Positions 1-64,000 of a DNA stretch of 64,000 bases are shown piece by piece (the stretch's first letter is position 1; every line of letters starts with the position of its first letter). Source of the DNA: Nitrososphaeraceae archaeon (GTDB taxonomy: Archaea > Thermoproteota > Nitrososphaeria > Nitrososphaerales > Nitrososphaeraceae). The stretch spans positions 1-64,000 of the forward strand of contig JAJPHM010000077.1 of NCBI GenBank assembly GCA_021325295.1, read 5' to 3'. Both the position numbers and the translations under genes were made by a program. The notes beneath the pieces are model-generated. The model searched no databases, was not told where the DNA came from, and worked only from the letters and a program-made list of their open reading frames with translations.

Positions 1-425
1 GATGTTGAATGGTAGTAGTATAATGGTGGCGCGTCATCTAGTAGTTCTATTGATATTATTAGTGGCTCTACTATAAGAGAACTAATTGTAGGATCGGTTC
101 GTTAATCCTTGTCATGAGTTATATCACTGAAGGCTGAAACGAACCAATCAGAAATCAATTGTATACTCCAGTATCTGCTCGACATGGCTTTGTTCAAAAA
201 GCTATCAATCCCATCGCAATTGGCTGATTAGTTAATTGCCGGACTTTGAGTTATTGCTTTTTCTGCAAAACCGCTGGCAGGATAAACAAACAAGCGAACA
301 CGAGTCTGCGATTGCTGCAGATAGCCAAGTAATTGTACTGCACTATAACCTGCAGCAAAAATATGAGAACCCATCTTGCACAAGCTGGCTCTCTATCAAC
401 AGGCCCACTGCAAGTTTCTGAACCT
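1..425. other. left-edge region without a convincing gene
   Basis: The only noteworthy stretch is a 24-codon hydrophobic reading frame from position 2 to a TAA near 76. It could be the membrane-spanning end of a gene that begins left of the window, or chance. The 61- and 66-codon frames between 236 and 533 have no domain-like composition and partly lie opposite the coiled-coil gene. No RNA gene or clear repeat was seen. Confidence 0.35.
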
Positions 426-1730
426 TCATGCCGTCAACGCGTACTTTTTCCGCGTGATTTCTTGCAGTATCTGCTCCGCCTGCCTCAGCAATTCTTGAAG
501 GTCATTGCCCTTTTCAGCATTCTGCCTCTTTAGCTGCTCAAGCTCCTGTTGTCTGGCGGCAAGCTGCGTTTCATAATGCTGTATGCTTTGCTTGAGCCTG
601 TTTGACTCTATAACAAGCCCCCTTTTGGAGCCAGCAATCAAGGATTCTTTCCTTGACTTTATCTCGGCAAAAGTAGACTGCAAACCTGGCAAGGAGCTGA
701 TTATTGAATCTATATAGTTAACAGTCTTTTCAGAGTCTTTGAGCTGCAGTTTGTTTGAATCTATTTCCTTACGTATTTCCGAAAGAAGTGTAGTATAAGG
801 GGTCATGTCCTGCTCTTCCAGGACCTTCCACGGCTCCTCGGAGAGAATCTGGAGCCGCCTGGCTGTCTCCTTTGTGACGTTATAAGAATACTTTGAAAGG
901 GCCCTCGACAGGTGGCCGAAAAGTTCAGACATCTGAACATGTAGCCTGTTTTCCTGCTCTTCGGCTGCATCCATCTGCTGCCAAGCGGTAAAAGCATCCT
1001 TAAACTCCGGGGTGCCTTCAAGCGACAAAAGACTTGACTTGTGGCTTGCAAGCTCAGCCTGCATATTGGCAATGTCTGCAATTGCATCCTGTATGGCAAG
1101 CTCGCCTGATTTGATAGAAGACGCCTTTTGAGATGCGGTATTTAGCAGGTTGCCGCACTTGACAAGCGGAGCCCGTTCCTGCTCAAACTCTGACATGAGG
1201 GTCCTGACCTGCTCAAGCTGCGACGAGAGATTTTCAAACTCTTGCCGCAGCCGTCCGACATATTTTTTCATAAACACATTCAGCACGCTCTTGTGCGAGC
1301 CGCTGACTTCGCTTATCCTGTTGATTATTGCCTCAAGCCGCTCCTTGAATTTTCTGGCATCGTTTATCGACTGCACAGACTCTGGAAGGTCAGAAGTGCT
1401 CTCCCTTTTGAGCGTGGCAACGACTGTTCTTTTCGAGTTTTCTGCTATAGATTTGAACCTTGCCTCACCCTCCTCGAACTTGATCTTGTCAGCGGCAAGC
1501 TCGTCAGCAATAATCTCTATTGATTTCAAAGACGAGGCGACTGCCTGCCTTGTCGGCAAAAGCCTTGCAGACAGTGCTTTTACTTTTTCTGATTCCACAT
1601 CCTTCAAGAGTGTTTGTGCCTGCTGCAGCGTCAGCTTGCCGCCATCCTGAATCTCAGAAGGCAGATCTTGTTCTCTGGCTTGGTGCGCAGGGGCTTCCTT
1701 TTTTTTGAAAAAGCCAAATGGTGGAGACAC
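426..1730 (-). CDS. long coiled-coil protein, unknown function
   Basis: A 434-residue soluble protein with no signal peptide or membrane segment. After a short basic start (FFKKKE near residue 8) almost the whole chain is charged heptad-like helix rich in E, K, Q, L and S, with few prolines or glycines, as expected for an extended coiled coil. The last 60 residues (QLAARQQELEQLKRQ region) are the most regular. No enzymatic motif is visible. The start at 1730 is the first ATG and gives the basic N-terminus; a box A-like stretch lies more than 100 bases upstream, so the promoter is uncertain. A scaffold or cytoskeletal role would be a guess. It is transcribed away from the winged-helix gene at 1953. 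Confidence 0.8.
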   Translation of the reverse strand: MSPPFGFFKKKEAPAHQAREQDLPSEIQDGGKLTLQQAQTLLKDVESEKVKALSARLLPTRQAVASSLKSIEIIADELAADKIKFEEGEARFKSIAENSKRTVVATLKRESTSDLPESVQSINDARKFKERLEAIINRISEVSGSHKSVLNVFMKKYVGRLRQEFENLSSQLEQVRTLMSEFEQERAPLVKCGNLLNTASQKASSIKSGELAIQDAIADIANMQAELASHKSSLLSLEGTPEFKDAFTAWQQMDAAEEQENRLHVQMSELFGHLSRALSKYSYNVTKETARRLQILSEEPWKVLEEQDMTPYTTLLSEIRKEIDSNKLQLKDSEKTVNYIDSIISSLPGLQSTFAEIKSRKESLIAGSKRGLVIESNRLKQSIQHYETQLAARQQELEQLKRQNAEKGNDLQELLRQAEQILQEITRKKYALTA

Positions 1731-1952
1731 TTGTTCGTTGCTTGTTTGTCGATAGAGGCAAAAAACTGTTGCGGTACTGGATTCTGTAACGTTATTGGCT
1801 CATTTGTACATGTTGAGTCGAAAATGATGCAGAACTTTATAATGAATTGTTAAATATAACACACTGATAAGGCCCATTAACATTGGCCTAATCCAGCCAA
1901 AAGGGCCCCGTAAGCCACTGGAAAATCCGGGCCAGGAAGAGCGCAGCTATGC

Positions 1953-2255
1953 ATGTCACACGAATACAGGGACCGCATCTATATCAGAAAGGACATTATA
2001 CTGAAATTGACCGAGTACGGAGAGCTCAACCAGACTGCCCTGCTCAGCTACTGCGGCCTTAATCTGGCAAAACACAAGGATATCCTTGAGGATATGGAGA
2101 AAAAAGAGATAATAAAAAAGATAGAAGAGCCGTGGGGCAACAAAAAAGTCATCAAATACAGCGTGACTGAGAAGGGAAAGGAGTTTTGCCGAAGAATACT
2201 GGAACCATATGAGGAGATGTTTCCAAGGAAAAATGCAGCCAGGCAACCACCATAG
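1953..2255 (+). CDS. small winged-helix DNA-binding protein
   Basis: 100 residues, essentially one winged helix-turn-helix domain. It starts with a basic stretch (YRDRIYIRKDIILKL), then helices with the pattern NQTALLSYCGLNLAKHKDIL, then a wing ending YSVTEKGKEFCR. The VTEKGK element is typical of the PadR/MarR-like and HTH_45-type single-domain proteins that are numerous in Nitrososphaerota. There is no ligand domain. It probably binds DNA as a dimer; the target is unknown. A 13-base palindrome lies just downstream in the promoter of the next gene (2289-2301), which makes that gene a plausible target. This is inference from position only. Confidence 0.8.
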   Translation: MSHEYRDRIYIRKDIILKLTEYGELNQTALLSYCGLNLAKHKDILEDMEKKEIIKKIEEPWGNKKVIKYSVTEKGKEFCRRILEPYEEMFPRKNAARQPP

Positions 2256-2280
2256 AGCCGGTAACAAAGTTAATGAATCG

Positions 2281-2301
2281 TTTTAAAATACTGTTACAGT
2301 A
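2281..2301 (+). promoter_or_regulatory. box A and adjoining palindrome before the 2310 gene
   Basis: TTTTAAAATA at 2281-2290 is a good archaeal box A, 20-29 bases before the ATG at 2310, which fits a leaderless or nearly leaderless transcript. It is followed directly by the perfect palindrome TACTGTTACAGTA (2289-2301, six-base arms around a central T). The site between box A and the start is where a repressor would block initiation. Confidence 0.5.
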
Positions 2302-2309
2302 CAAGTAGA

Positions 2310-2684
2310 ATGTCAAGCCCTGAAGATGCCTCAAAGGATGAGAAAAAGGAAAGCATCTTTGAAGTGCTTGACCAGCTGATCTTCCACCTAAATACTACCA
2401 AGAACGTATTTACGCTCTTGATAATCTCGTCCTTTATTCTGGCGCCAGTTGCACTGGTGACTGCAGGCGTAATCCTGCTGCATCCTGCGTTTATGCGCCT
2501 GCTTCTGACCCGGCTTCCAAGTGTTGCAGCAATGGTGCTTGTATTTGTAACAATAACCGTAATCTTGGCATCTGTGTGGCTATATATCGGTCTGACAGAA
2601 AGAGTGTTCTTCTCAAACTGGAACAAAAAGTTTAGCCGGTTCATGTCCTTGAAGGACAAGATAGACAAAGAGCTTGGCGGCTAA
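2310..2684 (+). CDS. two-helix membrane protein, unknown function
   Basis: 124 residues. The charged N-terminal 30 residues are followed by two long hydrophobic segments at about residues 34-62 and 70-95, then a basic C-terminal tail (NWNKKFSRF) with a final amphipathic stretch. Both ends are predicted in the cytoplasm. There is no signal peptide and no catalytic motif. The start is supported by box A at 2281-2290. It follows the winged-helix gene by about 55 bases with its own promoter, so it may be that regulator's target. I do not recognise the family beyond a likely lineage-specific membrane protein. Confidence 0.7.
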   Translation: MSSPEDASKDEKKESIFEVLDQLIFHLNTTKNVFTLLIISSFILAPVALVTAGVILLHPAFMRLLLTRLPSVAAMVLVFVTITVILASVWLYIGLTERVFFSNWNKKFSRFMSLKDKIDKELGG

Positions 2685-2923
2685 TCAAATCTGCAATTAT
2701 CGTAAAAATGAATTTCTCAAGCGATAATAGGAGAGCCTCACATCACAGTCCTAGAAGTTCTGTCCATGGATGCCTTTGCTAATTAATTATCCTGCGATCT
2801 TGTTGCATAACTAGAAGTGGTGAGATTTTCTCACATAATCGATTATGTGTTGACAGAGCCCAAGGAAATCACTCTGGTTACTACCGAAATATCAATTCAT
2901 TTATTCATTCATGATGACTCGTC

Positions 2924-3487
2924 TCATCCCTCTAATCCAGATCGTGAGACCTTCGCCAAAAGAGATCTGATGATTTGGACAAGTTCTGCGTGTGTAGTCT
3001 CATCATTCTTTCTCAGATAATAGTACAATTCTTCCGTAGCAGCATGGTAATCTATTCCTAGATTCTGGGCCAGGTTAAGAGCAATGGTTGATAGGACAAG
3101 TCGCCTCATTACTATTTCAGTGCCGTAAGCAGAAGCATCTGACTGGAGCTCGCTTAGTGTATTCTTGAAATTTGCGTCAATATACCTGTCTTTGGCTTCC
3201 CTTGTCTTTATGGCAAACGTTACTCCCATCATGCGGGCTTTCATGTGAATATTTTCTACCATGGAGATAAAATCGTCATTTAAGGGCAAATTATCTAAAA
3301 GCACTTCTGAAAGTAGATCTGCCGCGTCCTGCTCGCTTACATGTAATGCATCTTTCACCTTGAACAATACATGACATGCGGCGCAACCGTTCATTTTGAC
3401 AATTGATGGATCCTTGTTGATATTGACAATTTCTTGCCTTATCACTTTCTCTGCTTCTATCAGTGAGCTGTCACTAGAATTGGCCAA
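2924..3487 (-). CDS. hypothetical soluble helical protein with one CxxCH motif
   Basis: 187 residues, mainly helical, no signal peptide or membrane helix. It carries NGCAACHVLF near residue 35; CxxCH is the haem c attachment motif, but without an export signal it is more likely a metal or redox site, or chance. The annotated start is a TTG at 3487. The same frame stays open upstream to a TAG near 3541 and reads like protein (RPRFFNRDADRVLARLA) but has no ATG, GTG or TTG; an ATA at 3533-3535 sits where a start would be natural. The true N-terminus is therefore uncertain and may be about 16 residues longer. I do not recognise the family. Confidence 0.65.
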   Translation of the reverse strand: MANSSDSSLIEAEKVIRQEIVNINKDPSIVKMNGCAACHVLFKVKDALHVSEQDAADLLSEVLLDNLPLNDDFISMVENIHMKARMMGVTFAIKTREAKDRYIDANFKNTLSELQSDASAYGTEIVMRRLVLSTIALNLAQNLGIDYHAATEELYYYLRKNDETTHAELVQIIRSLLAKVSRSGLEG

Positions 3488-4056
3488 ACGAGCAAGAACT
3501 CTATCTGCATCACGATTAAAAAATCTTGGTCTTATTTTAGGCTAGTCAGTAGCTGTGAGATTGACAATTGACCACTTGATTGTCCCACAAGGACTTGTTG
3601 CCGCCTATTTCATGGACTCCGCCATAGAACGTAATCTTGCAGTCTGAAGACAAGCAAGAATGGTAAAGGCTGCTTGTTTATCAGGTTGGCGCAGATTGAG
3701 AGGGGAGATATTGCCCGACTGTCCTAATGGACTTTACGGGATTGACGCATCATCACAATGATGCCACGACTTCTCGCTTTCGCATCATTCCATGATGCCG
3801 CCTGGTACCGCTCTCACGCTTGCTGTTATTAGCATACAAGCGCAGCCTCCTTGCAGGAAGTTTTACCCTCTCGATACTATAAGCTGCAATCTGTGATAAA
3901 AATCTGACTCGCCAAAGTTCAGCAAATCTATCTACCTACTTCAACAGTTCATAACCCTAATTCAGCAGCTATGATTTTTGCAAGAAATGACCTGCAGATT
4001 CAGCAGTATCGCGTCATCCGAAAACTTGATAAATCACCAGCGATATTACTAGTGAT
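3488..4056. other. 570-base intergenic region with two matching dyads
   Basis: No open frame of coding character on either strand. The clearest structure is a pair of dyads with identical arms at 3747-3764 and 3782-3798, listed separately. The last 60 bases hold A/T-rich stretches that can serve as the promoter of the PadR gene at 4057. Confidence 0.5.
3747..3798. promoter_or_regulatory. two tandem dyads with the same 7-base arms
   Basis: GCATCAT-CACA-ATGATGC (3747-3764) and GCATCAT-TCC-ATGATGC (3782-3798) have identical seven-base arms and spacers of 4 and 3 bases. The two centres are about 35 bases apart. Such repeated dyads usually mark a binding site for a dimeric regulator. They lie about 260 bases upstream of the PadR gene and 260 bases upstream of the minus-strand gene at 3487, so the controlled promoter is not obvious. 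Alternatively both could form hairpins in RNA. Confidence 0.45.
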
Positions 4057-4572
4057 ATGCTATCGGAATGGTTATCGCGGGTCGGAAGCTCGATTCCTCG
4101 TGGATTTTCTCGCCACTATATATTGACAATACTCAAAGATCAGCCAATGACAGGCAAGGAAATCATCGACAAGGCTGCCTTGCAGAGCGAAGGTAGATGG
4201 AGGCCATCTCCAGGTCTAATTTATCCACTACTTGGCAGGCTGGTCGAGGAAGGCCTGATTGAAGAAAGGAAAGAAGATGGAAGATACAGCCTGACAAAGA
4301 AGGGTCTGGTTATTACTTCTGATCTGGAATCGTTTGGCAATATCTTTCAGAAGCAACTAGACGTAGTTATGCGTGTTGGAAGTCTGGGCAAATTTGTTAC
4401 AATGGATCTGCTGGAAAGAGTAGCTACGATAGGATCCGCACTCAGCTCCAACCTAGACCGTATGACTGCAGAAGAACGGGAAAAATATAGAGAATTTCTT
4501 GTCAACGAGCTGAAAAAGTTAGACGAGCAAGAAAAAAACGGCACGGGAAAGGAAAAGGTCAGCGTCGAATAG
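4057..4572 (+). CDS. PadR-family transcriptional regulator
   Basis: 171 residues. The N-terminal domain has the PadR winged-helix pattern: RHYILTILKDQPMTGKEI (residues about 20-37), then WRPSPGLIYPLLGRLVEEGL (about 50-69) and the wing RYSLTKKGL (about 80-88). SPGLIYPLLGRL corresponds to the recognition helix of PadR proteins. The C-terminal part is helical and ends in a charged tail, consistent with the dimerisation arm. PadR proteins usually repress nearby genes and often themselves; the dyads at 3747-3798 are candidate operators, though distant. The next gene (4664) follows by 91 bases and may be co-transcribed. Confidence 0.85.
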   Translation: MLSEWLSRVGSSIPRGFSRHYILTILKDQPMTGKEIIDKAALQSEGRWRPSPGLIYPLLGRLVEEGLIEERKEDGRYSLTKKGLVITSDLESFGNIFQKQLDVVMRVGSLGKFVTMDLLERVATIGSALSSNLDRMTAEEREKYREFLVNELKKLDEQEKNGTGKEKVSVE

Positions 4573-4663
4573 GTCAGATTGCCAAAGGCCAGACCTGACA
4601 TTTTTACAGCAGGCCAGATTCACTTGCTTTACTATTTGTTTCACTGGAAAAGCGAGGCAAGAT

Positions 4664-5089
4664 ATGGAGATAATACCAAACAATATTAACTCATTTGGAC
4701 ATTCATCTTGTATGCAGGACTACATCCACGGGACGGAGAGGCTGGCCAAGGCAATGCAGGAACTTGAGCATGACATAGCACGGGAAGCCGAGCTTTTAAA
4801 ATCCGCAATTGTTGCCCTGTCGCAATCAATGCCAGAAGATGCAAGCTATTTTCTGAATGGCATCCAGACAGGACCTGTGGTCAAATCTTACCTGTTGACA
4901 CGAAGGGGAATCGAGATCCCCGGAGAGCAGACTATTGCAATCCCCGAGTTCTTTGACAATGTCCTGCGATTTGCCAACTATCCGAACAAAAAGATCGAAG
5001 TACTCAGACAACTGGCCTTGCATATTCAAAACATAGAGCAGGCCAAAAGCAAGACTCAAGAAACGCAGAAGACTGGCCTTGCTTCATAG
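4664..5089 (+). CDS. hypothetical helical protein next to PadR
   Basis: 141 residues, soluble, largely helical. It contains the stretch HGTERLAKAMQELEHDIA followed by LLKSAIVALSQ, and a middle part with LLTRRGIEIPGEQTIAIP that resembles a small beta element. No known motif. It lies 91 bases after the PadR gene on the same strand and 69 bases before the winged-helix gene at 5159. It could be a partner or target of either regulator; I cannot assign a function. Confidence 0.65.
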   Translation: MEIIPNNINSFGHSSCMQDYIHGTERLAKAMQELEHDIAREAELLKSAIVALSQSMPEDASYFLNGIQTGPVVKSYLLTRRGIEIPGEQTIAIPEFFDNVLRFANYPNKKIEVLRQLALHIQNIEQAKSKTQETQKTGLAS

Positions 5090-5158
5090 CCACCGGAAGT
5101 ATCTCCTATACGTATATTAGAGAAGTTTTTATTGGAGCTTGGTTGCACAACTGATGTA

Positions 5159-5422
5159 GTGAAATACAGAAGCAGAACGGATATCGCTGCAGATATTCTG
5201 GAGATTGCTATGGATGGAGCTATCAAGACCAAGATCATGTACAAGGCGTTTCTATCTTTCCCGCAGCTGAAGGAATATCTGACAGTTCTTCTTGAAAGGG
5301 GACTTTTAGAGCATGTAGAAGATGAAAATGAATACAGGACGACAGACAAGGGTAAGCAATTCCTGAAAATGTATAAAGAGGTCGGCCAGATAATGTTCCC
5401 GCGTGCAAAAAAGGCGCGCTAG
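5159..5422 (+). CDS. single-domain winged-helix regulator
   Basis: The best start is the GTG at 5159, giving VKYRSRTDIAADIL, because a related protein in this window (48690-48965) begins MRYRSRTDIVSQIL. The frame is open upstream to a TTG at 5132 but those residues have no counterpart. The protein of 87 residues is one winged helix with the shared core KTKIMYKAFLSFPQLKEYL and a wing ending YRTTDKGKQF. This HTH_45-like type is found in many copies in Nitrososphaerota genomes. DNA targets are unknown. Confidence 0.85.
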   Translation: MKYRSRTDIAADILEIAMDGAIKTKIMYKAFLSFPQLKEYLTVLLERGLLEHVEDENEYRTTDKGKQFLKMYKEVGQIMFPRAKKAR

Positions 5423-5452
5423 CTTTTTTTCCACCAACCGATAAGCTACTAG

Positions 5453-5617
5453 CTAGTTGTCTGTATTGATGGATTTTAAAATAATATCTGCAAGCTCTTC
5501 CCTGCCTTCACTCCTGTATCGCTCTATGTCCTTAAGAAGCTGTGTTCTCAACTGCTCATAAAGGCTGGCCTTGTTTTCGACCGACCTGATCTCCATGTCA
5601 GAGGCTTCAGACGGCAT
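5453..5617 (-). CDS. 54-residue small hypothetical protein
   Basis: A short frame starting MPSEASDMEIRSVENKASL and ending KSINTDN. It is one charged amphipathic helix with a regular pattern (LYEQLRTQLLKDIERYRSE) and reads as protein rather than noise. The start ATG at 5617 has an A/T-rich box (TATATAC, about 5638-5646) roughly 25 bases upstream on the minus strand, which fits a leaderless promoter. It sits tail to tail with the winged-helix gene at 5422. Function unknown. Confidence 0.6.
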   Translation of the reverse strand: MPSEASDMEIRSVENKASLYEQLRTQLLKDIERYRSEGREELADIILKSINTDN

Positions 5618-5826
5618 AGGAGTATTATGGATCTCTTTGTATATATGAAATATCTATCCGGATATCAAGATCTCTTCTGGCTAACTTTTTTCACAGGCAA
5701 GTACCGCTTACACGGAAGGGGAAGAATTAAAGCAAGCCTCCAAAAAATCAGATGCGGACATAGCTTGAAATTGAAAGAAACAATTTGGCTTTTTGGCAAT
5801 GCATTCAGTTACGGAGTGGCCGGTTC

Positions 5827-6372
5827 ATGAGCCTGAATTTTTGGCACGGCGTCGACCCCGGTGCAAAGATACCTGAAACTGTAAATGTAATCATAGAGAT
5901 ACCACGGGGATCGCATAACAAGTACGAATATGACAAGGACAATAATCTGATAAAACTTGATAGAGTGCTGTTTTCACCGTTCCACTATCCTGCCGACTAT
6001 GGGATCATTCCCCAGACTCTGGCCGAAGACGGTGATCCGCTTGACGCGCTTGTACTTCTGACAAACCCGGGTTATCCAGGAGTACTGGTTGAGGTAAGGC
6101 CGATAGGAATACTGGCAATGAAAGATGGTGGCAAGAACGACGACAAGATACTATCAGTTGCAAGAAAAGATCCAAGGTTCTCTGGCCTGAAGGAAATATC
6201 CGATGTGGAGGATCATATTCTAAAGGAGATTGCTCATTTCTTCCAAGTATACAAGGAGCTAGAAGGCAAAAAAGTTGAAGTCCTCGGATGGAAAAATGCG
6301 CGTGAAGCCAAGTCAGTAATCATGAGCTCGGTCAGGCTTTACAAAAAAAGGCTTGCAGCCCGTAGCAAGTAA
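5827..6372 (+). CDS. ppa: inorganic pyrophosphatase (family I)
   Basis: Hydrolyses pyrophosphate released by nucleotide and amino-acid activation, pulling those reactions forward. The start chosen is the ATG at 5827 (MSLNFWHGVDPG), which gives 181 residues, the usual archaeal and bacterial size; the longer frame from 5785 adds residues not seen in the family. Diagnostic features: IEIPRGSHNKYEYD, the metal-binding signature DGDPLDALVL near residue 70, and the basic segment SVRLYKKR at the end. Cytoplasmic, normally a homohexamer. It is a single gene between two unrelated minus-strand genes. Confidence 0.95.
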   Translation: MSLNFWHGVDPGAKIPETVNVIIEIPRGSHNKYEYDKDNNLIKLDRVLFSPFHYPADYGIIPQTLAEDGDPLDALVLLTNPGYPGVLVEVRPIGILAMKDGGKNDDKILSVARKDPRFSGLKEISDVEDHILKEIAHFFQVYKELEGKKVEVLGWKNAREAKSVIMSSVRLYKKRLAARSK

Positions 6373-6391
6373 GTAGTCAGGGAGCACATGA

Positions 6392-6426
6392 TCTAATCTA
6401 ATCTAATCTAATTTAATCTGGTCTAA
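6392..6426 (+). repeat. short tandem TAATC repeat
   Basis: A run of the five-base unit TAATC (TCTAATCTAATCTAATC and imperfect copies) just after the pyrophosphatase gene. Simple-sequence tract in an intergenic position; no function is implied, but its copy number could vary between strains. Confidence 0.6.
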
Positions 6427-6579
6427 TGGTTTGTTGGACATGCAAAACGGCGAAAATGGAAGCATGGACGAGACCAGAAGCCACTGCCAATAAAATAGAG
6501 AGCAAGGGAAAGAAAAAAGGCATAAAGAAGGAAAAATTGGGGTCCGAGCTGCCCTGCTCGGATAGTAGTATGCGTATAA

Positions 6580-7083
6580 TTATTTGGGCAATAGCCTAGG
6601 TCTGGACCGAGCAGCTGCTTTTTTTGCAAGCTTTTTTCTTATTTTTTCCCTGCCTGTCTTGACCATTTTTTCTGTCCTTTTGGCCGTCAGCTCCATTCCT
6701 TTCTTTACTTTCGGTGCCTGCTTTTTGAGAGTTACCGAGGTCTGGGGTGCAGCCTTTGGTACTGCGTGCGCTGTCTCCCTGACTGCTTCAACAGTCTCTC
6801 GTGCAGCTACCGTAGTCTCGTCTATCACCGAAGCTGTATCGACTAGCCCTTCTCTGACATCCAAGGCTGTATCTCTGATATCTTTTGTGGTATCTCTTGC
6901 ACTGATGGCTACCTGTCTGACAGCATCAGTCAGCTCTTCTATTGCTCCTGATTCTCTGAAAGCCTTGACTGAATCCCTGGCTGTCTGGGCAGTCTGTCTT
7001 ATGCTGGCCGCTATATCTTTGACTGCAGCTGCTGCTTTTTTTGCATCAAATTCCGAAGCAGTTGTGCTGCGTTTAGTTTGCAT
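6580..7083 (-). CDS. alanine-rich amphipathic helical-repeat protein
   Basis: 167 residues. Residues 10-110 are an almost unbroken amphipathic helix built from roughly 11-residue periodic units with pattern AxxVxxxAxSxRxTA, for example VKDIAASIRQTAQTARDSV and VRQVAISARDTTKDIRDT. The C-terminal third is strongly basic (KKLAKKAAARSRPR). A clear relative lies at 41888-42298, sharing DAxxAAxAxK, the S/G-GAIxEL segment and the A-SRDT block. Such helices resemble apolipoprotein or LEA-type repeats and may bind membranes, polyphosphate or DNA; the basic tail favours a polyanion. Function unknown. Start ATG at 7083. Confidence 0.75.
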   Translation of the reverse strand: MQTKRSTTASEFDAKKAAAAVKDIAASIRQTAQTARDSVKAFRESGAIEELTDAVRQVAISARDTTKDIRDTALDVREGLVDTASVIDETTVAARETVEAVRETAHAVPKAAPQTSVTLKKQAPKVKKGMELTAKRTEKMVKTGREKIRKKLAKKAAARSRPRLLPK

Positions 7084-7241
7084 GCATTACATAGTAATTT
7101 ATTGTATAAAGGAGCTGCCATGACAAAGGTAAGATTAATTCTGGCATGTTTTTCTATCCTTGTTTCGCCTACCAAGAATTCTCTTGTTTATAATAGTTTC
7201 ATCAAAAGTCAAGGTTGATTTTGTATCCATGTAACATACGA

Positions 7242-7253
7242 CTTTAATAATAT
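7242..7253 (+). promoter_or_regulatory. box A for the spherulin-like gene
   Basis: TTTAATAATATT at about 7242-7253 lies 25-36 bases before the ATG at 7278, matching archaeal box A spacing for a short or absent leader. Confidence 0.45.
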
Positions 7254-7277
7254 TCTAGAAAAATAGACTAGAAGAAA

Positions 7278-8729
7278 ATGCTAAGACAAAGACAACATCA
7301 GTGGACTCGAGTGCTACTGCTGCCGGCTCTTGTCATTGCTTCGATTTTTGCAATGGCAGCAAGCCTGAATTTAGCAGCACACGCCGAAATGGCAACAGCT
7401 GACCCCACAGGGGTTATGGTGCCGCTCTATACCTACCCCGGACAAACATGGGATACTGTCATACAGGCAAAGAACGCAAACCCTGCTGTGCCGGTAGTCG
7501 CAATAATAAATCCAAGTAATGGCCCCGGTTCATACGATCCAAATTATGCGTCTGGCATAACCAGCCTCAAGCAAGCAGGCATAATTGTGCTTGGATACGT
7601 GTTCACAGGATACGGTTCACGTGATGCAGGGTCAATAGAATCAGACATCAACAGCTACAAGAACTGGTACGGTGTCAACGGGATATTCTTTGACGAAATG
7701 TCAAATGTCGCCGGCCAGGAAGGGTATTACAAGAACCTGAGCGAGTACGCCAAATCACAGGGACTTGCAATGACGGTAGGAAACCCCGGAGCAGACACAG
7801 CAGCAAGCTACATTGGCACAATGGATAACATCATAATATATGAAAACTGGGGACTGCCGACATCTACGTATCTCGCCGGATGGCATACAAGTTACAGCAA
7901 GGACAACTTTGCCATAATCCCGTATGGAGTATCAAGCCTTGATTCAAGCTATGTCGCGGCGGCAGCTGCTTATGTAAAATACATCTACATAACAGACGAT
8001 AGCCTTCCAAATCCATGGGACAGTGTGCCTTCATACTTTGGTGCCCTTGTATCTGCTGTAAACGCTGCCGATGGGAACATGAACGTAAACACAAACACAA
8101 ATCCAAACCCCAATTCGACATCTACACCAGCTCCGGTAACGCAACAAGCGCCGGAACAATCAGGAACCTCTTCAATCACGGTAAATTCAGTTGACCAGAA
8201 CAGTGCTGCAATAAATGGATATTACACGGTGCTATCACAAAATGGCGGAGTGTTACAGACAGGCTTTACGCCCGTCACCTTCCAGCCTAGCGCAGGTCAG
8301 CAATATACAATAGAAGTACAGGACTATGGCAACTACCACTTTGACCATTGGGCAGACAATGGCAGTACAAATAGAGACAGGTCAATCTCGGCCATCGCTG
8401 GGACAAGCCAGGTACTGACTGCAGTATACAGCTCGGCTCCCTTGCAATCACAGGTTCAGCCTGCAGTGACTGTAACATCTACAGACCAGAATGGAAACCC
8501 GATCACTGGTTACTACACAACACTCTGGCAGAATGGCCAGCAGCTGCAGTCAGGGTTCTCGCCTGCTTCGTTTACTCTCAACAGCGGCCAGACTTATGAG
8601 GTTGCTGTAGCTGACTATGGATCATATGTATTTGACCACTGGTCAGATGGTACAACAAACAGGCTCCACACAATCACTGCACAGCCGGGCACGCTGATAA
8701 ATCTTACCGCAGTGTACCGCACGCAATAG
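7278..8729 (+). CDS. secreted spherulin-4-like protein with two C-terminal repeats
   Basis: 483 residues. Residues 1-38 form a Sec signal peptide (basic start, hydrophobic core LLLPALVIASIFAMAAS, cleavage near AAHAEM). Residues about 45-265 match the spherulation-specific family 4 TIM-barrel fold: VMVPLYTYPGQTWDTVI, a conserved VVAIINPSNGPG, and GIFFDEMSN with acidic residues at the expected active edge. Relatives of this fold include glycosidases acting on galactosaminogalactan, so an exopolysaccharide hydrolase is plausible but not shown. An N/P/T linker (about 268-290) leads to two copies of a beta-sandwich repeat of about 85 residues, each with YxFDHWxD, TNRxRxI and LTAVY. Cell-surface or extracellular location. 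Confidence 0.85.
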   Translation: MLRQRQHQWTRVLLLPALVIASIFAMAASLNLAAHAEMATADPTGVMVPLYTYPGQTWDTVIQAKNANPAVPVVAIINPSNGPGSYDPNYASGITSLKQAGIIVLGYVFTGYGSRDAGSIESDINSYKNWYGVNGIFFDEMSNVAGQEGYYKNLSEYAKSQGLAMTVGNPGADTAASYIGTMDNIIIYENWGLPTSTYLAGWHTSYSKDNFAIIPYGVSSLDSSYVAAAAAYVKYIYITDDSLPNPWDSVPSYFGALVSAVNAADGNMNVNTNTNPNPNSTSTPAPVTQQAPEQSGTSSITVNSVDQNSAAINGYYTVLSQNGGVLQTGFTPVTFQPSAGQQYTIEVQDYGNYHFDHWADNGSTNRDRSISAIAGTSQVLTAVYSSAPLQSQVQPAVTVTSTDQNGNPITGYYTTLWQNGQQLQSGFSPASFTLNSGQTYEVAVADYGSYVFDHWSDGTTNRLHTITAQPGTLINLTAVYRTQ

Positions 8730-8941
8730 AATAGCCGGAAGAAAAACTATCTATCTTCCACTATTCTACCCTACCCTCCTTTTTTGTTCACCTTCTTCAT
8801 GGCCTTCTATAGTATGTTCAACGCAGGGCTAAACTAAACTAAACATAATAATAATCAACTAAATCTAAATCAAAAAAGAAAATGCGGATGAGGGAAGAAG
8901 CCAGAAGCACAGCCCCATTACAAAAAGAAGTTAAGGTGCGC
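8730..8941. other. intergenic region with T-rich tract and simple repeat
   Basis: Convergent gap between the spherulin-like gene and the aminotransferase. It holds pyrimidine-rich stretches with CCTTTTTTGTTC near 8778-8790 that can serve as an archaeal terminator, and a short ACTAA repeat near 8830-8845. No gene seen. Confidence 0.45.
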
Positions 8942-10087
8942 TCAGGCTAGGTCCTTTAGTTTTTCAAGAGCAGCTGATGTTGCTTCAGGGTTTGCCTTTA
9001 CGCCTATCATGTTCATTGTAGACGATATGGACGAAAGTGTTCTCATCACATGATACCTGCTCACTTCGCCCATACTGCCGACCCTGAACACCTTGCCTTT
9101 GAGGTCACCAAAACCACCAGCTACCAGTACACGGAACTCTTCTGACAATATCCCTCTGAATTTTTTGTCATCCATTCCCGGCAGGTAGTTGACTGCAATT
9201 ATTACATTGCTTCTGGCATTCTGCTTTGCAAACGGCGTCAGGCCCATTGCTGAAAGTCCTGTGTAGAATGCGTCAGCGCAGATCCTATGTCTTCTTATTC
9301 TTGCATCCATTCCCTCCTCCAATACAATGTCAAGTGCCTCATTGAATGCATAATAGAGCGGCAGGGCAGGAGTGAAGGGGGTTTCATAATGCTCCTCGTA
9401 ATATTTGAAATATCGCTTCAGATTCAGGTACTGTGTGGGAGGCGGATTTTCCTGCATGTACTTCTTTGCTCTCGGTCCTACTGAAATGGGCGAGACTCCC
9501 GGTGGCGCGGCAAGTGCCTTTTGAGAGGCTGTAACACAGATGTCAATGTTCCACCTGTCAACTGGAAGCTCGTCGCCTCCCAGTATGGAAACTGCATCGG
9601 CTATAAAGAACGCCCCTTTTCTTGCGCACAGCTCGCCTAGCTTGTCCATATACCTTATTGTTGTACCTGTCGACGTCTCGTTATAAACGGCATAGAGTGC
9701 CTTGATATCTTTATGCTGGTCAAACGCATCCTCTATTTTTTCATAAGGCGGATTCTCCCCAAACGGCGCGTTTATCCTTATTGCCTGCCCACCCCAGCTA
9801 TCGATCAAATCCGCAAGCCTTGTTCCAAATTCGCCGTTGACTGGTATAACTGCCTTGTCACCTTTCTTTATCAGGTTGACTACTGACGCTTCGACGGCTC
9901 CTGTACCTGATGTGGTAAGAAGGATAATGTCGCTTTTGGTCTGGAAGACTTTTTGAGTTTTTTCGACTATTTTTTTGTAGAGGACGCGGAAATCATCGCT
10001 TCTGTGATTTATAACAGGAGAGAGCATGGCGTTCATTACCCTCTTTGGCACATTGGTAGGCCCAGGAAGCATTACGAGGTATTCCAT
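8942..10087 (-). CDS. class V aminotransferase (alanine-glyoxylate / serine-pyruvate type)
   Basis: PLP-dependent aminotransferase, probably acting on glyoxylate, serine or alanine. The start at 10087 (MEYLVMLPGPTNVP) matches the family; an upstream GTG-type frame to 10108 adds seven residues not expected, and box A at 10118-10126 fits the shorter form. Key features: LPGPTNVP at the N-terminus, TTSGTGAVEAS for phosphate binding, FFIADAVSILGG with the PLP-ring Asp, and VTASQKALAAPPG with the Schiff-base Lys (about residue 190). About 381 residues, normal size. Transcribed divergently from the M24 peptidase. Exact substrates cannot be read from sequence. Confidence 0.92.
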   Translation of the reverse strand: MEYLVMLPGPTNVPKRVMNAMLSPVINHRSDDFRVLYKKIVEKTQKVFQTKSDIILLTTSGTGAVEASVVNLIKKGDKAVIPVNGEFGTRLADLIDSWGGQAIRINAPFGENPPYEKIEDAFDQHKDIKALYAVYNETSTGTTIRYMDKLGELCARKGAFFIADAVSILGGDELPVDRWNIDICVTASQKALAAPPGVSPISVGPRAKKYMQENPPPTQYLNLKRYFKYYEEHYETPFTPALPLYYAFNEALDIVLEEGMDARIRRHRICADAFYTGLSAMGLTPFAKQNARSNVIIAVNYLPGMDDKKFRGILSEEFRVLVAGGFGDLKGKVFRVGSMGEVSRYHVMRTLSSISSTMNMIGVKANPEATSAALEKLKDLA

Positions 10088-10117
10088 AAACACTCGATAG
10101 ACCGGCAAGCGTGCCGG

Positions 10118-10126
10118 TATTTAAAC
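10118..10126 (-). promoter_or_regulatory. box A for the aminotransferase
   Basis: On the minus strand this reads GTTTAAATA, a near-consensus archaeal box A, about 31-39 bases before the ATG at 10087. The divergent M24 gene has its own candidate, CTTAAAAG at 10192-10199, 26-33 bases before its ATG. Confidence 0.55.
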
Positions 10127-10224
10127 GAACTTGCAGAATCTGCCAACCCGCATGTGCAGTTGAGTGAGCATGATGTAACGCAATGCTTACGCTTAAAAGC
10201 AACCCGTCGCAGTTGCTTGCATAA

Positions 10225-11349
10225 ATGAAACAGCACAAGACCGGCAGCACACTTGACCCCGCGTCTGCTAGAAAAAGAAAGCACTCGCTTTTGAGTCTGG
10301 CCAATAAACTCGGATGTGATACAGTTGCAGCTTTTGAACCAGAGAATGTCTTCTACATGACAGGCTTCTGGGGTGAAGCCATTGCGGTTTGCTCCACCAC
10401 CGACACTTCATCTGGCACAAAGCTCATTTCTCCAAAACTAGAGTCTGCAAGGGCAGAGAACGATTCAGTCGACTGTGAGATTGTACGCACAGAGAGAGGA
10501 AGCGAGCTTCTATCCTCATTTGTCTCTGAAATAGAAAACAGAAAAGTCTGCACCGACTGCAGCGACTATGCCACCATAGAGGCTGTACGTAACGAAGAAG
10601 GTGTCAAGTCATTTGTTGTCGACTCGGGTACATTCTTTGAAGCACGCAAGGAAAAAGACAAACATGAAACAGCCATAATTGCCGACGCTTCCAGTATACT
10701 CGACAGGCTTTTTGAAATCTGCACAGAGAGAATCGAGCCTGGAGTTTCAGAGCAGAGCCTGCAGGCAACACTTGTGTTTGAAGGAATGAAGCTGGGCGCT
10801 AACCCGCCATCATATAGGTCGACACTCAATCCCCTGATCATAGCAGGTGGCCCAAACGGCGCCCTTCCTCATGCACAGGTCTCAGACAGGAAATTTAAAA
10901 AAGGCGACATGATAGTTGTTGATCTTACGCTCAGGCACAGAGGCTACATTGCAGATGCAACCAGAACGTTCGCTCTTGGTTCTGCAACAGAGGAAATGAA
11001 ACAAGTCTATGACATTGTTCTGCAGTCCCAGAAAGCCGGCCTTGATGCGGCAATAGATGGAGCAAAATGTGGAGATGTTGATTCTGCGTGCAGAAGCCTT
11101 ATTGAAGAGAAAGGATATGGCGCCAAATTCATACATTCTACAGGACACGGCATAGGGTTAGATGTGCATGAGCCTCCATGGTTGCGCGTCAAGAGCAATG
11201 AAGTATTGCGCAAGGGTATGACTGTAACTATCGAACCAGGAATCTACCTTGAAGGCAAGTTTGGCGTAAGAATCGAAGACAGCATAATTGTAGACAATAA
11301 AAGACCTACTGTACTCAACAGATTTACAAAGGACTTGGTTATCATCTGA
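10225..11349 (+). CDS. M24 metallopeptidase, Xaa-Pro aminopeptidase-like
   Basis: 374 residues. The N-terminal half (1-145) is a creatinase/prolidase N-domain; the C-terminal half is the pita-bread catalytic domain. All five metal ligands are visible: D233 (VVDLTLRHRG), D244 (IADATRTF), H308 (STGHGIGLDVHE), E337 (TIEPGIY) and E351 (RIEDSIIV). This two-domain form is typical of Xaa-Pro dipeptidases or aminopeptidases, which remove residues before proline during peptide turnover. Cytoplasmic. It is divergent from the aminotransferase and convergent with coaBC. Confidence 0.93.
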   Translation: MKQHKTGSTLDPASARKRKHSLLSLANKLGCDTVAAFEPENVFYMTGFWGEAIAVCSTTDTSSGTKLISPKLESARAENDSVDCEIVRTERGSELLSSFVSEIENRKVCTDCSDYATIEAVRNEEGVKSFVVDSGTFFEARKEKDKHETAIIADASSILDRLFEICTERIEPGVSEQSLQATLVFEGMKLGANPPSYRSTLNPLIIAGGPNGALPHAQVSDRKFKKGDMIVVDLTLRHRGYIADATRTFALGSATEEMKQVYDIVLQSQKAGLDAAIDGAKCGDVDSACRSLIEEKGYGAKFIHSTGHGIGLDVHEPPWLRVKSNEVLRKGMTVTIEPGIYLEGKFGVRIEDSIIVDNKRPTVLNRFTKDLVII

Positions 11350-11516
11350 CGGCCGGCACAGTGGGCCAGATCAATAGCCATCCGCCAGATGCTATCTGGT
11401 ATGCTGAACAGCCTACAATGGTAAAAAAAATCGAATCCAATTCAGCCGCTCGTCACCGCTTTACAGCCTGAAGAAAAAAGGCGAAATAAAGGCGGACTTT
11501 GGTTGTTTGCCTTGAC

Positions 11517-12890
11517 TTATTTCACAGCTTTAGACAGGTGTGAAGCAGCAATCTCTAGAATCCTGCCTGCTATTCTGGTTTTGCTATCTGGCCCAATGTG
11601 GACCACCTTCCGGCTTTTGTCCACCAAGATCACTTTGTTTTTGTCGGAGCCTATCTCGGTTCCCTTTCTGCCAACATCATTAGCAACAACCAGATCTGCA
11701 CTGGATTCTTGCAGTTTGTTGAAGGCCTTTTCGATAAGAACCGAGTCAGGAACACAGTAGTCAGCTTTGAATGCAACAAGAAATGTCTGCGGACTTGCAT
11801 GCTTGACCTGATCTACTATTTTCTCTGTCGGGACAAGAGATAACTGGATTCTTCCTTTGCGGCCTTTTGTGTCAATCTTGACTGCCGACTTTGAAGCAGG
11901 GGCAAAATCAGCCACAGCGGCGGCCATAATTGCAATGTCATGCTTTTTTGATGAAAGCTCTGAAATTACTGTATCGCGCATCTGAGCGCTGGTCTCTACC
12001 TGTATGATCCTGATGGGCGAACCAGTTGTTTTTGCAGCATCCGGCTGATAACGTGACGTACGGGTAGAAACAAGCGTAACTCTGGCTCCCATCAGGGCCG
12101 CCTGCTCTGCCAATGCTGAGCCCATCTTGCCAGAACTGAGGTTTGTGATGACCCTGATAGGGTCTATGTATTCAACTGTATTCCCTGATGTAACCAAAAC
12201 CTGCCTGCCTGATAACAATCCCCCTCCTGAATGTGAACCAGTTATAGAAATGACAGTGGCAAGAGCGTCCTCAGGGTCGGCAAGTTTTGCCTTGCCTTCA
12301 GAAATCTCTGGTTCAATGAACCTGATTCCTGCCTGCTTTAACCTGGAGATATTCTCAAGGATAAACCTGTTTCTGTACATGGCTTCATGCATGGCTGGAG
12401 CTATGATGATAGGAATTCCAGATCCTGCCGCTATGCTGAGAACTGACGTTACAGGCGTATCGTCAATTCCGTTGGCCATCTTGCCTATGGTGTTGGCTGT
12501 ACATGGATACACAATTACAAGGTCTGACATGCCATAATCTGCCAACATGACATGTTCAAGGTTGCCTGAGAGTTTTGTAACTACATCGTTTCCTGTAGCC
12601 CATTTCATCATCTGCGGGCTAAGAAGAACCTCGGCTGACTGCTCTGTCATGACTGCGTGAACCTGGGCACCATGTCTTATCAGCAACCTTGCGAAATCTA
12701 TTGCTCTGTAGGCAGCAACGCTTGCAGTGATACAGAGCACTATTTTCTTGCCAACAAGCTCGGTACCATCAGAGCAGAATATATCATTGGAAGGATGAAT
12801 TCCTCTCTTTCTTTTCCGGAGTCCATTGTCTCCGCTGTCATCCCTTACTCCTTCTGATTCCCTTTCCTTGGCCTTATCTACCGCCACCAC
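11517..12890 (-). CDS. coaBC: CoaBC: phosphopantothenoylcysteine decarboxylase / phosphopantothenate-cysteine ligase
   Basis: 457 residues. After a variable, charged N-terminus (about 45 residues) the flavoprotein CoaC domain begins at LVGKKIVLCITASVAAYRA, with LEHVML, the PCTANTIGKMANGI loop and PAMHEAMYRN. The CoaB domain starts near residue 225 (VLVTSGNTVEYIDPIRVITN, then SSGKMGSAL). It joins 4'-phosphopantothenate to cysteine and decarboxylates the product to 4'-phosphopantetheine. It is the last gene of the four-gene CoA operon, six bases after panB. The start ATG at 12890 is favoured by that spacing, though the first 40 residues are unlike the family and could be untranslated. Confidence 0.93.
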   Translation of the reverse strand: MVAVDKAKERESEGVRDDSGDNGLRKRKRGIHPSNDIFCSDGTELVGKKIVLCITASVAAYRAIDFARLLIRHGAQVHAVMTEQSAEVLLSPQMMKWATGNDVVTKLSGNLEHVMLADYGMSDLVIVYPCTANTIGKMANGIDDTPVTSVLSIAAGSGIPIIIAPAMHEAMYRNRFILENISRLKQAGIRFIEPEISEGKAKLADPEDALATVISITGSHSGGGLLSGRQVLVTSGNTVEYIDPIRVITNLSSGKMGSALAEQAALMGARVTLVSTRTSRYQPDAAKTTGSPIRIIQVETSAQMRDTVISELSSKKHDIAIMAAAVADFAPASKSAVKIDTKGRKGRIQLSLVPTEKIVDQVKHASPQTFLVAFKADYCVPDSVLIEKAFNKLQESSADLVVANDVGRKGTEIGSDKNKVILVDKSRKVVHIGPDSKTRIAGRILEIAASHLSKAVK

Positions 12891-12896
12891 GTCAAC

Positions 12897-13787
12897 TCAC
12901 TCTGCTCTCTTCTTGCTAGCTATCTTTGTTCGACTACTAAAGTCAGCATGGAATGTGTTTGACTCATCTGGAAACTTGCCGGACTTTACCTCAGACCTAT
13001 AAGTGGAAATTGCCTTGAACATCTGCTCAGCAAGATCTGCGTACCGCTTCGCAAACCTTGGCTTTATCTTGTCATATATGCCAAGAGCGTCATGCACTAC
13101 AAGGACCTGGCCATCGCAGCCTGGACCAGACCCGATGCCTATTGTCGGGATTGAAATACTCTTTGAAATCTTGTCTGCCGCCTCTGCTGTGACCATCTCC
13201 ATGACAAGCGAAAAGACTCCTGATTTTTCAAGAGCCCTGGCGTCAGCAAGAAGCCTCGAGAACGAGTCACTAGTCTTACCTTGTAGCCTGCTACCTTCCC
13301 AGAGCAACGATGTCTGCGGCCTGAAGCCTATGTGGCCCATGACTGGAATTCCTGCGTCTACTATGGCTCTGACTCTATCGGCAGCTTCTGCGCCTCCTTC
13401 AAGCTTTACCGCATCGCATCCTGCCTTGACAAATTGAACTGCGCTGTCTATAGCCTTGGATGTGCTCTGCTGGTAGGACCCAAATGGCATATCACCGACC
13501 ACCATGGCAGCTTCTGCCCCCCTAGATACTGCCCGGCAGAAAACAAGCATTTCCTCAAGTGTCACCGGAACAGTACTTGGGTAGCCGAGCATAACCATTC
13601 CTGCGCTATCTCCGACCAGCAGTATGTCGATCCCGGCCCTGTCGCAGATTGTTGCGGTCGAATAGTCATAAGCAGTGAGAACCGAGATTTTTTCGACGCC
13701 TTTCATCTGCAAAATAGTGTTTACTGTTACCTTTTTTCTAGGGCTCTGGTTTTGGTTTTGGCTTTCTTGCAGGTCTTGATCACCCAA
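12897..13787 (-). CDS. panB: 3-methyl-2-oxobutanoate hydroxymethyltransferase
   Basis: 296 residues. Makes ketopantoate from 2-oxoisovalerate with methylenetetrahydrofolate (or a related C1 carrier). The PanB barrel is clear: SVLTAYDYSTA, the metal site VGDSAGMVMLGY, VVGDMPFGSYQ, KLEGG, GHIGFRPQ and IPTIGIGSGPGCDGQVLVVHD. The N-terminal 20 residues and the C-terminal 30 are extra relative to the core. It overlaps the upstream phosphopantothenate synthetase gene by eight bases, indicating translational coupling within the CoA operon. No ketopantoate reductase gene is in the window. Confidence 0.96.
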   Translation of the reverse strand: MGDQDLQESQNQNQSPRKKVTVNTILQMKGVEKISVLTAYDYSTATICDRAGIDILLVGDSAGMVMLGYPSTVPVTLEEMLVFCRAVSRGAEAAMVVGDMPFGSYQQSTSKAIDSAVQFVKAGCDAVKLEGGAEAADRVRAIVDAGIPVMGHIGFRPQTSLLWEGSRLQGKTSDSFSRLLADARALEKSGVFSLVMEMVTAEAADKISKSISIPTIGIGSGPGCDGQVLVVHDALGIYDKIKPRFAKRYADLAEQMFKAISTYRSEVKSGKFPDESNTFHADFSSRTKIASKKRAE

Positions 13788-14613
13788 CTGTTTGGGAATA
13801 TCGCCCTCCGGCGTTAACTGCTACACTGTCACCTAGATCTGGGATGCCGCCGCGAATCAGCCGCAGGGATTCTTGTAGGTTCCTGCGATTGTCAAATTGC
13901 CGCACAATATTTTGCAGTGTCAAACGATCTGCTGACTTCAAATCCTCTATTGCCTTTACCAAGGCAGGGATTGCCCTGACTATATTGTCAACTATTGTAA
14001 TCTGTGCAGCGACTGCTGTCCTAGACAGCGGGTTGAGATCGATTGCTATAACTGTCTTGCCCATCTTGGCTAGAGCCTCAGTTCTGTCACCGTCTTCAAG
14101 AGGCACAAGCACCGTGTCGGCATAATAGATGCCTTGCGGGTCTACTACTCTTCTATGGCTGTTCAGTTCAGGAATAGTCGCCACTCCATTTCTGCCGGTT
14201 CCCAGAATCGACTGTGCCCCGTTAACTCTAAGCTCCTGTTCTATTGCCTGCTGTCGCTCTTTTGTCCAGTAAAACAGGTTGATTTCAATGGCTGCGCCAG
14301 CCAACTTGCTCAGGCTGACTATTTCTTTTGCGCAAAGTGCAGCGGCGTTTCCATTGACTGAAATTACGGGCTTTTTTGCAAGCAAAAGGGCTGCAGCTGA
14401 TGCGACAATGGCTGCCTGGGCGGTTTCGGTTGTCTTTTCGCCAATCAGGTAGTCAAATGCTTCTCCTCTTCCATGTGCAATAAGTCCCTCCGGAGCAAGA
14501 ATCCCTTTTTTCAGGCCGCTTACAACAAGCTCGCGGGTATAAAGCGATACTGCACGGGGATGGTCGGGAGGAATTGCTCCTGCGCCAAGAATATCTGAAC
14601 CATTTCCCTGCAT
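13780..14613 (-). CDS. 4-phosphopantoate--beta-alanine ligase (phosphopantothenate synthetase)
   Basis: 277 residues; the archaeal enzyme that, with pantoate kinase, replaces bacterial PanC and PanK. Recognisable stretches are IPPDHPRAVSLYTRELVVSGL, GLIAHGRGEAFDYLIGEKT, VISVNGNAAAL, and the C-terminal VALVKAIEDL/NIVRQFDNRRNL region seen in the family. It uses ATP to condense 4-phosphopantoate with beta-alanine. It begins one base after the pantoate kinase stop and overlaps panB by eight bases, so the three genes are almost certainly on one messenger. Confidence 0.93.
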   Translation of the reverse strand: MQGNGSDILGAGAIPPDHPRAVSLYTRELVVSGLKKGILAPEGLIAHGRGEAFDYLIGEKTTETAQAAIVASAAALLLAKKPVISVNGNAAALCAKEIVSLSKLAGAAIEINLFYWTKERQQAIEQELRVNGAQSILGTGRNGVATIPELNSHRRVVDPQGIYYADTVLVPLEDGDRTEALAKMGKTVIAIDLNPLSRTAVAAQITIVDNIVRAIPALVKAIEDLKSADRLTLQNIVRQFDNRRNLQESLRLIRGGIPDLGDSVAVNAGGRYSQTVG

Positions 14614-14614
14614 G

Positions 14615-15541
14615 CTAGATCCTTCTTGCTCCAGTATTGTCTATGTTGCAGACAAGGAGCGTACCGCCAAACTTTCTCAAAAGCTCCTCCACCTTGGGAG
14701 CTTGCTCCGTCCTTACAATGGTAAATACTGTTTCTCCAAACAGGGCAATTCCGCAGCCAAAGCCTGCGGACCTGAGCGCCTGGACAGGTTCTCTACAACT
14801 AGCCCAGATAAACCCAAGTTGGTCTGCAAACCGGTACGAGAACTCGACGAAATCCTCCACTTCTTCTGACTGGGCCAAGGCATCAAGCATCCTGCTTCCA
14901 AGGCCGTTTATTGCCTTTGCATTTTTGCTCAAAAATAACTTGGTTGATATCGGTGCTCGACAGAGAATGACAGCCTTGTATCCGTCAATCTCTTTCTTTT
15001 GTATTCTTCCAATACCCGGGGCTCCTACGCTGGTTCTGATTTCGAATCCCCCCACATACTCTGCAATTACGGTTCCAAGCCCTGTGTTGCATTCTATCTC
15101 TGCCCTGTGTGCTATCTGCGCTGCCCGTTTGATGCCCAGACCTGTGCCCATAGCTGCATCGAGGGCATAGGAAAGACTCAAGGCGGCAGCTCCGCTTGAA
15201 CCCAAACCATAGCCTACAGGTATGCCAATATTGTGGTAAATCTTGACATGGCAACTTTTGCCTGCAATCTTGAAAAACTCCCTGACTACCCAGCTTGATA
15301 CTTCGACATCGGCCGGGTCGGCTCTGGACCCATTGATGAAAATACTGTAACTTTGTCTCCTGCTGTCATAGACCTCTACTGAAGTTTCAATCCCTTTATC
15401 TATCGAAAATCCTGCTCCCTTTGAGCCGGCATATAGATAATCCTGACTTTCTGCACCAGCAAGCTCTACAATTCCTGTAATATGACCCGGGCTGAAAGCT
15501 TTGGCTACTGCAAGTGGCACCGTTACGAGGGCCGAGGCCAT
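14615..15541 (-). CDS. pantoate kinase (GHMP family, archaeal)
   Basis: 308 residues. Phosphorylates pantoate to 4-phosphopantoate. The N-terminus (VPLAVAKAFSPGHITGIVEL) and the ATP loop VGYGLGSSGAAALSLSYAL near residue 110 are GHMP-kinase motifs; FGETVFTIV near residue 280 is the third motif. It is the first gene of the CoA operon and starts at an ATG at 15541, with an A/T box on the minus strand at 15561-15572. Product feedback control by CoA or pantoate is known for some archaeal enzymes of this route but cannot be read here. Confidence 0.93.
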   Translation of the reverse strand: MASALVTVPLAVAKAFSPGHITGIVELAGAESQDYLYAGSKGAGFSIDKGIETSVEVYDSRRQSYSIFINGSRADPADVEVSSWVVREFFKIAGKSCHVKIYHNIGIPVGYGLGSSGAAALSLSYALDAAMGTGLGIKRAAQIAHRAEIECNTGLGTVIAEYVGGFEIRTSVGAPGIGRIQKKEIDGYKAVILCRAPISTKLFLSKNAKAINGLGSRMLDALAQSEEVEDFVEFSYRFADQLGFIWASCREPVQALRSAGFGCGIALFGETVFTIVRTEQAPKVEELLRKFGGTLLVCNIDNTGARRI

Positions 15542-15560
15542 GCATGTTTATAGAGAGTCA

Positions 15561-15572
15561 AAAATATAAAAA
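15561..15572 (-). promoter_or_regulatory. box A of the CoA operon
   Basis: On the minus strand TTTTTATATTTT, 20-31 bases before the pantoate kinase ATG. It sits in a 70-base region shared with the divergent AbrB-PhoU gene. Confidence 0.5.
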
Positions 15573-15585
15573 TAATGTTTAATTA

Positions 15586-15603
15586 GTTTAAATGCGTTTA
15601 AAC
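15586..15603 (+). promoter_or_regulatory. 18-base dyad over the promoter of the AbrB-PhoU gene
   Basis: GTTTAAA-TGCG-TTTAAAC is a perfect seven-base inverted repeat with a four-base spacer, ending nine bases before the ATG at 15612. The left arm contains TTTAAAT, the best box A for this gene. An operator overlapping box A would allow self-repression by the encoded AbrB-like protein; alternatively the symmetry is just two box A-like elements. Confidence 0.5.
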
Positions 15604-15611
15604 AAATACCC

Positions 15612-16637
15612 ATGGCTAGATATGCAAGAAGGTTGCAAAAGATAGGAAGCAGTATCATGATTTCTCTTCCAAGCGGATGGGCCCGGGGTAACGGGCTGAA
15701 GAAAGGAAACACTGTAATTCTGGAGACAAATAAAGACAATTCTCTTTCAATATTTTCGTCCGGGCATGAGATTGACCAAGCAATGTCTGTATCCATTCCA
15801 TATCCTCCTGTATCAATGGATGCGCTGGTCAACCAAGTTTACGGAGCATATCTGCTTGGCTATGATATAATACGGATAAAGGGCAAATCACAGATATCAT
15901 TTGAAGATGCTGAGCGGATCAAACATGCAATGAGAAAGCTTGCAGGCCTGGAGATAATTGACGAAGATGGGGCAAACATCTCTGTGCAGTTTCTGCTCGA
16001 TGCAGGAACCCTTGACGCGGAAAAGATCCTGCGAAGAATGAGCTCGATAGTAGCGGGAATGTATAGAGAGACGCTTGAAGCAATCAAAAACCCGGAAACC
16101 GGTCTGGGAAAAATAATAACAAGCAGAGACGACGAAGTCGACAGACAGTATTTTCTCCTTGTGAGGCTGATAAGAAGCGCAATGATGAACCCCCGGTTAG
16201 CAAGCAAGCTGAATCTGAGCAATATTGACATACTGGACTATAGAATTGCTGCCAACCACCTTGAAAGTGCCGGCGACTATGTGGTAGACCTTACAGAAGC
16301 AATCCCAAAAACATCAGCCAGATTTGCCGACTCCATATTGGAAGCAGGGTCATTGGTTGAAAGAATGCAGGAAAAGTCAGTTACTGCATTTGTCAATAAA
16401 AACAGGTCCGAATCCCAGACGATCACAAGCATGTATTTGCGCTTCAACCAGATTCTGGAATCTATAAAAGAGATGTCGGCAAAGGGTGAGACGAAAGACC
16501 CAGTGACAACTGTGTCTGTGCTCAACTGCATCTACTCGATGGACAAAATCGCAAGGTGCTGGGTGGATGTGTTTGACCTCGTTAAACCAGTATATCTTAT
16601 TGCTCCACTTGTTTCTGAGAAGCCAACTGAGCGATAG
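15612..16637 (+). CDS. AbrB-like DNA-binding domain fused to PhoU-like domain
   Basis: 341 residues. Residues 1-45 are a SpoVT/AbrB swapped-hairpin DNA-binding domain (RLQKIGSSIMISLPSGWARGNGLKKGNTVIL). Residues about 110-330 are two PhoU-like three-helix bundles, with DDEVDRQYFLLVRLIRSAM and NHLESAGDYVVDLTE, the latter close to the E/DxxxD metal-binding motif of PhoU. Such fusions are regarded as archaeal phosphate-uptake regulators. No phosphate transporter is adjacent; the neighbour is the divergent CoA operon, whose shared 70-base promoter region it could also control. The palindrome at 15586-15603 suggests autoregulation. Confidence 0.88.
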   Translation: MARYARRLQKIGSSIMISLPSGWARGNGLKKGNTVILETNKDNSLSIFSSGHEIDQAMSVSIPYPPVSMDALVNQVYGAYLLGYDIIRIKGKSQISFEDAERIKHAMRKLAGLEIIDEDGANISVQFLLDAGTLDAEKILRRMSSIVAGMYRETLEAIKNPETGLGKIITSRDDEVDRQYFLLVRLIRSAMMNPRLASKLNLSNIDILDYRIAANHLESAGDYVVDLTEAIPKTSARFADSILEAGSLVERMQEKSVTAFVNKNRSESQTITSMYLRFNQILESIKEMSAKGETKDPVTTVSVLNCIYSMDKIARCWVDVFDLVKPVYLIAPLVSEKPTER

Positions 16638-16852
16638 GATGCCACCCGGAGCGATTCATATTATGCTAGACTTGCATTCTTGTATTCGATGCTGCCATAG
16701 TGTGATACGTTAGTAAGTGTATCTGCAACTTGGTCAAATTCCTGTTCCTGCGCATAACGATTAGTTGCTTTGAATGGCCGGGGTGGCATATCATATCATA
16801 TCTATCTATACAATGAGCCACAATTGGCTGACCTGTACCAACAGCTGGTAAG
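16638..16852. other. intergenic gap
   Basis: 215 bases with no coding character. It ends in A/T-rich repeats (ATATCATATCATATC near 16788-16803) that could supply the promoter of the patatin gene. Confidence 0.35.
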
Positions 16853-18067
16853 ATGTGGCATGCTATAAATTCAATATTGGATAGCTATCTATATGGGACA
16901 GAAATGGTCAGCGACGAAATAGAAAACGTCCTGGTACTTCAGGGAGGAGGTTCACTTGGAGCATTTGGATGCGGCGTGTTCAAGGCGTTTGCAAATAATA
17001 ATATCAAGATCCATATAGCCGCCGGCACATCAATCGGAGGCATAAATGCTGCTATAATAGCAGGGAGTAGAGATAGACCAGAGAAATCTTTGGAGAACTT
17101 TTGGCTTGAGCTAGCCAAAAATTCAGTTGACCTTATTCCAGAGTTTCTGCACCGGGCAATAGACCTGACTGAAAACTATTATTCAAAAAGACAAGAGATC
17201 GTCGGCGCCAATGAATCGCTAAAGCACATGTTGTCCTACTATAGCTCGGCGACCTACGGCAACAGCAGGATGTTTCTGCCCCGCTGGCGGCCAGAATATG
17301 CGATCAGTGACCCCGAGTATTTTATGCCGCAAAATTGGACGTACATTTATGATCACTCACCTCTTGCAAAGACTCTTGAAAAGTATATCGATTACAACAA
17401 GCTGCGGCCTGGTGGCAACCCAAATGTCCGACTCGTAGTGACAGCTGTAAACGTGCTGACTGCTGAACCAATGATATTTGATAGCTCGCAATCACAGATC
17501 ACAGTAAAGCATCTTCTTGCCAGCTCGGGCTATCCTCTGTACAGCTTTCCCTGGGTCGAAGTGGAGCACGGGGTATATGCTTGGGACGGCAGCCTGCTGA
17601 GCAATACTCCGCTAAGAGAAGTTATGGACGTTGCACCGGTTAGAGACAAGCGTGTCTTTATAGTTGAAAACTACCCCAAGAAAATAGACAGGCTTCCAAA
17701 GAACATGCCAGAAGTATACCACAGAGCCCGGGATATAATGTTCAGCGACAAGACTGCACATAATGTAAGAATGTCCCGTGTAATAACCCACTATCTGCAG
17801 TTCATTCAGGAGCTGTACCAGCTTGTGGAAAAACACGTAGACAAATCAGAGATTGACAAAAATAAGCTAGCATGCATTAAAAAGAAATACAAAAAGATCA
17901 TAGAGGAGCATGGATCAGAAATAAAGACAGTCGAATATATCACCAGGGAAGAGCGCTTTCCATATCTGTACGAAAACACAGACTTTACCCACGAAGGGAT
18001 AAGCCAGCTTATAGATGAGGGGCAGTCAACAACGGAAAAAATACTTCGCAGAAATGGCCTGATCTAG
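16853..18067 (+). CDS. patatin-like phospholipase
   Basis: 404 residues. The patatin catalytic dyad is intact: oxyanion loop LQGGGSLGAFGCGVF (residues 29-43), nucleophile S60 in GTSIGG, and D245 in WDGSLLSNTPL. The C-terminal region after 255 (MPEVYHRARDIMFSDKTAHNVRMSR and onward) matches the extension (DUF3734-type) found in a subset of bacterial and archaeal patatins. It probably hydrolyses acyl lipids. This is odd for an archaeon with ether lipids, so the substrate may be fatty acyl esters, polyhydroxyalkanoate-like polymers or foreign lipids. An ATG at 16904 (MVSDEIENVL) is an equally good start. Confidence 0.9.
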   Translation: MWHAINSILDSYLYGTEMVSDEIENVLVLQGGGSLGAFGCGVFKAFANNNIKIHIAAGTSIGGINAAIIAGSRDRPEKSLENFWLELAKNSVDLIPEFLHRAIDLTENYYSKRQEIVGANESLKHMLSYYSSATYGNSRMFLPRWRPEYAISDPEYFMPQNWTYIYDHSPLAKTLEKYIDYNKLRPGGNPNVRLVVTAVNVLTAEPMIFDSSQSQITVKHLLASSGYPLYSFPWVEVEHGVYAWDGSLLSNTPLREVMDVAPVRDKRVFIVENYPKKIDRLPKNMPEVYHRARDIMFSDKTAHNVRMSRVITHYLQFIQELYQLVEKHVDKSEIDKNKLACIKKKYKKIIEEHGSEIKTVEYITREERFPYLYENTDFTHEGISQLIDEGQSTTEKILRRNGLI

Positions 18068-18117
18068 CATGCAATTTTCTATCCTCTTTTCTCTTTCTTT
18101 TCTCTTTCCTAAACCCC

Positions 18118-19134
18118 TCAGGTCGCAGGTATTTTGAGCCCATCGTAGTCTATCTCTGCCTCAAAACAGCTGAATCCTTTATCCCTTAGCTTGGATGCTA
18201 TTGTCTGTTTTGCCGAGCCATCTGCAAGTGCAAGTACTGCTCCTCCCCCACCTGCTCCTGTCAGCTTGGCACCAATTGCTCCGGCATTCAAGCAAATGTC
18301 TACAAGCTGATCAGTTCTCTGGTGTGACACGCCCAGTTTCTGCAAAAGTGAATGATTTTGGTTCATAAGATTACCAAGTTTTTCCAAATTTCGGCTCTTT
18401 ATAGCGCCAAGAGCTTGGTTGCATATCTGAGTAGCCTCATTTGCCAGATTGTCAAATTGTGGCCGATTGCTCTCTCTGAACTTTTTTGCCAAAGATACAA
18501 GCTCAGCAGTAGAATGTTTTACGCCAGTATCTGCAACAATAAACGAAAGCGGATGGTGATTTGATTCGATGTTGCTGAAGCCTCTGTTTCTGCTGTACTG
18601 AATCAAACCTCCAAATGTGCAGACAAAGCAGTCTGCTCCAGACGAGTTACTGTGGATCAGGCGCTCAGACTCGGTAGCTATCTTGCAGACATTGGCTTTG
18701 TCAGATAGGCAAGATGGCAAAAGCGAACTTACAGCAGCTGCCACCGCAACACAGCAGGCTGCAGAAGAACCAAGTCCTATGCCGTGGGTTACTCTTGAGC
18801 TGATCTCAACCTCGACGCCATGTGTTGTATTTTCCTTTACCAACAGATCACGAACAAGCTGATAAAGAGGATCAAGAAATCTTGCAGACGCTTGGTCTTG
18901 AACAGAAGAGCCCGCGCGTTCTCCAGAGTTCCCAAAGGCATATTCCGCTGATAAGCCGATGTCAGACTTGATCGTGATTTTAGAGTCGTTTAGCTTTGCA
19001 GACGCTTCGACGCGCCTTGTAATTGCAGCAAGTATTGCAGGCGTGTCATAGACTACAAAATGTTCTCCAAAAAGTATTACCTTACCTGGTGCTGATGCCC
19101 TTGCAATCTTGCTAGAGGTGTTGTGTCTGTCCAT
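18118..19134 (-). CDS. mvk: mevalonate kinase
   Basis: 338 residues, GHMP kinase. Phosphorylates mevalonate in the archaeal route to isoprenoid lipids. Motifs: SAPGKVILFGEHFVVYDTPAI at the N-terminus (diagnostic for mevalonate kinase), THGIGLGSSAACCVAVAAA for ATP, and KLTGAGGGGAVLAL near the C-terminus. Start ATG at 19134. It lies downstream of MEMO1 on the same strand with a 100-base gap that contains pyrimidine-rich sequence. Isopentenyl phosphate kinase and other pathway genes are not in the window. Confidence 0.95.
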   Translation of the reverse strand: MDRHNTSSKIARASAPGKVILFGEHFVVYDTPAILAAITRRVEASAKLNDSKITIKSDIGLSAEYAFGNSGERAGSSVQDQASARFLDPLYQLVRDLLVKENTTHGVEVEISSRVTHGIGLGSSAACCVAVAAAVSSLLPSCLSDKANVCKIATESERLIHSNSSGADCFVCTFGGLIQYSRNRGFSNIESNHHPLSFIVADTGVKHSTAELVSLAKKFRESNRPQFDNLANEATQICNQALGAIKSRNLEKLGNLMNQNHSLLQKLGVSHQRTDQLVDICLNAGAIGAKLTGAGGGGAVLALADGSAKQTIASKLRDKGFSCFEAEIDYDGLKIPAT

Positions 19135-19235
19135 TTTTCTCGTTATCCCTGCCGGATTTTCTTCTTTTCTTCTGGATCCCTTTCAACAATCCTGAGAAAT
19201 TCGCTGTTTAGTTTCTGCACATCTTTTCAACTTGG

Positions 19236-20099
19236 CTAGACAAACAATATAGAAGCATATCCAACTACAGGGCCGCTATCGCCTGTTATATCTCCACTTG
19301 TCGCATATCGCAACAGTTCTCCCTTTGTTGCACCAAGTGCCTTGGCCGCTGTCATGATGGCTGCAATTGCGCCGTATCCACAGGCTGTCACATCGAGCCT
19401 CTCAAGAACTGAATAAAATTTCTTTATGTCCAGAGCCAGTATTGTCTTGATAAGTTCGCCATCCTTTTCATGGGCCAGACTGTTTGGCTCATAATGGGTA
19501 AAGTCAGACGATGCGACCAAAAGCGTCCTATCAATCTGGCCTGAGCAGGCTGACGCTATTGCGTTGCCAAGATCGGTAGCAGTGTCGATATCCTGCAACC
19601 GAAGAATGAAGGGGGCAATGCCAAAGTCCTGCTTTTTTATAGTCTGGAGAAATGGAATCTGGACTTCAAGGCAGTGATCCCTGCTGTGGGCAAAATCGTC
19701 AAAATCTACGATAGCAGATCTTTTGGATATTTCATCTGTTATCTGCGGATTGACTTGTACCTGCCCCAAGGGTGTTTCCCATGTACCGCCTTTCATTGTC
19801 GCCACGCCGGAGCCAATCCCATAATGGTTTGGACCGACCATTATGACATTTCGAAAATTAATGGCCGAGACTTCAAAAAACCCGTTTGCGGCAACTGCGC
19901 CGGAGTAAATATACCCCGCATGGGGAGACACGATGCCGTATATCCTGCGCGTTGGCCGGCCAGATGGCGGCAATTTGCCTGGGCCAAATTTGTGTATGAA
20001 AAGGCTTTCAATAAGGCTTTTGAGCTCCACAGGATCTGAAGGATAGAACATGCCTGCTACTGCAGGCTCCCTTCTTGGCTGCCGTGTGCTCAAGCTCAA
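19236..20099 (-). CDS. MEMO1 family protein
   Basis: 287 residues. The MEMO/extradiol-dioxygenase-like fold is clear: RREPAVAGMFYPSDP at the start, SPHAGYIYSGAVAANGF, MVGPNHYGIG, HCLEVQIPFLQ, ASSDFTHYEPN and the C-terminal SGDITGDSGPVVGYAS. Three conserved His and a Cys position form the putative metal site in the family (for example SPHAGY, PNHYG, DHCLEVQIP). Archaeal homologues often sit near mevalonate-pathway genes, as here. Molecular function is not settled. A box A-like TTATATTGC on the minus strand (20133-20140) precedes the start. Confidence 0.93.
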   Translation of the reverse strand: MSLSTRQPRREPAVAGMFYPSDPVELKSLIESLFIHKFGPGKLPPSGRPTRRIYGIVSPHAGYIYSGAVAANGFFEVSAINFRNVIMVGPNHYGIGSGVATMKGGTWETPLGQVQVNPQITDEISKRSAIVDFDDFAHSRDHCLEVQIPFLQTIKKQDFGIAPFILRLQDIDTATDLGNAIASACSGQIDRTLLVASSDFTHYEPNSLAHEKDGELIKTILALDIKKFYSVLERLDVTACGYGAIAAIMTAAKALGATKGELLRYATSGDITGDSGPVVGYASILFV

Positions 20100-20263
20100 T
20101 ATTTCTTCAGCACAAGTTTATGAAATGACAAGCAATATAACCTCACTGTTCAGTATGATGCGGCTTTGATTCTGCGTGCGTTCTCCTGACACAAAATAGC
20201 ATCTTCCGGCGACAAGACCCACAAATTATAAAAGTCATGACTTTGAATGCTAAAGAAATGATC

Positions 20264-20340
20264 GGGGCTAGGCTGAGCAGGGATACTTGATATGCCTTCG
20301 GCTTGGATTGCGGTGGTGGGAAAGCTCCCCTAGCCCTTTT
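20264..20340 (+). ncRNA. candidate structured RNA between rps2 and MEMO1
   Basis: In the 380-base gap GGGCTAGG (20265-20272) pairs with CCTAGCCC (20329-20336), and just inside GAGC (20275-20278) pairs with GCTC (20324-20327), giving a 12-pair stem with small bulges. Inside are a GCC-TTC-GGC hairpin (20294-20302) and GGGA/TCCC pairing. The stem is followed at once by TTTT (20337-20340), as at an archaeal terminator. It is tRNA-sized but lacks a T-arm and is not a tRNA. The string GGCTTGGATTGCGG (20300-20313) recurs with one change at 30400-30413. Orientation is not certain. Confidence 0.4.
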
Positions 20341-20481
20341 AATGAATCGACTGTGCTTTACAGATGTCCCCATGATACTGTATGATTTTAGAAATACAGC
20401 TGACTGATCAAATGAACTACAATACCAGAGGAAGCAAGAAGCAAAACGCTTCTTGGTGTGTCCTAGGATGATGAAAAAATG

Positions 20482-21255
20482 CTAGGAAATTTCTTCGACG
20501 AGCTTTGTTTCAAAGTCGTCTATAGACATCTGCATTTCCTTATCTGACTTGATTCTTCCCTGTTTCTTGAGGACTTCTCTTGCTAGCAGCCAATAGACTG
20601 TAGCCAAGGCTTTCCTTCCTCTGTTGTTTGCAGGTATTACAAGGTCAACCTTTGAAGTGACATTATCGCTGTTTGCAATTGCTATTACGGGAACGCCAGC
20701 CCTAGTGGCTTCGAGAACGGCCTGCTGGTCAGCCTGTGGGTCAGTGACAACCACAATTTGCGGTTCCATATAAGCTGGAAGTGATGGGTTGGTAAAGGTG
20801 CCTGGCATAAACCTTCCAAGGATCGGTGTGGCGCCTGTTATCTCGCAGAATTTCTCCACCGGAGTCTTGCCATACTCTCTGGCAGAAGTCACAGCTACTT
20901 TTGATATGTCGGTTCTGCCAATAAATTTGGCAGCCACGTCTATCCTGAAAAGAGTCTTGCTTATGTCAAGGATGTAAAGTCCTTCGGGGTTAGCCTTCAC
21001 GATAAAAGGAACCATAAATTTTGTCTTGACAGGTGTGCCAACACGGATGCCTGTAGAAAGTATCATCTTTTCAAGGTTATCACCATCGGTCATGGCATCA
21101 ACATCTTCGCCACCGATGGCATCTTGCGAGTCCCCTTCATGTTCAAATTCTTCAGAAGAAACGGCATTATCGTCAGTACTCTGAAGTTCATCTTGGGCAT
21201 CTACGGTATCTTCTTTACTGAGAAGCTCGTCATCGCTGTCAATGTCCTTGCTCAT
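20482..21255 (-). CDS. rps2: small-subunit ribosomal protein uS2
   Basis: 257 residues. The S2 core runs from about residue 60: TGIRVGTPVKTKFM, YILDISKTLFRIDVAAKFI, the loop GRFMPGTFTNPSLPAYMEPQIVVVTDP, and GVPVIAIANSDN. The first 58 residues are an acidic, disordered extension (many D, E, S), making the protein longer than the usual archaeal S2 of about 200. The ATG at 21255 overlaps the enolase stop by four bases, indicating coupling with eno. Confidence 0.96.
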   Translation of the reverse strand: MSKDIDSDDELLSKEDTVDAQDELQSTDDNAVSSEEFEHEGDSQDAIGGEDVDAMTDGDNLEKMILSTGIRVGTPVKTKFMVPFIVKANPEGLYILDISKTLFRIDVAAKFIGRTDISKVAVTSAREYGKTPVEKFCEITGATPILGRFMPGTFTNPSLPAYMEPQIVVVTDPQADQQAVLEATRAGVPVIAIANSDNVTSKVDLVIPANNRGRKALATVYWLLAREVLKKQGRIKSDKEMQMSIDDFETKLVEEIS

Positions 21256-22502
21256 GTAGCGAAGGACAGTTCTGCCATACCTTCTATTAAATCATACTCT
21301 GCAAGCCGTACAAGCTCGTTTAGCTTGGCGATGCGCTCGCCGCCAAGTACTCCTGACTTGAGCATTATAGAATCCGTAGCTATTGCAATGTGGGAAATAT
21401 GCGAATCTACCGATTCGCCGGATCTGTGAGACGTAATGAGCCTTATCTTGTTTCTCTTACATTCATCAGCAAACCTAAGGGCATCATAGAGGCTTCCTGC
21501 TTGGTTTACCTTTAATATTGCGCCGCTGCATGCACCAAATGCAACGGCCTCTTTTACCTTGAGGGCGTTTGTAACCAGCATGTCGTCTCCAGTAATGAGA
21601 GTATGCCTGTTTGCCCTTGTCAGAATGGCCATGCTTTCAAAATCGCCCTCGTGAACCGGGTCTTCAGCATACGCAAGCCTATATCTCTTGACAAGGTCAT
21701 TGACAAACTCTATTTGCTGGGCGGTATTCCTTTTGATGCCTTGCCTAGAATATTCATATATTTTGCTCCTTTCGTTCCAGAACGATGAAGATGCAAAGTC
21801 AATGCCTATCGACATATCCTTGCCTAGCGTATATCCGCAGTTTCTTGCTGCCTTCTCGACTATTTCTAGAGCTTGGTCGTTATTCACGTTAGGTGCCCAT
21901 GCGCCTTCATCTCCTCTCCCGTTTGTGAATCGTGGCTCATATGACTCGATGACGTTACGGACCTCTTTGTGAAGATGGAAATTCATTTCAAGCGCTTGAG
22001 CAATATTCTTTGCACCTGCAGGACAGGCCAGTATCTCCTGGATGTCTGGAGTACCCGGACCGGCATGAGCGCCTCCGCCAAGGATGTTCCCCAGCGGTAT
22101 CGGGAACCTGTATGGACCACTTGGTTTTAGGAGCTGGAACATTGGAACACCAAGTGACTTTGCGGCAGAATCAATTGCCGCGATACTTACTGCATATGCC
22201 ACCGAGCCTCCGATGGTAGAATAGTTCTCTGTCACATCAACTGACCGTAGAACCTCAAAAACGGCCTTTGGATCTGCCGAGTTTACCCCAATGAATCTTT
22301 TTGAATTCTGCTCAAAGACTGCAAGTGCCTTCTCCGGGCTATTGTCGGGAAAACTCTTGGCTTCGTACTTGCCGACACTTGCACCGGATGGTGCGCATGC
22401 CCTGCCAACAAACTTGCCATCAGAAGTAACATCAATTTCGATTGTCTTGCTGCCTCTGCTGTTGAATACAATCCGTCCCTTGAGCGCTGTAATAGAAGGC
22501 AT
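21252..22502 (-). CDS. eno: enolase
   Basis: 416 residues. Interconverts 2-phosphoglycerate and phosphoenolpyruvate; in an autotroph mainly in the gluconeogenic direction. Motifs: RAPSGASVGKYEA-type active-site loop near residue 35, GGGAHAG, AEDPVHEGDFE, ITGDDMLVTN, the catalytic Lys in AILKVNQAGSLYDAL, and SHRSGESVDSHISHIAI. Its stop overlaps the rps2 start, and it begins 27 bases after the rpoN stop: a compact rpoN-eno-rps2 unit as in many archaea. Confidence 0.97.
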   Translation of the reverse strand: MPSITALKGRIVFNSRGSKTIEIDVTSDGKFVGRACAPSGASVGKYEAKSFPDNSPEKALAVFEQNSKRFIGVNSADPKAVFEVLRSVDVTENYSTIGGSVAYAVSIAAIDSAAKSLGVPMFQLLKPSGPYRFPIPLGNILGGGAHAGPGTPDIQEILACPAGAKNIAQALEMNFHLHKEVRNVIESYEPRFTNGRGDEGAWAPNVNNDQALEIVEKAARNCGYTLGKDMSIGIDFASSSFWNERSKIYEYSRQGIKRNTAQQIEFVNDLVKRYRLAYAEDPVHEGDFESMAILTRANRHTLITGDDMLVTNALKVKEAVAFGACSGAILKVNQAGSLYDALRFADECKRNKIRLITSHRSGESVDSHISHIAIATDSIMLKSGVLGGERIAKLNELVRLAEYDLIEGMAELSFAT

Positions 22503-22529
22503 TTGAGCCTACCTTGCTTTTGTCTGTCT

Positions 22530-22766
22530 TTATTCTATCTCGGACTGGATCTCTGATTTGCGCCGCCTGAGGGCCTCGTAATATGGAATTATCTGGTATA
22601 TTGTTTCAATACTTGAAATAAACATCCTCCTGCAGCAGTAGCGCTTGACATTCATAGAGTCCAGAACTTTGGCAGGGTCTTCGCCTGCTTTCACTCTATT
22701 TGAATACTCGGCATGTTTATCAGCAATGAGCCCTCCGCAGGTAAAACATCTGACAGGAACCAGCAT
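22530..22766 (-). CDS. rpoN: RNA polymerase subunit N (Rpo10)
   Basis: 78 residues. The zinc-binding zipper is complete: VPVRCFTCGGLIADK at the N-terminus and RYCCRRMFIS near residue 43, the pattern CxxC plus CC of Rpb10/RpoN. Helix VKAGEDPAKVLDSM and the closing YYEALRRRKSEIQSE also fit. It assembles with Rpo3/Rpo11 in the polymerase platform. It heads the operon with eno and rps2. Confidence 0.97.
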   Translation of the reverse strand: MLVPVRCFTCGGLIADKHAEYSNRVKAGEDPAKVLDSMNVKRYCCRRMFISSIETIYQIIPYYEALRRRKSEIQSEIE

Positions 22767-22931
22767 GCCTTTGAGGAGTCGGGAGCATAATAAAAACTAT
22801 TGTAGTTCCTATGAGTCTGATGCGCAGCGAAGAAAGCACAATAATAGTCCACAAAGCTAAATGATCATAATAAAATAAAACAAAAGAAAACAAAGCAAAA
22901 TAAATGACCTTGCGGATGGATTGGTTGGTGG

Positions 22932-23237
22932 ATGGTGGAGGAAATCTTGGAGGACATCTGCTGTTACAAGGAGACAGCAGAGCGGGTTAAGGGCGGCCAG
23001 ATGATAAGACTTTATCAAAAAATGCCTGATTCGACCCTAAAACTAGTTTCAGAAACATTTGACTCTGATGCTGATTCATTTTTTGCAAAGCGTGAAAACC
23101 TGGCAGCTCATTACGCATGGAAGAACAAGATCTGGAATTCCAACCATATAATGAATGTCGGAGGCAAGACAGTAAAGACAAAACATGGAGAAAACAGGCC
23201 TGCTCAGTCAGAGCCGGGTGCCAACAAGACTGCCTGA
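22932..23237 (+). CDS. hypothetical protein
   Basis: 101 residues, soluble, hydrophilic, no recognised motif. The N-terminal part (EDICCYKETAERVKGGQMIRLY) is helical and the centre (LAAHYAWKNKIWNSNHI) has aromatic residues. The last 25 residues are low-complexity and polar. The next gene, a small zinc finger, starts nine bases later, so the two may form an operon. Codon use is similar to its neighbours. Function unknown. Confidence 0.55.
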   Translation: MVEEILEDICCYKETAERVKGGQMIRLYQKMPDSTLKLVSETFDSDADSFFAKRENLAAHYAWKNKIWNSNHIMNVGGKTVKTKHGENRPAQSEPGANKTA

Positions 23238-23246
23238 TCGGCTAAA

Positions 23247-23450
23247 GTGCAATCCTTTTACAGAAAACTAGAGCAGTATATTCTTAAACGTTGGCGTAAG
23301 ATGCTGGTTATGCAATCAGCAAAATGTGTAGAAAAACTGGATAGAGTATATTGCTGCAGTCAATGCAGTGCAATATTTCTCTTCAGATCCGACGTAGAAG
23401 ATCACGATCGGATCTTTGGTCACAAAGAAATGACGGTCATGCCACTTTAG
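23247..23450 (+). CDS. small C2H2 zinc-finger protein
   Basis: 67 residues (or about 48 if the ATG inside, MLVMQSAKCVEK, is used). It ends with one classic C2H2 finger: C-SQ-C, twelve residues including the phenylalanine of IFLFRSDVED, then H-DRIFG-H. Single-finger proteins like this are common in Nitrososphaerota; they are thought to bind nucleic acid or protein. A damaged relative with the same FLF-SDVED core is at 30020-30220 on the minus strand, and another intact finger of a different type is at 60799. Confidence 0.7.
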   Translation: MQSFYRKLEQYILKRWRKMLVMQSAKCVEKLDRVYCCSQCSAIFLFRSDVEDHDRIFGHKEMTVMPL

Positions 23451-24018
23451 CATCAGACAATCAATAGATGTTTGTCTGATTGGACTGGTCATATTTGTAG
23501 CGCGGCAGTATTGTTGTCAGCCAACAAATGCCGTGTCTATCAATATTTTTGATTTTTTAGATAACGATATTTTTCATCTTCACTTTCAAAAAGTGCTACA
23601 ATTCATCCAGAGATCTTTTCCTATTGGGAACTACCTTGCTATGTCCTCTTGATTGACCTCTGGTTAGTCTGTTTTTAGCCTGAGCTTTTTTTCTTGTTTT
23701 TGCAGTCTGATTTTCTATATCGCGAATTATCGTTTAGCTTCTTATCTCTCATTGAATGTCCAGCCAAGTGTCTATACCGGATGGAGTTATGGTGATAATA
23801 ATATGAAAAAGAAGAGATGTTCTGGATAAAATGGTACAAACAGGCCTACTTCAGATGCTTGATTGAACATTTACGCAAAGCAATATCAATAATATATGAG
23901 TAGATGGATTTGACTCGTTCTGCCGCAGGCTGGTTACATCAAGGAGCTGGAACGAGGACATTTTTTCCTTTTCTTTATAAAGAAAATGCGGACAGATGCA
24001 ACAGTCATTCCATTATAG
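23451..24018. other. intergenic region with an 18-base palindrome
   Basis: 570 bases without a coding frame. The one clear element is the perfect palindrome TTTTCTTTATAAAGAAAA (23969-23986), containing a central TTTATAAA that is also a box A-like sequence readable on both strands. It precedes the 5'-damaged gene at 24019. Confidence 0.45.
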
Positions 24019-24435
24019 GAAAGTTGCTCTGCAACTTTATATCGCTGGCTGGCTACTATCCAGATAACGGATAGCTATTACAGGTCGCTCCCAGATCTAG
24101 TACTCCGAGTAGACAAATCCATACGCTTTTGTGCAGTTACTAACAAGCTTGGCTACATTATCTCAAGTACGTACAGAAAGGGCCTCAAACCATTGATGAC
24201 AAGAGAAGAGACAGACAAGTATGCCTTGCTGACAACAATACGCCAGAGCAGCCGCACGCTGTGGGAACATCGTCTGGGAAAGACCCAGTACTCGCTTACG
24301 CGGTACGAGAGGCTTTTCAGGCTCACTATACCTCTGGATGAAAATCACTTGTTGTTACTATCCTTTGATATCGAAACACGGAATGTTGACAGCATCATCA
24401 TGCGCAAGGTTATGCCGATGATTAGGAAAACCTGA
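24019..24435 (+). pseudogene. 5'-damaged relative of the 30461 protein (DUF6659-like)
   Basis: The frame is open from 24019 to 24435 and reads as protein throughout (SLPDLVLRVDKSIRF, KLGYIISSTYRKGL, then MTREETDKYALLTTIRQ), ending in FRLTIPLDENHLLLLSFDIE. It aligns over its length with the protein at 30461-30859 (KHIRFAGIINDEGKLL, VSIPLTAEYNRFLCISID). The only start codons, TTG 24193 and ATG 24196, would remove the first half of the domain, and no ATG, GTG or TTG occurs upstream in frame. So the start has been lost or an unusual codon is used. The family is one I associate with DUF6659 of Nitrososphaerota, function unknown. Confidence 0.55.
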
Positions 24436-25453
24436 ATAATGTTTTCACTGTCAGAATACCGGTTCTATACAAAGCTTTTATTCTCCTGTGGCTCTGCACA
24501 TGTTTGTTCTATCGAAAAGGTACTAACTGTTATTTCTAAACTAATAACGTCAAAAGAGGCCAAGAATTAGTAGATAGAATAATAGCTTGAACTCTATATT
24601 TTGTTTAGCGTACTTTCTTTTCTTGCTTCCTTGATGCCTAAACCCCGGCAGCTTCAGTGCTACTGCTGAGATAGCTAGCTAGCTGTTTGTTTCACTGCCG
24701 GGGCCATTTTTTCTGGCGACAGTAACTGGGAGCAAATCAGATGTACTATTTTTGAGAGAATGTCGATAAATAGAGATAGATAATAGACTGCCAAAAGATT
24801 TTGCTTCAACTATTAGGTGCAGATACTCTGAATACTTCAATCCACATCAAGAACAGAAAAAGCGATTGCGAAGAATACCGGGTTGCTAGATCTCATTGTA
24901 TCTTGGCTGTTGACTGAGCTTATCGCACAAGATTACGTCCGAAGCAAAAGCGAGCAAATACTCCTAATCTTTCACAGAGAATTCTTCCAATTACTATCGC
25001 GAGACTGTATCCCTTGGAAAATGCTAGAACGAGTGGATTAAAGGGATTGATATTGCAGGTTATGGAACGTGCCAACTTGGCCATGCGCAGAGGTCTTTCA
25101 GAGATTGAATTTGCTCCGGACCTCTGTCAGCATTCTAGAGATAATGATCAAGATCGCAAAATGCCTTCTGTGAAGCTTTGCCCTGCTCTTCTTTCATTCC
25201 GAATGCTCAGTAAATGGCTCAAGCCAAGGCAATGGTATTGTAACCTTTACACGGTGGAGAAAGGTCCCTAGATGATGCCGTGAAGCCCATTAGAATCGCC
25301 TTTCATGATTAGTTATCGCATAATGATTATATGACATTGCAGAAAAGGTAGCAAGGGCACATGGGAAGACCTTCGTTGTAACCAATGGCGAAAAATGAGA
25401 CGATTTAACACTCGTCTTCATTCAAATTGGTGCAAGGATTGCGCTTCTCTGTA
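24436..25453. other. 1-kb gene-poor region before tRNA-Leu
   Basis: Contains the candidate structured RNA at 24643-24711. A frame of 85 codons from TTG 25014 (to 25271) has mildly protein-like segments but no domain, no box A and no neighbour in frame, so I do not call it. Scattered short protein-like pieces suggest gene remnants. A small hairpin GACGA/TCGTC lies near 25398-25415, 40 bases before the tRNA. Confidence 0.4.
24643..24711 (+). ncRNA. candidate structured RNA closed by a 9-bp stem and T-run
   Basis: CCCCGGCAG (24643-24651) pairs perfectly with CTGCCGGGG (24695-24703). The 43 bases between can form further hairpins: CAGT-GCT-ACTG and the self-complementary AGCTAGCTAGCT. CCATTTTTT follows the stem, so transcription from the left would end there. 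No coding frame crosses it. It could be a small RNA or only a strong terminator; orientation is judged from the T-run. Confidence 0.4.
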
Positions 25454-25541
25454 GCGGGAGTCGCCCAGCTTGGCCAAAGGCGTAAGACTGAGGCTCTTAT
25501 CCCTTAGGGGTTCGTGGGTTCAAATCCCACCTCCCGCACCA
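25454..25541 (+). tRNA. tRNA-Leu (anticodon GAG)
   Basis: Acceptor GCGGGAG pairs with CTCCCGC; discriminator A at 25538 and CCA encoded at 25539-25541. The D-arm is GCCC..GGC with loop AGCTTGGCCAAA. The anticodon arm TAAGA-CTGAGGC-TCTTA presents GAG. A long variable arm (TCCCTTAGGGG region) is as expected for leucine, and the T-arm GTGGG-TTCAAAT-CCCAC is perfect. No intron. Confidence 0.95.
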
Positions 25542-25687
25542 TTCCCAATCGCCAAAAGAAGCAGAAATATTGCTCTGTTTTGGCAAAGGAGCAAGAATAA
25601 CAGACATCAATTTTTTGTGGAGCTGTACAATACTTCGGAGCGTTTGAACTTCAATTTGCGCCTTAAATTTGCAGGAGGGCATAGTAT

Positions 25688-27712
25688 ATGATGGCTGTAC
25701 AGCATAGAAGCAACAGCAGTGGTAATAGTGGTACCGACGGTAGGCGTAGCCAGAAAAGAGACCTTCATACAAGAGCAGTCCTTACAGCTCTAGCAGATGG
25801 CAACCCGAAGTCTGCCAGAGACATTATCAAAGCTACTGGCATAGACGAAAAGACAATATCTCATCTATTGTCGAATCTATGGAGAAAGCATCTCATTCTA
25901 AGAACAGACAAGCCATTGTTTGAGTACAGCAGGCAGTTTAAGGGCAGAGCTGGATTTAGCAGCAATACCAAGATGTTTCATCTGTATATTATCAATGATA
26001 AGATTAGCAACAGTCAGAAGGAGCAAGGGGAAGAACAGAGGCAGGATACAACTGGTTCTATTGTGATTGATGGCCACAGATTTGTCCAATTCTCTCCAGA
26101 ATATTCTGACAAGCGCGGCAACAGAGGCAACAAGAGCAAAGCTCAGCTTGTTCTATCGTACTTGAGAGAACATTCAGACAGAGCATTCTATTCAACCGAG
26201 ATATTCACAGCATTGAAAGACAAAGGAGTAACGATGCCAGACATAATGACTACAGCCAGAAGGTATGAGAGAAAAGGGCTGCTTTACGTCAGAGGTTATC
26301 AGACACATGATTCACAATCACCATTTCAAGAAGGGTACCTGATAATATGGATTAGACATGAAGCAGACGATAATCTTCACGAACAACAAGATGACCTTGC
26401 AGCACTAAAGCAAGCTGTTCTTCGTACAAATGAAGCTCTCAAGGATAAAGCATCTACCAACCCATTGGTACAGAGAGTGATGGCAATAAGAAATCTGGTG
26501 GTAAGTGAAACAGAACTAGGAAGAGTTACAAATGTTAATCAGATAAAAGACATGCTCAGAACAGCTACAGATAATGAAGCGGAATCTGCCATTACAAGAG
26601 ATATACAGCTGTATCCATCAATTAGAGAAGTCAGGCTCTTTGATGCCTATCGCTATTACTACCATGAATCCATAAACCAGGAGATTCTGGCTGCTTCTTT
26701 GGAGATGGCTAAAAACTATATCCGGATTAGCAAGGGAAAAGCTAACAGAATAGGCCACAATTGGGAAGCTTGCGTTGAATGGTTCATTGACAGGTTTACG
26801 GTGGGAGCTGAATTTAGGATGCAGAACCACAGGCAGAATAAGAGAACTAGCGATGTCTATAATGGAACTGGTGGTAATGGCAGAAATACCAGCAATAATC
26901 TCGGCGGCAGGATGGACCCACGTCGCATCACTTTACACCTAATCAGAAGCGTAGGTGACAGAAGGCAGAGTGCTGAAGTTGACAGAGTATGGACTGTGAC
27001 GCCATCTGTATTTGCCAAGCCTGTTACATATGTCTTGGAATGCAAATGGGGAATCGTCAGCAAAAGAGACTTGGACGACTTTTTCAACGTCTTGAAGTGG
27101 AGTACAGACTTTGGTGCAGATACCCCTGAAGGAAGACAGGTAAAGAACGGTATTGTAGGAGTATTCGCCGGTGGTGCATTTGAAGAGGTGAATGTGAAGG
27201 TAAATGGAAATGGCAATGGTGACAGAAATAGAGGAGATAACACCATCAACAGAAAGGACGCTAGTCATAGCAGCACCAATAATAACAGCAATTTCAATGC
27301 CAATACCACTATTACGCTGGCTCAATACGCCGAAAGGCTAAACGTACAACTACTGCGAGCCTCACACTTTAATGAGAAACTGCGTGACAGAGGAGTACCA
27401 AAAGATGCAACAGTACAAAAAATGTGCAAGACAGCAAGGGACGAGCGAGACGTTAGAAGAATACTTGATGCTATATGGGACAAGCCAGAAGGGGCTAAAG
27501 ACATTCTAGCTGAAGCGATCAAAGCTAATGATGCCGTGTTTAGGTTTGAAGCAGAACTATTGTCAAGTGGCAATAATAATGATGATAACAACAACAGCAA
27601 GAAGGAAGAAGGCAAGGGCAAAGAAAAAGAGGAAAGAGGAAAAGAAGTCGCTCATACAGCTGCAATATCAGAGGTAGCAGCCGTTAGCAACAAAACTGCG
27701 CCTGCTACCTAA
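25688..27712 (+). CDS. winged-helix protein with PD-(D/E)XK nuclease-like domain
   Basis: 674 residues. Two winged-helix segments at about 25-75 (RAVLTALADGNPKSARDII, IDEKTISHLLSNLWRKHLI) and 150-205 (KAQLVLSYLREHSDRAFYS, ARRYERKGLLYV). Residues about 355-475 look like a restriction-endonuclease fold: GHNWEACVEWFI helix, AEVDRVW with D432, then YVLECKWG with E451 and K453. Low-complexity N/G/R-rich linkers occur near 385-410, 500-530 and at the C-terminus. AGGAGG at 25673-25678 is a good ribosome-binding site ten bases before the ATG, unusual here. It lies 146 bases after tRNA-Leu. It could be a DNA-processing enzyme of a mobile element or a defence protein; unproved. Confidence 0.75.
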   Translation: MMAVQHRSNSSGNSGTDGRRSQKRDLHTRAVLTALADGNPKSARDIIKATGIDEKTISHLLSNLWRKHLILRTDKPLFEYSRQFKGRAGFSSNTKMFHLYIINDKISNSQKEQGEEQRQDTTGSIVIDGHRFVQFSPEYSDKRGNRGNKSKAQLVLSYLREHSDRAFYSTEIFTALKDKGVTMPDIMTTARRYERKGLLYVRGYQTHDSQSPFQEGYLIIWIRHEADDNLHEQQDDLAALKQAVLRTNEALKDKASTNPLVQRVMAIRNLVVSETELGRVTNVNQIKDMLRTATDNEAESAITRDIQLYPSIREVRLFDAYRYYYHESINQEILAASLEMAKNYIRISKGKANRIGHNWEACVEWFIDRFTVGAEFRMQNHRQNKRTSDVYNGTGGNGRNTSNNLGGRMDPRRITLHLIRSVGDRRQSAEVDRVWTVTPSVFAKPVTYVLECKWGIVSKRDLDDFFNVLKWSTDFGADTPEGRQVKNGIVGVFAGGAFEEVNVKVNGNGNGDRNRGDNTINRKDASHSSTNNNSNFNANTTITLAQYAERLNVQLLRASHFNEKLRDRGVPKDATVQKMCKTARDERDVRRILDAIWDKPEGAKDILAEAIKANDAVFRFEAELLSSGNNNDDNNNSKKEEGKGKEKEERGKEVAHTAAISEVAAVSNKTAPAT

Positions 27713-27858
27713 TCTATCTCTTTCAACCTCTGCAGCTGAAGTCTAGCCAAGTCGCGCTTGATTACTCTGTCATACAGTACCATCAGCCCTTGACTTACAG
27801 CATCTGTATTGTCTGATATGATACCTCTCTTTTTTAGCTCAAGCAATATTGATGGCAA
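27709..27858 (-). pseudogene. short or 5'-truncated ORF facing the peptidase gene
   Basis: The minus strand encodes 49 residues from a TTG at 27858 ending QRLKEID. It reads as a helical protein end (ILLELKKRGIISDNTDAVSQ, VLYDRVIKRDLARL) and its stop overlaps the stop of the 25688 gene. A TAA just upstream closes the frame. Its start coincides with the start of the G1 peptidase, whose own signal peptide looks cut, so this is probably the remains of a longer gene broken at a junction near 27850. Confidence 0.3.
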
Positions 27859-28982
27859 TGCTTGTTTTTATGGGTGGTACGGCACTACCCGCAATGTCAT
27901 CACTAGTTCCAAATTCTACAAACAATGATGTTGCATATGCTTCATCAGAAGCCTGCGCGGCAGCAGTTCAATCGATGCATTCTAAAGCAAAGTCACTTGA
28001 TACTGTAAAGGCTATTTCATTAGCAACTCAAAACGATGAGTTTAAATCAAAAATTCAAGGCTACAAACTAGCTTTTAACAGCATTTTCAATGAATGGCAG
28101 ACCGATGCAAATTGCAATCCAATCTGGCTTGATGTTGGTGTAGCATATACTTTAAGCAATGATACGGGCGCTGTAAAGAATATAGTCGTAACTTTGAACC
28201 CGACATTGACAAAAGTGATGAACGTGACGGAACAACGGATAAAATATTTTGACATAAGCTCTCCTAACTGGGCAGGCTACATAGTTTATGGAACAAGCAG
28301 TGGCAGCCAAGTAGAATCATATGAGGCTAAGGGATCATGGAACCAGCCTACTGTAAGCTCACCGCCTTCAGGACCTAACTGTGTTCCACAACCGACATGC
28401 GATGCAGCAACTTGGCCTGGACTGTGGGATGGAAGCACCTCAAATGCTCACATAGCACAAGCTGGAACAGATGGACAAGTTTCATGTTCTAGATTTAGTT
28501 GCAGCGAAACCTATCAAGCATGGTACGAGTTCTTCCCAAATGCTCCTGTATTCTGCTCGTACACTGTCAACCCTGGTGACGCCATGTCATCTGATGTAGT
28601 TAATGAATACAAAAATGGGGGCTCCAATACTCTCTATGACATTACCATGAAAGATGTAACCACTGGAAATACCTGTACGGTTACGGCATATAGCTTCCCT
28701 TCATTGACTCCTTGGTATAGTCCATTCATAGTCGAAAGAGCCACTGGGTCAACTACAGAATGTTTTGGATATACATATTGTCACCTAGCTAAGTTCACAT
28801 CCGACACTATAACAGGCTCCAGCTGGTACTGTAACCCAACTTGCGGTTCGTACCAGATAGGCAGCAGCACTAGCAAAAATTTTCAATACATAATGCAGAA
28901 TGGCGGATATACAAATGTCAACAATGGGGCGATTAGCGGAGGAACATTTACTGAAACATGGTCAACTAGTCAAGGTACGTAA
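27852..28982 (+). CDS. secreted G1 (eqolisin) glutamic peptidase
   Basis: About 376 residues. Residues about 138-375 are the eqolisin beta-sandwich: SPNWAGYIVYG, then EAKGSWNQPTV, WPGLWDGS, IAQAGTDGQ with the catalytic Gln (about 204), QAWYEFFPNAPVF, and PFIVERATG with the catalytic Glu (about 296). An acidic-pH endopeptidase acting outside the cell is expected from the family. Residues 30-135 are a propeptide-like region. Only MAMLVFMGGTALPAMSS stands in for a signal peptide; it lacks the basic start, and the open frame continues upstream without a better start, so the N-terminus may have been shortened. The 29016 gene follows by 33 bases. Confidence 0.85.
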   Translation: MAMLVFMGGTALPAMSSLVPNSTNNDVAYASSEACAAAVQSMHSKAKSLDTVKAISLATQNDEFKSKIQGYKLAFNSIFNEWQTDANCNPIWLDVGVAYTLSNDTGAVKNIVVTLNPTLTKVMNVTEQRIKYFDISSPNWAGYIVYGTSSGSQVESYEAKGSWNQPTVSSPPSGPNCVPQPTCDAATWPGLWDGSTSNAHIAQAGTDGQVSCSRFSCSETYQAWYEFFPNAPVFCSYTVNPGDAMSSDVVNEYKNGGSNTLYDITMKDVTTGNTCTVTAYSFPSLTPWYSPFIVERATGSTTECFGYTYCHLAKFTSDTITGSSWYCNPTCGSYQIGSSTSKNFQYIMQNGGYTNVNNGAISGGTFTETWSTSQGT

Positions 28983-29015
28983 TAACCCTACCATCCTTTT
29001 TTTGATAGCTAATTT

Positions 29016-29666
29016 ATGAATAAAGAAAATAAGCTCTTACATCTAATGACTAGCATGGTCATAATGAAAATACCACCAATAAGATCAAAAAAAGGATTTG
29101 TCGCTATATCTATACTAGTAGCAATAGGCATTGTTTCTACCTATCCGCTTTCTATTGTTACAAATGATCTTCTTTACTTTGGTTCTACCCGTTGCGATGT
29201 TCCAACACTAAGTGATGCCCATATTATTGATGTCAGAGGATTTTTGGCCAATAATTTATTTAACAGAGGAGGGGATGAAGCTAACTCACCTTCTCTAAAT
29301 GACTTTTTGTTAATGCCTGGTACAACTGGATACATCACTATAAATTATGATTACAGTCGGCAAGGTTCAGTACAGGCTGTTTACAAACAATTCGATGTTA
29401 CTCCAGCAGAAGCTATACTGCGCGATATCAACTCCACCGAGTTGTGGAAAGTCAATGGAATCAATAGCTACGAATTCATCTCACCTAAGGAATTAGGAAT
29501 ACATATTTATCCAGTAAAAATGGCAGACATTAATCCTCAAGTTATGCAAATAACTTTTGCAATCACAGCAGATTCTTCAGCTCAAAGGGGAACTTACGGT
29601 GTGCCCGTCTTTGATATATGCGGCAAAGAGCTTTTGACTATAGGATACTGGCCGTATTTGTACTGA
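29016..29666 (+). CDS. membrane-anchored extracytoplasmic protein after G1 peptidase
   Basis: 216 residues. A basic N-terminus (PPIRSKKG) is followed by one hydrophobic segment at about 27-52 (FVAISILVAIGIVSTYPLSIV), after which about 165 residues lie outside the cell. The outer part is beta-rich (GYITINYDYSRQGSVQAVY, IHIYPVKMADINP, ITFAITAD) with two cysteines that could pair. It probably shares a transcript with the peptidase and may inhibit, anchor or process it; this is inference from position. A short hairpin with T-loop follows the stop. Confidence 0.65.
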   Translation: MNKENKLLHLMTSMVIMKIPPIRSKKGFVAISILVAIGIVSTYPLSIVTNDLLYFGSTRCDVPTLSDAHIIDVRGFLANNLFNRGGDEANSPSLNDFLLMPGTTGYITINYDYSRQGSVQAVYKQFDVTPAEAILRDINSTELWKVNGINSYEFISPKELGIHIYPVKMADINPQVMQITFAITADSSAQRGTYGVPVFDICGKELLTIGYWPYLY

Positions 29667-29669
29667 CTA

Positions 29670-29684
29670 GGTGATTTTTTCACC
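29670..29684 (+). terminator. small hairpin and T-tract after 29016 gene
   Basis: GGTGA-TTTTT-TCACC directly follows the stop codon. The T-run is within the loop rather than after the stem; archaeal termination depends mostly on T-tracts, so this is a plausible stop. Confidence 0.4.
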
Positions 29685-30019
29685 AAATATAAGACGAAAA
29701 AAGATCACACCACTATAGTGTGTAATCTGCACTAGATTTAGGCCGATTGCACAAGATATTCGAAAGATAATGGCAAGGTTATGGGAGCTAAAGGTAAGAT
29801 GTTGATACTAGGTGCAATTTCGGTATGTAATGATGCAATTGTAAAGAACAAATTTTAATAGCAAGATAATGCGTAAAGGGGGTGTGAACGAGAGTGCTAA
29901 ACTATAATCCCGCACTCTTTACAATAATGGTTTTGGTCACGTTTTGGATGTATGCGTTATTGTGACGCTTTAGAGTGATTCTTTGCCCGCTCGGCTAACG
30001 TCATAATCTTGTACAAATA
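29685..30019. other. intergenic region with paired repeats, no gene
   Basis: A/T-rich. Includes AGAGTGC (29891-29897) paired with GCACTCT (29912-29918) around a 14-base loop, with flanking GTAAAG/CTTTAC extending the pairing. No frame of coding quality. Confidence 0.35.
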
Positions 30020-30220
30020 CTATATTGGAGCAACTTGTACCAAGCGCCCCATCAGAAACCAGCAAATCCTGCTACCAATCCAATTATTGTCTTCTCGGAC
30101 TTCATAATCTTCAACATCGCTGAAAAGAAATGCCGCGTTGCAATGGCGACAAATGCAAACCTTATCAAACACCTCACTTCTGCTCTCAGAATCAGTCACA
30201 AAGTGGGCATTAGAAAACAA
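30020..30220 (-). pseudogene. decayed C2H2 zinc-finger relative
   Basis: The minus-strand frame contains VCICRHCNAAFLFSDVEDYE, closely matching the finger of the 23247 protein (YCCSQCSAIFLFRSDVEDHD). One residue is missing in the spacer and both zinc-binding histidines are lost, and the following sequence is unrelated. It looks like a duplicated finger gene that has decayed. Confidence 0.45.
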
Positions 30221-30387
30221 AAGATAAACTTCTTGCGATGATATACGGCTTCTTTCTCTTAATAGAATATGCCCCCGACCGACCTTGGCAAGATGATTGA
30301 TGAATCATTTTTCGATCTACAGTCTCCAGACATTGACTAATGTGCAAAGCAAACACAGTCTGATTACTTTGTGCGCGTAGCGAAGTG

Positions 30388-30413
30388 AAGCCCGTGATAG
30401 GCTTGGACTGCGG
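30388..30413 (+). ncRNA. hairpin plus string shared with the 20264 candidate RNA
   Basis: AAGCC-CGTGATA-GGCTT (30388-30404) is followed by GGACTGCGG (30405-30413). The combined string GGCTTGGACTGCGG (30400-30413) differs at one base from 20300-20313, where it also follows a hairpin whose 3' arm is GGC. The rest of the two regions differs. It may be the core of a small RNA family; ends and strand are unknown. Confidence 0.3.
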
Positions 30414-30460
30414 CAAAATTAGGCTGAAACAGAAACGACTATAGACATACCCGAATAGGA

Positions 30461-30859
30461 CTATGTCATCATATCAAATATCTTGGGTATCAACTGATAT
30501 GCATCTCCGTCGTCTATTGAAATGCATAAAAATCTGTTGTACTCGGCAGTTAGTGGAATAGAAACCAGGGTAACTCTATCAAATTCGGTAAGCTGAAATT
30601 TCATATTGCCCAAGTCTGACTGGAATTTTCTCTGTAATGCAAGAATTTCATATGCGCTGTAAAATGAAGTTGCTTTTGGATGCTCCGAATCAGTATTTCC
30701 CTTGATGAATGGCGCTTTTATATCGGGTCGATATTTGCCAACCAATAGCTTTCCTTCATCATTTATTATTCCTGCGAATCTGATGTGCTTGGCAGTATTT
30801 AGGATATTGTTACATAGCTTTTGCAGGAAATCGATTTCTTCGCTGTTGTCACTTGGCAT
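30461..30859 (-). CDS. DUF6659-like protein, unknown function
   Basis: 132 residues, soluble. Pattern: helix (DFLQKLCNNILNTAK), strand pair (HIRFAGIINDEGKLLVG), helix (YEILALQRKFQSDLGN), strands (MKFQLTEFDRVTLVSIPL, RFLCISID). This resembles a roadblock/profilin-like fold that senses or scaffolds. A damaged relative is at 24019-24435. Several copies per genome are usual in Nitrososphaerota. The family name is from memory and the function is unknown. Start ATG at 30859. Confidence 0.65.
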   Translation of the reverse strand: MPSDNSEEIDFLQKLCNNILNTAKHIRFAGIINDEGKLLVGKYRPDIKAPFIKGNTDSEHPKATSFYSAYEILALQRKFQSDLGNMKFQLTEFDRVTLVSIPLTAEYNRFLCISIDDGDAYQLIPKIFDMMT

Positions 30860-30944
30860 GAATGTGCGGATTCAACATTTACTAAATATAAATTAACTAG
30901 GATACTCTGTGTTCCAATGTCACTGGAGAAAATATTCACGCATG

Positions 30945-31139
30945 CTAGCCGGTTTTCAGGCAGAGGTTCCGCTCTTTGTGGTCATGAAAGTGAAGCTGGC
31001 AGAAATCATTATTACAATCATAGCAGTGCCATCCTGAGAGTGTATAGCATACAATACACTTGCCAATGGGTTTGTTGTAATCATAGTCTTTTCTTGGCTT
31101 TGTTACCGACTGCTTTGGCTGCCTTTGCTGCGGCTTCAT
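30945..31139 (-). CDS. small B-box-like zinc-binding protein
   Basis: About 64 residues from the ATG at 31139 (MKPQQRQPKQSVTK); the frame runs to 31184 but the extra part is unlikely. Basic N-terminus, then KCIVC, WHCYDC, DFCQLHFHDH: a cysteine/histidine series with spacing close to B-box or HIT-type zinc fingers. It likely binds one or two zinc ions and mediates protein or RNA contact. Isolated gene, function unknown. Confidence 0.6.
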   Translation of the reverse strand: MKPQQRQPKQSVTKPRKDYDYNKPIGKCIVCYTLSGWHCYDCNNDFCQLHFHDHKERNLCLKTG

Positions 31140-31334
31140 AAAGATTTCCTCATGAGATAGAATTAGACCATATAGTGTCAGCAATAGCCATTAATTGTAA
31201 TACCTCAAAAGGAAGACTGCTCTTGTTGCAGTTTCCGACCTTCCGTCCAACGGACATCTTCCACACCGCCATTATTTAAGCATTGACGTAAGATCCATGC
31301 AAGACTTTTATTTTCACCAAGGCGTTGACTAGTT

Positions 31335-32207
31335 GTGCCAGCAGAAAAGCCAACTCTCGTTGAGGTAACTGTAGTCGGGAAGGATAGAAAGGGAGTTGTA
31401 GCAGATATTACCAACTTTATCTTCAGAAATGGTGGAAATATTGAAAAGATAAACCAAAATGTTGTCCGTGGCCTCTTTGGAATGCAGCTTGAAGCATCAT
31501 TTATCGCAGTCGACAGAAGCCAGCTTGACCAAGGAATGAGACAGCTCGCAGACAAGCTCAAGATGGAGATCAAAGTTCACTACCAGGAGCCAAACAGGCT
31601 AAGGAATGTAGCTATTTTTGTGAGCAAAGAGGACCACTGCCTTTTAAGGATCCTAGACGCCTGGAAGAAAGGCGAGCTCAAGGCGAATATCTCTGTGATA
31701 ATAGGGAGCGAAGCCAGCCTCAAGCCACTGGCCGATGCTGCAGGGATACCATTTAATGCCATTGCACATACAGATCAGTCTGAGGCTGAAGTAAAGATCC
31801 TGCAGCTGCTCGAGCAGTACAACATCGACCTCATTGTTCTAGCCAGATATATGCGCATCCTTACGCCAAACTTTGTATGGCGGTATCCAAACAGAATTAT
31901 AAACATCCATCCATCGCTTCTGCCCGCATTTCCGGGAGCCTATGCCTATACTCAGGCCTTTGAAAGGGGTGCTAAAATTGTTGGATGCACTGCGCATTTT
32001 GTGACTGAAGACTTGGACCAAGGGCCCATAATATGCCAAGACTCATTTAAAGTGTCCCAATCCGATACAGAGGAGACAATAAAGAAGAAAGGAAGGGCGC
32101 TTGAAGCCCTTACTCTGCTTGAGGCAGTCAAACTATATCTAGAAAATAGACTTGAGGTATACTGGGGCAAGGTCTTTGTACTTGACGAAACTGCTGATGA
32201 CAGATAA
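31335..32207 (+). CDS. purU: formyltetrahydrofolate deformylase-like protein (ACT + formyltransferase)
   Basis: 290 residues. N-terminal ACT domain (VTVVGKDRKGVVADITNFIF, residues 8-80) and C-terminal hydrolase/transferase domain (91-285). Catalytic residues fit the formyl hydrolase triad: N190 and H192 in INIHPSLLPAFPGA and D228 in EDLDQGPII. PurU releases formate from 10-formyltetrahydrofolate and supplies formate for purine synthesis. In this phylum the C1 carrier and exact role are less certain. The start is a GTG at 31335. The gene is followed, after 130 bases, by a creatininase-family hydrolase. Confidence 0.9.
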   Translation: MPAEKPTLVEVTVVGKDRKGVVADITNFIFRNGGNIEKINQNVVRGLFGMQLEASFIAVDRSQLDQGMRQLADKLKMEIKVHYQEPNRLRNVAIFVSKEDHCLLRILDAWKKGELKANISVIIGSEASLKPLADAAGIPFNAIAHTDQSEAEVKILQLLEQYNIDLIVLARYMRILTPNFVWRYPNRIINIHPSLLPAFPGAYAYTQAFERGAKIVGCTAHFVTEDLDQGPIICQDSFKVSQSDTEETIKKKGRALEALTLLEAVKLYLENRLEVYWGKVFVLDETADDR

Positions 32208-32335
32208 AATATGATAAAGTAGCTCAGACAGGGCTGATGCAAATTGATAGAAAAATGAGATCTTTTCTTTTGTTAATAATTTGCCGGTACTAGAATAAGA
32301 ACTTATTAACGGATCAGAGGCTTATCAGCCCGTTC

Positions 32336-33046
32336 ATGCCCATGATCGTATATCGCCAAAGCGATTCAGACTTTCGCACATCTGTCAGGACAATAAAAAG
32401 AGCAATAATACCAGTAGGCTCCCTTGAGCAGCATGGCCCGCACCTTCCTGTCTCTACTGATTCGATAATAGTGGAGCGAATAGCACAAGAGCTATCAAAT
32501 CAGGCAAATTGTTTCGTGCTACCTGCTGTTTCATATGGCATCTCATTTGAACATATGCCGATGTTTAACATATCGGTGCGTAGCTCAACACTTACTGCAT
32601 TGATTTGCGATGCATGCATATCACTTGGGCAGCTTGGAATCAGGCAAATTGTTATTCTAAATGGCCATCATGGGAATTCAGGAGCGCTACAGCATATTGC
32701 TCAAGAACTTTACCAGAGAATCCCAAAGGGCGTAACAACTCATGTAATTAATTATTGGCAGATGATGGAAGCCGAGTTTGACCATGCCGGCCAAGTAGAG
32801 ACCTCACTTGTGCTGGCTATTGCGCCAGAGCTGGTAAGAATGGAAAAAGCAGAGCCAAGTGCAAAGAAGCTCGCAAAATCAAAGGCCGCTTACAGGAGCA
32901 TTACCTGCAGTCCGGGGTCTTTTCCAGAGATAACAGGAAATGGCGTATGGGGTGACCCAAGAAAGGCAACTGCAAACTATGGACACAAGCTTATTGAAGA
33001 AATTGTGAATAATCTTAAAGTCACAATCGAAGAGCTATTTTCATGA
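32336..33046 (+). CDS. creatininase-family amidohydrolase
   Basis: 236 residues. Metal ligands are visible: E31 and H33 in GSLEQHGPHLP, D42 in STDSII, H111 or H112 in LNGHHGNSGAL, and E155 in HAGQVETSL. The family includes creatinine hydrolases and the archaeal ArfB, which deformylates a pyrimidine intermediate of riboflavin and F420 synthesis. In an archaeon dependent on F420 the ArfB role is the better guess but is not established. It stands alone, downstream of purU. Confidence 0.88.
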   Translation: MPMIVYRQSDSDFRTSVRTIKRAIIPVGSLEQHGPHLPVSTDSIIVERIAQELSNQANCFVLPAVSYGISFEHMPMFNISVRSSTLTALICDACISLGQLGIRQIVILNGHHGNSGALQHIAQELYQRIPKGVTTHVINYWQMMEAEFDHAGQVETSLVLAIAPELVRMEKAEPSAKKLAKSKAAYRSITCSPGSFPEITGNGVWGDPRKATANYGHKLIEEIVNNLKVTIEELFS

Positions 33047-33305
33047 CATCAAAATACTAGCAAGTCAGGTTGATGACTGTATGGAAGCTTTGCATATTCT
33101 ATTCCAGATCGGAGCTTCTTAAGGCTGCTGTAGTGTTTACATTATATGGGTTCAATCTTTATCGTGGTACGGCATTTTTGGATTTTTCTTACTCTTACAA
33201 AGACTGAATTTTTTGCTGTCCACGATTATGGCTGACAATCTGATTGGGCATCACTAGTTTAATATATGCCTACATCTGCCTTAGCATCAGGAGATACGAC
33301 AGATA
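33047..33305. other. intergenic gap before LSm gene
   Basis: 260 bases, no coding frame. TTTAATATATGCC at 33257-33269 is a box A-like element roughly 40 bases before the ATG at 33306. Confidence 0.35.
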
Positions 33306-33536
33306 ATGTCTGTAGATATGGCTGTAAAAGTTCTTGATGAGAGCTTGGGCAAAGTTGTGCTTATTAAATTAAAAGGTGGCAAGGTGATCAGGGGAAGCCT
33401 TCATGGCTTTGACCAGCACATGAACCTGCTCCTCGAAGAATCTGTAGAATTACTAGACGAAGGCAGGTCAAACGACTTGGGCACCATTGTCGTACGTGGC
33501 GACAATGTGGTGATCATATCTCCTCCTCCAAAGTAG
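33306..33536 (+). CDS. LSm (Sm-like) RNA-binding protein
   Basis: 76 residues with both Sm motifs: Sm1 KVVLIKLKGGKVIRGSLHGFDQHMNLLLE and Sm2 GTIVVRGDNVVIISP. Forms heptameric rings that bind U-rich RNA. It is followed after 54 bases by eL37, the standard archaeal pairing, and the two are probably co-transcribed. Confidence 0.95.
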   Translation: MSVDMAVKVLDESLGKVVLIKLKGGKVIRGSLHGFDQHMNLLLEESVELLDEGRSNDLGTIVVRGDNVVIISPPPK

Positions 33537-33590
33537 AGGATTGAAAGGAAACAAAAATAATGTGGATTGTATTTTGGTGATAGATAGGTC

Positions 33591-33761
33591 ATGACCAAGG
33601 GCACTACTTCAATGGGTAATTTTACCCGCAAAAAAACACATATACGCTGCAGAAGATGTGGCCACAACTCTTATCACAAGAGGGGCAAGCAGTGCGCCAA
33701 ATGTGGCTATCCAGAGCCAAGAATGAGAAAATACAGCTGGATCAAGCGTCAGGTTATCTGA
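33591..33761 (+). CDS. rpl37e: large-subunit ribosomal protein eL37
   Basis: 56 residues, reading [20 protein letters not shown] and on. The zinc motif CRRCG (20-24) with CAKCGY (35-40), the highly basic composition and the HNSYHKRGK segment are diagnostic. It is too short for many ORF lists. Located directly after the LSm gene, as in most archaea. Confidence 0.95.
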
Positions 33762-33882
33762 TCTAACCTTCTTCTGGTCACCGGAGCCCGTACATGTATT
33801 ATAATTGATGCTGGATGTCTTTTTTCGTCATTTTGCAAAGAAAATGAAGCATAAAGCTTAACTGGGACTGCAGGCACAGGAG

Positions 33883-34548
33883 ATGTGCACGATGGTTGAA
33901 GAAATAATCATGATTGCAGGGTCAACTGTTGCGGGCGCAGTCTCTGCCGCCGTTATAGACAGAATGGCTGGTGCAAAAGCATCATCCAAAAACATTACAG
34001 AAGAGAAACTTGCACTGAAAATGCGAACCCCTGCGCTTGTCAAAGCAGAGATTTCATCATTAGATTTTGAAAAGAGTCTAGTCTCTGAAGGGATAACACG
34101 TGTATATGAGGCGTTTCAGCAGGGAAAAATTGACAGACTTGAGCGAGATAGGCTTTTGATAAAGTACAAACAACAGCTAGACTCGCTCAATCAAAGGATT
34201 GCTAGTGTAAAGCCGCTGTCTGATTTCTCGGAGCTATTAAGCACGCGCAACACCCTTGCTACACTGCTGGAGCAGCGAATATCTTCCTTGGATAAGAGGC
34301 TGGCAGAAATTGCGGCAAAGTCTGGCATCGAGTACAGCGAAGAGATGAAAAATCAGGCAATGTCAAATTCCACTGGCGGAAATGGAAATTCTGCCAAGAC
34401 TGATGTAGAGACCAGAAAGGAGAGAGGGGAAAGTAAAAAGGCTGCACAGGAGCCGGGCGTAGAGGAAAAAAAGATAGACCAGCTTCAAAAGGAAATAATG
34501 CAAGCACTTGTCCGCCTCGAGCAGGTTGAAATTGATGATAAAGGTTGA
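33883..34548 (+). CDS. coiled-coil protein downstream of eL37
   Basis: 221 residues. The start could be the ATG at 33883 or, better, that at 33892 (MVEEIIMIAG). A short hydrophobic, small-residue segment (STVAGAVSAAVIDRMAGA, about 14-31) may insert in or touch a membrane. Residues 50-150 are coiled coil; 150-190 are low-complexity and charged; a final helix (QLQKEIMQALVRLEQVEI) closes it. The arrangement next to LSm/eL37 suggests a conserved gene of the phylum. Function unknown. Confidence 0.7.
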   Translation: MCTMVEEIIMIAGSTVAGAVSAAVIDRMAGAKASSKNITEEKLALKMRTPALVKAEISSLDFEKSLVSEGITRVYEAFQQGKIDRLERDRLLIKYKQQLDSLNQRIASVKPLSDFSELLSTRNTLATLLEQRISSLDKRLAEIAAKSGIEYSEEMKNQAMSNSTGGNGNSAKTDVETRKERGESKKAAQEPGVEEKKIDQLQKEIMQALVRLEQVEIDDKG

Positions 34549-34588
34549 TTAGAAAGCATGTCAGTTATTCTTCGAATCTGACCTGCAC

Positions 34589-35281
34589 ATGTCATCATCA
34601 ACACTGCAGAATGCTTTCCAAAAACTGGCCCAAGACGCCATAGGCGAACTTTCATCATCAAGCGGAAGCAGAATCATAGGGCTTGGAAGTGGTAGCACCG
34701 TTGCATATATTGTCAGAGAACTGGCACACCTGCCAGGCAAGGCATCTATAGAGGTAATTCCCACATCTCTGCAGATAAAACTTGAGGCAGAGAAGTCAGG
34801 TCTCAGGATAGCTGATGAGAATTCCATTCCAAGGGTAGATATCGTTTTTGACGGCGCCGACCAGATAGATTCGAAATTCTACATGATAAAGGGAGGCGGC
34901 GGAGCTCTATTGCGGGAAAAAGTGCTTATCTTGGCTGCAAAGCGCGTGGTCATAGTTGCAGATTCAGCAAAGTTCGTGGAGAACCTGAACAAGCCTGTTC
35001 CAATTGAAGTTCATCCATTTGCCCGCTCTTTTGTTTCAAACAGGCTTGCTCAAATGAGTGCAAGGCCGATTCTGCGAGTGCTGGACAAAGGCTACCCGTT
35101 TGTGACTGAAAATGGCAATCTGATAATTGATGCGGCATTTGATTTTATTGCAGACACAAGAAAAAAGGAACTTGAGCTGAAAAGCATCCCAGGTGTACTT
35201 GAAGTTGGTCTATTCTCCAGAATAGCAGACGTCTATTACAAGGCAAAAAATGATGGATCATTTGAAAAGATCATGCCATAA
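34589..35281 (+). CDS. rpiA: ribose-5-phosphate isomerase A
   Basis: 230 residues. Interconverts ribose 5-phosphate and ribulose 5-phosphate. Motifs: GLGSGSTVAYIVREL (phosphate loop), PTSLQIKLEAE, DGADQID with catalytic aspartate, and KGGGGALLREKVL with catalytic Glu/Lys, plus PIEVHPFA. Complete and of normal size; ATG at 34589. Convergent with the amidohydrolase gene. Confidence 0.96.
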   Translation: MSSSTLQNAFQKLAQDAIGELSSSSGSRIIGLGSGSTVAYIVRELAHLPGKASIEVIPTSLQIKLEAEKSGLRIADENSIPRVDIVFDGADQIDSKFYMIKGGGGALLREKVLILAAKRVVIVADSAKFVENLNKPVPIEVHPFARSFVSNRLAQMSARPILRVLDKGYPFVTENGNLIIDAAFDFIADTRKKELELKSIPGVLEVGLFSRIADVYYKAKNDGSFEKIMP

Positions 35282-35351
35282 ATTACGTCTATCAACCACT
35301 TTTGAGAGACAGGTGTGGTTTTGCAAAGGATGACAGCGAAGAATGGTCAGG

Positions 35352-36794
35352 CTATGGGCTGATCTCTGCCGGCTCAACTGGCCTTGCTATATACTTGCCA
35401 TGTCCAAGCGACCCTTCGTCAACCTTGCCACCTTCCATCACTACTTTTCCTCTCACCAGAGTCATAATTGGCCAGCCCCTGATTTTCCAGCCATCATAAA
35501 CAGTGTAATCAGAATATGATTGCAAAAGGTCAGGAGTCACTGTCTGCTCAAGGTCAAGGTCTACAATAGTCAGGTCAGCGTCAGATCCTTCTTGCAATGT
35601 ACCTTTCTTGGGATAGAGTCCAAATATTCTGGATGTATTGTAGCTTGTGACTTCGACCACTCTCTCCAAGCTTATTCTGCCCTCATTGACACCCTTGCCG
35701 AGAAGGACGGGAAGCATAGTGGCGACTCCCGGAAAGCCTGCAAGGGCAGACCAGATATCGCCCTTGCCTGTCTTTGCAGCAATTCTGTTGGCAACGTGGT
35801 CTGTTCCAACCGTATCAATTATGCCATTCTTGAGAGCTGACCATGTGCTCTGAAGGTCACTTTTTGAGCGGAGGGGTGGAACTACTTTGCCATTTACACT
35901 TTCATAATCAATCGTATGCGTCAAGTAGTGAGGACATGTTTCGACGTATACTCCCAAGTTGCCTTTTTCTCTCTGGGCAAGAATTGCATCTAGTGCTGCA
36001 GTTGATCCGATGTGTACAAAATAAAGGCTGCCTGCAAATCTTCTGCCTATTTCACAGACCTTTGTCACGCTTGATGCTTCAGAACTGGGCGGTCGGCAGT
36101 CAGACCATGCCTTCAGACCTGAAAGACCACGCTCTTTCCCTGATTTGATATATTCAGAACATACCGCCGGGTCCTCTGCATGAACCAGACATATAGCGTT
36201 CAGCCCGGCGGCCTTTTCTATTATACTGGACAGAAGGCTGTCATCCATGTTTACTTCGCAGTCCATTGTAGCATAGGTTTCAGGCTCAATGTCTGCCAGA
36301 ATATGGTTCAGCTCGGCTCCGAGGTTCATGTATATTTTGAAGGAATTGATTCCCGTTTGTTTGAGGTATTGCATCTCATGGACCTGTTCTGGTTTGAGTA
36401 TCGAGGCATGGACAGCGTAATCAACAAAGTGTCTTCCACCGCTTGCTTCAAGTTGTTTTTGAATTCTGGTGTAACTTCCACACAGCCTCAGCATCCTCAT
36501 AATTGTGGTGACGCCACCCACCGCTGCTGACCTTGACTCGGTTTTTGCGGCCTCGTCTATAGGTGTATAGACACCATAGTGGACGTGCGGATCAATTGCT
36601 CCGGGTAGAACATATTTGCCGCTGGCGTTAATAGTTCTGGAAGCCTGAATATTGGCTGGAGATTTGACAAGGGATTTTATCCTGCCACCTTCTATCATGA
36701 TATTTGTCTCTACTATTCCAACCATTGGCATGACTACAGATGCATTTGTAACAATGACATCACAAGAGTTCTGCATCAAAAGACCTGCAGACAC
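35352..36794 (-). CDS. cyclic amidohydrolase (dihydropyrimidinase/hydantoinase-like)
   Basis: 480 residues. The binuclear metal site is complete: H70 and H72 (GAIDPHVHYG), carboxylated K153 (SFKIYMN), H205 (VHAEDP), H261 (VHIGST) and D332 (VGTDH). The overall pattern (CDVIVTNASVVMP, CPHYL, ADLTIVD, MEGGKV) matches the dihydropyrimidinase/allantoinase/hydantoinase branch more than dihydroorotase. It opens cyclic amides in pyrimidine or hydantoin breakdown. The start is GTG 36794, supported by a box A-like TTAAAGATAT near 36817-36826; ATG 36776 is the alternative. Confidence 0.88.
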   Translation of the reverse strand: MSAGLLMQNSCDVIVTNASVVMPMVGIVETNIMIEGGRIKSLVKSPANIQASRTINASGKYVLPGAIDPHVHYGVYTPIDEAAKTESRSAAVGGVTTIMRMLRLCGSYTRIQKQLEASGGRHFVDYAVHASILKPEQVHEMQYLKQTGINSFKIYMNLGAELNHILADIEPETYATMDCEVNMDDSLLSSIIEKAAGLNAICLVHAEDPAVCSEYIKSGKERGLSGLKAWSDCRPPSSEASSVTKVCEIGRRFAGSLYFVHIGSTAALDAILAQREKGNLGVYVETCPHYLTHTIDYESVNGKVVPPLRSKSDLQSTWSALKNGIIDTVGTDHVANRIAAKTGKGDIWSALAGFPGVATMLPVLLGKGVNEGRISLERVVEVTSYNTSRIFGLYPKKGTLQEGSDADLTIVDLDLEQTVTPDLLQSYSDYTVYDGWKIRGWPIMTLVRGKVVMEGGKVDEGSLGHGKYIARPVEPAEISP

Positions 36795-37289
36795 CTCTGT
36801 GGCTCTCTGAGCTTGTATATCTTTAATTCTTGAAAAGAAATCTGACTGCTCCGCAAGATATTCGTCAGGCTCACCATTTCAGGGCTTGGAGCAAAGTGGT
36901 TAAAATCCTATCTATTTCGGAAGATGGCTCAAGGCAGATTCAGGCACTGCTGTCAAGATCAACTGATACATCTTAAAAATGACGAATGCAATGTGCGTGC
37001 ATGCAGTAATGCCTGAAGGTGTGCCAAAACCTCCTCTGGAAAGTGGAAAGGCTGTTTGGCGATATATATTAAATTAAATTAAATGGGAGAATCGCAGCCA
37101 GCGGGCGTCCGACGTGCCAGACCTTTCCTTGGTGCTTGGGATGTGACATATTGATTCAAGCACGGCGTATGCATTTTACCAAAATCCGCAAGGCAGACCA
37201 GAAAATTGCCAGCTCTTACTGGTTGATTCTACTAGTAAATAGATTGGCGCCACTTAACTATCGCAAGAACCGAACTAGATTGTATTCAT
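36795..37289. other. intergenic region between divergent genes
   Basis: 495 bases. Contains a box A for the minus-strand amidohydrolase and, at about 37063-37085, a TTAAA repeat tract (ATATTAAATTAAATTAAAT). No coding frame or tRNA. Confidence 0.4.
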
Positions 37290-38177
37290 GTGATACTAAC
37301 TCTGAAGGATAACAGACACCATCTCGCAAGGATGCTGGATGAGAACGATTGCCCAGCATGCTCTGTCAAGATAATTGGAAAACCGCTGATTGTCCATAAC
37401 GTATCTAGAATTTCAGCTCACGAGCAGATAGAAAAGATTCTTGTTCCATCAGAGTTTTCTGCAGTAAGCGATATGATACAACGCAATTTTCCATCACTTT
37501 CAGTAAATGAATACAGCGGAAGCACAAGCATACCAAATGAAGGTCTGGAAGCAAAAGTAATGCAGCTTGGCTTGAGCTCTATTGTTACAGAAGCAGAGAC
37601 AGGCAAGCTTGCAATAAGCGATATAGTATATCCTTGGGATATCCTGGCCGCAATGGACAAGATTCTTCAGTCAGAAGTAAAAGAAAGACTAGTGTCGGAA
37701 AATGCGTCCATCTCAGAAACCTCGGTCATCAAAGGTCCTTGCGTAATAGAAGATGGAGTGTTTGTGGACGATTTCTGCAAGATAAAAGGCCCTGTATACC
37801 TGGGCAAAAACAGCAGGGTCGGAACAGGGTCGCTTGTCAGAAACTGTATGGTAGGGCCAGAGACCACTATCGGATTCAATTGCGAAGTTGCAAGAACCTA
37901 CTTGGCAGGTCGCAACAGGATAGCGCACCACAACGTAATACTTGATAGCATTATAGGCCAGAACAGCTGGCTTGGCGGATATGTCGGAACGACCAATGTC
38001 TTGCTAAATAACAAAAACGTAAGGTACAAAATAGGAGACCAGCTTGTTGATACCGGTATGCAGCAGTTTGGGGCTGTCATCGGCAGGGACTCGGCCATTG
38101 GCGCAGGAGTGATTATCCTTCCTGGCAGATGCGTTCCTCCTCAATCTATAGTTCAAGCCGGCAAGATAGTTGAGTAA
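37290..38177 (+). CDS. left-handed beta-helix acyltransferase with degenerate nucleotidyltransferase domain
   Basis: 295 residues. The first 130 residues resemble a shortened sugar-nucleotidyltransferase (IIGKPLIVHNVSRI) but lack the GxGTR nucleotide-binding loop, so NTP transfer is unlikely. From about 135 onward hexapeptide repeats run (SVIKGPCVIEDGVFVDDF, GPVYLGKNSRVGTGSLVRN, GVIILPGRCVPPQSIV), the left-handed beta-helix of GlmU-like acyltransferases. It may acetylate a sugar nucleotide or amino sugar used in surface glycans. An alternative is a gamma-type carbonic anhydrase fold, but the loop and size fit sugar acyltransferases better. Confidence 0.82.
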   Translation: MILTLKDNRHHLARMLDENDCPACSVKIIGKPLIVHNVSRISAHEQIEKILVPSEFSAVSDMIQRNFPSLSVNEYSGSTSIPNEGLEAKVMQLGLSSIVTEAETGKLAISDIVYPWDILAAMDKILQSEVKERLVSENASISETSVIKGPCVIEDGVFVDDFCKIKGPVYLGKNSRVGTGSLVRNCMVGPETTIGFNCEVARTYLAGRNRIAHHNVILDSIIGQNSWLGGYVGTTNVLLNNKNVRYKIGDQLVDTGMQQFGAVIGRDSAIGAGVIILPGRCVPPQSIVQAGKIVE

Positions 38178-38287
38178 AAGCAATTTGGGTAGCTGTATCT
38201 TTCTTACTTCATCCGCACTTGTAACCGGCCTGTTTCGTTTGCTTGGTTGCTGTCTTGTGATTTGAAAGGCCTGTTATTACCATCACG

Positions 38288-39016
38288 TCAATCGTCTGCT
38301 CTTCTCTTCTTCACGACCAGCAGGCCACCGATGACAGCTATTACGCCCACAGTGATTGCAACAGGATAGTAAAATAGAGGCGAGTCAGCAGGATTGCCAA
38401 AGTCCAAATTAAACGACATGGTCCCGCCATATGTGTTGGCCGGAGCTGTAGAATTATCCTTTCCAAATACCGAAATAGACCCAAGGACAAAACCATTCAA
38501 GTTCATTCTATCGATCACTATTCTCTTGCCGTCAGTAACACTGAGGCCCTGAGCAGCCTCGTAACCGACTGAAATTGGGCCTTCGGTTGACCACCCATCA
38601 GGCTTTTGATCCACTACCCTTGTGTATCCTGTGTCAATAGAGTTTACAGCTACCCAGAATTCTCTGGTCTGGTCGCCATAAATTGCCACTTCTATGAACT
38701 TGTCGCTTGGAGCTGGCTCGTGAAGCCTGATAATTGTCTTTGATCCATCACGCGGAACATATGTTAGGTTATCCTCAATATTCAGGATCCAGTCTTGTGT
38801 CTTTGGTGAGCTGTAATTATAGACAAAGGCATGGCTTCTATCAAGATTTGAAGCTTCAAAAGAAAGAACAAAGTTATCACTATTCTTTGTCTGTACTATA
38901 TGTGATACCAGTGGTTGAGCGGCATAGACATCAGTAGACATTGACAGCGTCGACACTGACAGAGAGAAAATTATAAGCAAGACTATTACATATCGAAATC
39001 TTTGCAATATCTCCAA
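38288..39016 (-). CDS. surface protein with signal peptide and C-terminal anchor
   Basis: 242 residues. Signal peptide 1-32 (YVIVLLIIFSLSVSTLSM, cleavage near VYAAQP). The outer domain (33-205) is beta-rich with N-x-S/T sites (NYSS, NLTY, NSTA). One helix at 216-237 (YYPVAITVGVIAVIGGLLVV) is followed by KKRRADD, a stop-transfer anchor with cytoplasmic basic tail. Probably an S-layer-associated or envelope protein of unknown role. Confidence 0.75.
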   Translation of the reverse strand: MEILQRFRYVIVLLIIFSLSVSTLSMSTDVYAAQPLVSHIVQTKNSDNFVLSFEASNLDRSHAFVYNYSSPKTQDWILNIEDNLTYVPRDGSKTIIRLHEPAPSDKFIEVAIYGDQTREFWVAVNSIDTGYTRVVDQKPDGWSTEGPISVGYEAAQGLSVTDGKRIVIDRMNLNGFVLGSISVFGKDNSTAPANTYGGTMSFNLDFGNPADSPLFYYPVAITVGVIAVIGGLLVVKKRRADD

Positions 39017-39225
39017 TCTTGCTGTAAAGTAATTTAATCTATTACTTCTATAGTCTGTAACCTATTCAGTCAGACAGGCGGCATAGGAAACCTAGAACCA
39101 CCAATTTGGTCTGTCGAGCCGCAGACTTGTTTCAAGAAGCACGGACAATAGGCCAGACAGAAGGATCTTTTTTCTAATACTTTTCTGGAGCTATGATTTA
39201 AGTAAACTACAACGATTGTCTACTC

Positions 39226-39483
39226 ATGAGCATCCAAAGTGTTTCAAACAGTGCATACAAACTCGAACAGATACCTAGCAACACCACAAATTCAGCAGAG
39301 GATTCAATGCATAGCTCAAAAGAGACAGTCGACGTGAATCAACTTTTGCAAAAGAGACCACTATGCAGCTGCAGTCATCATGAATGGCAGCATACTTACA
39401 GTGGCAGATGTTTAGTCGCTGTTGTAAATGAATCGGGCGCTGAGAGGAAACTATGCTCGTGTACAAAATATACTGCAGGCTGA
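39226..39483 (+). CDS. small cysteine-rich protein
   Basis: 85 residues. The N-terminal 40 are polar and disordered. The C-terminal half carries CSCSHHEWQHTYSGRC and CSCTKY, six cysteines and several histidines that probably bind zinc. Ends 94 bases before tRNA-Ala. Similar mini zinc proteins flank the tRNA on the other side. Function unknown. Confidence 0.6.
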   Translation: MSIQSVSNSAYKLEQIPSNTTNSAEDSMHSSKETVDVNQLLQKRPLCSCSHHEWQHTYSGRCLVAVVNESGAERKLCSCTKYTAG

Positions 39484-39576
39484 TAACCTCGCATACTCAA
39501 CGAGTAGTATTTTGATGTACAACCGCTTTACCGATATTTTATATTCGGGATCACGTTGCAGTTCAAATCGCTGAAA

Positions 39577-39650
39577 GGGCTGGTAGTTTAGTCCGGTAGA
39601 ATGTGTGCCTCGCACGCACATGGTCGTGGGTTCAAATCCCACCCAGTCCA
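39577..39650 (+). tRNA. tRNA-Ala (anticodon CGC)
   Basis: Acceptor GGGCTGG pairs with CCAGTCC with a G3:U70 wobble, the alanine identity element. The anticodon arm TGTGC-CTCGCAC-GCACA gives CGC, the T-arm is GTGGG-TTCAAAT-CCCAC, and the discriminator is A (39650). CCA is not encoded. 74 bases, no intron. Confidence 0.95.
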
Positions 39651-39998
39651 TCGCGTCTCATGCACGACGACTGGGTTTTGGCTAAAATCGCCAGACTCGT
39701 TTTCGCATTCGCTTTCACTCGAAATCGCATACGGTCTGTGCAGCGATCGCATGTGGTGGTTTTCGTATGCGTTTTGTTGTTCAATTGCGCTTTCTACTTC
39801 TTTGGCGGGTAGCCCGCCTAACACTTTTTTTACCTTAGCTGCACCATAGACAGCCTGCGACGTTTTGTTTGTTTTGACGTCGTAATAAATTCGGCATGTC
39901 TCGCAATGGTAGCCCGCAGGTACATAATGCGGCCTATCGCCATAAACTCGCTCATGCAAAGTTTTCAGCTTTTTGCCGCACTTTAGGCATATGAACAT
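39588..39998 (-). CDS. zinc-ribbon protein whose frame runs into tRNA-Ala
   Basis: Starting at the ATG at 39998 (MFICLKCGKKLKTL) it has two CxxC pairs, ICLKCG and HCETCR, about 30 residues apart, a zinc ribbon. Then VKKVLGGLPAKEVESAI forms a helix. The last 20 residues (WTGWDLNPRPCACEAHILPD) are the antisense of the tRNA T-arm and anticodon region, so the native stop is gone or the protein ends within tRNA sequence. This suggests the gene was joined to the tRNA by integration or deletion. Confidence 0.5.
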   Translation of the reverse strand: MFICLKCGKKLKTLHERVYGDRPHYVPAGYHCETCRIYYDVKTNKTSQAVYGAAKVKKVLGGLPAKEVESAIEQQNAYENHHMRSLHRPYAISSESECENESGDFSQNPVVVHETRWTGWDLNPRPCACEAHILPD

Positions 39999-40164
39999 CG
40001 TATTAGTAAAACGAATACGACCTGAGCTTTTGTGATTAAAAATGGTCATGATCTTCATGGTCGTATTACGTGCGGCAATTGGCTATTTTGTTTGGGTCAA
40101 ATACACTGAAATGCCAACTAGGTTGTTGTATTGTTCTTTGCATTTAGAACCAAAAGCCATTGGG

Positions 40165-40353
40165 CTAATCGGGCTTGTTATCTAACCAGTAAAAGTTATC
40201 ATTACCAAAACTGATACAAGTACCGCAAGATTGGCAGCTTTCAAAATATGCGACAGTTTGCGCTAATCTTTGGTATGCTTCGTAAGTAGCCTTGAATTTG
40301 ATCTTTGATTCAAATTCAATTTTACAGCTTGTGCATTTTATATAAGCTGGCAA
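40165..40353 (-). CDS. 62-residue zinc-ribbon protein
   Basis: Two zinc knuckles: IKCTSCKIEF at the N-terminus and SCQSCGTC near residue 42, separated by a helical stretch (ATYEAYQRLAQTVAYF). Ends FYWLDNKPD. Compact, plausible real gene; A/T-rich surroundings and atypical base composition suggest an acquired segment. Role unknown, perhaps regulatory. Confidence 0.55.
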   Translation of the reverse strand: MPAYIKCTSCKIEFESKIKFKATYEAYQRLAQTVAYFESCQSCGTCISFGNDNFYWLDNKPD

Positions 40354-40528
40354 TAATCTATTTACAAACTTTAAAGATAAAAATCTTGGGCGAGCTATTC
40401 ATACAGACTAGATTGTTAAAACCCCGACCAAAATTTGCTGTATGGTGTCAAGAGGCCAAGTTGAAAATATGGCCATATATGTTCGTCAATCGGTCATCTT
40501 ACTACTGTTTCTTGCAGCATCTTTTTAG

Positions 40529-40711
40529 GTGACTGCCATTAGTAATTGCTACTTGGCTATTTGTCTATACTGCGGAAAAGAAAATGACGGAGTGAGGAAA
40601 TGTAACTTTGACAGGATTCCACACTGCATCAAATGTCATACCGGCCATCTCAGATGGATTGTAAAGAAGGTAGTCAACGGCAGAGTCTTCAAGATAGATA
40701 AGAAGAGTTAA
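40529..40711 (+). CDS. 60-residue zinc-ribbon protein
   Basis: CLYCGKEND near residue 14 and HCIKCHTG near residue 33 form a CxxC-x15-CxxC ribbon; the C-terminus is basic (KKVVNGRVFKIDKKS). No domain beyond the ribbon. It belongs to the group of tiny zinc proteins around tRNA-Ala. Confidence 0.5.
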   Translation: MTAISNCYLAICLYCGKENDGVRKCNFDRIPHCIKCHTGHLRWIVKKVVNGRVFKIDKKS

Positions 40712-40963
40712 TTAGAGTTGTTCAAAATTTGACGTAACCATCCAACAAATAGGTAGTAGATTTTATTGCAAGATCCAGAAACGGAGCATGATCTCTCTCG
40801 GGGTTGACCTGAATGATAACGGCAACTCGGTACCATATAGTTTAACTACCTAGCACTCAGAAGCTCCGAAGAGCCGCAAGTCTGAATCGTGTGGAAAAAT
40901 GACCCTGTTAATCTTCTAAAATCGCCTTTAATCTGATGATCCATTATTCATGCAGTGTCACTA
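40712..40963. other. intergenic gap
   Basis: 250 bases with no gene-like frame. Confidence 0.35.
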
Positions 40964-41671
40964 ATGCACCGATATGGTATTCCTGTTGCCATCGCTATTG
41001 CAGCTGCAATTATAGCATTTTTCTTCTTTTCTGGTTATATTGCCCTACCGCTCAAGACGGTCAACTCTTCAACATTGCCCTTCATCAAAACAGAAAATGG
41101 ATCTGCAACAAAGCAATTCCCCGTTGGATTCACTTTAAAGGGAGATCAACCTTACAGCGTCATTTTCTCAACCGATGAAAGAAACGACATGAAGGTATAC
41201 ATGTACTGGTACATATGGAATCACGACGGAAACCAAAAGAAAGATGACCCCGAGCCGGTCTTTGTATATTACAAGGCCTCTTTTGGCACACCTTCCTCTG
41301 ACAACGGTGCCGGCAGCCTCTTTGCTATAGCACATCGGATCCATTATCAGTGGACAGTCAAGTACGATGGCATCATAACACAGGGCAACAATCCGGTAAT
41401 AACTTTCATGACTTCAAGCCACACACCAGATAACAGCTATCCGATAGAACCATCAAAATATGAACAGGTAAAACTTGATCCAAAGCAAGAAAGCTCAGTT
41501 CCATATCAGGGCAAAGACCCGTGGACGGTTATCGATACAACAGCAAGCATAGAGCATTCCATCCTGTATGCACTTGCAACCGGCGGTGGAGCATTTGTCA
41601 TATCAGCGGCGATTGCAAAGTCAAAGACAAGGAATAAGACTTCCCGTACAGACAATACATTGTCCCAGTAA
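40964..41671 (+). CDS. envelope protein with two membrane helices
   Basis: About 235 residues from ATG 40964 (MHRYGIPVAIAIAAAI); a GTG three codons upstream is the alternative. N-terminal anchor at about 6-30, an outer domain rich in aromatic residues (VYMYWYIWNHDGNQ, RIHYQWTVKYDG) and a second helix at about 200-220 (ILYALATGGGAFVISAAI) followed by a basic tail. The outer domain resembles a beta-sandwich. Function unknown. Confidence 0.65.
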   Translation: MHRYGIPVAIAIAAAIIAFFFFSGYIALPLKTVNSSTLPFIKTENGSATKQFPVGFTLKGDQPYSVIFSTDERNDMKVYMYWYIWNHDGNQKKDDPEPVFVYYKASFGTPSSDNGAGSLFAIAHRIHYQWTVKYDGIITQGNNPVITFMTSSHTPDNSYPIEPSKYEQVKLDPKQESSVPYQGKDPWTVIDTTASIEHSILYALATGGGAFVISAAIAKSKTRNKTSRTDNTLSQ

Positions 41672-41887
41672 GGTCAATTTGCATATTGGAGGCCACTCGG
41701 CCTCTTAAATCTGACTTTGCATAGAAAAGAATTAGACGGATAGAGAATTATCATGCGTGTACAGACTTCAAGTTATATGATAAAAGCAATATCACATGAC
41801 ATTCACCAGACACATGGATTGAATCTCTCGAACAATATGTACTAATAGAATCACTTCTCTGATTTAAACTGCAGAAGCCTTTGTCTG

Positions 41888-42298
41888 TTGATGGATAAGC
41901 GTCAGCAATCAGCCAAAAGTGACCTTGATGCTGAGCAGGCGGCTGAGGCCATAAAAAGCGCCGCAAAAAGCATACGCGACTCATCTATCAAGATAAAAGA
42001 GACTGCAAGAATTCTCCGTCAGAGCGGAGCAATCAATGAGCTTGCAGAAGCTGTCAAGATAGCAGCACAGGCTTCCAGGGATACAATGGTCGAGATTAAC
42101 GAATCTGCAAAAGAGATAGTAGATCATGGTGTGATAAGGGAAACTGTACTAGCCGTGGAGCAAACAACGGCGGCAGCCAAAGAAACGGTAAATACCATCA
42201 AAGACTCCTTTGCCACAAATTCTGCAAGAGCAATGTCTAAAGCAACACTTGATTCACAGAAAAAGGAAGCACAAGTGTTAATTCCAACAAAAAGCTAA
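41888..42298 (+). CDS. amphipathic helical-repeat protein, relative of 6580 gene
   Basis: 136 residues. Starts MMDKRQQSAKSDLDAEQAA and is helical throughout, with units KSAAKSIRDSSIKIKETA, QSGAINELAEAVKIAAQASR and ESAKEIVDHG. It shares the order of segments with the 167-residue protein at 6580-7083 but lacks the long basic tail. The T-rich run after the stop (TTATTTTTTTTATTTTT, from 42303) is a likely terminator. Function unknown. Confidence 0.75.
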   Translation: MMDKRQQSAKSDLDAEQAAEAIKSAAKSIRDSSIKIKETARILRQSGAINELAEAVKIAAQASRDTMVEINESAKEIVDHGVIRETVLAVEQTTAAAKETVNTIKDSFATNSARAMSKATLDSQKKEAQVLIPTKS

Positions 42299-42302
42299 TC
42301 TC

Positions 42303-42320
42303 TTATTTTTTTTATTTTTG
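42303..42320 (+). terminator. T-rich terminator after 41888 gene
   Basis: TTATTTTTTTTATTTTTG directly downstream of the stop: archaeal transcription ends at such T-tracts without needing a hairpin. Confidence 0.5.
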
Positions 42321-42460
42321 CTCGCTGTACTTTCAAACAACATCTTTTGCCCCTTGGTTAATAACCATTCAGTAACGATTGCAGTTTCTTATTACAAAAG
42401 AAAAACACCATTACAGTAGACCCGGTTTGCCTTATAGGCTATGTGCGCTATTAAAGGTCA

Positions 42461-43282
42461 ATGGATAGGGCATATCCCAAGGTTGCGGTAGTAACTGGGT
42501 CAAGTGAAGGAATAGGTAAGGCCATAGCTATTGCATTTGCAAAATCAAAACAGTACAAGGCAGTCGTGACCAATTCTAGAAAGTTAGAACATGCCCAAAT
42601 TGTTTCTGACGAACTCAAGTCATACGGCTGCAACTCTATTGCTGTCCAGGCAGATGTCGCCATGGAACAGGATTGCATCAGGTTGATAGATGAAACTGTA
42701 TCTCATTTTGGTAGAATAGATGTTCTCGTAAATAATGCAGGAATACAGAAGGCAGTGCCGTTTGCAGAGACGACACTGGATGATTGGTACAGGATAATCA
42801 ATGTGGACCTGACCGGACCATTTGTATGCAGCAGGGAAGCTGTAAAGCGAATGCAGAATCAGGATCCAAAGGGTGGATGTATAATAAACATATCATCTGT
42901 CCATCAGACAATCCCAAAGCCATTTTACGTCCCGTATGCAACTTCTAAAGCCGGGATTGAAATGATGACAAAGACGATGGCCTTGGAACTTGCCGGGGAC
43001 AACATCCGAGCAAACCTAGTAGCTCCGGGAGCAATACAGACTGACATGAACAGGGTCCTGCAGGAAGATCCAAAAGAACTTGAGCGTGTCCTTGCCGAGA
43101 TACCGATGAGGAGGGTCGGCAGTCCAGAAGAAGTGGCAAACGTGGTTGAATTTTTGGCATCAGACAAAGCCAGCTATGTTACAGGAGCCACGTATTTCGT
43201 CGATGGAGGCATGACACTCTATCCAGGATTTGGACCCCGATATGGTGTGTTTCCTAGCCACACACTCGGCTCGCAGGCATAA
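42461..43282 (+). CDS. short-chain dehydrogenase/reductase (glucose 1-dehydrogenase-like)
   Basis: 273 residues. Cofactor loop VTGSSEGIGKA (11-21), NNAG (91-94), catalytic S145, Y159 and K163 (PYATSKAG), and APGAIQTDM. Residues after the Rossmann strand 2 (TNSRKLE) include an Arg, hinting at NADP preference. Similarity to glucose 1-dehydrogenase or 3-oxoacyl reductase is general; the substrate is not determined. Intact and of typical length (about 250-275). Confidence 0.9.
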   Translation: MDRAYPKVAVVTGSSEGIGKAIAIAFAKSKQYKAVVTNSRKLEHAQIVSDELKSYGCNSIAVQADVAMEQDCIRLIDETVSHFGRIDVLVNNAGIQKAVPFAETTLDDWYRIINVDLTGPFVCSREAVKRMQNQDPKGGCIINISSVHQTIPKPFYVPYATSKAGIEMMTKTMALELAGDNIRANLVAPGAIQTDMNRVLQEDPKELERVLAEIPMRRVGSPEEVANVVEFLASDKASYVTGATYFVDGGMTLYPGFGPRYGVFPSHTLGSQA

Positions 43283-43416
43283 TAATGAGCTGATAAATGT
43301 GGTACAAATCTGTCAACCGCCTAACAAGGGGCTCAAACAAGAGTCGTAGTTGAAGTCTGCAAGTCTTCTTCGCCGGCCCCGGTATCCGCGATCGTATGTT
43401 GTAGAAATAAATTCAT

Positions 43417-43447
43417 CCCATGTCTGAAGAACATGGGTTTCTTTTTT
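43417..43447 (+). terminator. strong hairpin with T-run
   Basis: CCCATGT-CTGAAGA-ACATGGG (43417-43437) followed by TTTCTTTTTTC. It is a classic terminator structure after the SDR gene. The shape (AAATTCATCCC, hairpin, then GGGTTTCTTTTTT) also recalls the right end of IS200/IS605-type elements. Confidence 0.5.
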
Positions 43448-43583
43448 CCCATACCCTTCGTAATGCTAAAAACTACTTTCAACAATCAGCAGAATCAAGA
43501 CCTAAATGGTGAGCCCAAATAACTTGGAAGCCGATCAGATCAGATCAATTCTTATATCTTGTACATTCCTGTGGTACAATCAG

Positions 43584-43721
43584 ATGCCCAAAAAGACCAT
43601 TTATGGAAGATGCCCAAGATGCAAGACCAAAAGCGAGCTAGAAGTCAAATCAGGAGAGCCAGGAAGAGAAAAGTTTCGATGCAATCAGTGCTACGGTACT
43701 TTTGGCATGGACGACCTTTAA
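43584..43721 (+). CDS. 45-residue zinc-ribbon protein
   Basis: Starting at MPKKTIYGRCPRCK; contains CPRCK and RCNQCYGTF, a zinc ribbon like those in transcription factors, with KSELEVKSGEPGREK between. The frame is open to 43506, but the upstream part is hydrophobic and unlike the family. Small zinc ribbons of this kind are common in archaea; target unknown. Confidence 0.65.
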   Translation: MPKKTIYGRCPRCKTKSELEVKSGEPGREKFRCNQCYGTFGMDDL

Positions 43722-44017
43722 TCTCTTTTGCTTTATGTCAACTCCTCCGCAGGCTCAAGTCAGAACCTTGTGTACGTCAGCTGATTAGTTTTTTGTGATA
43801 AATACTTGTACACTGCATATTGCTACCATTTTCAATCAGTTTTACTTCTTTCATCTTTCTTTTGTCATAGATTGTCTGGAGAAACTTGTAGCAGACAGGG
43901 CAGACGCTTTGCAATGAATAGAATAAACAGCCGCGCCGGCAAAATAAATATGTATATGTAGGTCAAGCAAGCCCAAGCTATGCCATTCCTACTCGGATAA
44001 ACTCGGTCGTTTCTATT
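43722..44017. other. intergenic region, nothing clear
   Basis: About 300 bases in front of the minus-strand pair at 44018-44725. T-rich stretches can terminate the facing genes. No gene. Confidence 0.35.
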
Positions 44018-44419
44018 TTATTTCTTGTCTTTTCCAATGATCTCTTTTATGTGCATTGCAATCCTGTCTGCTGCTTCAAACATCTTTGGATTAAATTCTG
44101 GCTCTTCGTCATGTTTCCACCGGCCGTATATGCGAACATGGTCATTTAGCGGGTCTATTCTTATCTCTCCTTCATTTAGCAGCACATCTTTCAGCAGAGC
44201 ATCCAGTTGCGAGTCGGATTGGAGTGCATTTGCAAGGACATCCGACGTTTCCCACTTTACTTTTACCACCCTCTTTGATCCAAAATGGCCTTTTGTCACC
44301 GGAATGCACCTGCCTATAAGAAGAGACCTGTCTGGTGCAGATCCTTCTACGATATAGTGAACCTGGTAGTATTGCAGCGATCCTGGAAGTGGATTTGGAT
44401 CCTGGTATCTGTCTGACAA
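44018..44419 (-). CDS. hypothetical protein, second gene of a pair
   Basis: 133 residues, soluble, mixed alpha/beta: YQVHYIVEGSAPDRSLLIGR, FGSKRVVKVKWETSD, RIDPLNDHVRIYGRW and a final helix AADRIAMHIKEIIGKD. Starts three bases after the stop of the 44423 gene, so the two are probably co-transcribed and may form a complex. I do not recognise the fold. Confidence 0.65.
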   Translation of the reverse strand: MSDRYQDPNPLPGSLQYYQVHYIVEGSAPDRSLLIGRCIPVTKGHFGSKRVVKVKWETSDVLANALQSDSQLDALLKDVLLNEGEIRIDPLNDHVRIYGRWKHDEEPEFNPKMFEAADRIAMHIKEIIGKDKK

Positions 44420-44422
44420 TTG

Positions 44423-44725
44423 CTAGAACCTCTGGATTACCTGAACCATGTCAATGTTTCTTCCAAAAACCCTGACACAACCTCTGTTTGTTATGAGCTT
44501 GTCGCTTGAAGAAAAGTTATAGCTGTAAAAAGGTCCTGATTCAATGGGAGTAGAGCCGATATCAATGGCGCGACAATCCAGTCCGTTCTCTTTCATCTTT
44601 TCCGCAAGTTTTTCGTTTGGTGCAAGTACTGTTATCACATCAGGTTCTTCAACCTCGTGCGAGCCATGAGTGCTTGAATGCGACAAATGTCCATCACTAT
44701 CTGTTGCTTGCTCCCTCTGCTTCAT
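44423..44725 (-). CDS. hypothetical protein, first gene of a pair
   Basis: 100 residues. A polar, His-rich N-terminus (SHSSTHGSHEVEEPD) is followed by a small alpha/beta domain: VITVLAPNEKLAEKMKENG, CRAIDIGSTPIESG, CVRVFGRNIDMVQVIQRF. Operon with 44018-44419. Function unknown. Confidence 0.6.
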   Translation of the reverse strand: MKQREQATDSDGHLSHSSTHGSHEVEEPDVITVLAPNEKLAEKMKENGLDCRAIDIGSTPIESGPFYSYNFSSSDKLITNRGCVRVFGRNIDMVQVIQRF

Positions 44726-44876
44726 GCCAGATTTTATAATAAGCGGTCAAATAAAGCCTGCTATTGAAGGTTACTCGTTACTATTCGCCTGACGTAACGT
44801 AAGATGCTATTGATTATGACGACTGTCCAGGTACGTGCTGTCCACCTGAAAAGGCAAGCAAATAAAGTAACCTGGG

Positions 44877-45326
44877 TTACCCTGAACTTGAGATAATGCT
44901 TCCATCAGCGCTATCGACATAAAAAGTCGAGTTATCTTTTTCGTTCTTTACCTGCCAAGAAAAATAGCTTCCTCCTGTCTGCGGAGCCTTTGTAGTGGTG
45001 AGAAAATTACCCACCTGGTTTGTCGTGGCATCAGCTTGGTATACTTTGCCGTCGCCCTTTAGATATACAAAACTTGCAACATAGTCTTCTTTCGTATATG
45101 CCGTATTATTCTGTTTTTGCATCACAATTGATATCGCATCGCTTGCTGACACATCTTCTGGAGGAATAATAGAGCTTTGAAAATACTGAAAAGCGAAAAT
45201 GCCGACAAGCAGGGCCACCGTAAACGAAACGACTATAACCAATGCAACAACGTCTTTTTTGCGCATCCCTTCTTTTCCACCATCAAATTGCTGTAATTTG
45301 TACCTGACTACCTTCCTGCCTGCCAA
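44877..45326 (-). CDS. membrane-anchored PepSY-like protein
   Basis: 149 residues from a TTG at 45326 that directly follows the stop of the upstream gene; ATG 45266 (MRKKDVVALVIVV) is a likely alternative start. One helix at about residues 27-50, then an outer domain (SASDAISIVMQKQNN, GDGKVYQADATTNQ, FYVDSADGSIISSSG) whose last strand resembles the PepSY pattern of peptidase-inhibitor-like domains. Probably acts outside the membrane; partner unknown. Confidence 0.6.
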   Translation of the reverse strand: MAGRKVVRYKLQQFDGGKEGMRKKDVVALVIVVSFTVALLVGIFAFQYFQSSIIPPEDVSASDAISIVMQKQNNTAYTKEDYVASFVYLKGDGKVYQADATTNQVGNFLTTTKAPQTGGSYFSWQVKNEKDNSTFYVDSADGSIISSSG

Positions 45327-45512
45327 TCATCTTGAAATTGATATACAAAGGTCTCTGAATGGGTCCTTATTTAACGCAGACTGGTTCCTAAAGTCCACAC
45401 CCTTCACAAGCGCGGGACACATAACGTCAGGGAAGATAAAGTATGAAAAGAACAGAATTGCAATGATTAAACCCCCTATGAAGATAAGGAGGCCAGGCCT
45501 GAAAAAGCTCAA
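45327..45512 (-). CDS. 61-residue single-helix membrane protein
   Basis: Starts MSFFRPGLLIFIGGLIIAIL; a hydrophobic helix spans residues 7-29, followed by a short outer part containing two cysteines. It ends immediately before the start of the 44877 gene, so the two are co-translated and may be partners. Confidence 0.5.
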   Translation of the reverse strand: MSFFRPGLLIFIGGLIIAILFFSYFIFPDVMCPALVKGVDFRNQSALNKDPFRDLCISISR

Positions 45513-45609
45513 TTCTTCTTATGTAAATACGAAAGCCTTTCGGTATAACATCCTTTCCTTTGTAGCCATTTTTGAACAAGAGGCGCAACTGTGGAAGCAG
45601 AGGGCACCT

Positions 45610-45906
45610 CTACTCTGCTATCATGCTTCTTTTTGAGTAATACTTTTCTTCCGCTTCTCCTTCTCTTTTTATACCTCTTGTTCGGCCTTGGTGCAGATCA
45701 TGGTAAAAATATTCAATTCCGCCTTCTCCAAACCCTTTCACTCGTTTGATCTTTCTCTTCCGAGTCAGCCAGACTATTGCATAATGAGCTTTTTCTCTGC
45801 TTCCTATAATTTCAATAATGTCCTTGAGCCTTATCTTGCCAGTCTGGCTCTTTATCAAATGGTAGACAGACTCTATTACCTCAACCGGCTGGCTTTGACG
45901 CTTCAC
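45610..45906 (-). CDS. winged-helix-like small DNA-binding protein
   Basis: 98 residues, highly basic. EVIESVYHLIKSQTGKIRL and KDIIEIIGSREKAHYAIVWLTRKRKIKRVKG fit helix-turn-helix and wing elements with a two-strand beta part; the C-terminal 30 residues are charged and disordered. DNA or RNA binding is likely; no partner domain. Confidence 0.6.
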   Translation of the reverse strand: MKRQSQPVEVIESVYHLIKSQTGKIRLKDIIEIIGSREKAHYAIVWLTRKRKIKRVKGFGEGGIEYFYHDLHQGRTRGIKREGEAEEKYYSKRSMIAE

Positions 45907-46013
45907 AGAATCTTTAGTTGATTTTTTGCTAATAAATCTTGGTGGTAAAATTTAATATACAGCTTGACAAAAAAAACATCCCCTATTCTGTTTCAGTTTA
46001 CCTTTATTCTACA

Positions 46014-46035
46014 TATACTATAATATTTTAGTATA
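46014..46035 (+). promoter_or_regulatory. inverted repeat upstream of 46101 promoter
   Basis: TATACTA-TAATATTT-TAGTATA has perfect seven-base arms. It lies about 31 bases upstream of the box A-like CTATATAAG (46066-46074) of the 46101 gene, where an activator would bind. Confidence 0.45.
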
Positions 46036-46065
46036 AGAATAATAGTACATTCAGTTCTAAAAACT

Positions 46066-46074
46066 ATATAAGAG
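46066..46074 (+). promoter_or_regulatory. box A of the 46101 gene
   Basis: CTATATAAG, 27-35 bases before the ATG at 46101, with a purine-rich tract and GGAGAAG just before the start. Confidence 0.5.
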
Positions 46075-46100
46075 AAAAAAAGAAAATACTTGGAGAAGAA

Positions 46101-46313
46101 ATGCCTGCTTCTCGTTTCATAGACAAGCTACCTGAAAAATCACATCTTGCGAACGAACTATTGAGCTTGGGCGTTACACCAGCAAGAATCAAAAGGATAA
46201 GAAGCATAGAAGAGATGGACAGCTTGGTCGATACAATCAAGCAAAACTATGTCAAGGAATACAGAATGGCATACTCTCAAAGTAGCAGCCAATCAGAGAT
46301 AGTTGTAGCATAG
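46101..46313 (+). CDS. 70-residue helical protein
   Basis: MPASRFIDKLPEKSHLANEL begins it; two or three helices (VTPARIKRIRSIEEMDSLV, IKQNYVKEYRMAYS). The frame stops at TAG 46311-46313 but remains open and protein-like for 43 more codons (listed next). Good box A and a possible ribosome site support expression. Function unknown. Confidence 0.65.
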   Translation: MPASRFIDKLPEKSHLANELLSLGVTPARIKRIRSIEEMDSLVDTIKQNYVKEYRMAYSQSSSQSEIVVA

Positions 46314-46445
46314 CTTTTTCATAGCGTTAATAACGGCGGCAAGATCGAGCAGCAAACGGACTTGTCATCTATTCTGCAACAGAAGCTCGACAACATTGAG
46401 ACAACTAAATTCTTGGATACTGTCAGTCGGATGGGATTTGCTTGA
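46314..46445 (+). other. in-frame extension after the amber stop of the 46101 gene
   Basis: Directly after TAG the same frame reads LFHSVNNGGKIEQQTDLSSI and on (LQQKLDNIETTKFLDTVSRM) to a TGA at 46443-46445. The composition looks like real protein. Either the gene was longer and acquired a nonsense change, or a tiny separate protein starts at the TTG inside (LSSILQQK). No read-through signal is evident. Confidence 0.35.
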
Positions 46446-46530
46446 CGGATCATCCGTCCGTTCATTCGTTCATTCATTGATTTCGGATTGCCAATGATAA
46501 TATATCAATCAAAATCCATTAAATCCTGTT

Positions 46531-47979
46531 GTGGAAAGACCACCGGCAGATTCAGATATAAATCAGAATCAAAATCCAAATCCAAACTCTCGTCCAAGAT
46601 CGGCGACAAAGTATCCACCTGGGCCTTACTCTATGTTGCCGACAACATTGCTTTTCAAATTCATAAATGATCCCATTAACCTACTTTCTGACTGCGTACA
46701 AAAATACGGAGATATCTGTCATTTCAAATTCGGCAGACAACATATCTATCTTCTCAACCACCCAGATCTGATTAAAGATGTCCTGGTCACTAACAATCAT
46801 AAATTTGTCAAAAGTCGTGGAACTCAGATAATAAAGAAGGTGGTTGGAGAAGGTCTGCTGACAAGCGAAGGCAAGATCCATTCTATGCAGAGAAAGGCAA
46901 TCCAACCTGTCTTCAATCCCGATAGAATAAAGGCCTACGTCGATATTATGGCAAACCTGGGGTTGCAGACCTCATACAGGTGGAAAGATGGATCAGAATT
47001 TGATATCCACAGGGAGATGATGCAACTTACGCTAGCCATAGTAAGTAAAACGCTATTTGGCTCGGATATTGAAGAACAAAAAGCTGGCCAGGTAGCAGAC
47101 GCTGTCAGGGTGCTGGTTGAATATTTCAACAGGCTCAGGAGCCCTTTTGGTGAGCTTTTCGAAAAATTGCCTCTTCCTTCAAACCGAAGAGTACAGCGCT
47201 CCAAAAAGGTGCTTGACGATATTATTTACAAGATGATAAGCCAGCGCAGAAATGAACCTGGTATGGATGGCAGAGTGGATCTGCTTTCGATGCTTCTTGG
47301 CATAATGCAGCGACAATCAGCCTCTGGTGAAACGGAATACGAAATGGACGACCAGCAGGTTCGAGACCAAGCTATGACGCTGTTTTTGGCAGGCCATGAA
47401 ACAATGGCAAATGCCCTTACTTGGACTTTCTACATGCTCTCTCAAAACCCTGCGATTGAAAGAAAACTGCTGCAGGAACTTGAAGCAGTTGTAGGAAATG
47501 TCGCCGCAGACGAGAGCATTCTGCCTTCAGTAAGCCACATTCCAAAGCTGACCTACACTGAAACGGTCTTCAGAGAATCGATGAGGCTCTATCCTCCGGC
47601 ATGGGCTTTGGGAAGAAAGACGCTGCAAGACTACGAAGCAGCAGGGTATACTATCCCTGCGGGGTCTGTCGTGATAATGAGTCAGTACCTGATGCATAGG
47701 GATAGACGTTATTATGACCAGCCTGATTCGTTTGTCCCCGAGAGGTGGCTCTCTGAAGGGATCGCACGGCTGCCAAGGTTCTCATACTTTCCCTTTGGCG
47801 GAGGCCCAAGGTCATGCATAGGCGAGCCCTTTGCATGGACGGAAGGGATCTTGATGATAGCCATAATTGCCCACAGATGGAAGATAAGACTCGTGCCAGG
47901 TCACAATGTCGCACTTTTGCCTGCCGTCACTTTGAGGCCAAAATATGGTGTGCTTGTAAAGGCCGAGCGAAGAAACTAG
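46531..47979 (+). CDS. cytochrome P450
   Basis: 482 residues, starting at GTG. No membrane anchor, so soluble. P450 hallmarks: I-helix AGHETMANALTWT (287-299) with acidic-Thr pair, K-helix E349-S-M-R352, PERW near 403, and haem loop FPFGGGPRSCIGEPFA with Cys429. A proline start (YPPGPYS) follows a short N/P/S-rich tail. It hydroxylates or otherwise oxidises an unknown hydrophobic substrate and needs redox partners, which are not adjacent. P450s are rare in ammonia-oxidising archaea, so transfer from bacteria is likely. Confidence 0.95.
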   Translation: MERPPADSDINQNQNPNPNSRPRSATKYPPGPYSMLPTTLLFKFINDPINLLSDCVQKYGDICHFKFGRQHIYLLNHPDLIKDVLVTNNHKFVKSRGTQIIKKVVGEGLLTSEGKIHSMQRKAIQPVFNPDRIKAYVDIMANLGLQTSYRWKDGSEFDIHREMMQLTLAIVSKTLFGSDIEEQKAGQVADAVRVLVEYFNRLRSPFGELFEKLPLPSNRRVQRSKKVLDDIIYKMISQRRNEPGMDGRVDLLSMLLGIMQRQSASGETEYEMDDQQVRDQAMTLFLAGHETMANALTWTFYMLSQNPAIERKLLQELEAVVGNVAADESILPSVSHIPKLTYTETVFRESMRLYPPAWALGRKTLQDYEAAGYTIPAGSVVIMSQYLMHRDRRYYDQPDSFVPERWLSEGIARLPRFSYFPFGGGPRSCIGEPFAWTEGILMIAIIAHRWKIRLVPGHNVALLPAVTLRPKYGVLVKAERRN

Positions 47980-48527
47980 GCGCGCTGGAGCAGCAACCTG
48001 TCTTTTTTTCTTATCTCCCAGACAAGGCTTTTAGCCCGATCGACTACAGTTTCAAGATATGTTACGGTTCTTTCGTATTTTGAATTGCTGGAATCAGATT
48101 GGCTTGACTTTACCTCGAGGGAAAGCGCCTCAATCTGTGGCATTAATGGAAGGCGTAGAGCTTGGTTTTGCATATTGATGACATGCCAGAGCCAGCTTCC
48201 ATACTCCCTTGCAGCATGCAACTCTACAAGTAGGTCAAATTTTTTGGTCTTTGAATTCAGCTCACTCTGCACTCTGTCTATGTTAACCTGTTCTACTGGT
48301 ATACCAAATCCGAATCTATCATTAATCAGAACAAGTAAAGCGTCGATGGCACTTGTTATCTGGCAGAAAAGACAGTCCAGCTCAGCTTCGATTTCAGCGG
48401 TCATTTCGCTACCGATTCTGTATGAAGATTCTATTGATTTGATGTTGTCCAAATGGCGTTGAGCGCAGTATATCTTGAAGCTGACCCTGTCAGATACAAT
48501 GTACGGTGAGTTGCCATCGTTTTCCAT
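47976..48527 (-). CDS. hypothetical helical protein convergent with P450
   Basis: 183 residues, nearly all helical, soluble. Segments: VSFKIYCAQRHLDNIKSIES, AEIEAELDCLFCQITSAIDALLVLIND, REYGSWLWHVINMQNQALRL. Its stop overlaps that of the P450 gene by four bases. The composition suggests a helical-bundle scaffold or a HEPN-like fold, but the RxxxxH motif of HEPN ribonucleases is not seen. Function unknown. Confidence 0.65.
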   Translation of the reverse strand: MENDGNSPYIVSDRVSFKIYCAQRHLDNIKSIESSYRIGSEMTAEIEAELDCLFCQITSAIDALLVLINDRFGFGIPVEQVNIDRVQSELNSKTKKFDLLVELHAAREYGSWLWHVINMQNQALRLPLMPQIEALSLEVKSSQSDSSNSKYERTVTYLETVVDRAKSLVWEIRKKDRLLLQRA

Positions 48528-48689
48528 TGCAATCAGAGACTGTGTACTGGTAGAAAAATTTTAGTTGCGTAAATGGTTTGCATCGGCAGAATTACGAGCG
48601 TATAAAAGAGTATGGTGCTGGAATGCCTGTCTCAACTAGAGGATAGCAAAATAAAAGTTCCTGCAGCTGTGTTCTCGAAAATAAACGGT

Positions 48690-48965
48690 CTACCTATCAT
48701 CAGCCGCAGTAAGCGCGTCGCCGCTTGCTATCAGCCCATCCATGTCGTTATATGTTCTCAGGAACATGGAGCCCTTTTGAGTGGTCCTGTAACTTTTGCT
48801 TCCTTCCTCATATTCGACAAGTCCATTCTCTACAAGTATAGAGAGATATTCCTTTAGCTGCGCATACGACAGGAAGGCTTTGTACATTATCTTGGTTTTT
48901 GTTGAACCATGCTCAGCAGCCTGCAGTATCTGGGATACAATGTCAGTTCTGCTACGGTATCTCAT
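48690..48965 (-). CDS. single-domain winged-helix regulator
   Basis: 91 residues beginning MRYRSRTDIVSQIL, sharing the core STKTKIMYKAFLSYAQLKEYL and YRTTQKGSMF with the 5159 protein. A typical HTH_45-like regulator of the phylum. It ends in a short polar tail. It is divergent from the phosphoesterase at 49133. Target unknown. Confidence 0.85.
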   Translation of the reverse strand: MRYRSRTDIVSQILQAAEHGSTKTKIMYKAFLSYAQLKEYLSILVENGLVEYEEGSKSYRTTQKGSMFLRTYNDMDGLIASGDALTAADDR

Positions 48966-49132
48966 GGCATAACTCTATCTTAAACTTCTATAAAAACACA
49001 AGGCTATAATGATATAGTAGAATTCTCTATGCCTGGAGGCAGCGTTCCCGGCGTGTGAATACCATTTCTAGCTGCCTTGGCCAAAAAGCAGAGGATATCA
49101 ATAAAAGAAAAGAGTCGCCATCTAGATACAAT

Positions 49133-49636
49133 GTGAAAATTGGAATAATTTCTGACACTCATGACCATATAGGAAATGTATTGCATGCAGTCAGGATATT
49201 TCAAGATAGGCAGGCAAAAATTGTAATCCATGCAGGTGATTATATCACTGGCAGAACCGTCAGGGCATTTGCAGGTGTAAAACTTGTAGGCGTTCTTGGA
49301 AATAATGATTTGGCCAACAGACAAGAAATTATCAAAGCATTCAGCGACATCGGTGGTCAGGTAGAACAAGATGTTTGTGAGCTTGTATTGGAGGGGCTAA
49401 AATTCGCTGTCTACCACGGAACAGACAAAAGCTTGAAGGAAAAATTTGTTGAATCAAACAGATATGACGTAATAATATGCGGACACACTCACTTGGCAGA
49501 GAATAAAAGAGTGGGCATGTACAAGCACGCAGTTTTTCTAAATCCTGGCACTGCGCATGGATTATTTTTTGGCACCTTGGCCACAGCAATGATTCTTGAT
49601 ACACAGACACGAAATGCAGACTTGATCTACCTTTAG
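49133..49636 (+). CDS. YfcE-type metallophosphoesterase
   Basis: 167 residues from GTG 49133 (VKIGIISDTHDHIGN), which matches the family start; the open frame to 49055 adds a nonconserved part. Metal ligands: D and H in ISDTHDH, D in HAGDY, N in GNND, H in YHGT, and GHTH near the C-terminus. The family hydrolyses phosphodiesters of nucleotide-like compounds with two metals. Stand-alone gene, cytoplasmic. Biological substrate not known. Confidence 0.92.
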   Translation: MKIGIISDTHDHIGNVLHAVRIFQDRQAKIVIHAGDYITGRTVRAFAGVKLVGVLGNNDLANRQEIIKAFSDIGGQVEQDVCELVLEGLKFAVYHGTDKSLKEKFVESNRYDVIICGHTHLAENKRVGMYKHAVFLNPGTAHGLFFGTLATAMILDTQTRNADLIYL

Positions 49637-49823
49637 CCAAGATTATGTTTGACTTTTTATCTTGTTTATTTATCAGCTAGATTTTTACAATCAAATAATT
49701 TCGTCTTGATCAGCTATCAGGAAGCGATTTTGGGAAGGCCATTGTGCTACTTGGTTGAGATGGAAAGAGCAACCACGTAGAGCGGAGTAGAGTAAAGAAT
49801 ATTTCCAAGATCTGCTGACTATA

Positions 49824-50567
49824 TTGCAAGTGAGCTGCTCTATCGACTTCAAGTCGTTGAAAGGTCCCTTTTTGCTATACAAAAAAGTTGCCGAGCAGTA
49901 CAACGATCCTTGCATCCTGTCACATATCAGCGAATTGGTGCCTGAGGCTGTACTGAAGGATAAAGACATAATTCCAGCACTTCTGCGTTGGTTCAAGAGC
50001 GACTTTATGCACTGGGTTCCAAAAGTGATCAAATGCCCCAGATGCGCAGATAGAGGAAAAAATGGTAACGATACCACCATGGAGCCAGAAGTGATTGAAG
50101 GAACTTCATGGCAACTGCGCAAGGTCGAAGTTCACACCTGTCCAAAGTGCGGCGAAAAATACACCTTTCCAAGGTATGCCGAAGTCTTGAAAATAGCACA
50201 AACCAGAGCCGGCAGGTGCAGCGAATGGTCCATGCTATTTGGCGCTATCCTACAATCACTGTCGTTTCATACAAGAATTGTTCATGACTACCTTGACCAC
50301 TGCTGGAATGAAGTGATGCTAGATGGAAGGTGGATTCACATAGACTCCACTCTCCAGCTTCCCACCTCGTTTAACCACCCAAAGCACTATGAGCAGAACT
50401 GGGGCAAGGAATACTATTTTGTTTTCGCTTTTATGGCAGATAATATACAGGATGTTACTCTCTCCTATACAGAGCATTGGGCTCAAGTTCAAAAGAGGAG
50501 AATGTCACTTCAACACGGCGATGATTTGCTTCCGAATCTATTGAAGTTCTATCGTTCACTTTCGTAG
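49824..50567 (+). CDS. peptide:N-glycanase (PNGase/Png1) homologue, transglutaminase fold
   Basis: 247 residues, no signal peptide. The match to eukaryotic Png1 runs in order: LLRWFKSDFMHWV (53-65), zinc pairs C71/C74 (KCPRC) and C106/C109 (TCPKCG), FPRYAEV (115-121), nucleophile C132 in RAGRCSEW, H159 in LDHCWNEV, D174 in IHIDST, and QNWGKEYYFVFAF (191-203), like the GWGKK-YVIAF of Png1. All catalytic and zinc residues are present. Png1 removes N-glycans from misfolded proteins in the cytosol. No PUB or C-terminal PAW domain. The start is a TTG at 49824 with a box A-like GAATATTTCC about 20 bases upstream; GTG 49830 is possible. Confidence 0.88.
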   Translation: MQVSCSIDFKSLKGPFLLYKKVAEQYNDPCILSHISELVPEAVLKDKDIIPALLRWFKSDFMHWVPKVIKCPRCADRGKNGNDTTMEPEVIEGTSWQLRKVEVHTCPKCGEKYTFPRYAEVLKIAQTRAGRCSEWSMLFGAILQSLSFHTRIVHDYLDHCWNEVMLDGRWIHIDSTLQLPTSFNHPKHYEQNWGKEYYFVFAFMADNIQDVTLSYTEHWAQVQKRRMSLQHGDDLLPNLLKFYRSLS

Positions 50568-50607
50568 CTGCATATGGATATTGGCTCGACCAGCAGTTAC
50601 TATATGC

Positions 50608-51960
50608 TCAATTCTTGGCCGGAGCAAACAAACTTAACCACTTTTTACTGAGAAACAGGCTCGAGAAAACTATTGCTGCCGCTAGGCCCTCTATTATTGT
50701 AAAGGCATAGAATGGAAGTGCATAATTGGCTGCAAACAGCATGCCTCCGGCGATTACTCCGACAAACTTTGCCAGGTTCCCTGACGAGTCATAGACAGAA
50801 AAGACAACTGGCTGTTTTTGGCGCGGAGTGAGGTCTATCTGGAGGGCTTCGTGAGTAGAGAGATAGTGTATGCCGGTTGCCACCATAGCTAGCGAGATTG
50901 CCAATATCCCAAGAAATGAATGAACAAGTGTAAAGAGTGCAGGAAGAGGCGCTGTCATAGCAATAGAGAGCACGAGAACGGTCCTTTTGTCTAGTCTATC
51001 GGCTAGCATTCCGAGCGGCACTCTCAATATATTAGCCAAGATCACCTGGGCGCTGACAATTATGCCCCACTGCAGGCTGCTCAGCTTCACAATGTCGGTA
51101 GCATAAAAGATAAAGTATGAGCCCACTATCGAATTGGCCACAGTCACAAGTACAAATGCAGACATAATGGGTACAAGCACAGCAGGTATGCTTGCAACAT
51201 TTTTAAGGAATGCAACTGGCGCGCGTGATACTGACCGGAAAACTGCCACAAGAGAAGCTGCTGGCTTGGCTGGATCTGTGGAGACGAGAGGCTTTGGATA
51301 ATTCTCAGCATTGTGCAATAGAGTCTTATCTTCTCGCAAGAAACGAAATAGGATAAATGTTACACAAAATGACAGGCCTGCGGCAATCACTGCTGCGATT
51401 CTAAAACCCGGTACCGTTCCAAACACGCTTACAAGATAACCCCCAATTATTGGAGAAAACATGGAAGGCAGACTGCCAAAGAGCTGGTAGGTTGACAGCT
51501 GTGTGGCCCGCCTCTTTGCAGTAGTTGAATCGGCAACCATTTGTCTTCCTGAAGGCAGGCTTATACTTGCAGTAGCTGCCAGAACCATTATGATAGCCAA
51601 TACAAACCAATCTCTAGAAAAGTAGTAGCCAACGAGCGCAGCAGGAGCTGCAAGTGAACTTGCGGCCAGTATTCTGGTCGGCCGGTGTCTATGCACAACT
51701 GCTCCACCAATGATGGTAAAAAAGGTGCCGACAAGCAGTCCCATGGCAGTAACTATGCCATACTGTGGGATAGACCCTCCAAGTGAAGTAAAATAGATGG
51801 GAAGAAACGTCAACGCAATTCCGTTGAGGCTTCCAAGCGAGCCTGCCAGTGACATTATACCCAGATTTCCACGTGGGATTGCACCCAGCAAATATTGAAT
51901 GCGAGGATGCGACAGTCCAATTCTATGTCTCTGCATTTCTCCTTCAGACTGCTTTGTCAC
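50608..51960 (-). CDS. MFS transporter
   Basis: 450 residues with about 12 hydrophobic segments. The loop after helix 2 has VHRHRPTRILAASSLAA, close to the MFS signature, and the central loop (residues about 205-245) is cytoplasmic. MADRLDKRTVLVLSI in the second half is the repeat of the signature. General drug or metabolite exporter by fold; substrate unknown. Convergent with the PNGase gene. Confidence 0.9.
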   Translation of the reverse strand: MTKQSEGEMQRHRIGLSHPRIQYLLGAIPRGNLGIMSLAGSLGSLNGIALTFLPIYFTSLGGSIPQYGIVTAMGLLVGTFFTIIGGAVVHRHRPTRILAASSLAAPAALVGYYFSRDWFVLAIIMVLAATASISLPSGRQMVADSTTAKRRATQLSTYQLFGSLPSMFSPIIGGYLVSVFGTVPGFRIAAVIAAGLSFCVTFILFRFLREDKTLLHNAENYPKPLVSTDPAKPAASLVAVFRSVSRAPVAFLKNVASIPAVLVPIMSAFVLVTVANSIVGSYFIFYATDIVKLSSLQWGIIVSAQVILANILRVPLGMLADRLDKRTVLVLSIAMTAPLPALFTLVHSFLGILAISLAMVATGIHYLSTHEALQIDLTPRQKQPVVFSVYDSSGNLAKFVGVIAGGMLFAANYALPFYAFTIIEGLAAAIVFSSLFLSKKWLSLFAPAKN

Positions 51961-52107
51961 AATACTGGTCTTCTTGGATAAAAGCCCTTTTGTGTTCAGT
52001 CAGGACACAGTCTAAAGCGAAGATGGTAAAGTCAGTGCAGGAAGAGTTTGGCTCTGACACTTTACTGATGAAGGAATCGAGTAAGAAGGAGACGGAAGCC
52101 CCGCTAT

Positions 52108-52611
52108 TTATCTTCGTCTTGATCCTTTTTTGGACTTTTTCTTGGTTTTCAATGCTGGCGATTTGCGGCTAGATTTCTGAAGCTGCCTTTTTTGCAATTT
52201 TTCAATACTCGACAGCTGCCGTCTAATCTGTGCAAATTGCCTCTGCATATCCTTTGCATACTCCTGCATTGCTTTTATCTGCGCTGCAATCCTGTCTACG
52301 TTTTTGGCATGCTTTGGCAAAATCTCAACCATATTCAGAATTTTTTCAACCTGCTTTTGGTTGCGCTTTGTTCTTCTCAGCACTTGCGCGACCATAGCCT
52401 CCTGGTTTGAAATAGGCAGTATAGCAGTTTCGCTTCCAGCAGGTTGGATGGCACTGTCCTGCATACTCTTCTGCTGATCTGCTTGTTGATCCACATAGCT
52501 GTTTTCTGAACCCTGTATTGTTCGGGCCTCTGAATCTTGCCCCAGCGTGTCTTGATTATATACGGAATTTGATTCGGAGCCGCTTTCAAATGGACTGCCT
52601 GATGTCGTCAT
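52108..52611 (-). CDS. helical protein with basic tail
   Basis: About 167 residues from ATG 52611 (MTTSGSPFESGSES); CCTTTTAATTACC on the minus strand (52637-52649) is a box A 26-38 bases upstream, which supports this start over the frame opening at 52674. The first 60 residues are polar and disordered, then coiled coil (RRTKRNQKQVEKILNMV, VDRIAAQIKAMQEYAKDMQ) and a Lys/Arg-rich tail. May bind nucleic acid. Unknown function. Confidence 0.65.
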   Translation of the reverse strand: MTTSGSPFESGSESNSVYNQDTLGQDSEARTIQGSENSYVDQQADQQKSMQDSAIQPAGSETAILPISNQEAMVAQVLRRTKRNQKQVEKILNMVEILPKHAKNVDRIAAQIKAMQEYAKDMQRQFAQIRRQLSSIEKLQKRQLQKSSRKSPALKTKKKSKKGSRRR

Positions 52612-52876
52612 GCAAAATCTCTTCATTTTGGTAATTAAAAGGGTTTTTGTTTTTCTGTCTGTTTGCCTGAGCACGGTGACGGTATTTGGTTTGATACCAG
52701 ATGATAAAGTAAGGATAGGTTAGCCAGAGCGGAAACGACGATCGCAATAATACTCGTGTTTGCTGACTGTAGTATAGATATTATCTAGAGCTGAAAAACA
52801 AAAGTATACATGATGAGCAAAAGAAATTAACAAAGAGTATCTAAACCCAAGGCCAATTTAACAATCTGTAGATACA

Positions 52877-53389
52877 ATGTCAACCACAACCATAACCAAA
52901 CCATTACAGGGTCGCGACACAGTACAAGTTGGTTTGCACTTTCCTTTGAATACAGAGTCTGCCGGCAATCAGCAGAGGCAAGAGGTCTTTTCTGCCAATA
53001 CATTGCTTGTTGGCCAAAAGAGAGCAGGCCATTACCTTGCTCCTGCAATTTTGAGGCTAGAATCATCAGACAAGCTAGTCATTAGAGCAAGGGGAAGCCT
53101 GAATATCTCTACTGCTGTCGATGTAGCCGAGATTGTGAGGAAGAATATCAAAAACGTAATAGTAGAGTCTATACAGCTCGGAACAGAAGAGCTTGCTGAC
53201 AGTACACTTCAGATCAAGAGAAGGCTCTCATTCATTGAAATCCAGATCGCAAAGAATCAGGCTACAGCTGGTGTTTCTCAAGAGGAAACTGTAAAGAAAC
53301 CCAGCCAAGGCAAAAAGACAAAGACATCAGTGGCAAGAAAGCAAAACAAAAAGAAGAAAAAAGAGTCTCAGACAGGCGCTTCTGCCTGA
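52877..53389 (+). CDS. Alba-family DNA/RNA-binding protein
   Basis: 170 residues. The Alba core is at about 40-135: NTLLVGQKRAGHYLAPAIL, KLVIRARGSLNISTAVDVAE, IVRKNIKNVIVESIQLGTEE. A 35-residue N-terminal extension and a long Lys-rich tail (GKKTKTSVARKQNKKKKK) make it larger than the usual 90-residue Alba. It compacts chromatin or binds RNA. A second core-size Alba gene would be expected elsewhere; this one is the long variant. Confidence 0.92.
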   Translation: MSTTTITKPLQGRDTVQVGLHFPLNTESAGNQQRQEVFSANTLLVGQKRAGHYLAPAILRLESSDKLVIRARGSLNISTAVDVAEIVRKNIKNVIVESIQLGTEELADSTLQIKRRLSFIEIQIAKNQATAGVSQEETVKKPSQGKKTKTSVARKQNKKKKKESQTGASA

Positions 53390-53395
53390 CTAGAT

Positions 53396-54004
53396 TCACT
53401 TTTCTATTTTTGTCAGGCCCGAGACTATTGCTCTAACCGTTTCTACCCAAGCCCTCTTGTTTTCCTGTTCACTTAGTCCAAGCAACCTTGCTAGCATCAG
53501 GCCGTCATATAGCGAGATAAGACCAGATGCTATCGCCGCCAATTCTTCTATTCCATGATTAAAAAAACCGCGCTGAACATCAAGCTCCAATGACTGTACG
53601 ACCACGTCATGTATCTTTTTCCTGTGCTCTTGAAGTATGCTTTTGATCTTTGGGTTGCGCGTAGACTCGGCAATCATTTCAAAGAATACGCTTTCGCTTC
53701 CGCTCTCTGCCCTGCGATAATTGTCATAAAAGACTTCTGCATCAGAGATCAGGTCTTCTTTTTTCTTGAAAAGCATCGAAAGCTGCCTTTTAAGCTCTTC
53801 CAGCTTGTACTCACAGATGGCATAAAAGAGATCTTCTTTGCTCTTAAAGTACAGGTAAATAGTCCCCTTGCTTAGGTTCATTGTCCTTGCGATATCTTCC
53901 ATCTTTGTCCTGTCAAAGCCGGATCTGGAAAAGTTCTCTGCCGCGGCTTCTAGTATCTTGCTCCTAAGCTCTGTTTTATAGTGAGTTGTAACTTTTGGGC
54001 ACAA
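53396..54004 (-). CDS. TetR-family repressor
   Basis: 202 residues. HTH region: RSKILEAAAENFSRSGFDRT, TKMEDIARTMNLSKGTIYLYF, then KSKEDLFYAI, the standard TetR N-terminus. The rest is a helical ligand-binding domain. It directly follows the membrane-protein gene at 54005 and probably represses that operon through the inverted repeat at 55124-55143. The ligand is unknown. Confidence 0.92.
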   Translation of the reverse strand: MCPKVTTHYKTELRSKILEAAAENFSRSGFDRTKMEDIARTMNLSKGTIYLYFKSKEDLFYAICEYKLEELKRQLSMLFKKKEDLISDAEVFYDNYRRAESGSESVFFEMIAESTRNPKIKSILQEHRKKIHDVVVQSLELDVQRGFFNHGIEELAAIASGLISLYDGLMLARLLGLSEQENKRAWVETVRAIVSGLTKIEK

Positions 54005-55090
54005 CTAGGATTTCACTCTGCTGCCTATAGATCCTTCATCAATGCTCTTTGCTTCTGGCTGTCTTTCTCTCGCTATCCTCAAGATAATAATGCTGCCTAT
54101 TGCACCCATTGCGGCTGCTGGAGCAAGAGTCGCAGTCAGAACAGAGGGTAGCGTTGCCAGAAAACTTGGCAACCTATCAGCTACCGAGGCGTTCGGTGAT
54201 CCGAGTATATTCGCAAATGTCATAGGAAGTAGTGGATAGCATAGAATGTAGTATATAGAACCAATTATTGCTCCTGCCAGCAATTCTGACCTGCTATTCC
54301 TGCTAGTAGTAGGCAGAACTCCTGCAATGACCATCGGAACAGCTACGATCATATAGTATGGAAGAAAAGGTGTAAGAAGCTGGGATGGCAAAATATTTGC
54401 AAAGATATTCATGCCAACAAGTACAATTCCTGTGCTGATCGCACCAAGCTTACCTATAGTTCTGCGCGCTGCAACAAATACAATTGCACTCATCGCTGGA
54501 ATGACTGTTGTTGCAACGACCACTGCAAGGTCGGGATTTGGGTTAAAGTGGAAATGTATGCCATTTGAGATCGGAAGCGAAAACATGTAGGCGAACCATA
54601 TGGAAGAGAACCACAAAGAAGCAAAAGCCGGAACCAATGCTACTTTGGCTATTTTCCTGAACGACGGTACATGGTTTGACAGACGCCAAAGGCCGATTGG
54701 TGGCGCGATGGAATTTGTAAGAATACCGATAGCAAGTAAAAGATGAGGAGGGCTAAGGAGACCGTCAACCCCAAAGGCATTATGCCAGGCAAAGTCAGAC
54801 GGTCCTGCAACCATTTCAATTGCAGATCCTATTATCAGGATCTTGAACACAGTATTGAAAGGACTGCTCCAGCTGCGGAATCTTGATACAAATAATCGGC
54901 CACCAATCGCCGCAACGCCTGACAGAACAGCTCCAAAATACAGGATTGCATGAGACGGTGTGAAAAATGTCTCGGGTTTGAGCAAAATATGTGATGTTAC
55001 ATCCCAGCTTGCTCCACCTATCTGTAGAAAGGCAGCAGCAGTAGCCATCAGTACAAGAATAGCAAGAATTCGGGGCCTAGGCCCGGCCAT
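54005..55090 (-). CDS. polytopic membrane protein controlled by TetR
   Basis: 361 residues with about nine to ten hydrophobic helices, including RILAILVLMATAAAFLQIG, PSHAILYFGAVLSGVAAIGG and a last helix ATLAPAAAMGAIGSIIILR. A conserved-looking sequence, GASWDVTSHILLKPETFFTP, follows helix 1, and HFHFNPNPD (mid-chain) has potential metal-binding histidines. It may be a transporter or membrane enzyme; I do not recognise the family. Its ATG sits 24-35 bases below a box A (55114-55125). Confidence 0.8.
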   Translation of the reverse strand: MAGPRPRILAILVLMATAAAFLQIGGASWDVTSHILLKPETFFTPSHAILYFGAVLSGVAAIGGRLFVSRFRSWSSPFNTVFKILIIGSAIEMVAGPSDFAWHNAFGVDGLLSPPHLLLAIGILTNSIAPPIGLWRLSNHVPSFRKIAKVALVPAFASLWFSSIWFAYMFSLPISNGIHFHFNPNPDLAVVVATTVIPAMSAIVFVAARRTIGKLGAISTGIVLVGMNIFANILPSQLLTPFLPYYMIVAVPMVIAGVLPTTSRNSRSELLAGAIIGSIYYILCYPLLPMTFANILGSPNASVADRLPSFLATLPSVLTATLAPAAAMGAIGSIIILRIARERQPEAKSIDEGSIGSRVKS

Positions 55091-55113
55091 GGGTTATAGA
55101 ACCAAACAGTTTC

Positions 55114-55143
55114 TAATAAATATAACTGACCCATCAGTCAGTT
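55114..55143 (-). promoter_or_regulatory. box A and TetR-type operator
   Basis: Minus strand: TTATATTTATTA (55114-55125) is the box A. Directly upstream, overlapping by two bases, is AACTGAC-CCATCA-GTCAGTT (55124-55143), perfect seven-base arms with a six-base spacer. A TetR dimer bound there would hinder TBP/TFB. It controls the 54005-TetR operon. Confidence 0.75.
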
Positions 55144-55307
55144 TTGCCAAGAGGCTTGTGGGCCATAGTCTAGAAACAGTCTGTCGTCGAGCGGCAGTAT
55201 AGACGATTTTAATGAAATGATAACCAAAGGCCGATGAAAAGCCCAAGAAAATAAAATCACAATCCTAAAAACAAACTCTTGATTTACATGTAGAGAGAGA
55301 ATCGAAT

Positions 55308-56009
55308 GTGAGCGCTCAGAACCATTTCTGGGTAGGGTCCCTATGTTATGCTAATGCGCGTGGAAGTCCCACATTTCCGGGTTTTGTCATTGCTACAACC
55401 GATATCATAAAGCCAGTTGAAGATCTTGGCAATAATATCCCTGACAGGTCTTGGATGCTCTATCTTTTGGAGCTTTTCAACCAGCAGAATATCGCAGTTG
55501 AGCTAAATTTGATCTGCGAGTTCAATGACAAAAATAATTTCTGGGCTATTTATTCTGGTGTAAACCAGTACAGATTCACAAAGGTTCTGCCTATAGTTGG
55601 GCATTCATACCATAGGCAGATCGTAATGTTCAATCATACTGGAATAATCCAGTATTCAGTTAGAGATCTTGGTACAGGTGAATCTGAAACATTTGAGTTG
55701 AAGTTGCCGTATCAAAGCCAGTTTTATGGTATAAATAATTTCACCGGCATTGAATGGTGGAATCGGTCAGGAGACAAGCCTTTCCCTTTGCGCTACAAGG
55801 TCGAGATTTCCCAGTTAATGTACGGCCAAGGTTCATTTGATGATCCAGATTCTGTTACGTTCAGACCCTTCAACATACTTGTCCCAAACAGCGAGAATTC
55901 GGTAGCCGCCTATCCCGTTGCCTTTGAACCTGTCCGGATCGTAGATGGCTATATTTCGTATATTGTCGGCTCAGGCAACTGTCATCAAGGTCCAAGATTC
56001 TACAGCTAG
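55308..56009 (+). CDS. hypothetical beta-rich protein
   Basis: 233 residues from GTG 55308. No signal peptide. Long beta-like stretches with many aromatic residues (HFWVGSLCYANARG, FWAIYSGVNQYRFTKVLP, QIVMFNHTGIIQYSVRD, FTGIEWWNRSG, PFPLRYKVEISQLMYG). The alternation suggests a beta-sandwich (lectin/concanavalin-like), possibly carbohydrate-binding. I do not recognise a family. Isolated gene. Confidence 0.65.
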   Translation: MSAQNHFWVGSLCYANARGSPTFPGFVIATTDIIKPVEDLGNNIPDRSWMLYLLELFNQQNIAVELNLICEFNDKNNFWAIYSGVNQYRFTKVLPIVGHSYHRQIVMFNHTGIIQYSVRDLGTGESETFELKLPYQSQFYGINNFTGIEWWNRSGDKPFPLRYKVEISQLMYGQGSFDDPDSVTFRPFNILVPNSENSVAAYPVAFEPVRIVDGYISYIVGSGNCHQGPRFYS

Positions 56010-56118
56010 GAGCAAGTCTCTACTGCCCAGACTGCAAAATAATAGAGATAGGGAAATGTAATTGGCAGCCGAAATTTGAATTGTCTAGATAAATGATCTG
56101 TCGAAATCCGGTCCAATA

Positions 56119-56619
56119 TCAGGTCTGCGACGTCTGCTTATTGGTTCTAAGGCTGACGCTTTCGCTGTTGGCATCATATTTTAGTATCAACGCCTGCCTG
56201 CCCCATTCTATTATCCAATTAAAGTCGCCAGTTGGGTCTTGGCTTGAAGCAGACAATGTATCTTCTTTTGATAGAAAATCGACAATATCCTGCTTTGTTA
56301 CGCTGTCCTTGCCGCTTTGCTTTATTAGATCAATAATTTTTCTGAAAGCTTCAAGGTCGGAAATCATATCGCGCAGAATCTTTTTTTTCACTTTTGGACT
56401 TGCCGCGATAAGAAGATGACCCTTTTCTGTCAGAGCAACATCGCCTGAATCAACCTTTATCAGCCCAAGCATCTCGCCCGATTCCAGTATCGGCAAAAGA
56501 TCGTCGAGCTGCAGACCCTGCCTTGATGCAATGCTAACTACATCAGACTTGCCTCCACCATCATCTAGAACCTCAAGAAAACCTATCAAAACACCATAGT
56601 GAACCTTCGGAATATTCAA
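56119..56619 (-). CDS. AAA-associated C-terminal domain protein of the ABC operon
   Basis: 166 residues. The pattern KVHYGVLIGFLEVLDDGGGK, QGLQLDDLLPILESGEMLGLI, VALTEKGHLLIAASPKVKKK corresponds to the AAA-associated domain (PF09821-type) that in many bacteria is fused to the C-terminus of nitrate/taurine-type ABC ATPases. Here it is a separate protein downstream of the ATPase and probably regulates it. Soluble. Confidence 0.75.
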   Translation of the reverse strand: MNIPKVHYGVLIGFLEVLDDGGGKSDVVSIASRQGLQLDDLLPILESGEMLGLIKVDSGDVALTEKGHLLIAASPKVKKKILRDMISDLEAFRKIIDLIKQSGKDSVTKQDIVDFLSKEDTLSASSQDPTGDFNWIIEWGRQALILKYDANSESVSLRTNKQTSQT

Positions 56620-56858
56620 GTCCGTATATTCTCCTTCGATATTGCAATCGCATTTCTACATTGTCGCTTGAATACAGCATACAGAGTCTGAATGTAACAG
56701 TTGTTCCATGTGACCATGGAGCATAATGTGCAGAGTGAGTCATCTACTGGTGGATATCTCAATTATTTATACCAGTAACTGGCAATTGCCGTTGATTTAA
56801 GTCTTAGTTCCTCTGCAACAAGGCGGCAAAGTGACTGGATTTCCCGGCCCTCTGCATG
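56620..56858. other. gap inside the ABC region
   Basis: 240 bases with no gene. It separates the ATPase stop from the AAA-associated protein, so the latter may have its own promoter. Confidence 0.35.
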
Positions 56859-57779
56859 TTATGCAATAAGGGTAGTTATCTGATCGACATATTCATAAAG
56901 AAGCTTGTCTCGCTTTTCACGAGGGCGGGGTATATTGATCGGTATCTCATGGGTAGTGGTTCCGGGCCTGTGGCTCATTATGATTACCCTGTCTGAAAGA
57001 TAAACGGCTTCCTCAATATTATGCGTGACCATTACCACAACCTCCGGTGTCGTGAACTTGTTGCTCCATACCTTGAGAACTTCTTCCCTCAAAGCTTCCG
57101 CCGTCAGGGGGTCAAGAGCAGAAAATGGTTCATCCATCAACAGTATCTCAGGGTCAGTAGCAAGAGCTCTGGCTATCCCTACTCTTTGTTTCATCCCCCC
57201 AGAAAGCTCGCGGGGGTATGCATCTTCAAAGCCATCTAGACCGACCTCTTGGATTATCTGAAGGCTTTTTTGCTTTCTTTGTTCTTTTGATATGTGAAGT
57301 GATTCTAATCCAAATTCCACATTTTCAAGAACAGTAAGCCAAGGGAAAAGTCCAAACGATTGAAACACCATCGCCATATAGGGGTTCACATGGCCTTTGG
57401 CATCTTCTCCTTTAAATAGAACTTCGCCACTGGTGTATGAATCAAGGCCCATCATTATTCTGAGCAAAGTGGACTTGCCGCAGCCAGATGGTCCTACTAT
57501 TGAAATAAACTCGTTCTTATTTATCGACAGATTTACGTTCTTGAGCACAAGATTTTTCTTGCCGTGGATATCGATATACTCCTTCGAAACATTGCGAATT
57601 TCAAGGATAGGGCTTGAGCTTCTCTCCAGTTGAGTATCATATCCTGTATCAATTTCGTCAGCACCGGTAACCTCCGATTCTATCCCCAAGACTCCTTTGC
57701 CAGCGACATTAGCATCAAGTTTGGTGTCTATTGGCGAAGTATGAGGTACACTGGATTTGTCGCTCAAGCTTACCACCAT
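56859..57779 (-). CDS. ABC transporter ATPase, nitrate/sulfonate/taurine type
   Basis: 306 residues. A non-conserved 57-residue N-terminus precedes the ATPase: Walker A GPSGCGKST (96-104), Q-loop VFQSFGLFPWLTV (138-150), signature LSGGMKQRVGIARAL (192-206), Walker B EILLMDEPFSALDP (211-224), and H-loop VTHNIEEAVY. This is the NitT/TauT-like class. Energises the permease at 57881. No substrate-binding protein is adjacent. Confidence 0.93.
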   Translation of the reverse strand: MVVSLSDKSSVPHTSPIDTKLDANVAGKGVLGIESEVTGADEIDTGYDTQLERSSSPILEIRNVSKEYIDIHGKKNLVLKNVNLSINKNEFISIVGPSGCGKSTLLRIMMGLDSYTSGEVLFKGEDAKGHVNPYMAMVFQSFGLFPWLTVLENVEFGLESLHISKEQRKQKSLQIIQEVGLDGFEDAYPRELSGGMKQRVGIARALATDPEILLMDEPFSALDPLTAEALREEVLKVWSNKFTTPEVVVMVTHNIEEAVYLSDRVIIMSHRPGTTTHEIPINIPRPREKRDKLLYEYVDQITTLIA

Positions 57780-57880
57780 ATATTTGCTGTAATATGATTG
57801 CTACAAACTGCTGTAATATAACTTCTAAAATGGTAATGGGCTGAAAGAGTCTAGTCAGAGATGGTCGTAAATTTGATTGG

Positions 57881-59800
57881 CTATCCGCTCATGCTGTATT
57901 TTTGCACGACCTTCTTGTAAAACCTGCGCCATACGATGCGGTTCACAGTGACAATCACTACCACCATCACTGCAACAATGAGAAGGATAAGTACAGTATT
58001 TCCCAGATCATAAGCAGCGGTGTCAAGAAGGGAACCAATCCCCAGAACAGAATAGGTCTTGTTTCCAAAAACAAGGTATTCCGACACTATTAGCGAGTTC
58101 CAGCCGCCACCCCATGCGGTAATGCTGCCAGTGATAAACGACGGATATATTGATGGGAAAAGTACCCTCCGGACGTACTGGCCGCGACTGACGCGGAACG
58201 CCTTTGCTGCCTCTTCTATATCTCCAGATATGGACCTGACTCCGCCGATAAGATTGAATAGCATGTACCATTGCATTCCAGTCAGTATCAACAGTATTGA
58301 CGGAAACTCCAGGCCGCCCGGAACATAATTGACCAGTATAGCCATAAACGGAAAGAATGCAGTTGCAGGAATAGAAGCAAATGTCTGAAACACTGGCATA
58401 ATCCTGTTAAATTTCGGGTCGCGAGCAATCTTGATTGCCACAGGGATTGTCCACGCTAATGTTATCAAATAAGCCGCTGCCAGCCTAAAGTATGACAGTA
58501 TAAGCGCAAGTGGTATCTGAAGAACTATTTTTCTGGCAGTCGGATCGCTGTACAGCGAAACGTACATCTGTACAAGCGCATAAAACGACTTGGTTATCGT
58601 CCCGCTTTCCAGCACTATAACTGATATAACAAATGCTGCAATTACAGGCAGGACTACCCATTTGAATAGCCTGATATTTCCTTCGATATCAAACCATTTG
58701 TGAGCGCGGGGGAATACCTTCTGTTCAAATAAATACATTGAATCTTCTATGGCTTCAATCAGTTTTGCTGACCTTTCATGGATAACCGGCCTTGGGTACC
58801 TTATGAGAAAATCTGACAGCTGCACTAAAGGCAGGGTAACCCTGCGGCCTGAAAGCCTCGCAACCCTACCTGTTGCAGATGCTGCCGAATACTCGTATTT
58901 GAAGCGGTTGGCGTATGATTCAAGCGGCCTCCAGAATAGAAAGTCTATAATAAGTATGACCCCGACAAGAACTGCAAGAGTAACCAGAGCCTGCACATAG
59001 AGGCCTGCCGAAACTGAAGTGGCCAGCAGGCTGCCAAGCCCTGGGAGAGTATATGTCTTTGAGCCAAGAGAAATAATTTCGGCGGCCGTGAGGAAGTACC
59101 ATCCGCCTGCCCACGACATAATGCTATTATAAATTAGTTTTGGCGTGCTTGCAGGTAAATACAGTCTTCTGAATAGGAGCAAAGGGTTAGCCCGGAATGC
59201 TCTGACAGTTTCCTGCAATTCTGATGGAATTGAGAGGACAGATTCGTATACTGAGAAGATCATGTTCCATACCATGCTTGTAAAAATAAGAAAAACTGCA
59301 GCAAGTTCTATACCCACAGGGCTCCCATTAAAAACAGTTATGAAAAATGTAACTGCGGCTGGGAAAAACCCCAGTATTGGAACTGATTGGAGTATATCCA
59401 CTATTGGAATAACTATTTTGGAAAAAGTAGGCTTGAGTGCTGCAGTAATACCTACTACAATAGCAACAACAAAAGACAATCCCAGAGCCAGAAACATTCT
59501 GTATATAGAAGTAAACGAGTCAAATACAAGATCAGCCACATTTATGGAAAGAGTATGTTGGTTACCAGATGAAAGGCCCTGGCCTGAACTGTCTGTTGCA
59601 TAAGCAGTTGGAATGAAATACTGGCTCCATTGTCCTGTCATAGAAGAATTGCTTGCAAAATGATACCCTGCTAGCTCAATACAAAATGTTAAAAGCAGAA
59701 GAGCAGTAACAGCCTGTATCAGAGGACGGTTTCCTGCTAGAAGTGGATTGAAACACTTGGCCTTTGTACAAGAGGACGGATATATCTTGCCAAGCCGCAA
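57881..59800 (-). CDS. duplicated ABC permease, nitrate/taurine type
   Basis: 639 residues containing two full permease domains in one chain. First half: signal-like helix at about 30-50, then EAA loop ELQETVRAFRANPLLLFRRL near residue 210. Second half: EAA loop DIEEAAKAFRVSRGQYVRRV near residue 540. Each half has about five to six helices. The soluble loops contact two copies of the ATPase. The fused form is known in archaea (COG4986-type anion transport). The anion is unknown; nitrate, sulfonate or similar is possible. Confidence 0.9.
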   Translation of the reverse strand: MRLGKIYPSSCTKAKCFNPLLAGNRPLIQAVTALLLLTFCIELAGYHFASNSSMTGQWSQYFIPTAYATDSSGQGLSSGNQHTLSINVADLVFDSFTSIYRMFLALGLSFVVAIVVGITAALKPTFSKIVIPIVDILQSVPILGFFPAAVTFFITVFNGSPVGIELAAVFLIFTSMVWNMIFSVYESVLSIPSELQETVRAFRANPLLLFRRLYLPASTPKLIYNSIMSWAGGWYFLTAAEIISLGSKTYTLPGLGSLLATSVSAGLYVQALVTLAVLVGVILIIDFLFWRPLESYANRFKYEYSAASATGRVARLSGRRVTLPLVQLSDFLIRYPRPVIHERSAKLIEAIEDSMYLFEQKVFPRAHKWFDIEGNIRLFKWVVLPVIAAFVISVIVLESGTITKSFYALVQMYVSLYSDPTARKIVLQIPLALILSYFRLAAAYLITLAWTIPVAIKIARDPKFNRIMPVFQTFASIPATAFFPFMAILVNYVPGGLEFPSILLILTGMQWYMLFNLIGGVRSISGDIEEAAKAFRVSRGQYVRRVLFPSIYPSFITGSITAWGGGWNSLIVSEYLVFGNKTYSVLGIGSLLDTAAYDLGNTVLILLIVAVMVVVIVTVNRIVWRRFYKKVVQKYSMSG

Positions 59801-59954
59801 CTAGCAATCAGCCCGCAAAGGACTGCGAGCATGCTGAATAAATGTTTATGAGCTTTGCATAATGGATGCCTCACCCCCTATGCTATTTTCCTTCATATAA
59901 CAGCAAGGAGCTGGAATATGACTCCGAAAGTGATAATAACGATGGAGCGGGAAG
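59801..59954. other. short gap upstream of permease
   Basis: About 150 bases; A/T-rich enough for promoters on both strands. No gene. Confidence 0.3.
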
Positions 59955-60086
59955 ATGGATATGTTTACCATATCGTCAGCTCCACTGGTTGACCTCGGTA
60001 TCGGGACATTAATAGTGGCATTCACATCGAGTATCACCTATGGCATAATCAAGAGATTTAGAGCTGGAAGAAAGCATTCTTTCTAG
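59955..60086 (+). CDS. 43-residue single-helix membrane protein
   Basis: Starts MDMFTISSAPLVDLGIGTLI; one hydrophobic segment (LVDLGIGTLIVAFTSSITYGII) followed by a basic tail (KRFRAGRKHSF), a standard N-out/C-in anchor. Too short for most ORF lists. Plausible real small protein; function unknown. Confidence 0.45.
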   Translation: MDMFTISSAPLVDLGIGTLIVAFTSSITYGIIKRFRAGRKHSF

Positions 60087-60213
60087 CCTCAGTTTTGCGT
60101 CAATATTTGCCATAGTTATCTATTTTTTGGGTTAACGGGACCAAAAGTGGATTGCAATATACGTGTTGAGATAAAAGGACTTTCATTGTATAGTAAGAAG
60201 CTTCACGTAGAAT

Positions 60214-60230
60214 GTGCTATGAGATAGCAC
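60214..60230 (+). promoter_or_regulatory. dyad upstream of hairpin RNA candidate
   Basis: GTGCTAT-GAG-ATAGCAC, perfect seven-base arms, about 6 bases before the box A-like GGTTTTATTAC (60236-60246). It may be an operator for the downstream transcript, or a hairpin. Confidence 0.4.
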
Positions 60231-60274
60231 CAAATGGTTTTATTACTGTGATACTATTTTAATGGTAGACAAGC

Positions 60275-60325
60275 CATTGCAGACTGGTTGATGCCCCCGC
60301 TTTTCTCCCCCACCAGTCTGCAATG
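60275..60325 (+). ncRNA. candidate small RNA: 14-bp stem with C-rich loop
   Basis: CATTGCAGACTGGT (60275-60288) pairs perfectly with ACCAGTCTGCAATG (60312-60325) around a 23-base loop that is almost all pyrimidine, with CCCCC at both ends. Box A-like sequences lie 30-40 bases and 15-22 bases upstream; CTCTTTCT follows the stem. No coding frame crosses it. An exposed C-rich loop can pair with G-rich ribosome-binding sites or other RNAs. Existence as a transcript is inferred. Confidence 0.55.
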
Positions 60326-60419
60326 CTCTTTCTAACGCAGTTACCACAAGATATGTAGTAGTTTCTCATAGAAGAAATAAAAAAAACTGATTATACAGAT
60401 TCTGAGCTTTTATGAGTAG

Positions 60420-60629
60420 ATGACACTTGCAGCCATCCTGCTGGTTCTATCGGTCTTCGTTACTATAGTGCCATACCAAGGGTCAATACTTACGCTTCTT
60501 GTAATTGCTGCTATAGCAGTAGTTGCGCTGGCGTTCTTTAGGCTGCTGGTGCCGCTTATAATTGCTGGAATAATAGTAGTGGTATTAATCATCCTGATAT
60601 TTGGCGGAATACCCATACCAGGAAGATAG
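60420..60629 (+). CDS. 69-residue two-helix membrane protein
   Basis: MTLAAILLVLSVFVTIVPY opens it; the chain is nearly all hydrophobic with helices at about 2-20 and 24-62 (the latter may be two helices broken at RLLVP) and a polar end GGIPIPGR. Probably a small membrane protein; function unknown. Confidence 0.55.
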   Translation: MTLAAILLVLSVFVTIVPYQGSILTLLVIAAIAVVALAFFRLLVPLIIAGIIVVVLIILIFGGIPIPGR

Positions 60630-60798
60630 TGATGCATAATATCGGTCAGACTGTTCGATATCTGGTTATACCCTTTCCATAATACGAATATCATAACATT
60701 TTTGCTTTCTGTCAATTTCATTTCTTGTCATCTGATTGTCATTTTGTATGGCATACAATCTGAAAACCTACATATGCAATGAAAACTATGTCTAGATA

Positions 60799-60936
60799 GT
60801 GTCTACAAATAAACCCACGAGTTCATCAAGTATAAAGTGCAGCATCTGCGGAATAACTTTTACAACAGAACAGGACAAGGAACAACATATGAAACTAGAA
60901 CACAAAAATAAACAAAAACCAACCGGAGTAACCTAG
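60799..60936 (+). CDS. 45-residue C2H2 zinc-finger protein
   Basis: From GTG 60799. One finger: C14-SI-C17, twelve residues (GITFTTEQDKEQ), H30-MKLE-H35, followed by a basic tail (KNKQKPTGVT). The conserved aromatic is F21. Flanks are Ser/Thr-rich. Too short for most gene finders, but the zinc spacing is exact. DNA, RNA or protein binding is likely. Confidence 0.6.
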   Translation: MSTNKPTSSSSIKCSICGITFTTEQDKEQHMKLEHKNKQKPTGVT

Positions 60937-61137
60937 AACCAACTTTTGCTGAGGAAAAGAATTAAGAATATCACGGTAAGAACATTCGACAGAAAATACT
61001 ACTTTATTATTTTGTATCCAAGTCGGCGGGTTCTGCTACCGATTTTTATCCGCTGATGCAGATATGCCATTGGTCGTATAAAGTTCTAGGTGAAAGGTTG
61101 GTACTGCATATTATTTCTATATTGCCACTTATTACAA

Positions 61138-61371
61138 ATGCTTGGCAGTATCAATGGTCTTGAAATAGCCAACGGTCTGAAGGAGTTACTTGCAAGCCAT
61201 GGTTTTACGCTTGACCTCATTTTGAAGACACCTCCAGCTGAAATGGCACTTATTCTTGGTATAGACCTGTATGTGGCACGCCTGATATACCTTGTAGCAA
61301 AAAGAGCTGTCGATGCCAGAAGAGAATCTGAGATAGAATATAAGCTCCAATCAGAAATGGGTGCAGAGTAG
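61138..61371 (+). CDS. small helical protein with HhH-like segment
   Basis: 77 residues from ATG 61138 (MLGSINGLEIANGLKELLAS). The open frame begins at 61090 but the extra residues are hydrophobic and aromatic, unlike the rest. GFTLDLILKTPPAEMALILGI and DLYVARLIYLVAKRA suggest a helix-hairpin-helix-like fold that can bind DNA. It lies about 60 bases before the histidine kinase and may be co-transcribed. Confidence 0.55.
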   Translation: MLGSINGLEIANGLKELLASHGFTLDLILKTPPAEMALILGIDLYVARLIYLVAKRAVDARRESEIEYKLQSEMGAE

Positions 61372-61430
61372 CTGAAGCAGGTACCGCAGAAAAGTACTGT
61401 GAATAATCTTATATATTCTCCGTACTCTAT

Positions 61431-63434
61431 TTGTGCTGTTTGTCAGGCTCTTCCTTAAATGACAGCAGGGAGGATATCACGGGCCATTCGCCAGGGCCTG
61501 ATAGCAAGTTCATACATGCAGCCAGCCAGTCTGACTTGCTTGAAGTATGCATTGACCTTTTGTCTCGTGCTCAAAATAGAATAATGTGGTTTGTTTCAGT
61601 TCCAGAAAGTGACCTACATAAAATCTCGCCACTGATAGTGACGCATAATGTCGCTCGTGAAATATTGACGGCGGCAGACAGAGGAGTTCAGATTAGCATT
61701 TTGCTTCCTGCAAGTTACAACCATAACAAGAATTCATTTGTGTTCGCTTCCCACCCTAATGTAATTGTCAGGAGTATCACAGTCGAAATCAAATCAGAGA
61801 CAGCAATAGAACTTGTTATTGTTGATAGACATTCTTCACTTGTGCTGGAATCGCGCCTTGAACCGCAGAACCCCGATACCGGCGGCATGGTATCATTTTT
61901 GCGCTCAGATTCAAGGTCTTATACCATTCCCTATGTTACAATGTTTGATGGAATCTGGGGTCAGGCTGAACTCCATGAAAGGCTCAGTGAAGTAGACAGT
62001 TTAAAAGATGAGTACATACGCAAGCAGGAAGAACTCTACGAAAAGCTTCGAGAAACTGAAAGGCTAAAGGATGAATTCATAAATATTGCTGCTCACGAGC
62101 TGCGGACTCCACTTATGCCTATTATGGGCGGAGTCGAAATACTCGAATCAAAGCTAAACGGCAAATCCAAGATAAATGAAAATGAGATTCGCGACGAGCT
62201 AGCAGTAATTAACCGCAATGCAGAGAGACTGCTGAAACTTGCAGAGGACATACTCGAAGTCAGCAGAATGGAAAGTGGCATATTCAAGATGAAGGTAGAG
62301 CAGGTAAATCTCTATTCTCTGATATCTGATATAATTTCCGATATTGAAAAGAAATACTCTACATTGCACGATCCGGGTAAAGCAGGACGGATAGATAAGA
62401 CCACTGAAGGACAAGACCTTCGTTCACTGATTTTGTATGTAGTAGGAGAGAAGAACAATCCTGCAAATAACAAATTCAAGATACACTTTCAGCGAGAAAA
62501 TGATAGCGAGAGTTCAGGAAGTGGTGCAGGCGGTATTGACAAGATATTTGTCGAATGCGACAGAGGAAAAATCGGGCAGGTACTTTTCAATCTCTTGGAT
62601 AACGCAATGAAGTTCATAGAGGGCAGAGGTAAGATAGAAGTATCTGCCAAGGTCTCTGGACAGACAGTTACGGTGAAGGTTAGCGATACGGGCAAAGGAA
62701 TAGACCCTTCAATAAAAGACACGTTATTTGACAAGTTTGTATCAAAATCAGACAAAGGTTCTGGCCTGGGACTTTACATCTCTAAAAAGATAATTGAAGC
62801 TCACGGAGGAAAGATATGGGCAGAAAATACCCCCCAAGGAGGAGCAGTATTCACATTCAGCCTTCCACTTCAGTTCACTGGCAGGGTTCAGCCTGAACGT
62901 CAGCACGTACCTACAGTTACAGACATGTATCGCTCATCACTTGAAAAGACATGGGGAGAATCTCTCGAGAAATTAGAGGCCATGAAGAGAAATCTCTTGG
63001 CTGCAAGGGACGAGGCACTGCGTAAGAGAAACGAGGGCCTGTTGCAATACCAGAAGAAGGTAGAAGAGTCAAGAAAACTCATTATGGCAAAACAGGAGTT
63101 CATAAACCAGCAGATTAATTACAAGAAAATGCGCCGCGAGATAGACAGCAGAATAGAAAAGGGGCTTGAAGGGCTCCAGCGGCTAATTGAAGGCCTCAGG
63201 GATAATATTCTGGGAGATGAAGCCGTTGAGAAAATAGTCCTGCACCCTACCGTCTCTGAGGCTATCAAGTATGAAGCAAATAAAGTAACCAAGACAGAAT
63301 TTTTCAAATCCATCCAACAGCAGCTGGGCATTCTCCAGAAAAATGAATCTTCTGGCAGGAAGAGCGAACAAGAGGATGAAAAGAAATTAAGAAGGGCAGG
63401 TCTGCACATAGAGTCGGGAAAGAACCAGAGGTGA
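61431..63434 (+). CDS. sensor histidine kinase with TrmB/PLD-like sensor and coiled-coil tail
   Basis: 667 residues, no membrane helix, so a cytoplasmic sensor. Residues 30-180 look like the TrmB C-terminal/phospholipase D-like sensor (LLSRAQNRIMWFVSVPES, ISILLPASYNHN). A short coiled coil (182-214) leads to the dimerisation domain with H222 in AAHELRTPLMPIM, then N-box LFNLLDNAMKF (386-396), G1 DTGKGID (419-425) and G2 GSGLGLYISKK (443-453). After 485 comes a 180-residue coiled coil, unusual for a kinase. TTG start at 61431 (or 61440) under box A CTTATATATTC (about 61408-61418). Overlaps the ParA-like gene. No response regulator is adjacent. Confidence 0.9.
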   Translation: MCCLSGSSLNDSREDITGHSPGPDSKFIHAASQSDLLEVCIDLLSRAQNRIMWFVSVPESDLHKISPLIVTHNVAREILTAADRGVQISILLPASYNHNKNSFVFASHPNVIVRSITVEIKSETAIELVIVDRHSSLVLESRLEPQNPDTGGMVSFLRSDSRSYTIPYVTMFDGIWGQAELHERLSEVDSLKDEYIRKQEELYEKLRETERLKDEFINIAAHELRTPLMPIMGGVEILESKLNGKSKINENEIRDELAVINRNAERLLKLAEDILEVSRMESGIFKMKVEQVNLYSLISDIISDIEKKYSTLHDPGKAGRIDKTTEGQDLRSLILYVVGEKNNPANNKFKIHFQRENDSESSGSGAGGIDKIFVECDRGKIGQVLFNLLDNAMKFIEGRGKIEVSAKVSGQTVTVKVSDTGKGIDPSIKDTLFDKFVSKSDKGSGLGLYISKKIIEAHGGKIWAENTPQGGAVFTFSLPLQFTGRVQPERQHVPTVTDMYRSSLEKTWGESLEKLEAMKRNLLAARDEALRKRNEGLLQYQKKVEESRKLIMAKQEFINQQINYKKMRREIDSRIEKGLEGLQRLIEGLRDNILGDEAVEKIVLHPTVSEAIKYEANKVTKTEFFKSIQQQLGILQKNESSGRKSEQEDEKKLRRAGLHIESGKNQR

Positions 63435-64000
63435 CAACCAGAATGACCACAAGTAACACTAAATCAACAGATGGCCCATTCAAGGTAGCAATCCATTCAT
63501 TTAAGGGTGGAACAGGCAAGAGCACAATTGCTGCAAACCTTGCAGTTTCACTTGCCTTGGAGGGCAGGAATGTGGGCGTTATGGATTTGGATCTGGCAGG
63601 ACCTGGATTGCATGTCCTTCTCGAACTCAAGCAAGAGGATATGAAGCTTACACTGAACGACTTTTTCTTGGACAAGTGCTCCGCAGTAGAACCTGTAATC
63701 GACCTGACAAGAAGACTCGGCTTAAAGAAGGGAAAACTTGTCTTTGTCCCTGCAAGCTTTAGGGCGGATGATATTGTACGTGTTCTCTCAAAGGGCTATG
63801 AGATACAGAATTTCAGAATTGCTATACAAGAGATATCAAGGTTACATAACCTCGATTGCATGATAATTGACACACACCCGGGAATAGACAAATCGACACT
63901 AGTAGCTATGGGCGTATGCGATATGATAGTCCTTATTTCAAGAATAGACAGTCAGGATATTCTGGGAACAGGGGTAATGATAGAAATCGCAAATACTCTG
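63431..64000 (+). CDS. ParA/MinD-like ATPase, cut by the window end
   Basis: 190 residues visible. GTG 63431 overlaps the kinase stop (GTGA), and ATG 63443 (MTTSNTKSTDGPFKV) is the alternative start. Deviant Walker A KGGTGKST with signature Lys (HSFKGGTGKSTIAANLAVSL), Walker A' VMDLDLAGPGLHVLL, and Walker B LDCMIIDTHPGIDKST. The visible part has the full nucleotide site; the C-terminus is missing. MinD/ParA ATPases position proteins or DNA on surfaces. Co-translation with the kinase suggests a joint role. Confidence 0.9.
   Translation, partial: MTTRMTTSNTKSTDGPFKVAIHSFKGGTGKSTIAANLAVSLALEGRNVGVMDLDLAGPGLHVLLELKQEDMKLTLNDFFLDKCSAVEPVIDLTRRLGLKKGKLVFVPASFRADDIVRVLSKGYEIQNFRIAIQEISRLHNLDCMIIDTHPGIDKSTLVAMGVCDMIVLISRIDSQDILGTGVMIEIANTL

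Follow-up and report, generated by a model that had tools for sequence, protein, structure and literature searches.

A core-only member of the Png1/NGLY1 peptide:N-glycanase family encoded by an archaeon of the Nitrososphaeraceae

The window, a stretch of 64,000 nucleotides from a Nitrososphaeraceae archaeon, carries a gene for a 247-residue protein that begins with a TTG codon (Table 1). The open frame has no in-frame start upstream of this TTG, and the resulting N-terminus (MQSSCS...) aligns with the MQVSCS... of orthologues that start with ATG. A preliminary description of this DNA had read the frame as a eukaryote-type peptide:N-glycanase (PNGase), and we found the frame where it had been placed together with every motif that had been listed for it: LLRWFKSDF..HWV, the pairs C71xxC74 and C106xxC109, FPRY, RAGRC132SEW, LDH159CWNEV, IHID174ST and NWGK. 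The gene is present in single copy in the 2.69 Mb genome (99.7% complete), and its product is the sole Transglut_core protein found there. The host is a soil archaeon related to the ammonia oxidizers, and its genome belongs to a family designated f1, which also holds Nitrosocosmicus and Nitrosopolaris. The hydropathy of the protein reaches a maximum of 0.96 over 19 residues, and it has no signal peptide, transmembrane or hydrophobic segment. Given the absence of a hydrophobic segment, the enzyme is predicted to be cytosolic.

Table 1 Features of the PNGase locus and of other genes in the window.
Feature	Coordinates	Strand	Basis or remark
Core-only archaeal peptide:N-glycanase (Png1/NGLY1 family)	49824..50567	+	Sequence searches, AlphaFold/Foldseek, residue alignment, hydropathy
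First zinc pair C71-P-R-C74 (= yeast C129/C132)	50034..50045	+	Alignment; predicted metal site
Second zinc pair C106-P-K-C109 (= yeast C165/C168)	50139..50150	+	Alignment; predicted metal site
Catalytic nucleophile C132 (= yeast C191)	50217..50219	+	Alignment; yeast residue from PMC2791212
Catalytic H159 (= yeast H218)	50298..50300	+	Alignment
Catalytic D174 (= yeast D235)	50343..50345	+	Alignment
MFS transporter, tail-to-tail with the PNGase gene, 40 bp gap	50608..51960	-	Neighborhood and homologue searches
Cytochrome P450	46531..47979	+	Pfam 4.2e-82; best NCBIfam match an albaflavenone-monooxygenase model, below cut-off
Sso10a/HTH_45 chromatin-type protein	48690..48965	-	
Alba-domain protein	52877..53389	+	26.8 bits versus Pfam cut-off of 25; C-terminal tail basic
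Protein with no Pfam match	55308..56009	+	About 5 kb downstream of the PNGase gene

The family assignment was approached by sequence and by predicted fold. A phmmer search of the PDB with the single sequence returned mouse PNGase (E 1.5e-31) and yeast PNGase (9.2e-28), with one further, marginal match at E 0.11. Upon searching with a profile of 18 archaeal orthologues the same two proteins scored 9.4e-44 and 2.4e-40, respectively, and the next match 0.012. An AlphaFold model made from 38 orthologues (pLDDT 92.7, pTM 0.90) was then compared with known folds, the preliminary description having proposed a comparison with yeast Png1, and this high-confidence model matched PNGases first. By use of Foldseek, four PNGase chains of mouse and yeast headed the ranking (1.1e-15 to 2.6e-13), followed by XPC/Rad4 proteins at 2.4e-5 or weaker (to 1e-3) and then by generic transglutaminases. 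The single-sequence, profile and Foldseek results rule out a chance or generic transglutaminase match. An identity as XPC/Rad4 was also rejected, the Rad4 Pfam model giving 22.6 bits (below the cut-off of 27) and the NCBIfam rad4 model 24.3 versus a cut-off of 400, with no extra domains in the 247 residues.

It is very improbable that we are dealing with an ordinary archaeal transglutaminase-like protein having a superficial likeness to Png1. The superfamily is widespread and, upon scanning the window protein, Pfam gave Transglut_core alone (7.3e-12, with a sub-threshold Rad4 match) and NCBIfam gave nothing specific. However, the PDB searches, the Foldseek ranking and the residue alignment contradict this reading. 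PNGase can be aligned with both zinc pairs and with the region that precedes the core. The other archaeal members of the superfamily that were inspected have neither and give much lower scores, and the core identity of the window's group averages 41% with eukaryotic PNGase, as compared with 31-36% with other archaeal groups. On the grounds of sequence and predicted fold, we assign the window protein to the Png1/NGLY1 family.

To place individual residues, yeast numbers were taken from PMC9102325 and PMC2791212 and mapped as the PDB chain index plus 7. The zinc cysteines of yeast Png1 (Cys129, 132, 165 and 168) align with C71, C74, C106 and C109 of the window protein and the yeast catalytic triad C191/H218/D235 aligns with C132/H159/D174. 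Likewise, yeast R210, W220, E222 and W231 align with R151, W161, E163 and W170, which are also the counterparts of Dictyostelium PNGase R229, W239, E241 and W248, residues that are conserved and possibly essential (PMC3502110). All eleven positions (the four zinc cysteines, the triad, R151, W161, E163 and W170) are among 28 columns that are invariant in yeast, mouse and 38 archaeal proteins. The preliminary description had also claimed the order and spacing of eukaryotic Png1, and this was borne out by intervals of 32-23-27-15 in the window protein versus 33-23-27-17 in yeast, the Cys-His spacing of 27 being the same in both and the His-Asp spacing being 15 versus 17. The window protein is 36.6% identical to yeast Png1 (over 161 residues) and 34.7% identical to the mouse enzyme, as compared with 50% between yeast and mouse in the same region, and is 43-53% identical to the 37 aligned archaeal orthologues. 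All of the archaeal relatives retain the Png1-like blocks, both zinc pairs included. Judging from the alignment, the two CxxC pairs would bind zinc.

Yeast Png1 (PDB 1x3w, 3esw) shares with the window protein a zinc domain having two CxxC pairs, the core, the C-H-D triad and its spacing, the Arg/Trp/Glu residues and the lack of PUB and PAW domains. It differs in length (363 versus 247 residues), and the window protein belongs to an archaeal host that has no ER or ERAD and in some archaeal lineages is accompanied by an MFS neighbor. A search of the window's genome for the XPC-binding domain of Rad23 gave no match, as was also the case in the control genomes. The mouse NGLY1 core (PDB 2f4m) was the best match by both sequence (1.5e-31) and structure (Foldseek 1.1e-15), whereas animal NGLY1 has PUB and PAW domains, neither of which gave a Pfam match in the window protein up to an E value of 1. 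Fungal and plant PNGases likewise do without PUB and PAW (PMC9102325), and hence the absence of these domains rules out only the animal NGLY1 subtype. From its sequence, the window protein appears to be a core-only cytosolic enzyme resembling the fungal form. The XPC/Rad4 transglutaminase domain has the same fold and ranked just after the PNGases in the Foldseek search, but it belongs to DNA-repair proteins and its core is reportedly inactivated, whereas in the window protein the triad and the zinc pairs are intact and the similarity to PNGase is much greater. Bacterial PNGase F would catalyze the same reaction as that proposed below, but is a secreted protein that has acidic catalytic residues and a beta-sandwich fold of no relation to that of Png1 (PMC9102325). 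An enzyme of the PNGase F type was rejected owing to this difference in fold.

A second archaeal group, proteins of about 165 residues from two Thermoproteota families (f47 and f57; alignment A4), has a core that strongly resembles that of PNGase, preceded by a helix at the N-terminus. These short forms lack the zinc domain but keep Cys, His and Asp in the core (36% core identity to the window's group) and show no membrane anchor. A profile of them searched against the PDB gave mouse PNGase as the best match at 3.7e-25. The short forms (L038-L044 and L102-L108) are strongly conserved, with 54-96% identity to the first member. The claim that the window protein is much closer to Png1 than are the general archaeal transglutaminase-like proteins was supported, but in the catalytic core the gap proved smaller than claimed. 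Mean core identities were 41.3% between the eukaryotic and Nitrososphaerales PNGases, 37.9% between the eukaryotic enzymes and the short forms and 35.8% between the Nitrososphaerales proteins and the short forms.

Trees of the core were built with yeast and mouse (opisthokonts) as the only eukaryotes, with no Asgard sequences and with the zinc domain left out. The Nitrososphaerales proteins formed one clade (99/95). In the best tree the archaeal PNGases, yeast and mouse stood together against other archaeal cores with support of 93/80 (104 columns, two eukaryotes), and in another tree the grouping of Nitrososphaerales with yeast and mouse received 82/96 (SH-aLRT/bootstrap). Hence, the PNGase-core tree called for in the preliminary description joined the archaeal clade to the yeast and mouse enzymes and not to other archaeal cores, but AU tests rejected neither a placement of the eukaryotes with the short forms (p 0.08) nor one of Nitrososphaerales with the short forms (p 0.07). 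The grouping of Nitrososphaerales with eukaryotes is favored by the zinc domain that both have in common.

The gene has a patchy distribution. Matches were found in 43 of 400 genomes of the class, all except one very weak match lying in family f1 or in a second family, f2. Those in f2, save for one degraded fragment, fall in a single genus of Nitrosopumilaceae (g20), probably Nitrosotalea-like archaea of acid soils. A profile search detected PNGase in 35 of the 70 f1 genomes, some of these copies being broken, and in 11 of the 37 g20 genomes. Among 398 Thermoproteota genomes the matches outside of the order Nitrososphaerales span the transglutaminase core only, and the zinc domain is absent from those inspected. 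A two-motif scan of 84,980 species gave 40 loci, all of them in Nitrososphaeria/Thaumarchaeota records, with patterns built from yeast and archaeal motifs that a mouse-type motif would escape, so that absence from Asgard archaea or bacteria is not implied. Named records carrying the gene are mostly of soil-type lineages. No relative was found in plasmid records, phage records or IMG/VR and PHROGs gave a weak match only; hence nothing points to a gene of mobile elements.

In genus g4 the gene is missing from three complete genomes (G131, G108 and G135), which from their sizes appear to be Nitrososphaera species, and PNGase would thus not be required for N-glycan synthesis. Copies that are broken or fragmentary, being interrupted by stop codons or matched over a short length, were seen at G242:C75, G725:C577 and G182:C84. 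The broken copies suggest recurrent loss. As half of the f1 genomes lack PNGase and some copies (G242, G725) are broken, the gene is dispensable.

This distribution and the core trees bear on the origin of the enzyme. It is quite possible that an ancestor of these archaea gained PNGase from a eukaryote and that the gene later spread and was lost among soil Nitrososphaerales. The patchiness (35/70 in f1 and 11/37 in g20), the lack of a zinc-domain form elsewhere in the 398 Thermoproteota genomes and the preponderance of carriers among soil-type lineages, where eukaryotes abound, are consistent with such a transfer. However, the archaeal proteins form a single deep clade (99/95) that is not nested with yeast or mouse, the sole eukaryotes in the tree, and the eukaryote-specific PUB and PAW domains were not carried along. 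More tentatively, the eukaryotic enzyme may have its ancestor in an archaeal PNGase like the present one, with loss from most other archaea. The sister relationship of the archaeal clade and eukaryotic PNGase against other archaeal cores in the best tree (93/80) argues for this descent, as do the further PNGase-like core found elsewhere in Thermoproteota and the chitobiose-type N-glycan core common to Nitrososphaerota, Thermoproteota and eukaryotes (PMC12153357, PMC8993221). Archaeal ancestry would nevertheless require many losses, because in the searches made, which held no Asgard sequences, the zinc-domain form is limited to one order.

The gene most closely tied to PNGase encodes the convergent MFS transporter. 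Close homologues of this transporter, counted at E up to 1e-40, were present in 11 genomes (9 of the 37 in g20 and 2 of the 70 in f1), in each of which the transporter gene lay tail-to-tail with the PNGase gene across a gap of about 9-80 bp. This MFS family was detected in none of the 61 PNGase-negative genomes of f1 and g20, and the co-occurrence of the two genes within g20 gave a Fisher p of 4e-7, a value that ignores relatedness. Conversely, PNGase was found without the transporter in 33 of the 35 PNGase-positive f1 genomes and in two incomplete g20 genomes. As PNGase often occurs without the MFS protein and the MFS protein never without PNGase, the dependence is one-way, which fits an MFS protein that would transport the PNGase product. 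It is also possible that the pair are neighbors inherited together without functional coupling, and their co-occurrence may reflect few evolutionary events. Against the PDB the MFS protein had no relative at E 0.01.

Elsewhere the surroundings vary. Several Nitrosocosmicus-type loci have a Peptidase_M1 gene divergent from that of PNGase. At L081, L092, L093 and L097 a long protein is encoded divergently beside PNGase, and the copy that was scanned (L093) comprised Peptidase_M1 and HEAT repeats. The upstream neighbors (metallophosphoesterase and Sso10a-like) and most neighbors in other genera showed sparse conservation or none. An Sso10a/HTH_45 chromatin-type protein like that of the window also occurs in PNGase loci L083, L087 and L088. 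The window protein without a Pfam match (Table 1) is 50% identical to the product of L082:4017-4763, a gene that lies directly upstream of PNGase in that locus.

Given these data, we consider it likely that the window protein is an authentic archaeal protein of the Png1/NGLY1 family, a zinc-stabilized amidase of the transglutaminase fold (C132-H159-D174) that probably cuts N-glycans off peptides or unfolded proteins, most likely in a catabolic role. From the foregoing we infer the amidase activity, the glycopeptide substrate, the transporter cargo and the physiological role. The proposed cytosolic reaction is hydrolysis of the beta-aspartylglucosamine bond in peptides or unfolded proteins that carry N-glycans. 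The glycosylated Asn would become Asp and the glycan would leave as a glycosylamine, which would give the free sugar plus ammonia. Clearance of the N-glycan would allow peptidases to finish glycopeptides that arise from S-layer turnover or soil uptake and, in some lineages, the tail-to-tail MFS protein would transport the freed glycan or one of its breakdown products. Catabolism of N-glycopeptides is favored over a quality-control role because we know of no archaeal retrotranslocation route, because these archaea can do without the gene, and because it is linked to genes for a transporter and, elsewhere, for an aminopeptidase-type protein.

Archaeal N-glycosylation takes place outside of the cell. 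The window genome encodes an STT3/AglB oligosaccharyltransferase (1.7e-29) and a Nitrososphaera relative has S-layer N-glycans with a chitobiose-type core (PMC12153357). Hence, a plausible class of substrate exists in the family, though a modified one: the sole characterized Nitrososphaeraceae N-glycan has a modified core of di-N-acetylated sugars in which the second sugar is uronic (PMC12153357). In Sulfolobales the chitobiose core is made by Agl24 (PMC8993221). It might be that a Png1-type enzyme would not accept the modified Nitrososphaeraceae core, and the best-studied N-glycan producer seems to be without a PNGase gene.

We regard it as unlikely that the protein belongs to the Png1 family by descent but is no longer a glycanase, its core acting instead on proteins that carry no glycan, as a protease, isopeptidase, deamidase or transamidase. 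The transglutaminase fold supports several amide chemistries, a transglutaminase activity has also been reported for Arabidopsis PNG1 (PMC9102325), activity has been lost in filamentous-fungal Ngly1 proteins (PMC9102325), and archaea also have a zinc-less family built on such a core, to which no function is assigned. However, no residue of the triad, of the zinc cysteine quartet or of the Arg/Trp/Glu set varies among 38 archaeal orthologues, a full conservation that a change of function would not predict. We thus prefer the glycanase assignment.

In the open-licence literature we found no report of an archaeal cytosolic PNGase, and some members may already be labelled by automatic database annotation. 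The protein belongs to a known enzyme family, and what is new is its occurrence in a domain of life where it was not expected. Descriptions of Png1/NGLY1 generally present it as an enzyme of eukaryotic quality control that cuts sugar chains off misfolded proteins and the deficiency of which causes disease in humans. A bolder proposal, which as a whole we think rather doubtful, is that soil Nitrososphaerales would carry out cytosolic glycoprotein catabolism by means of a Png1-type enzyme, coupled in some lineages to an MFS protein dedicated to export or import of the released glycan, and that the eukaryotic ERAD deglycosylase would descend from this enzyme. The presence of the full set of catalytic and zinc residues in organisms whose protein glycosylation is confined to the outside of the cell raises the question of what a cytosolic deglycosylase did before, or does without, ER-associated degradation. 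As a relative in the same family has a eukaryote-like chitobiose-type N-glycan core, the origin of eukaryotic N-glycan removal becomes directly testable, and the linked MFS transporter offers a tangible way to learn what becomes of the glycan.
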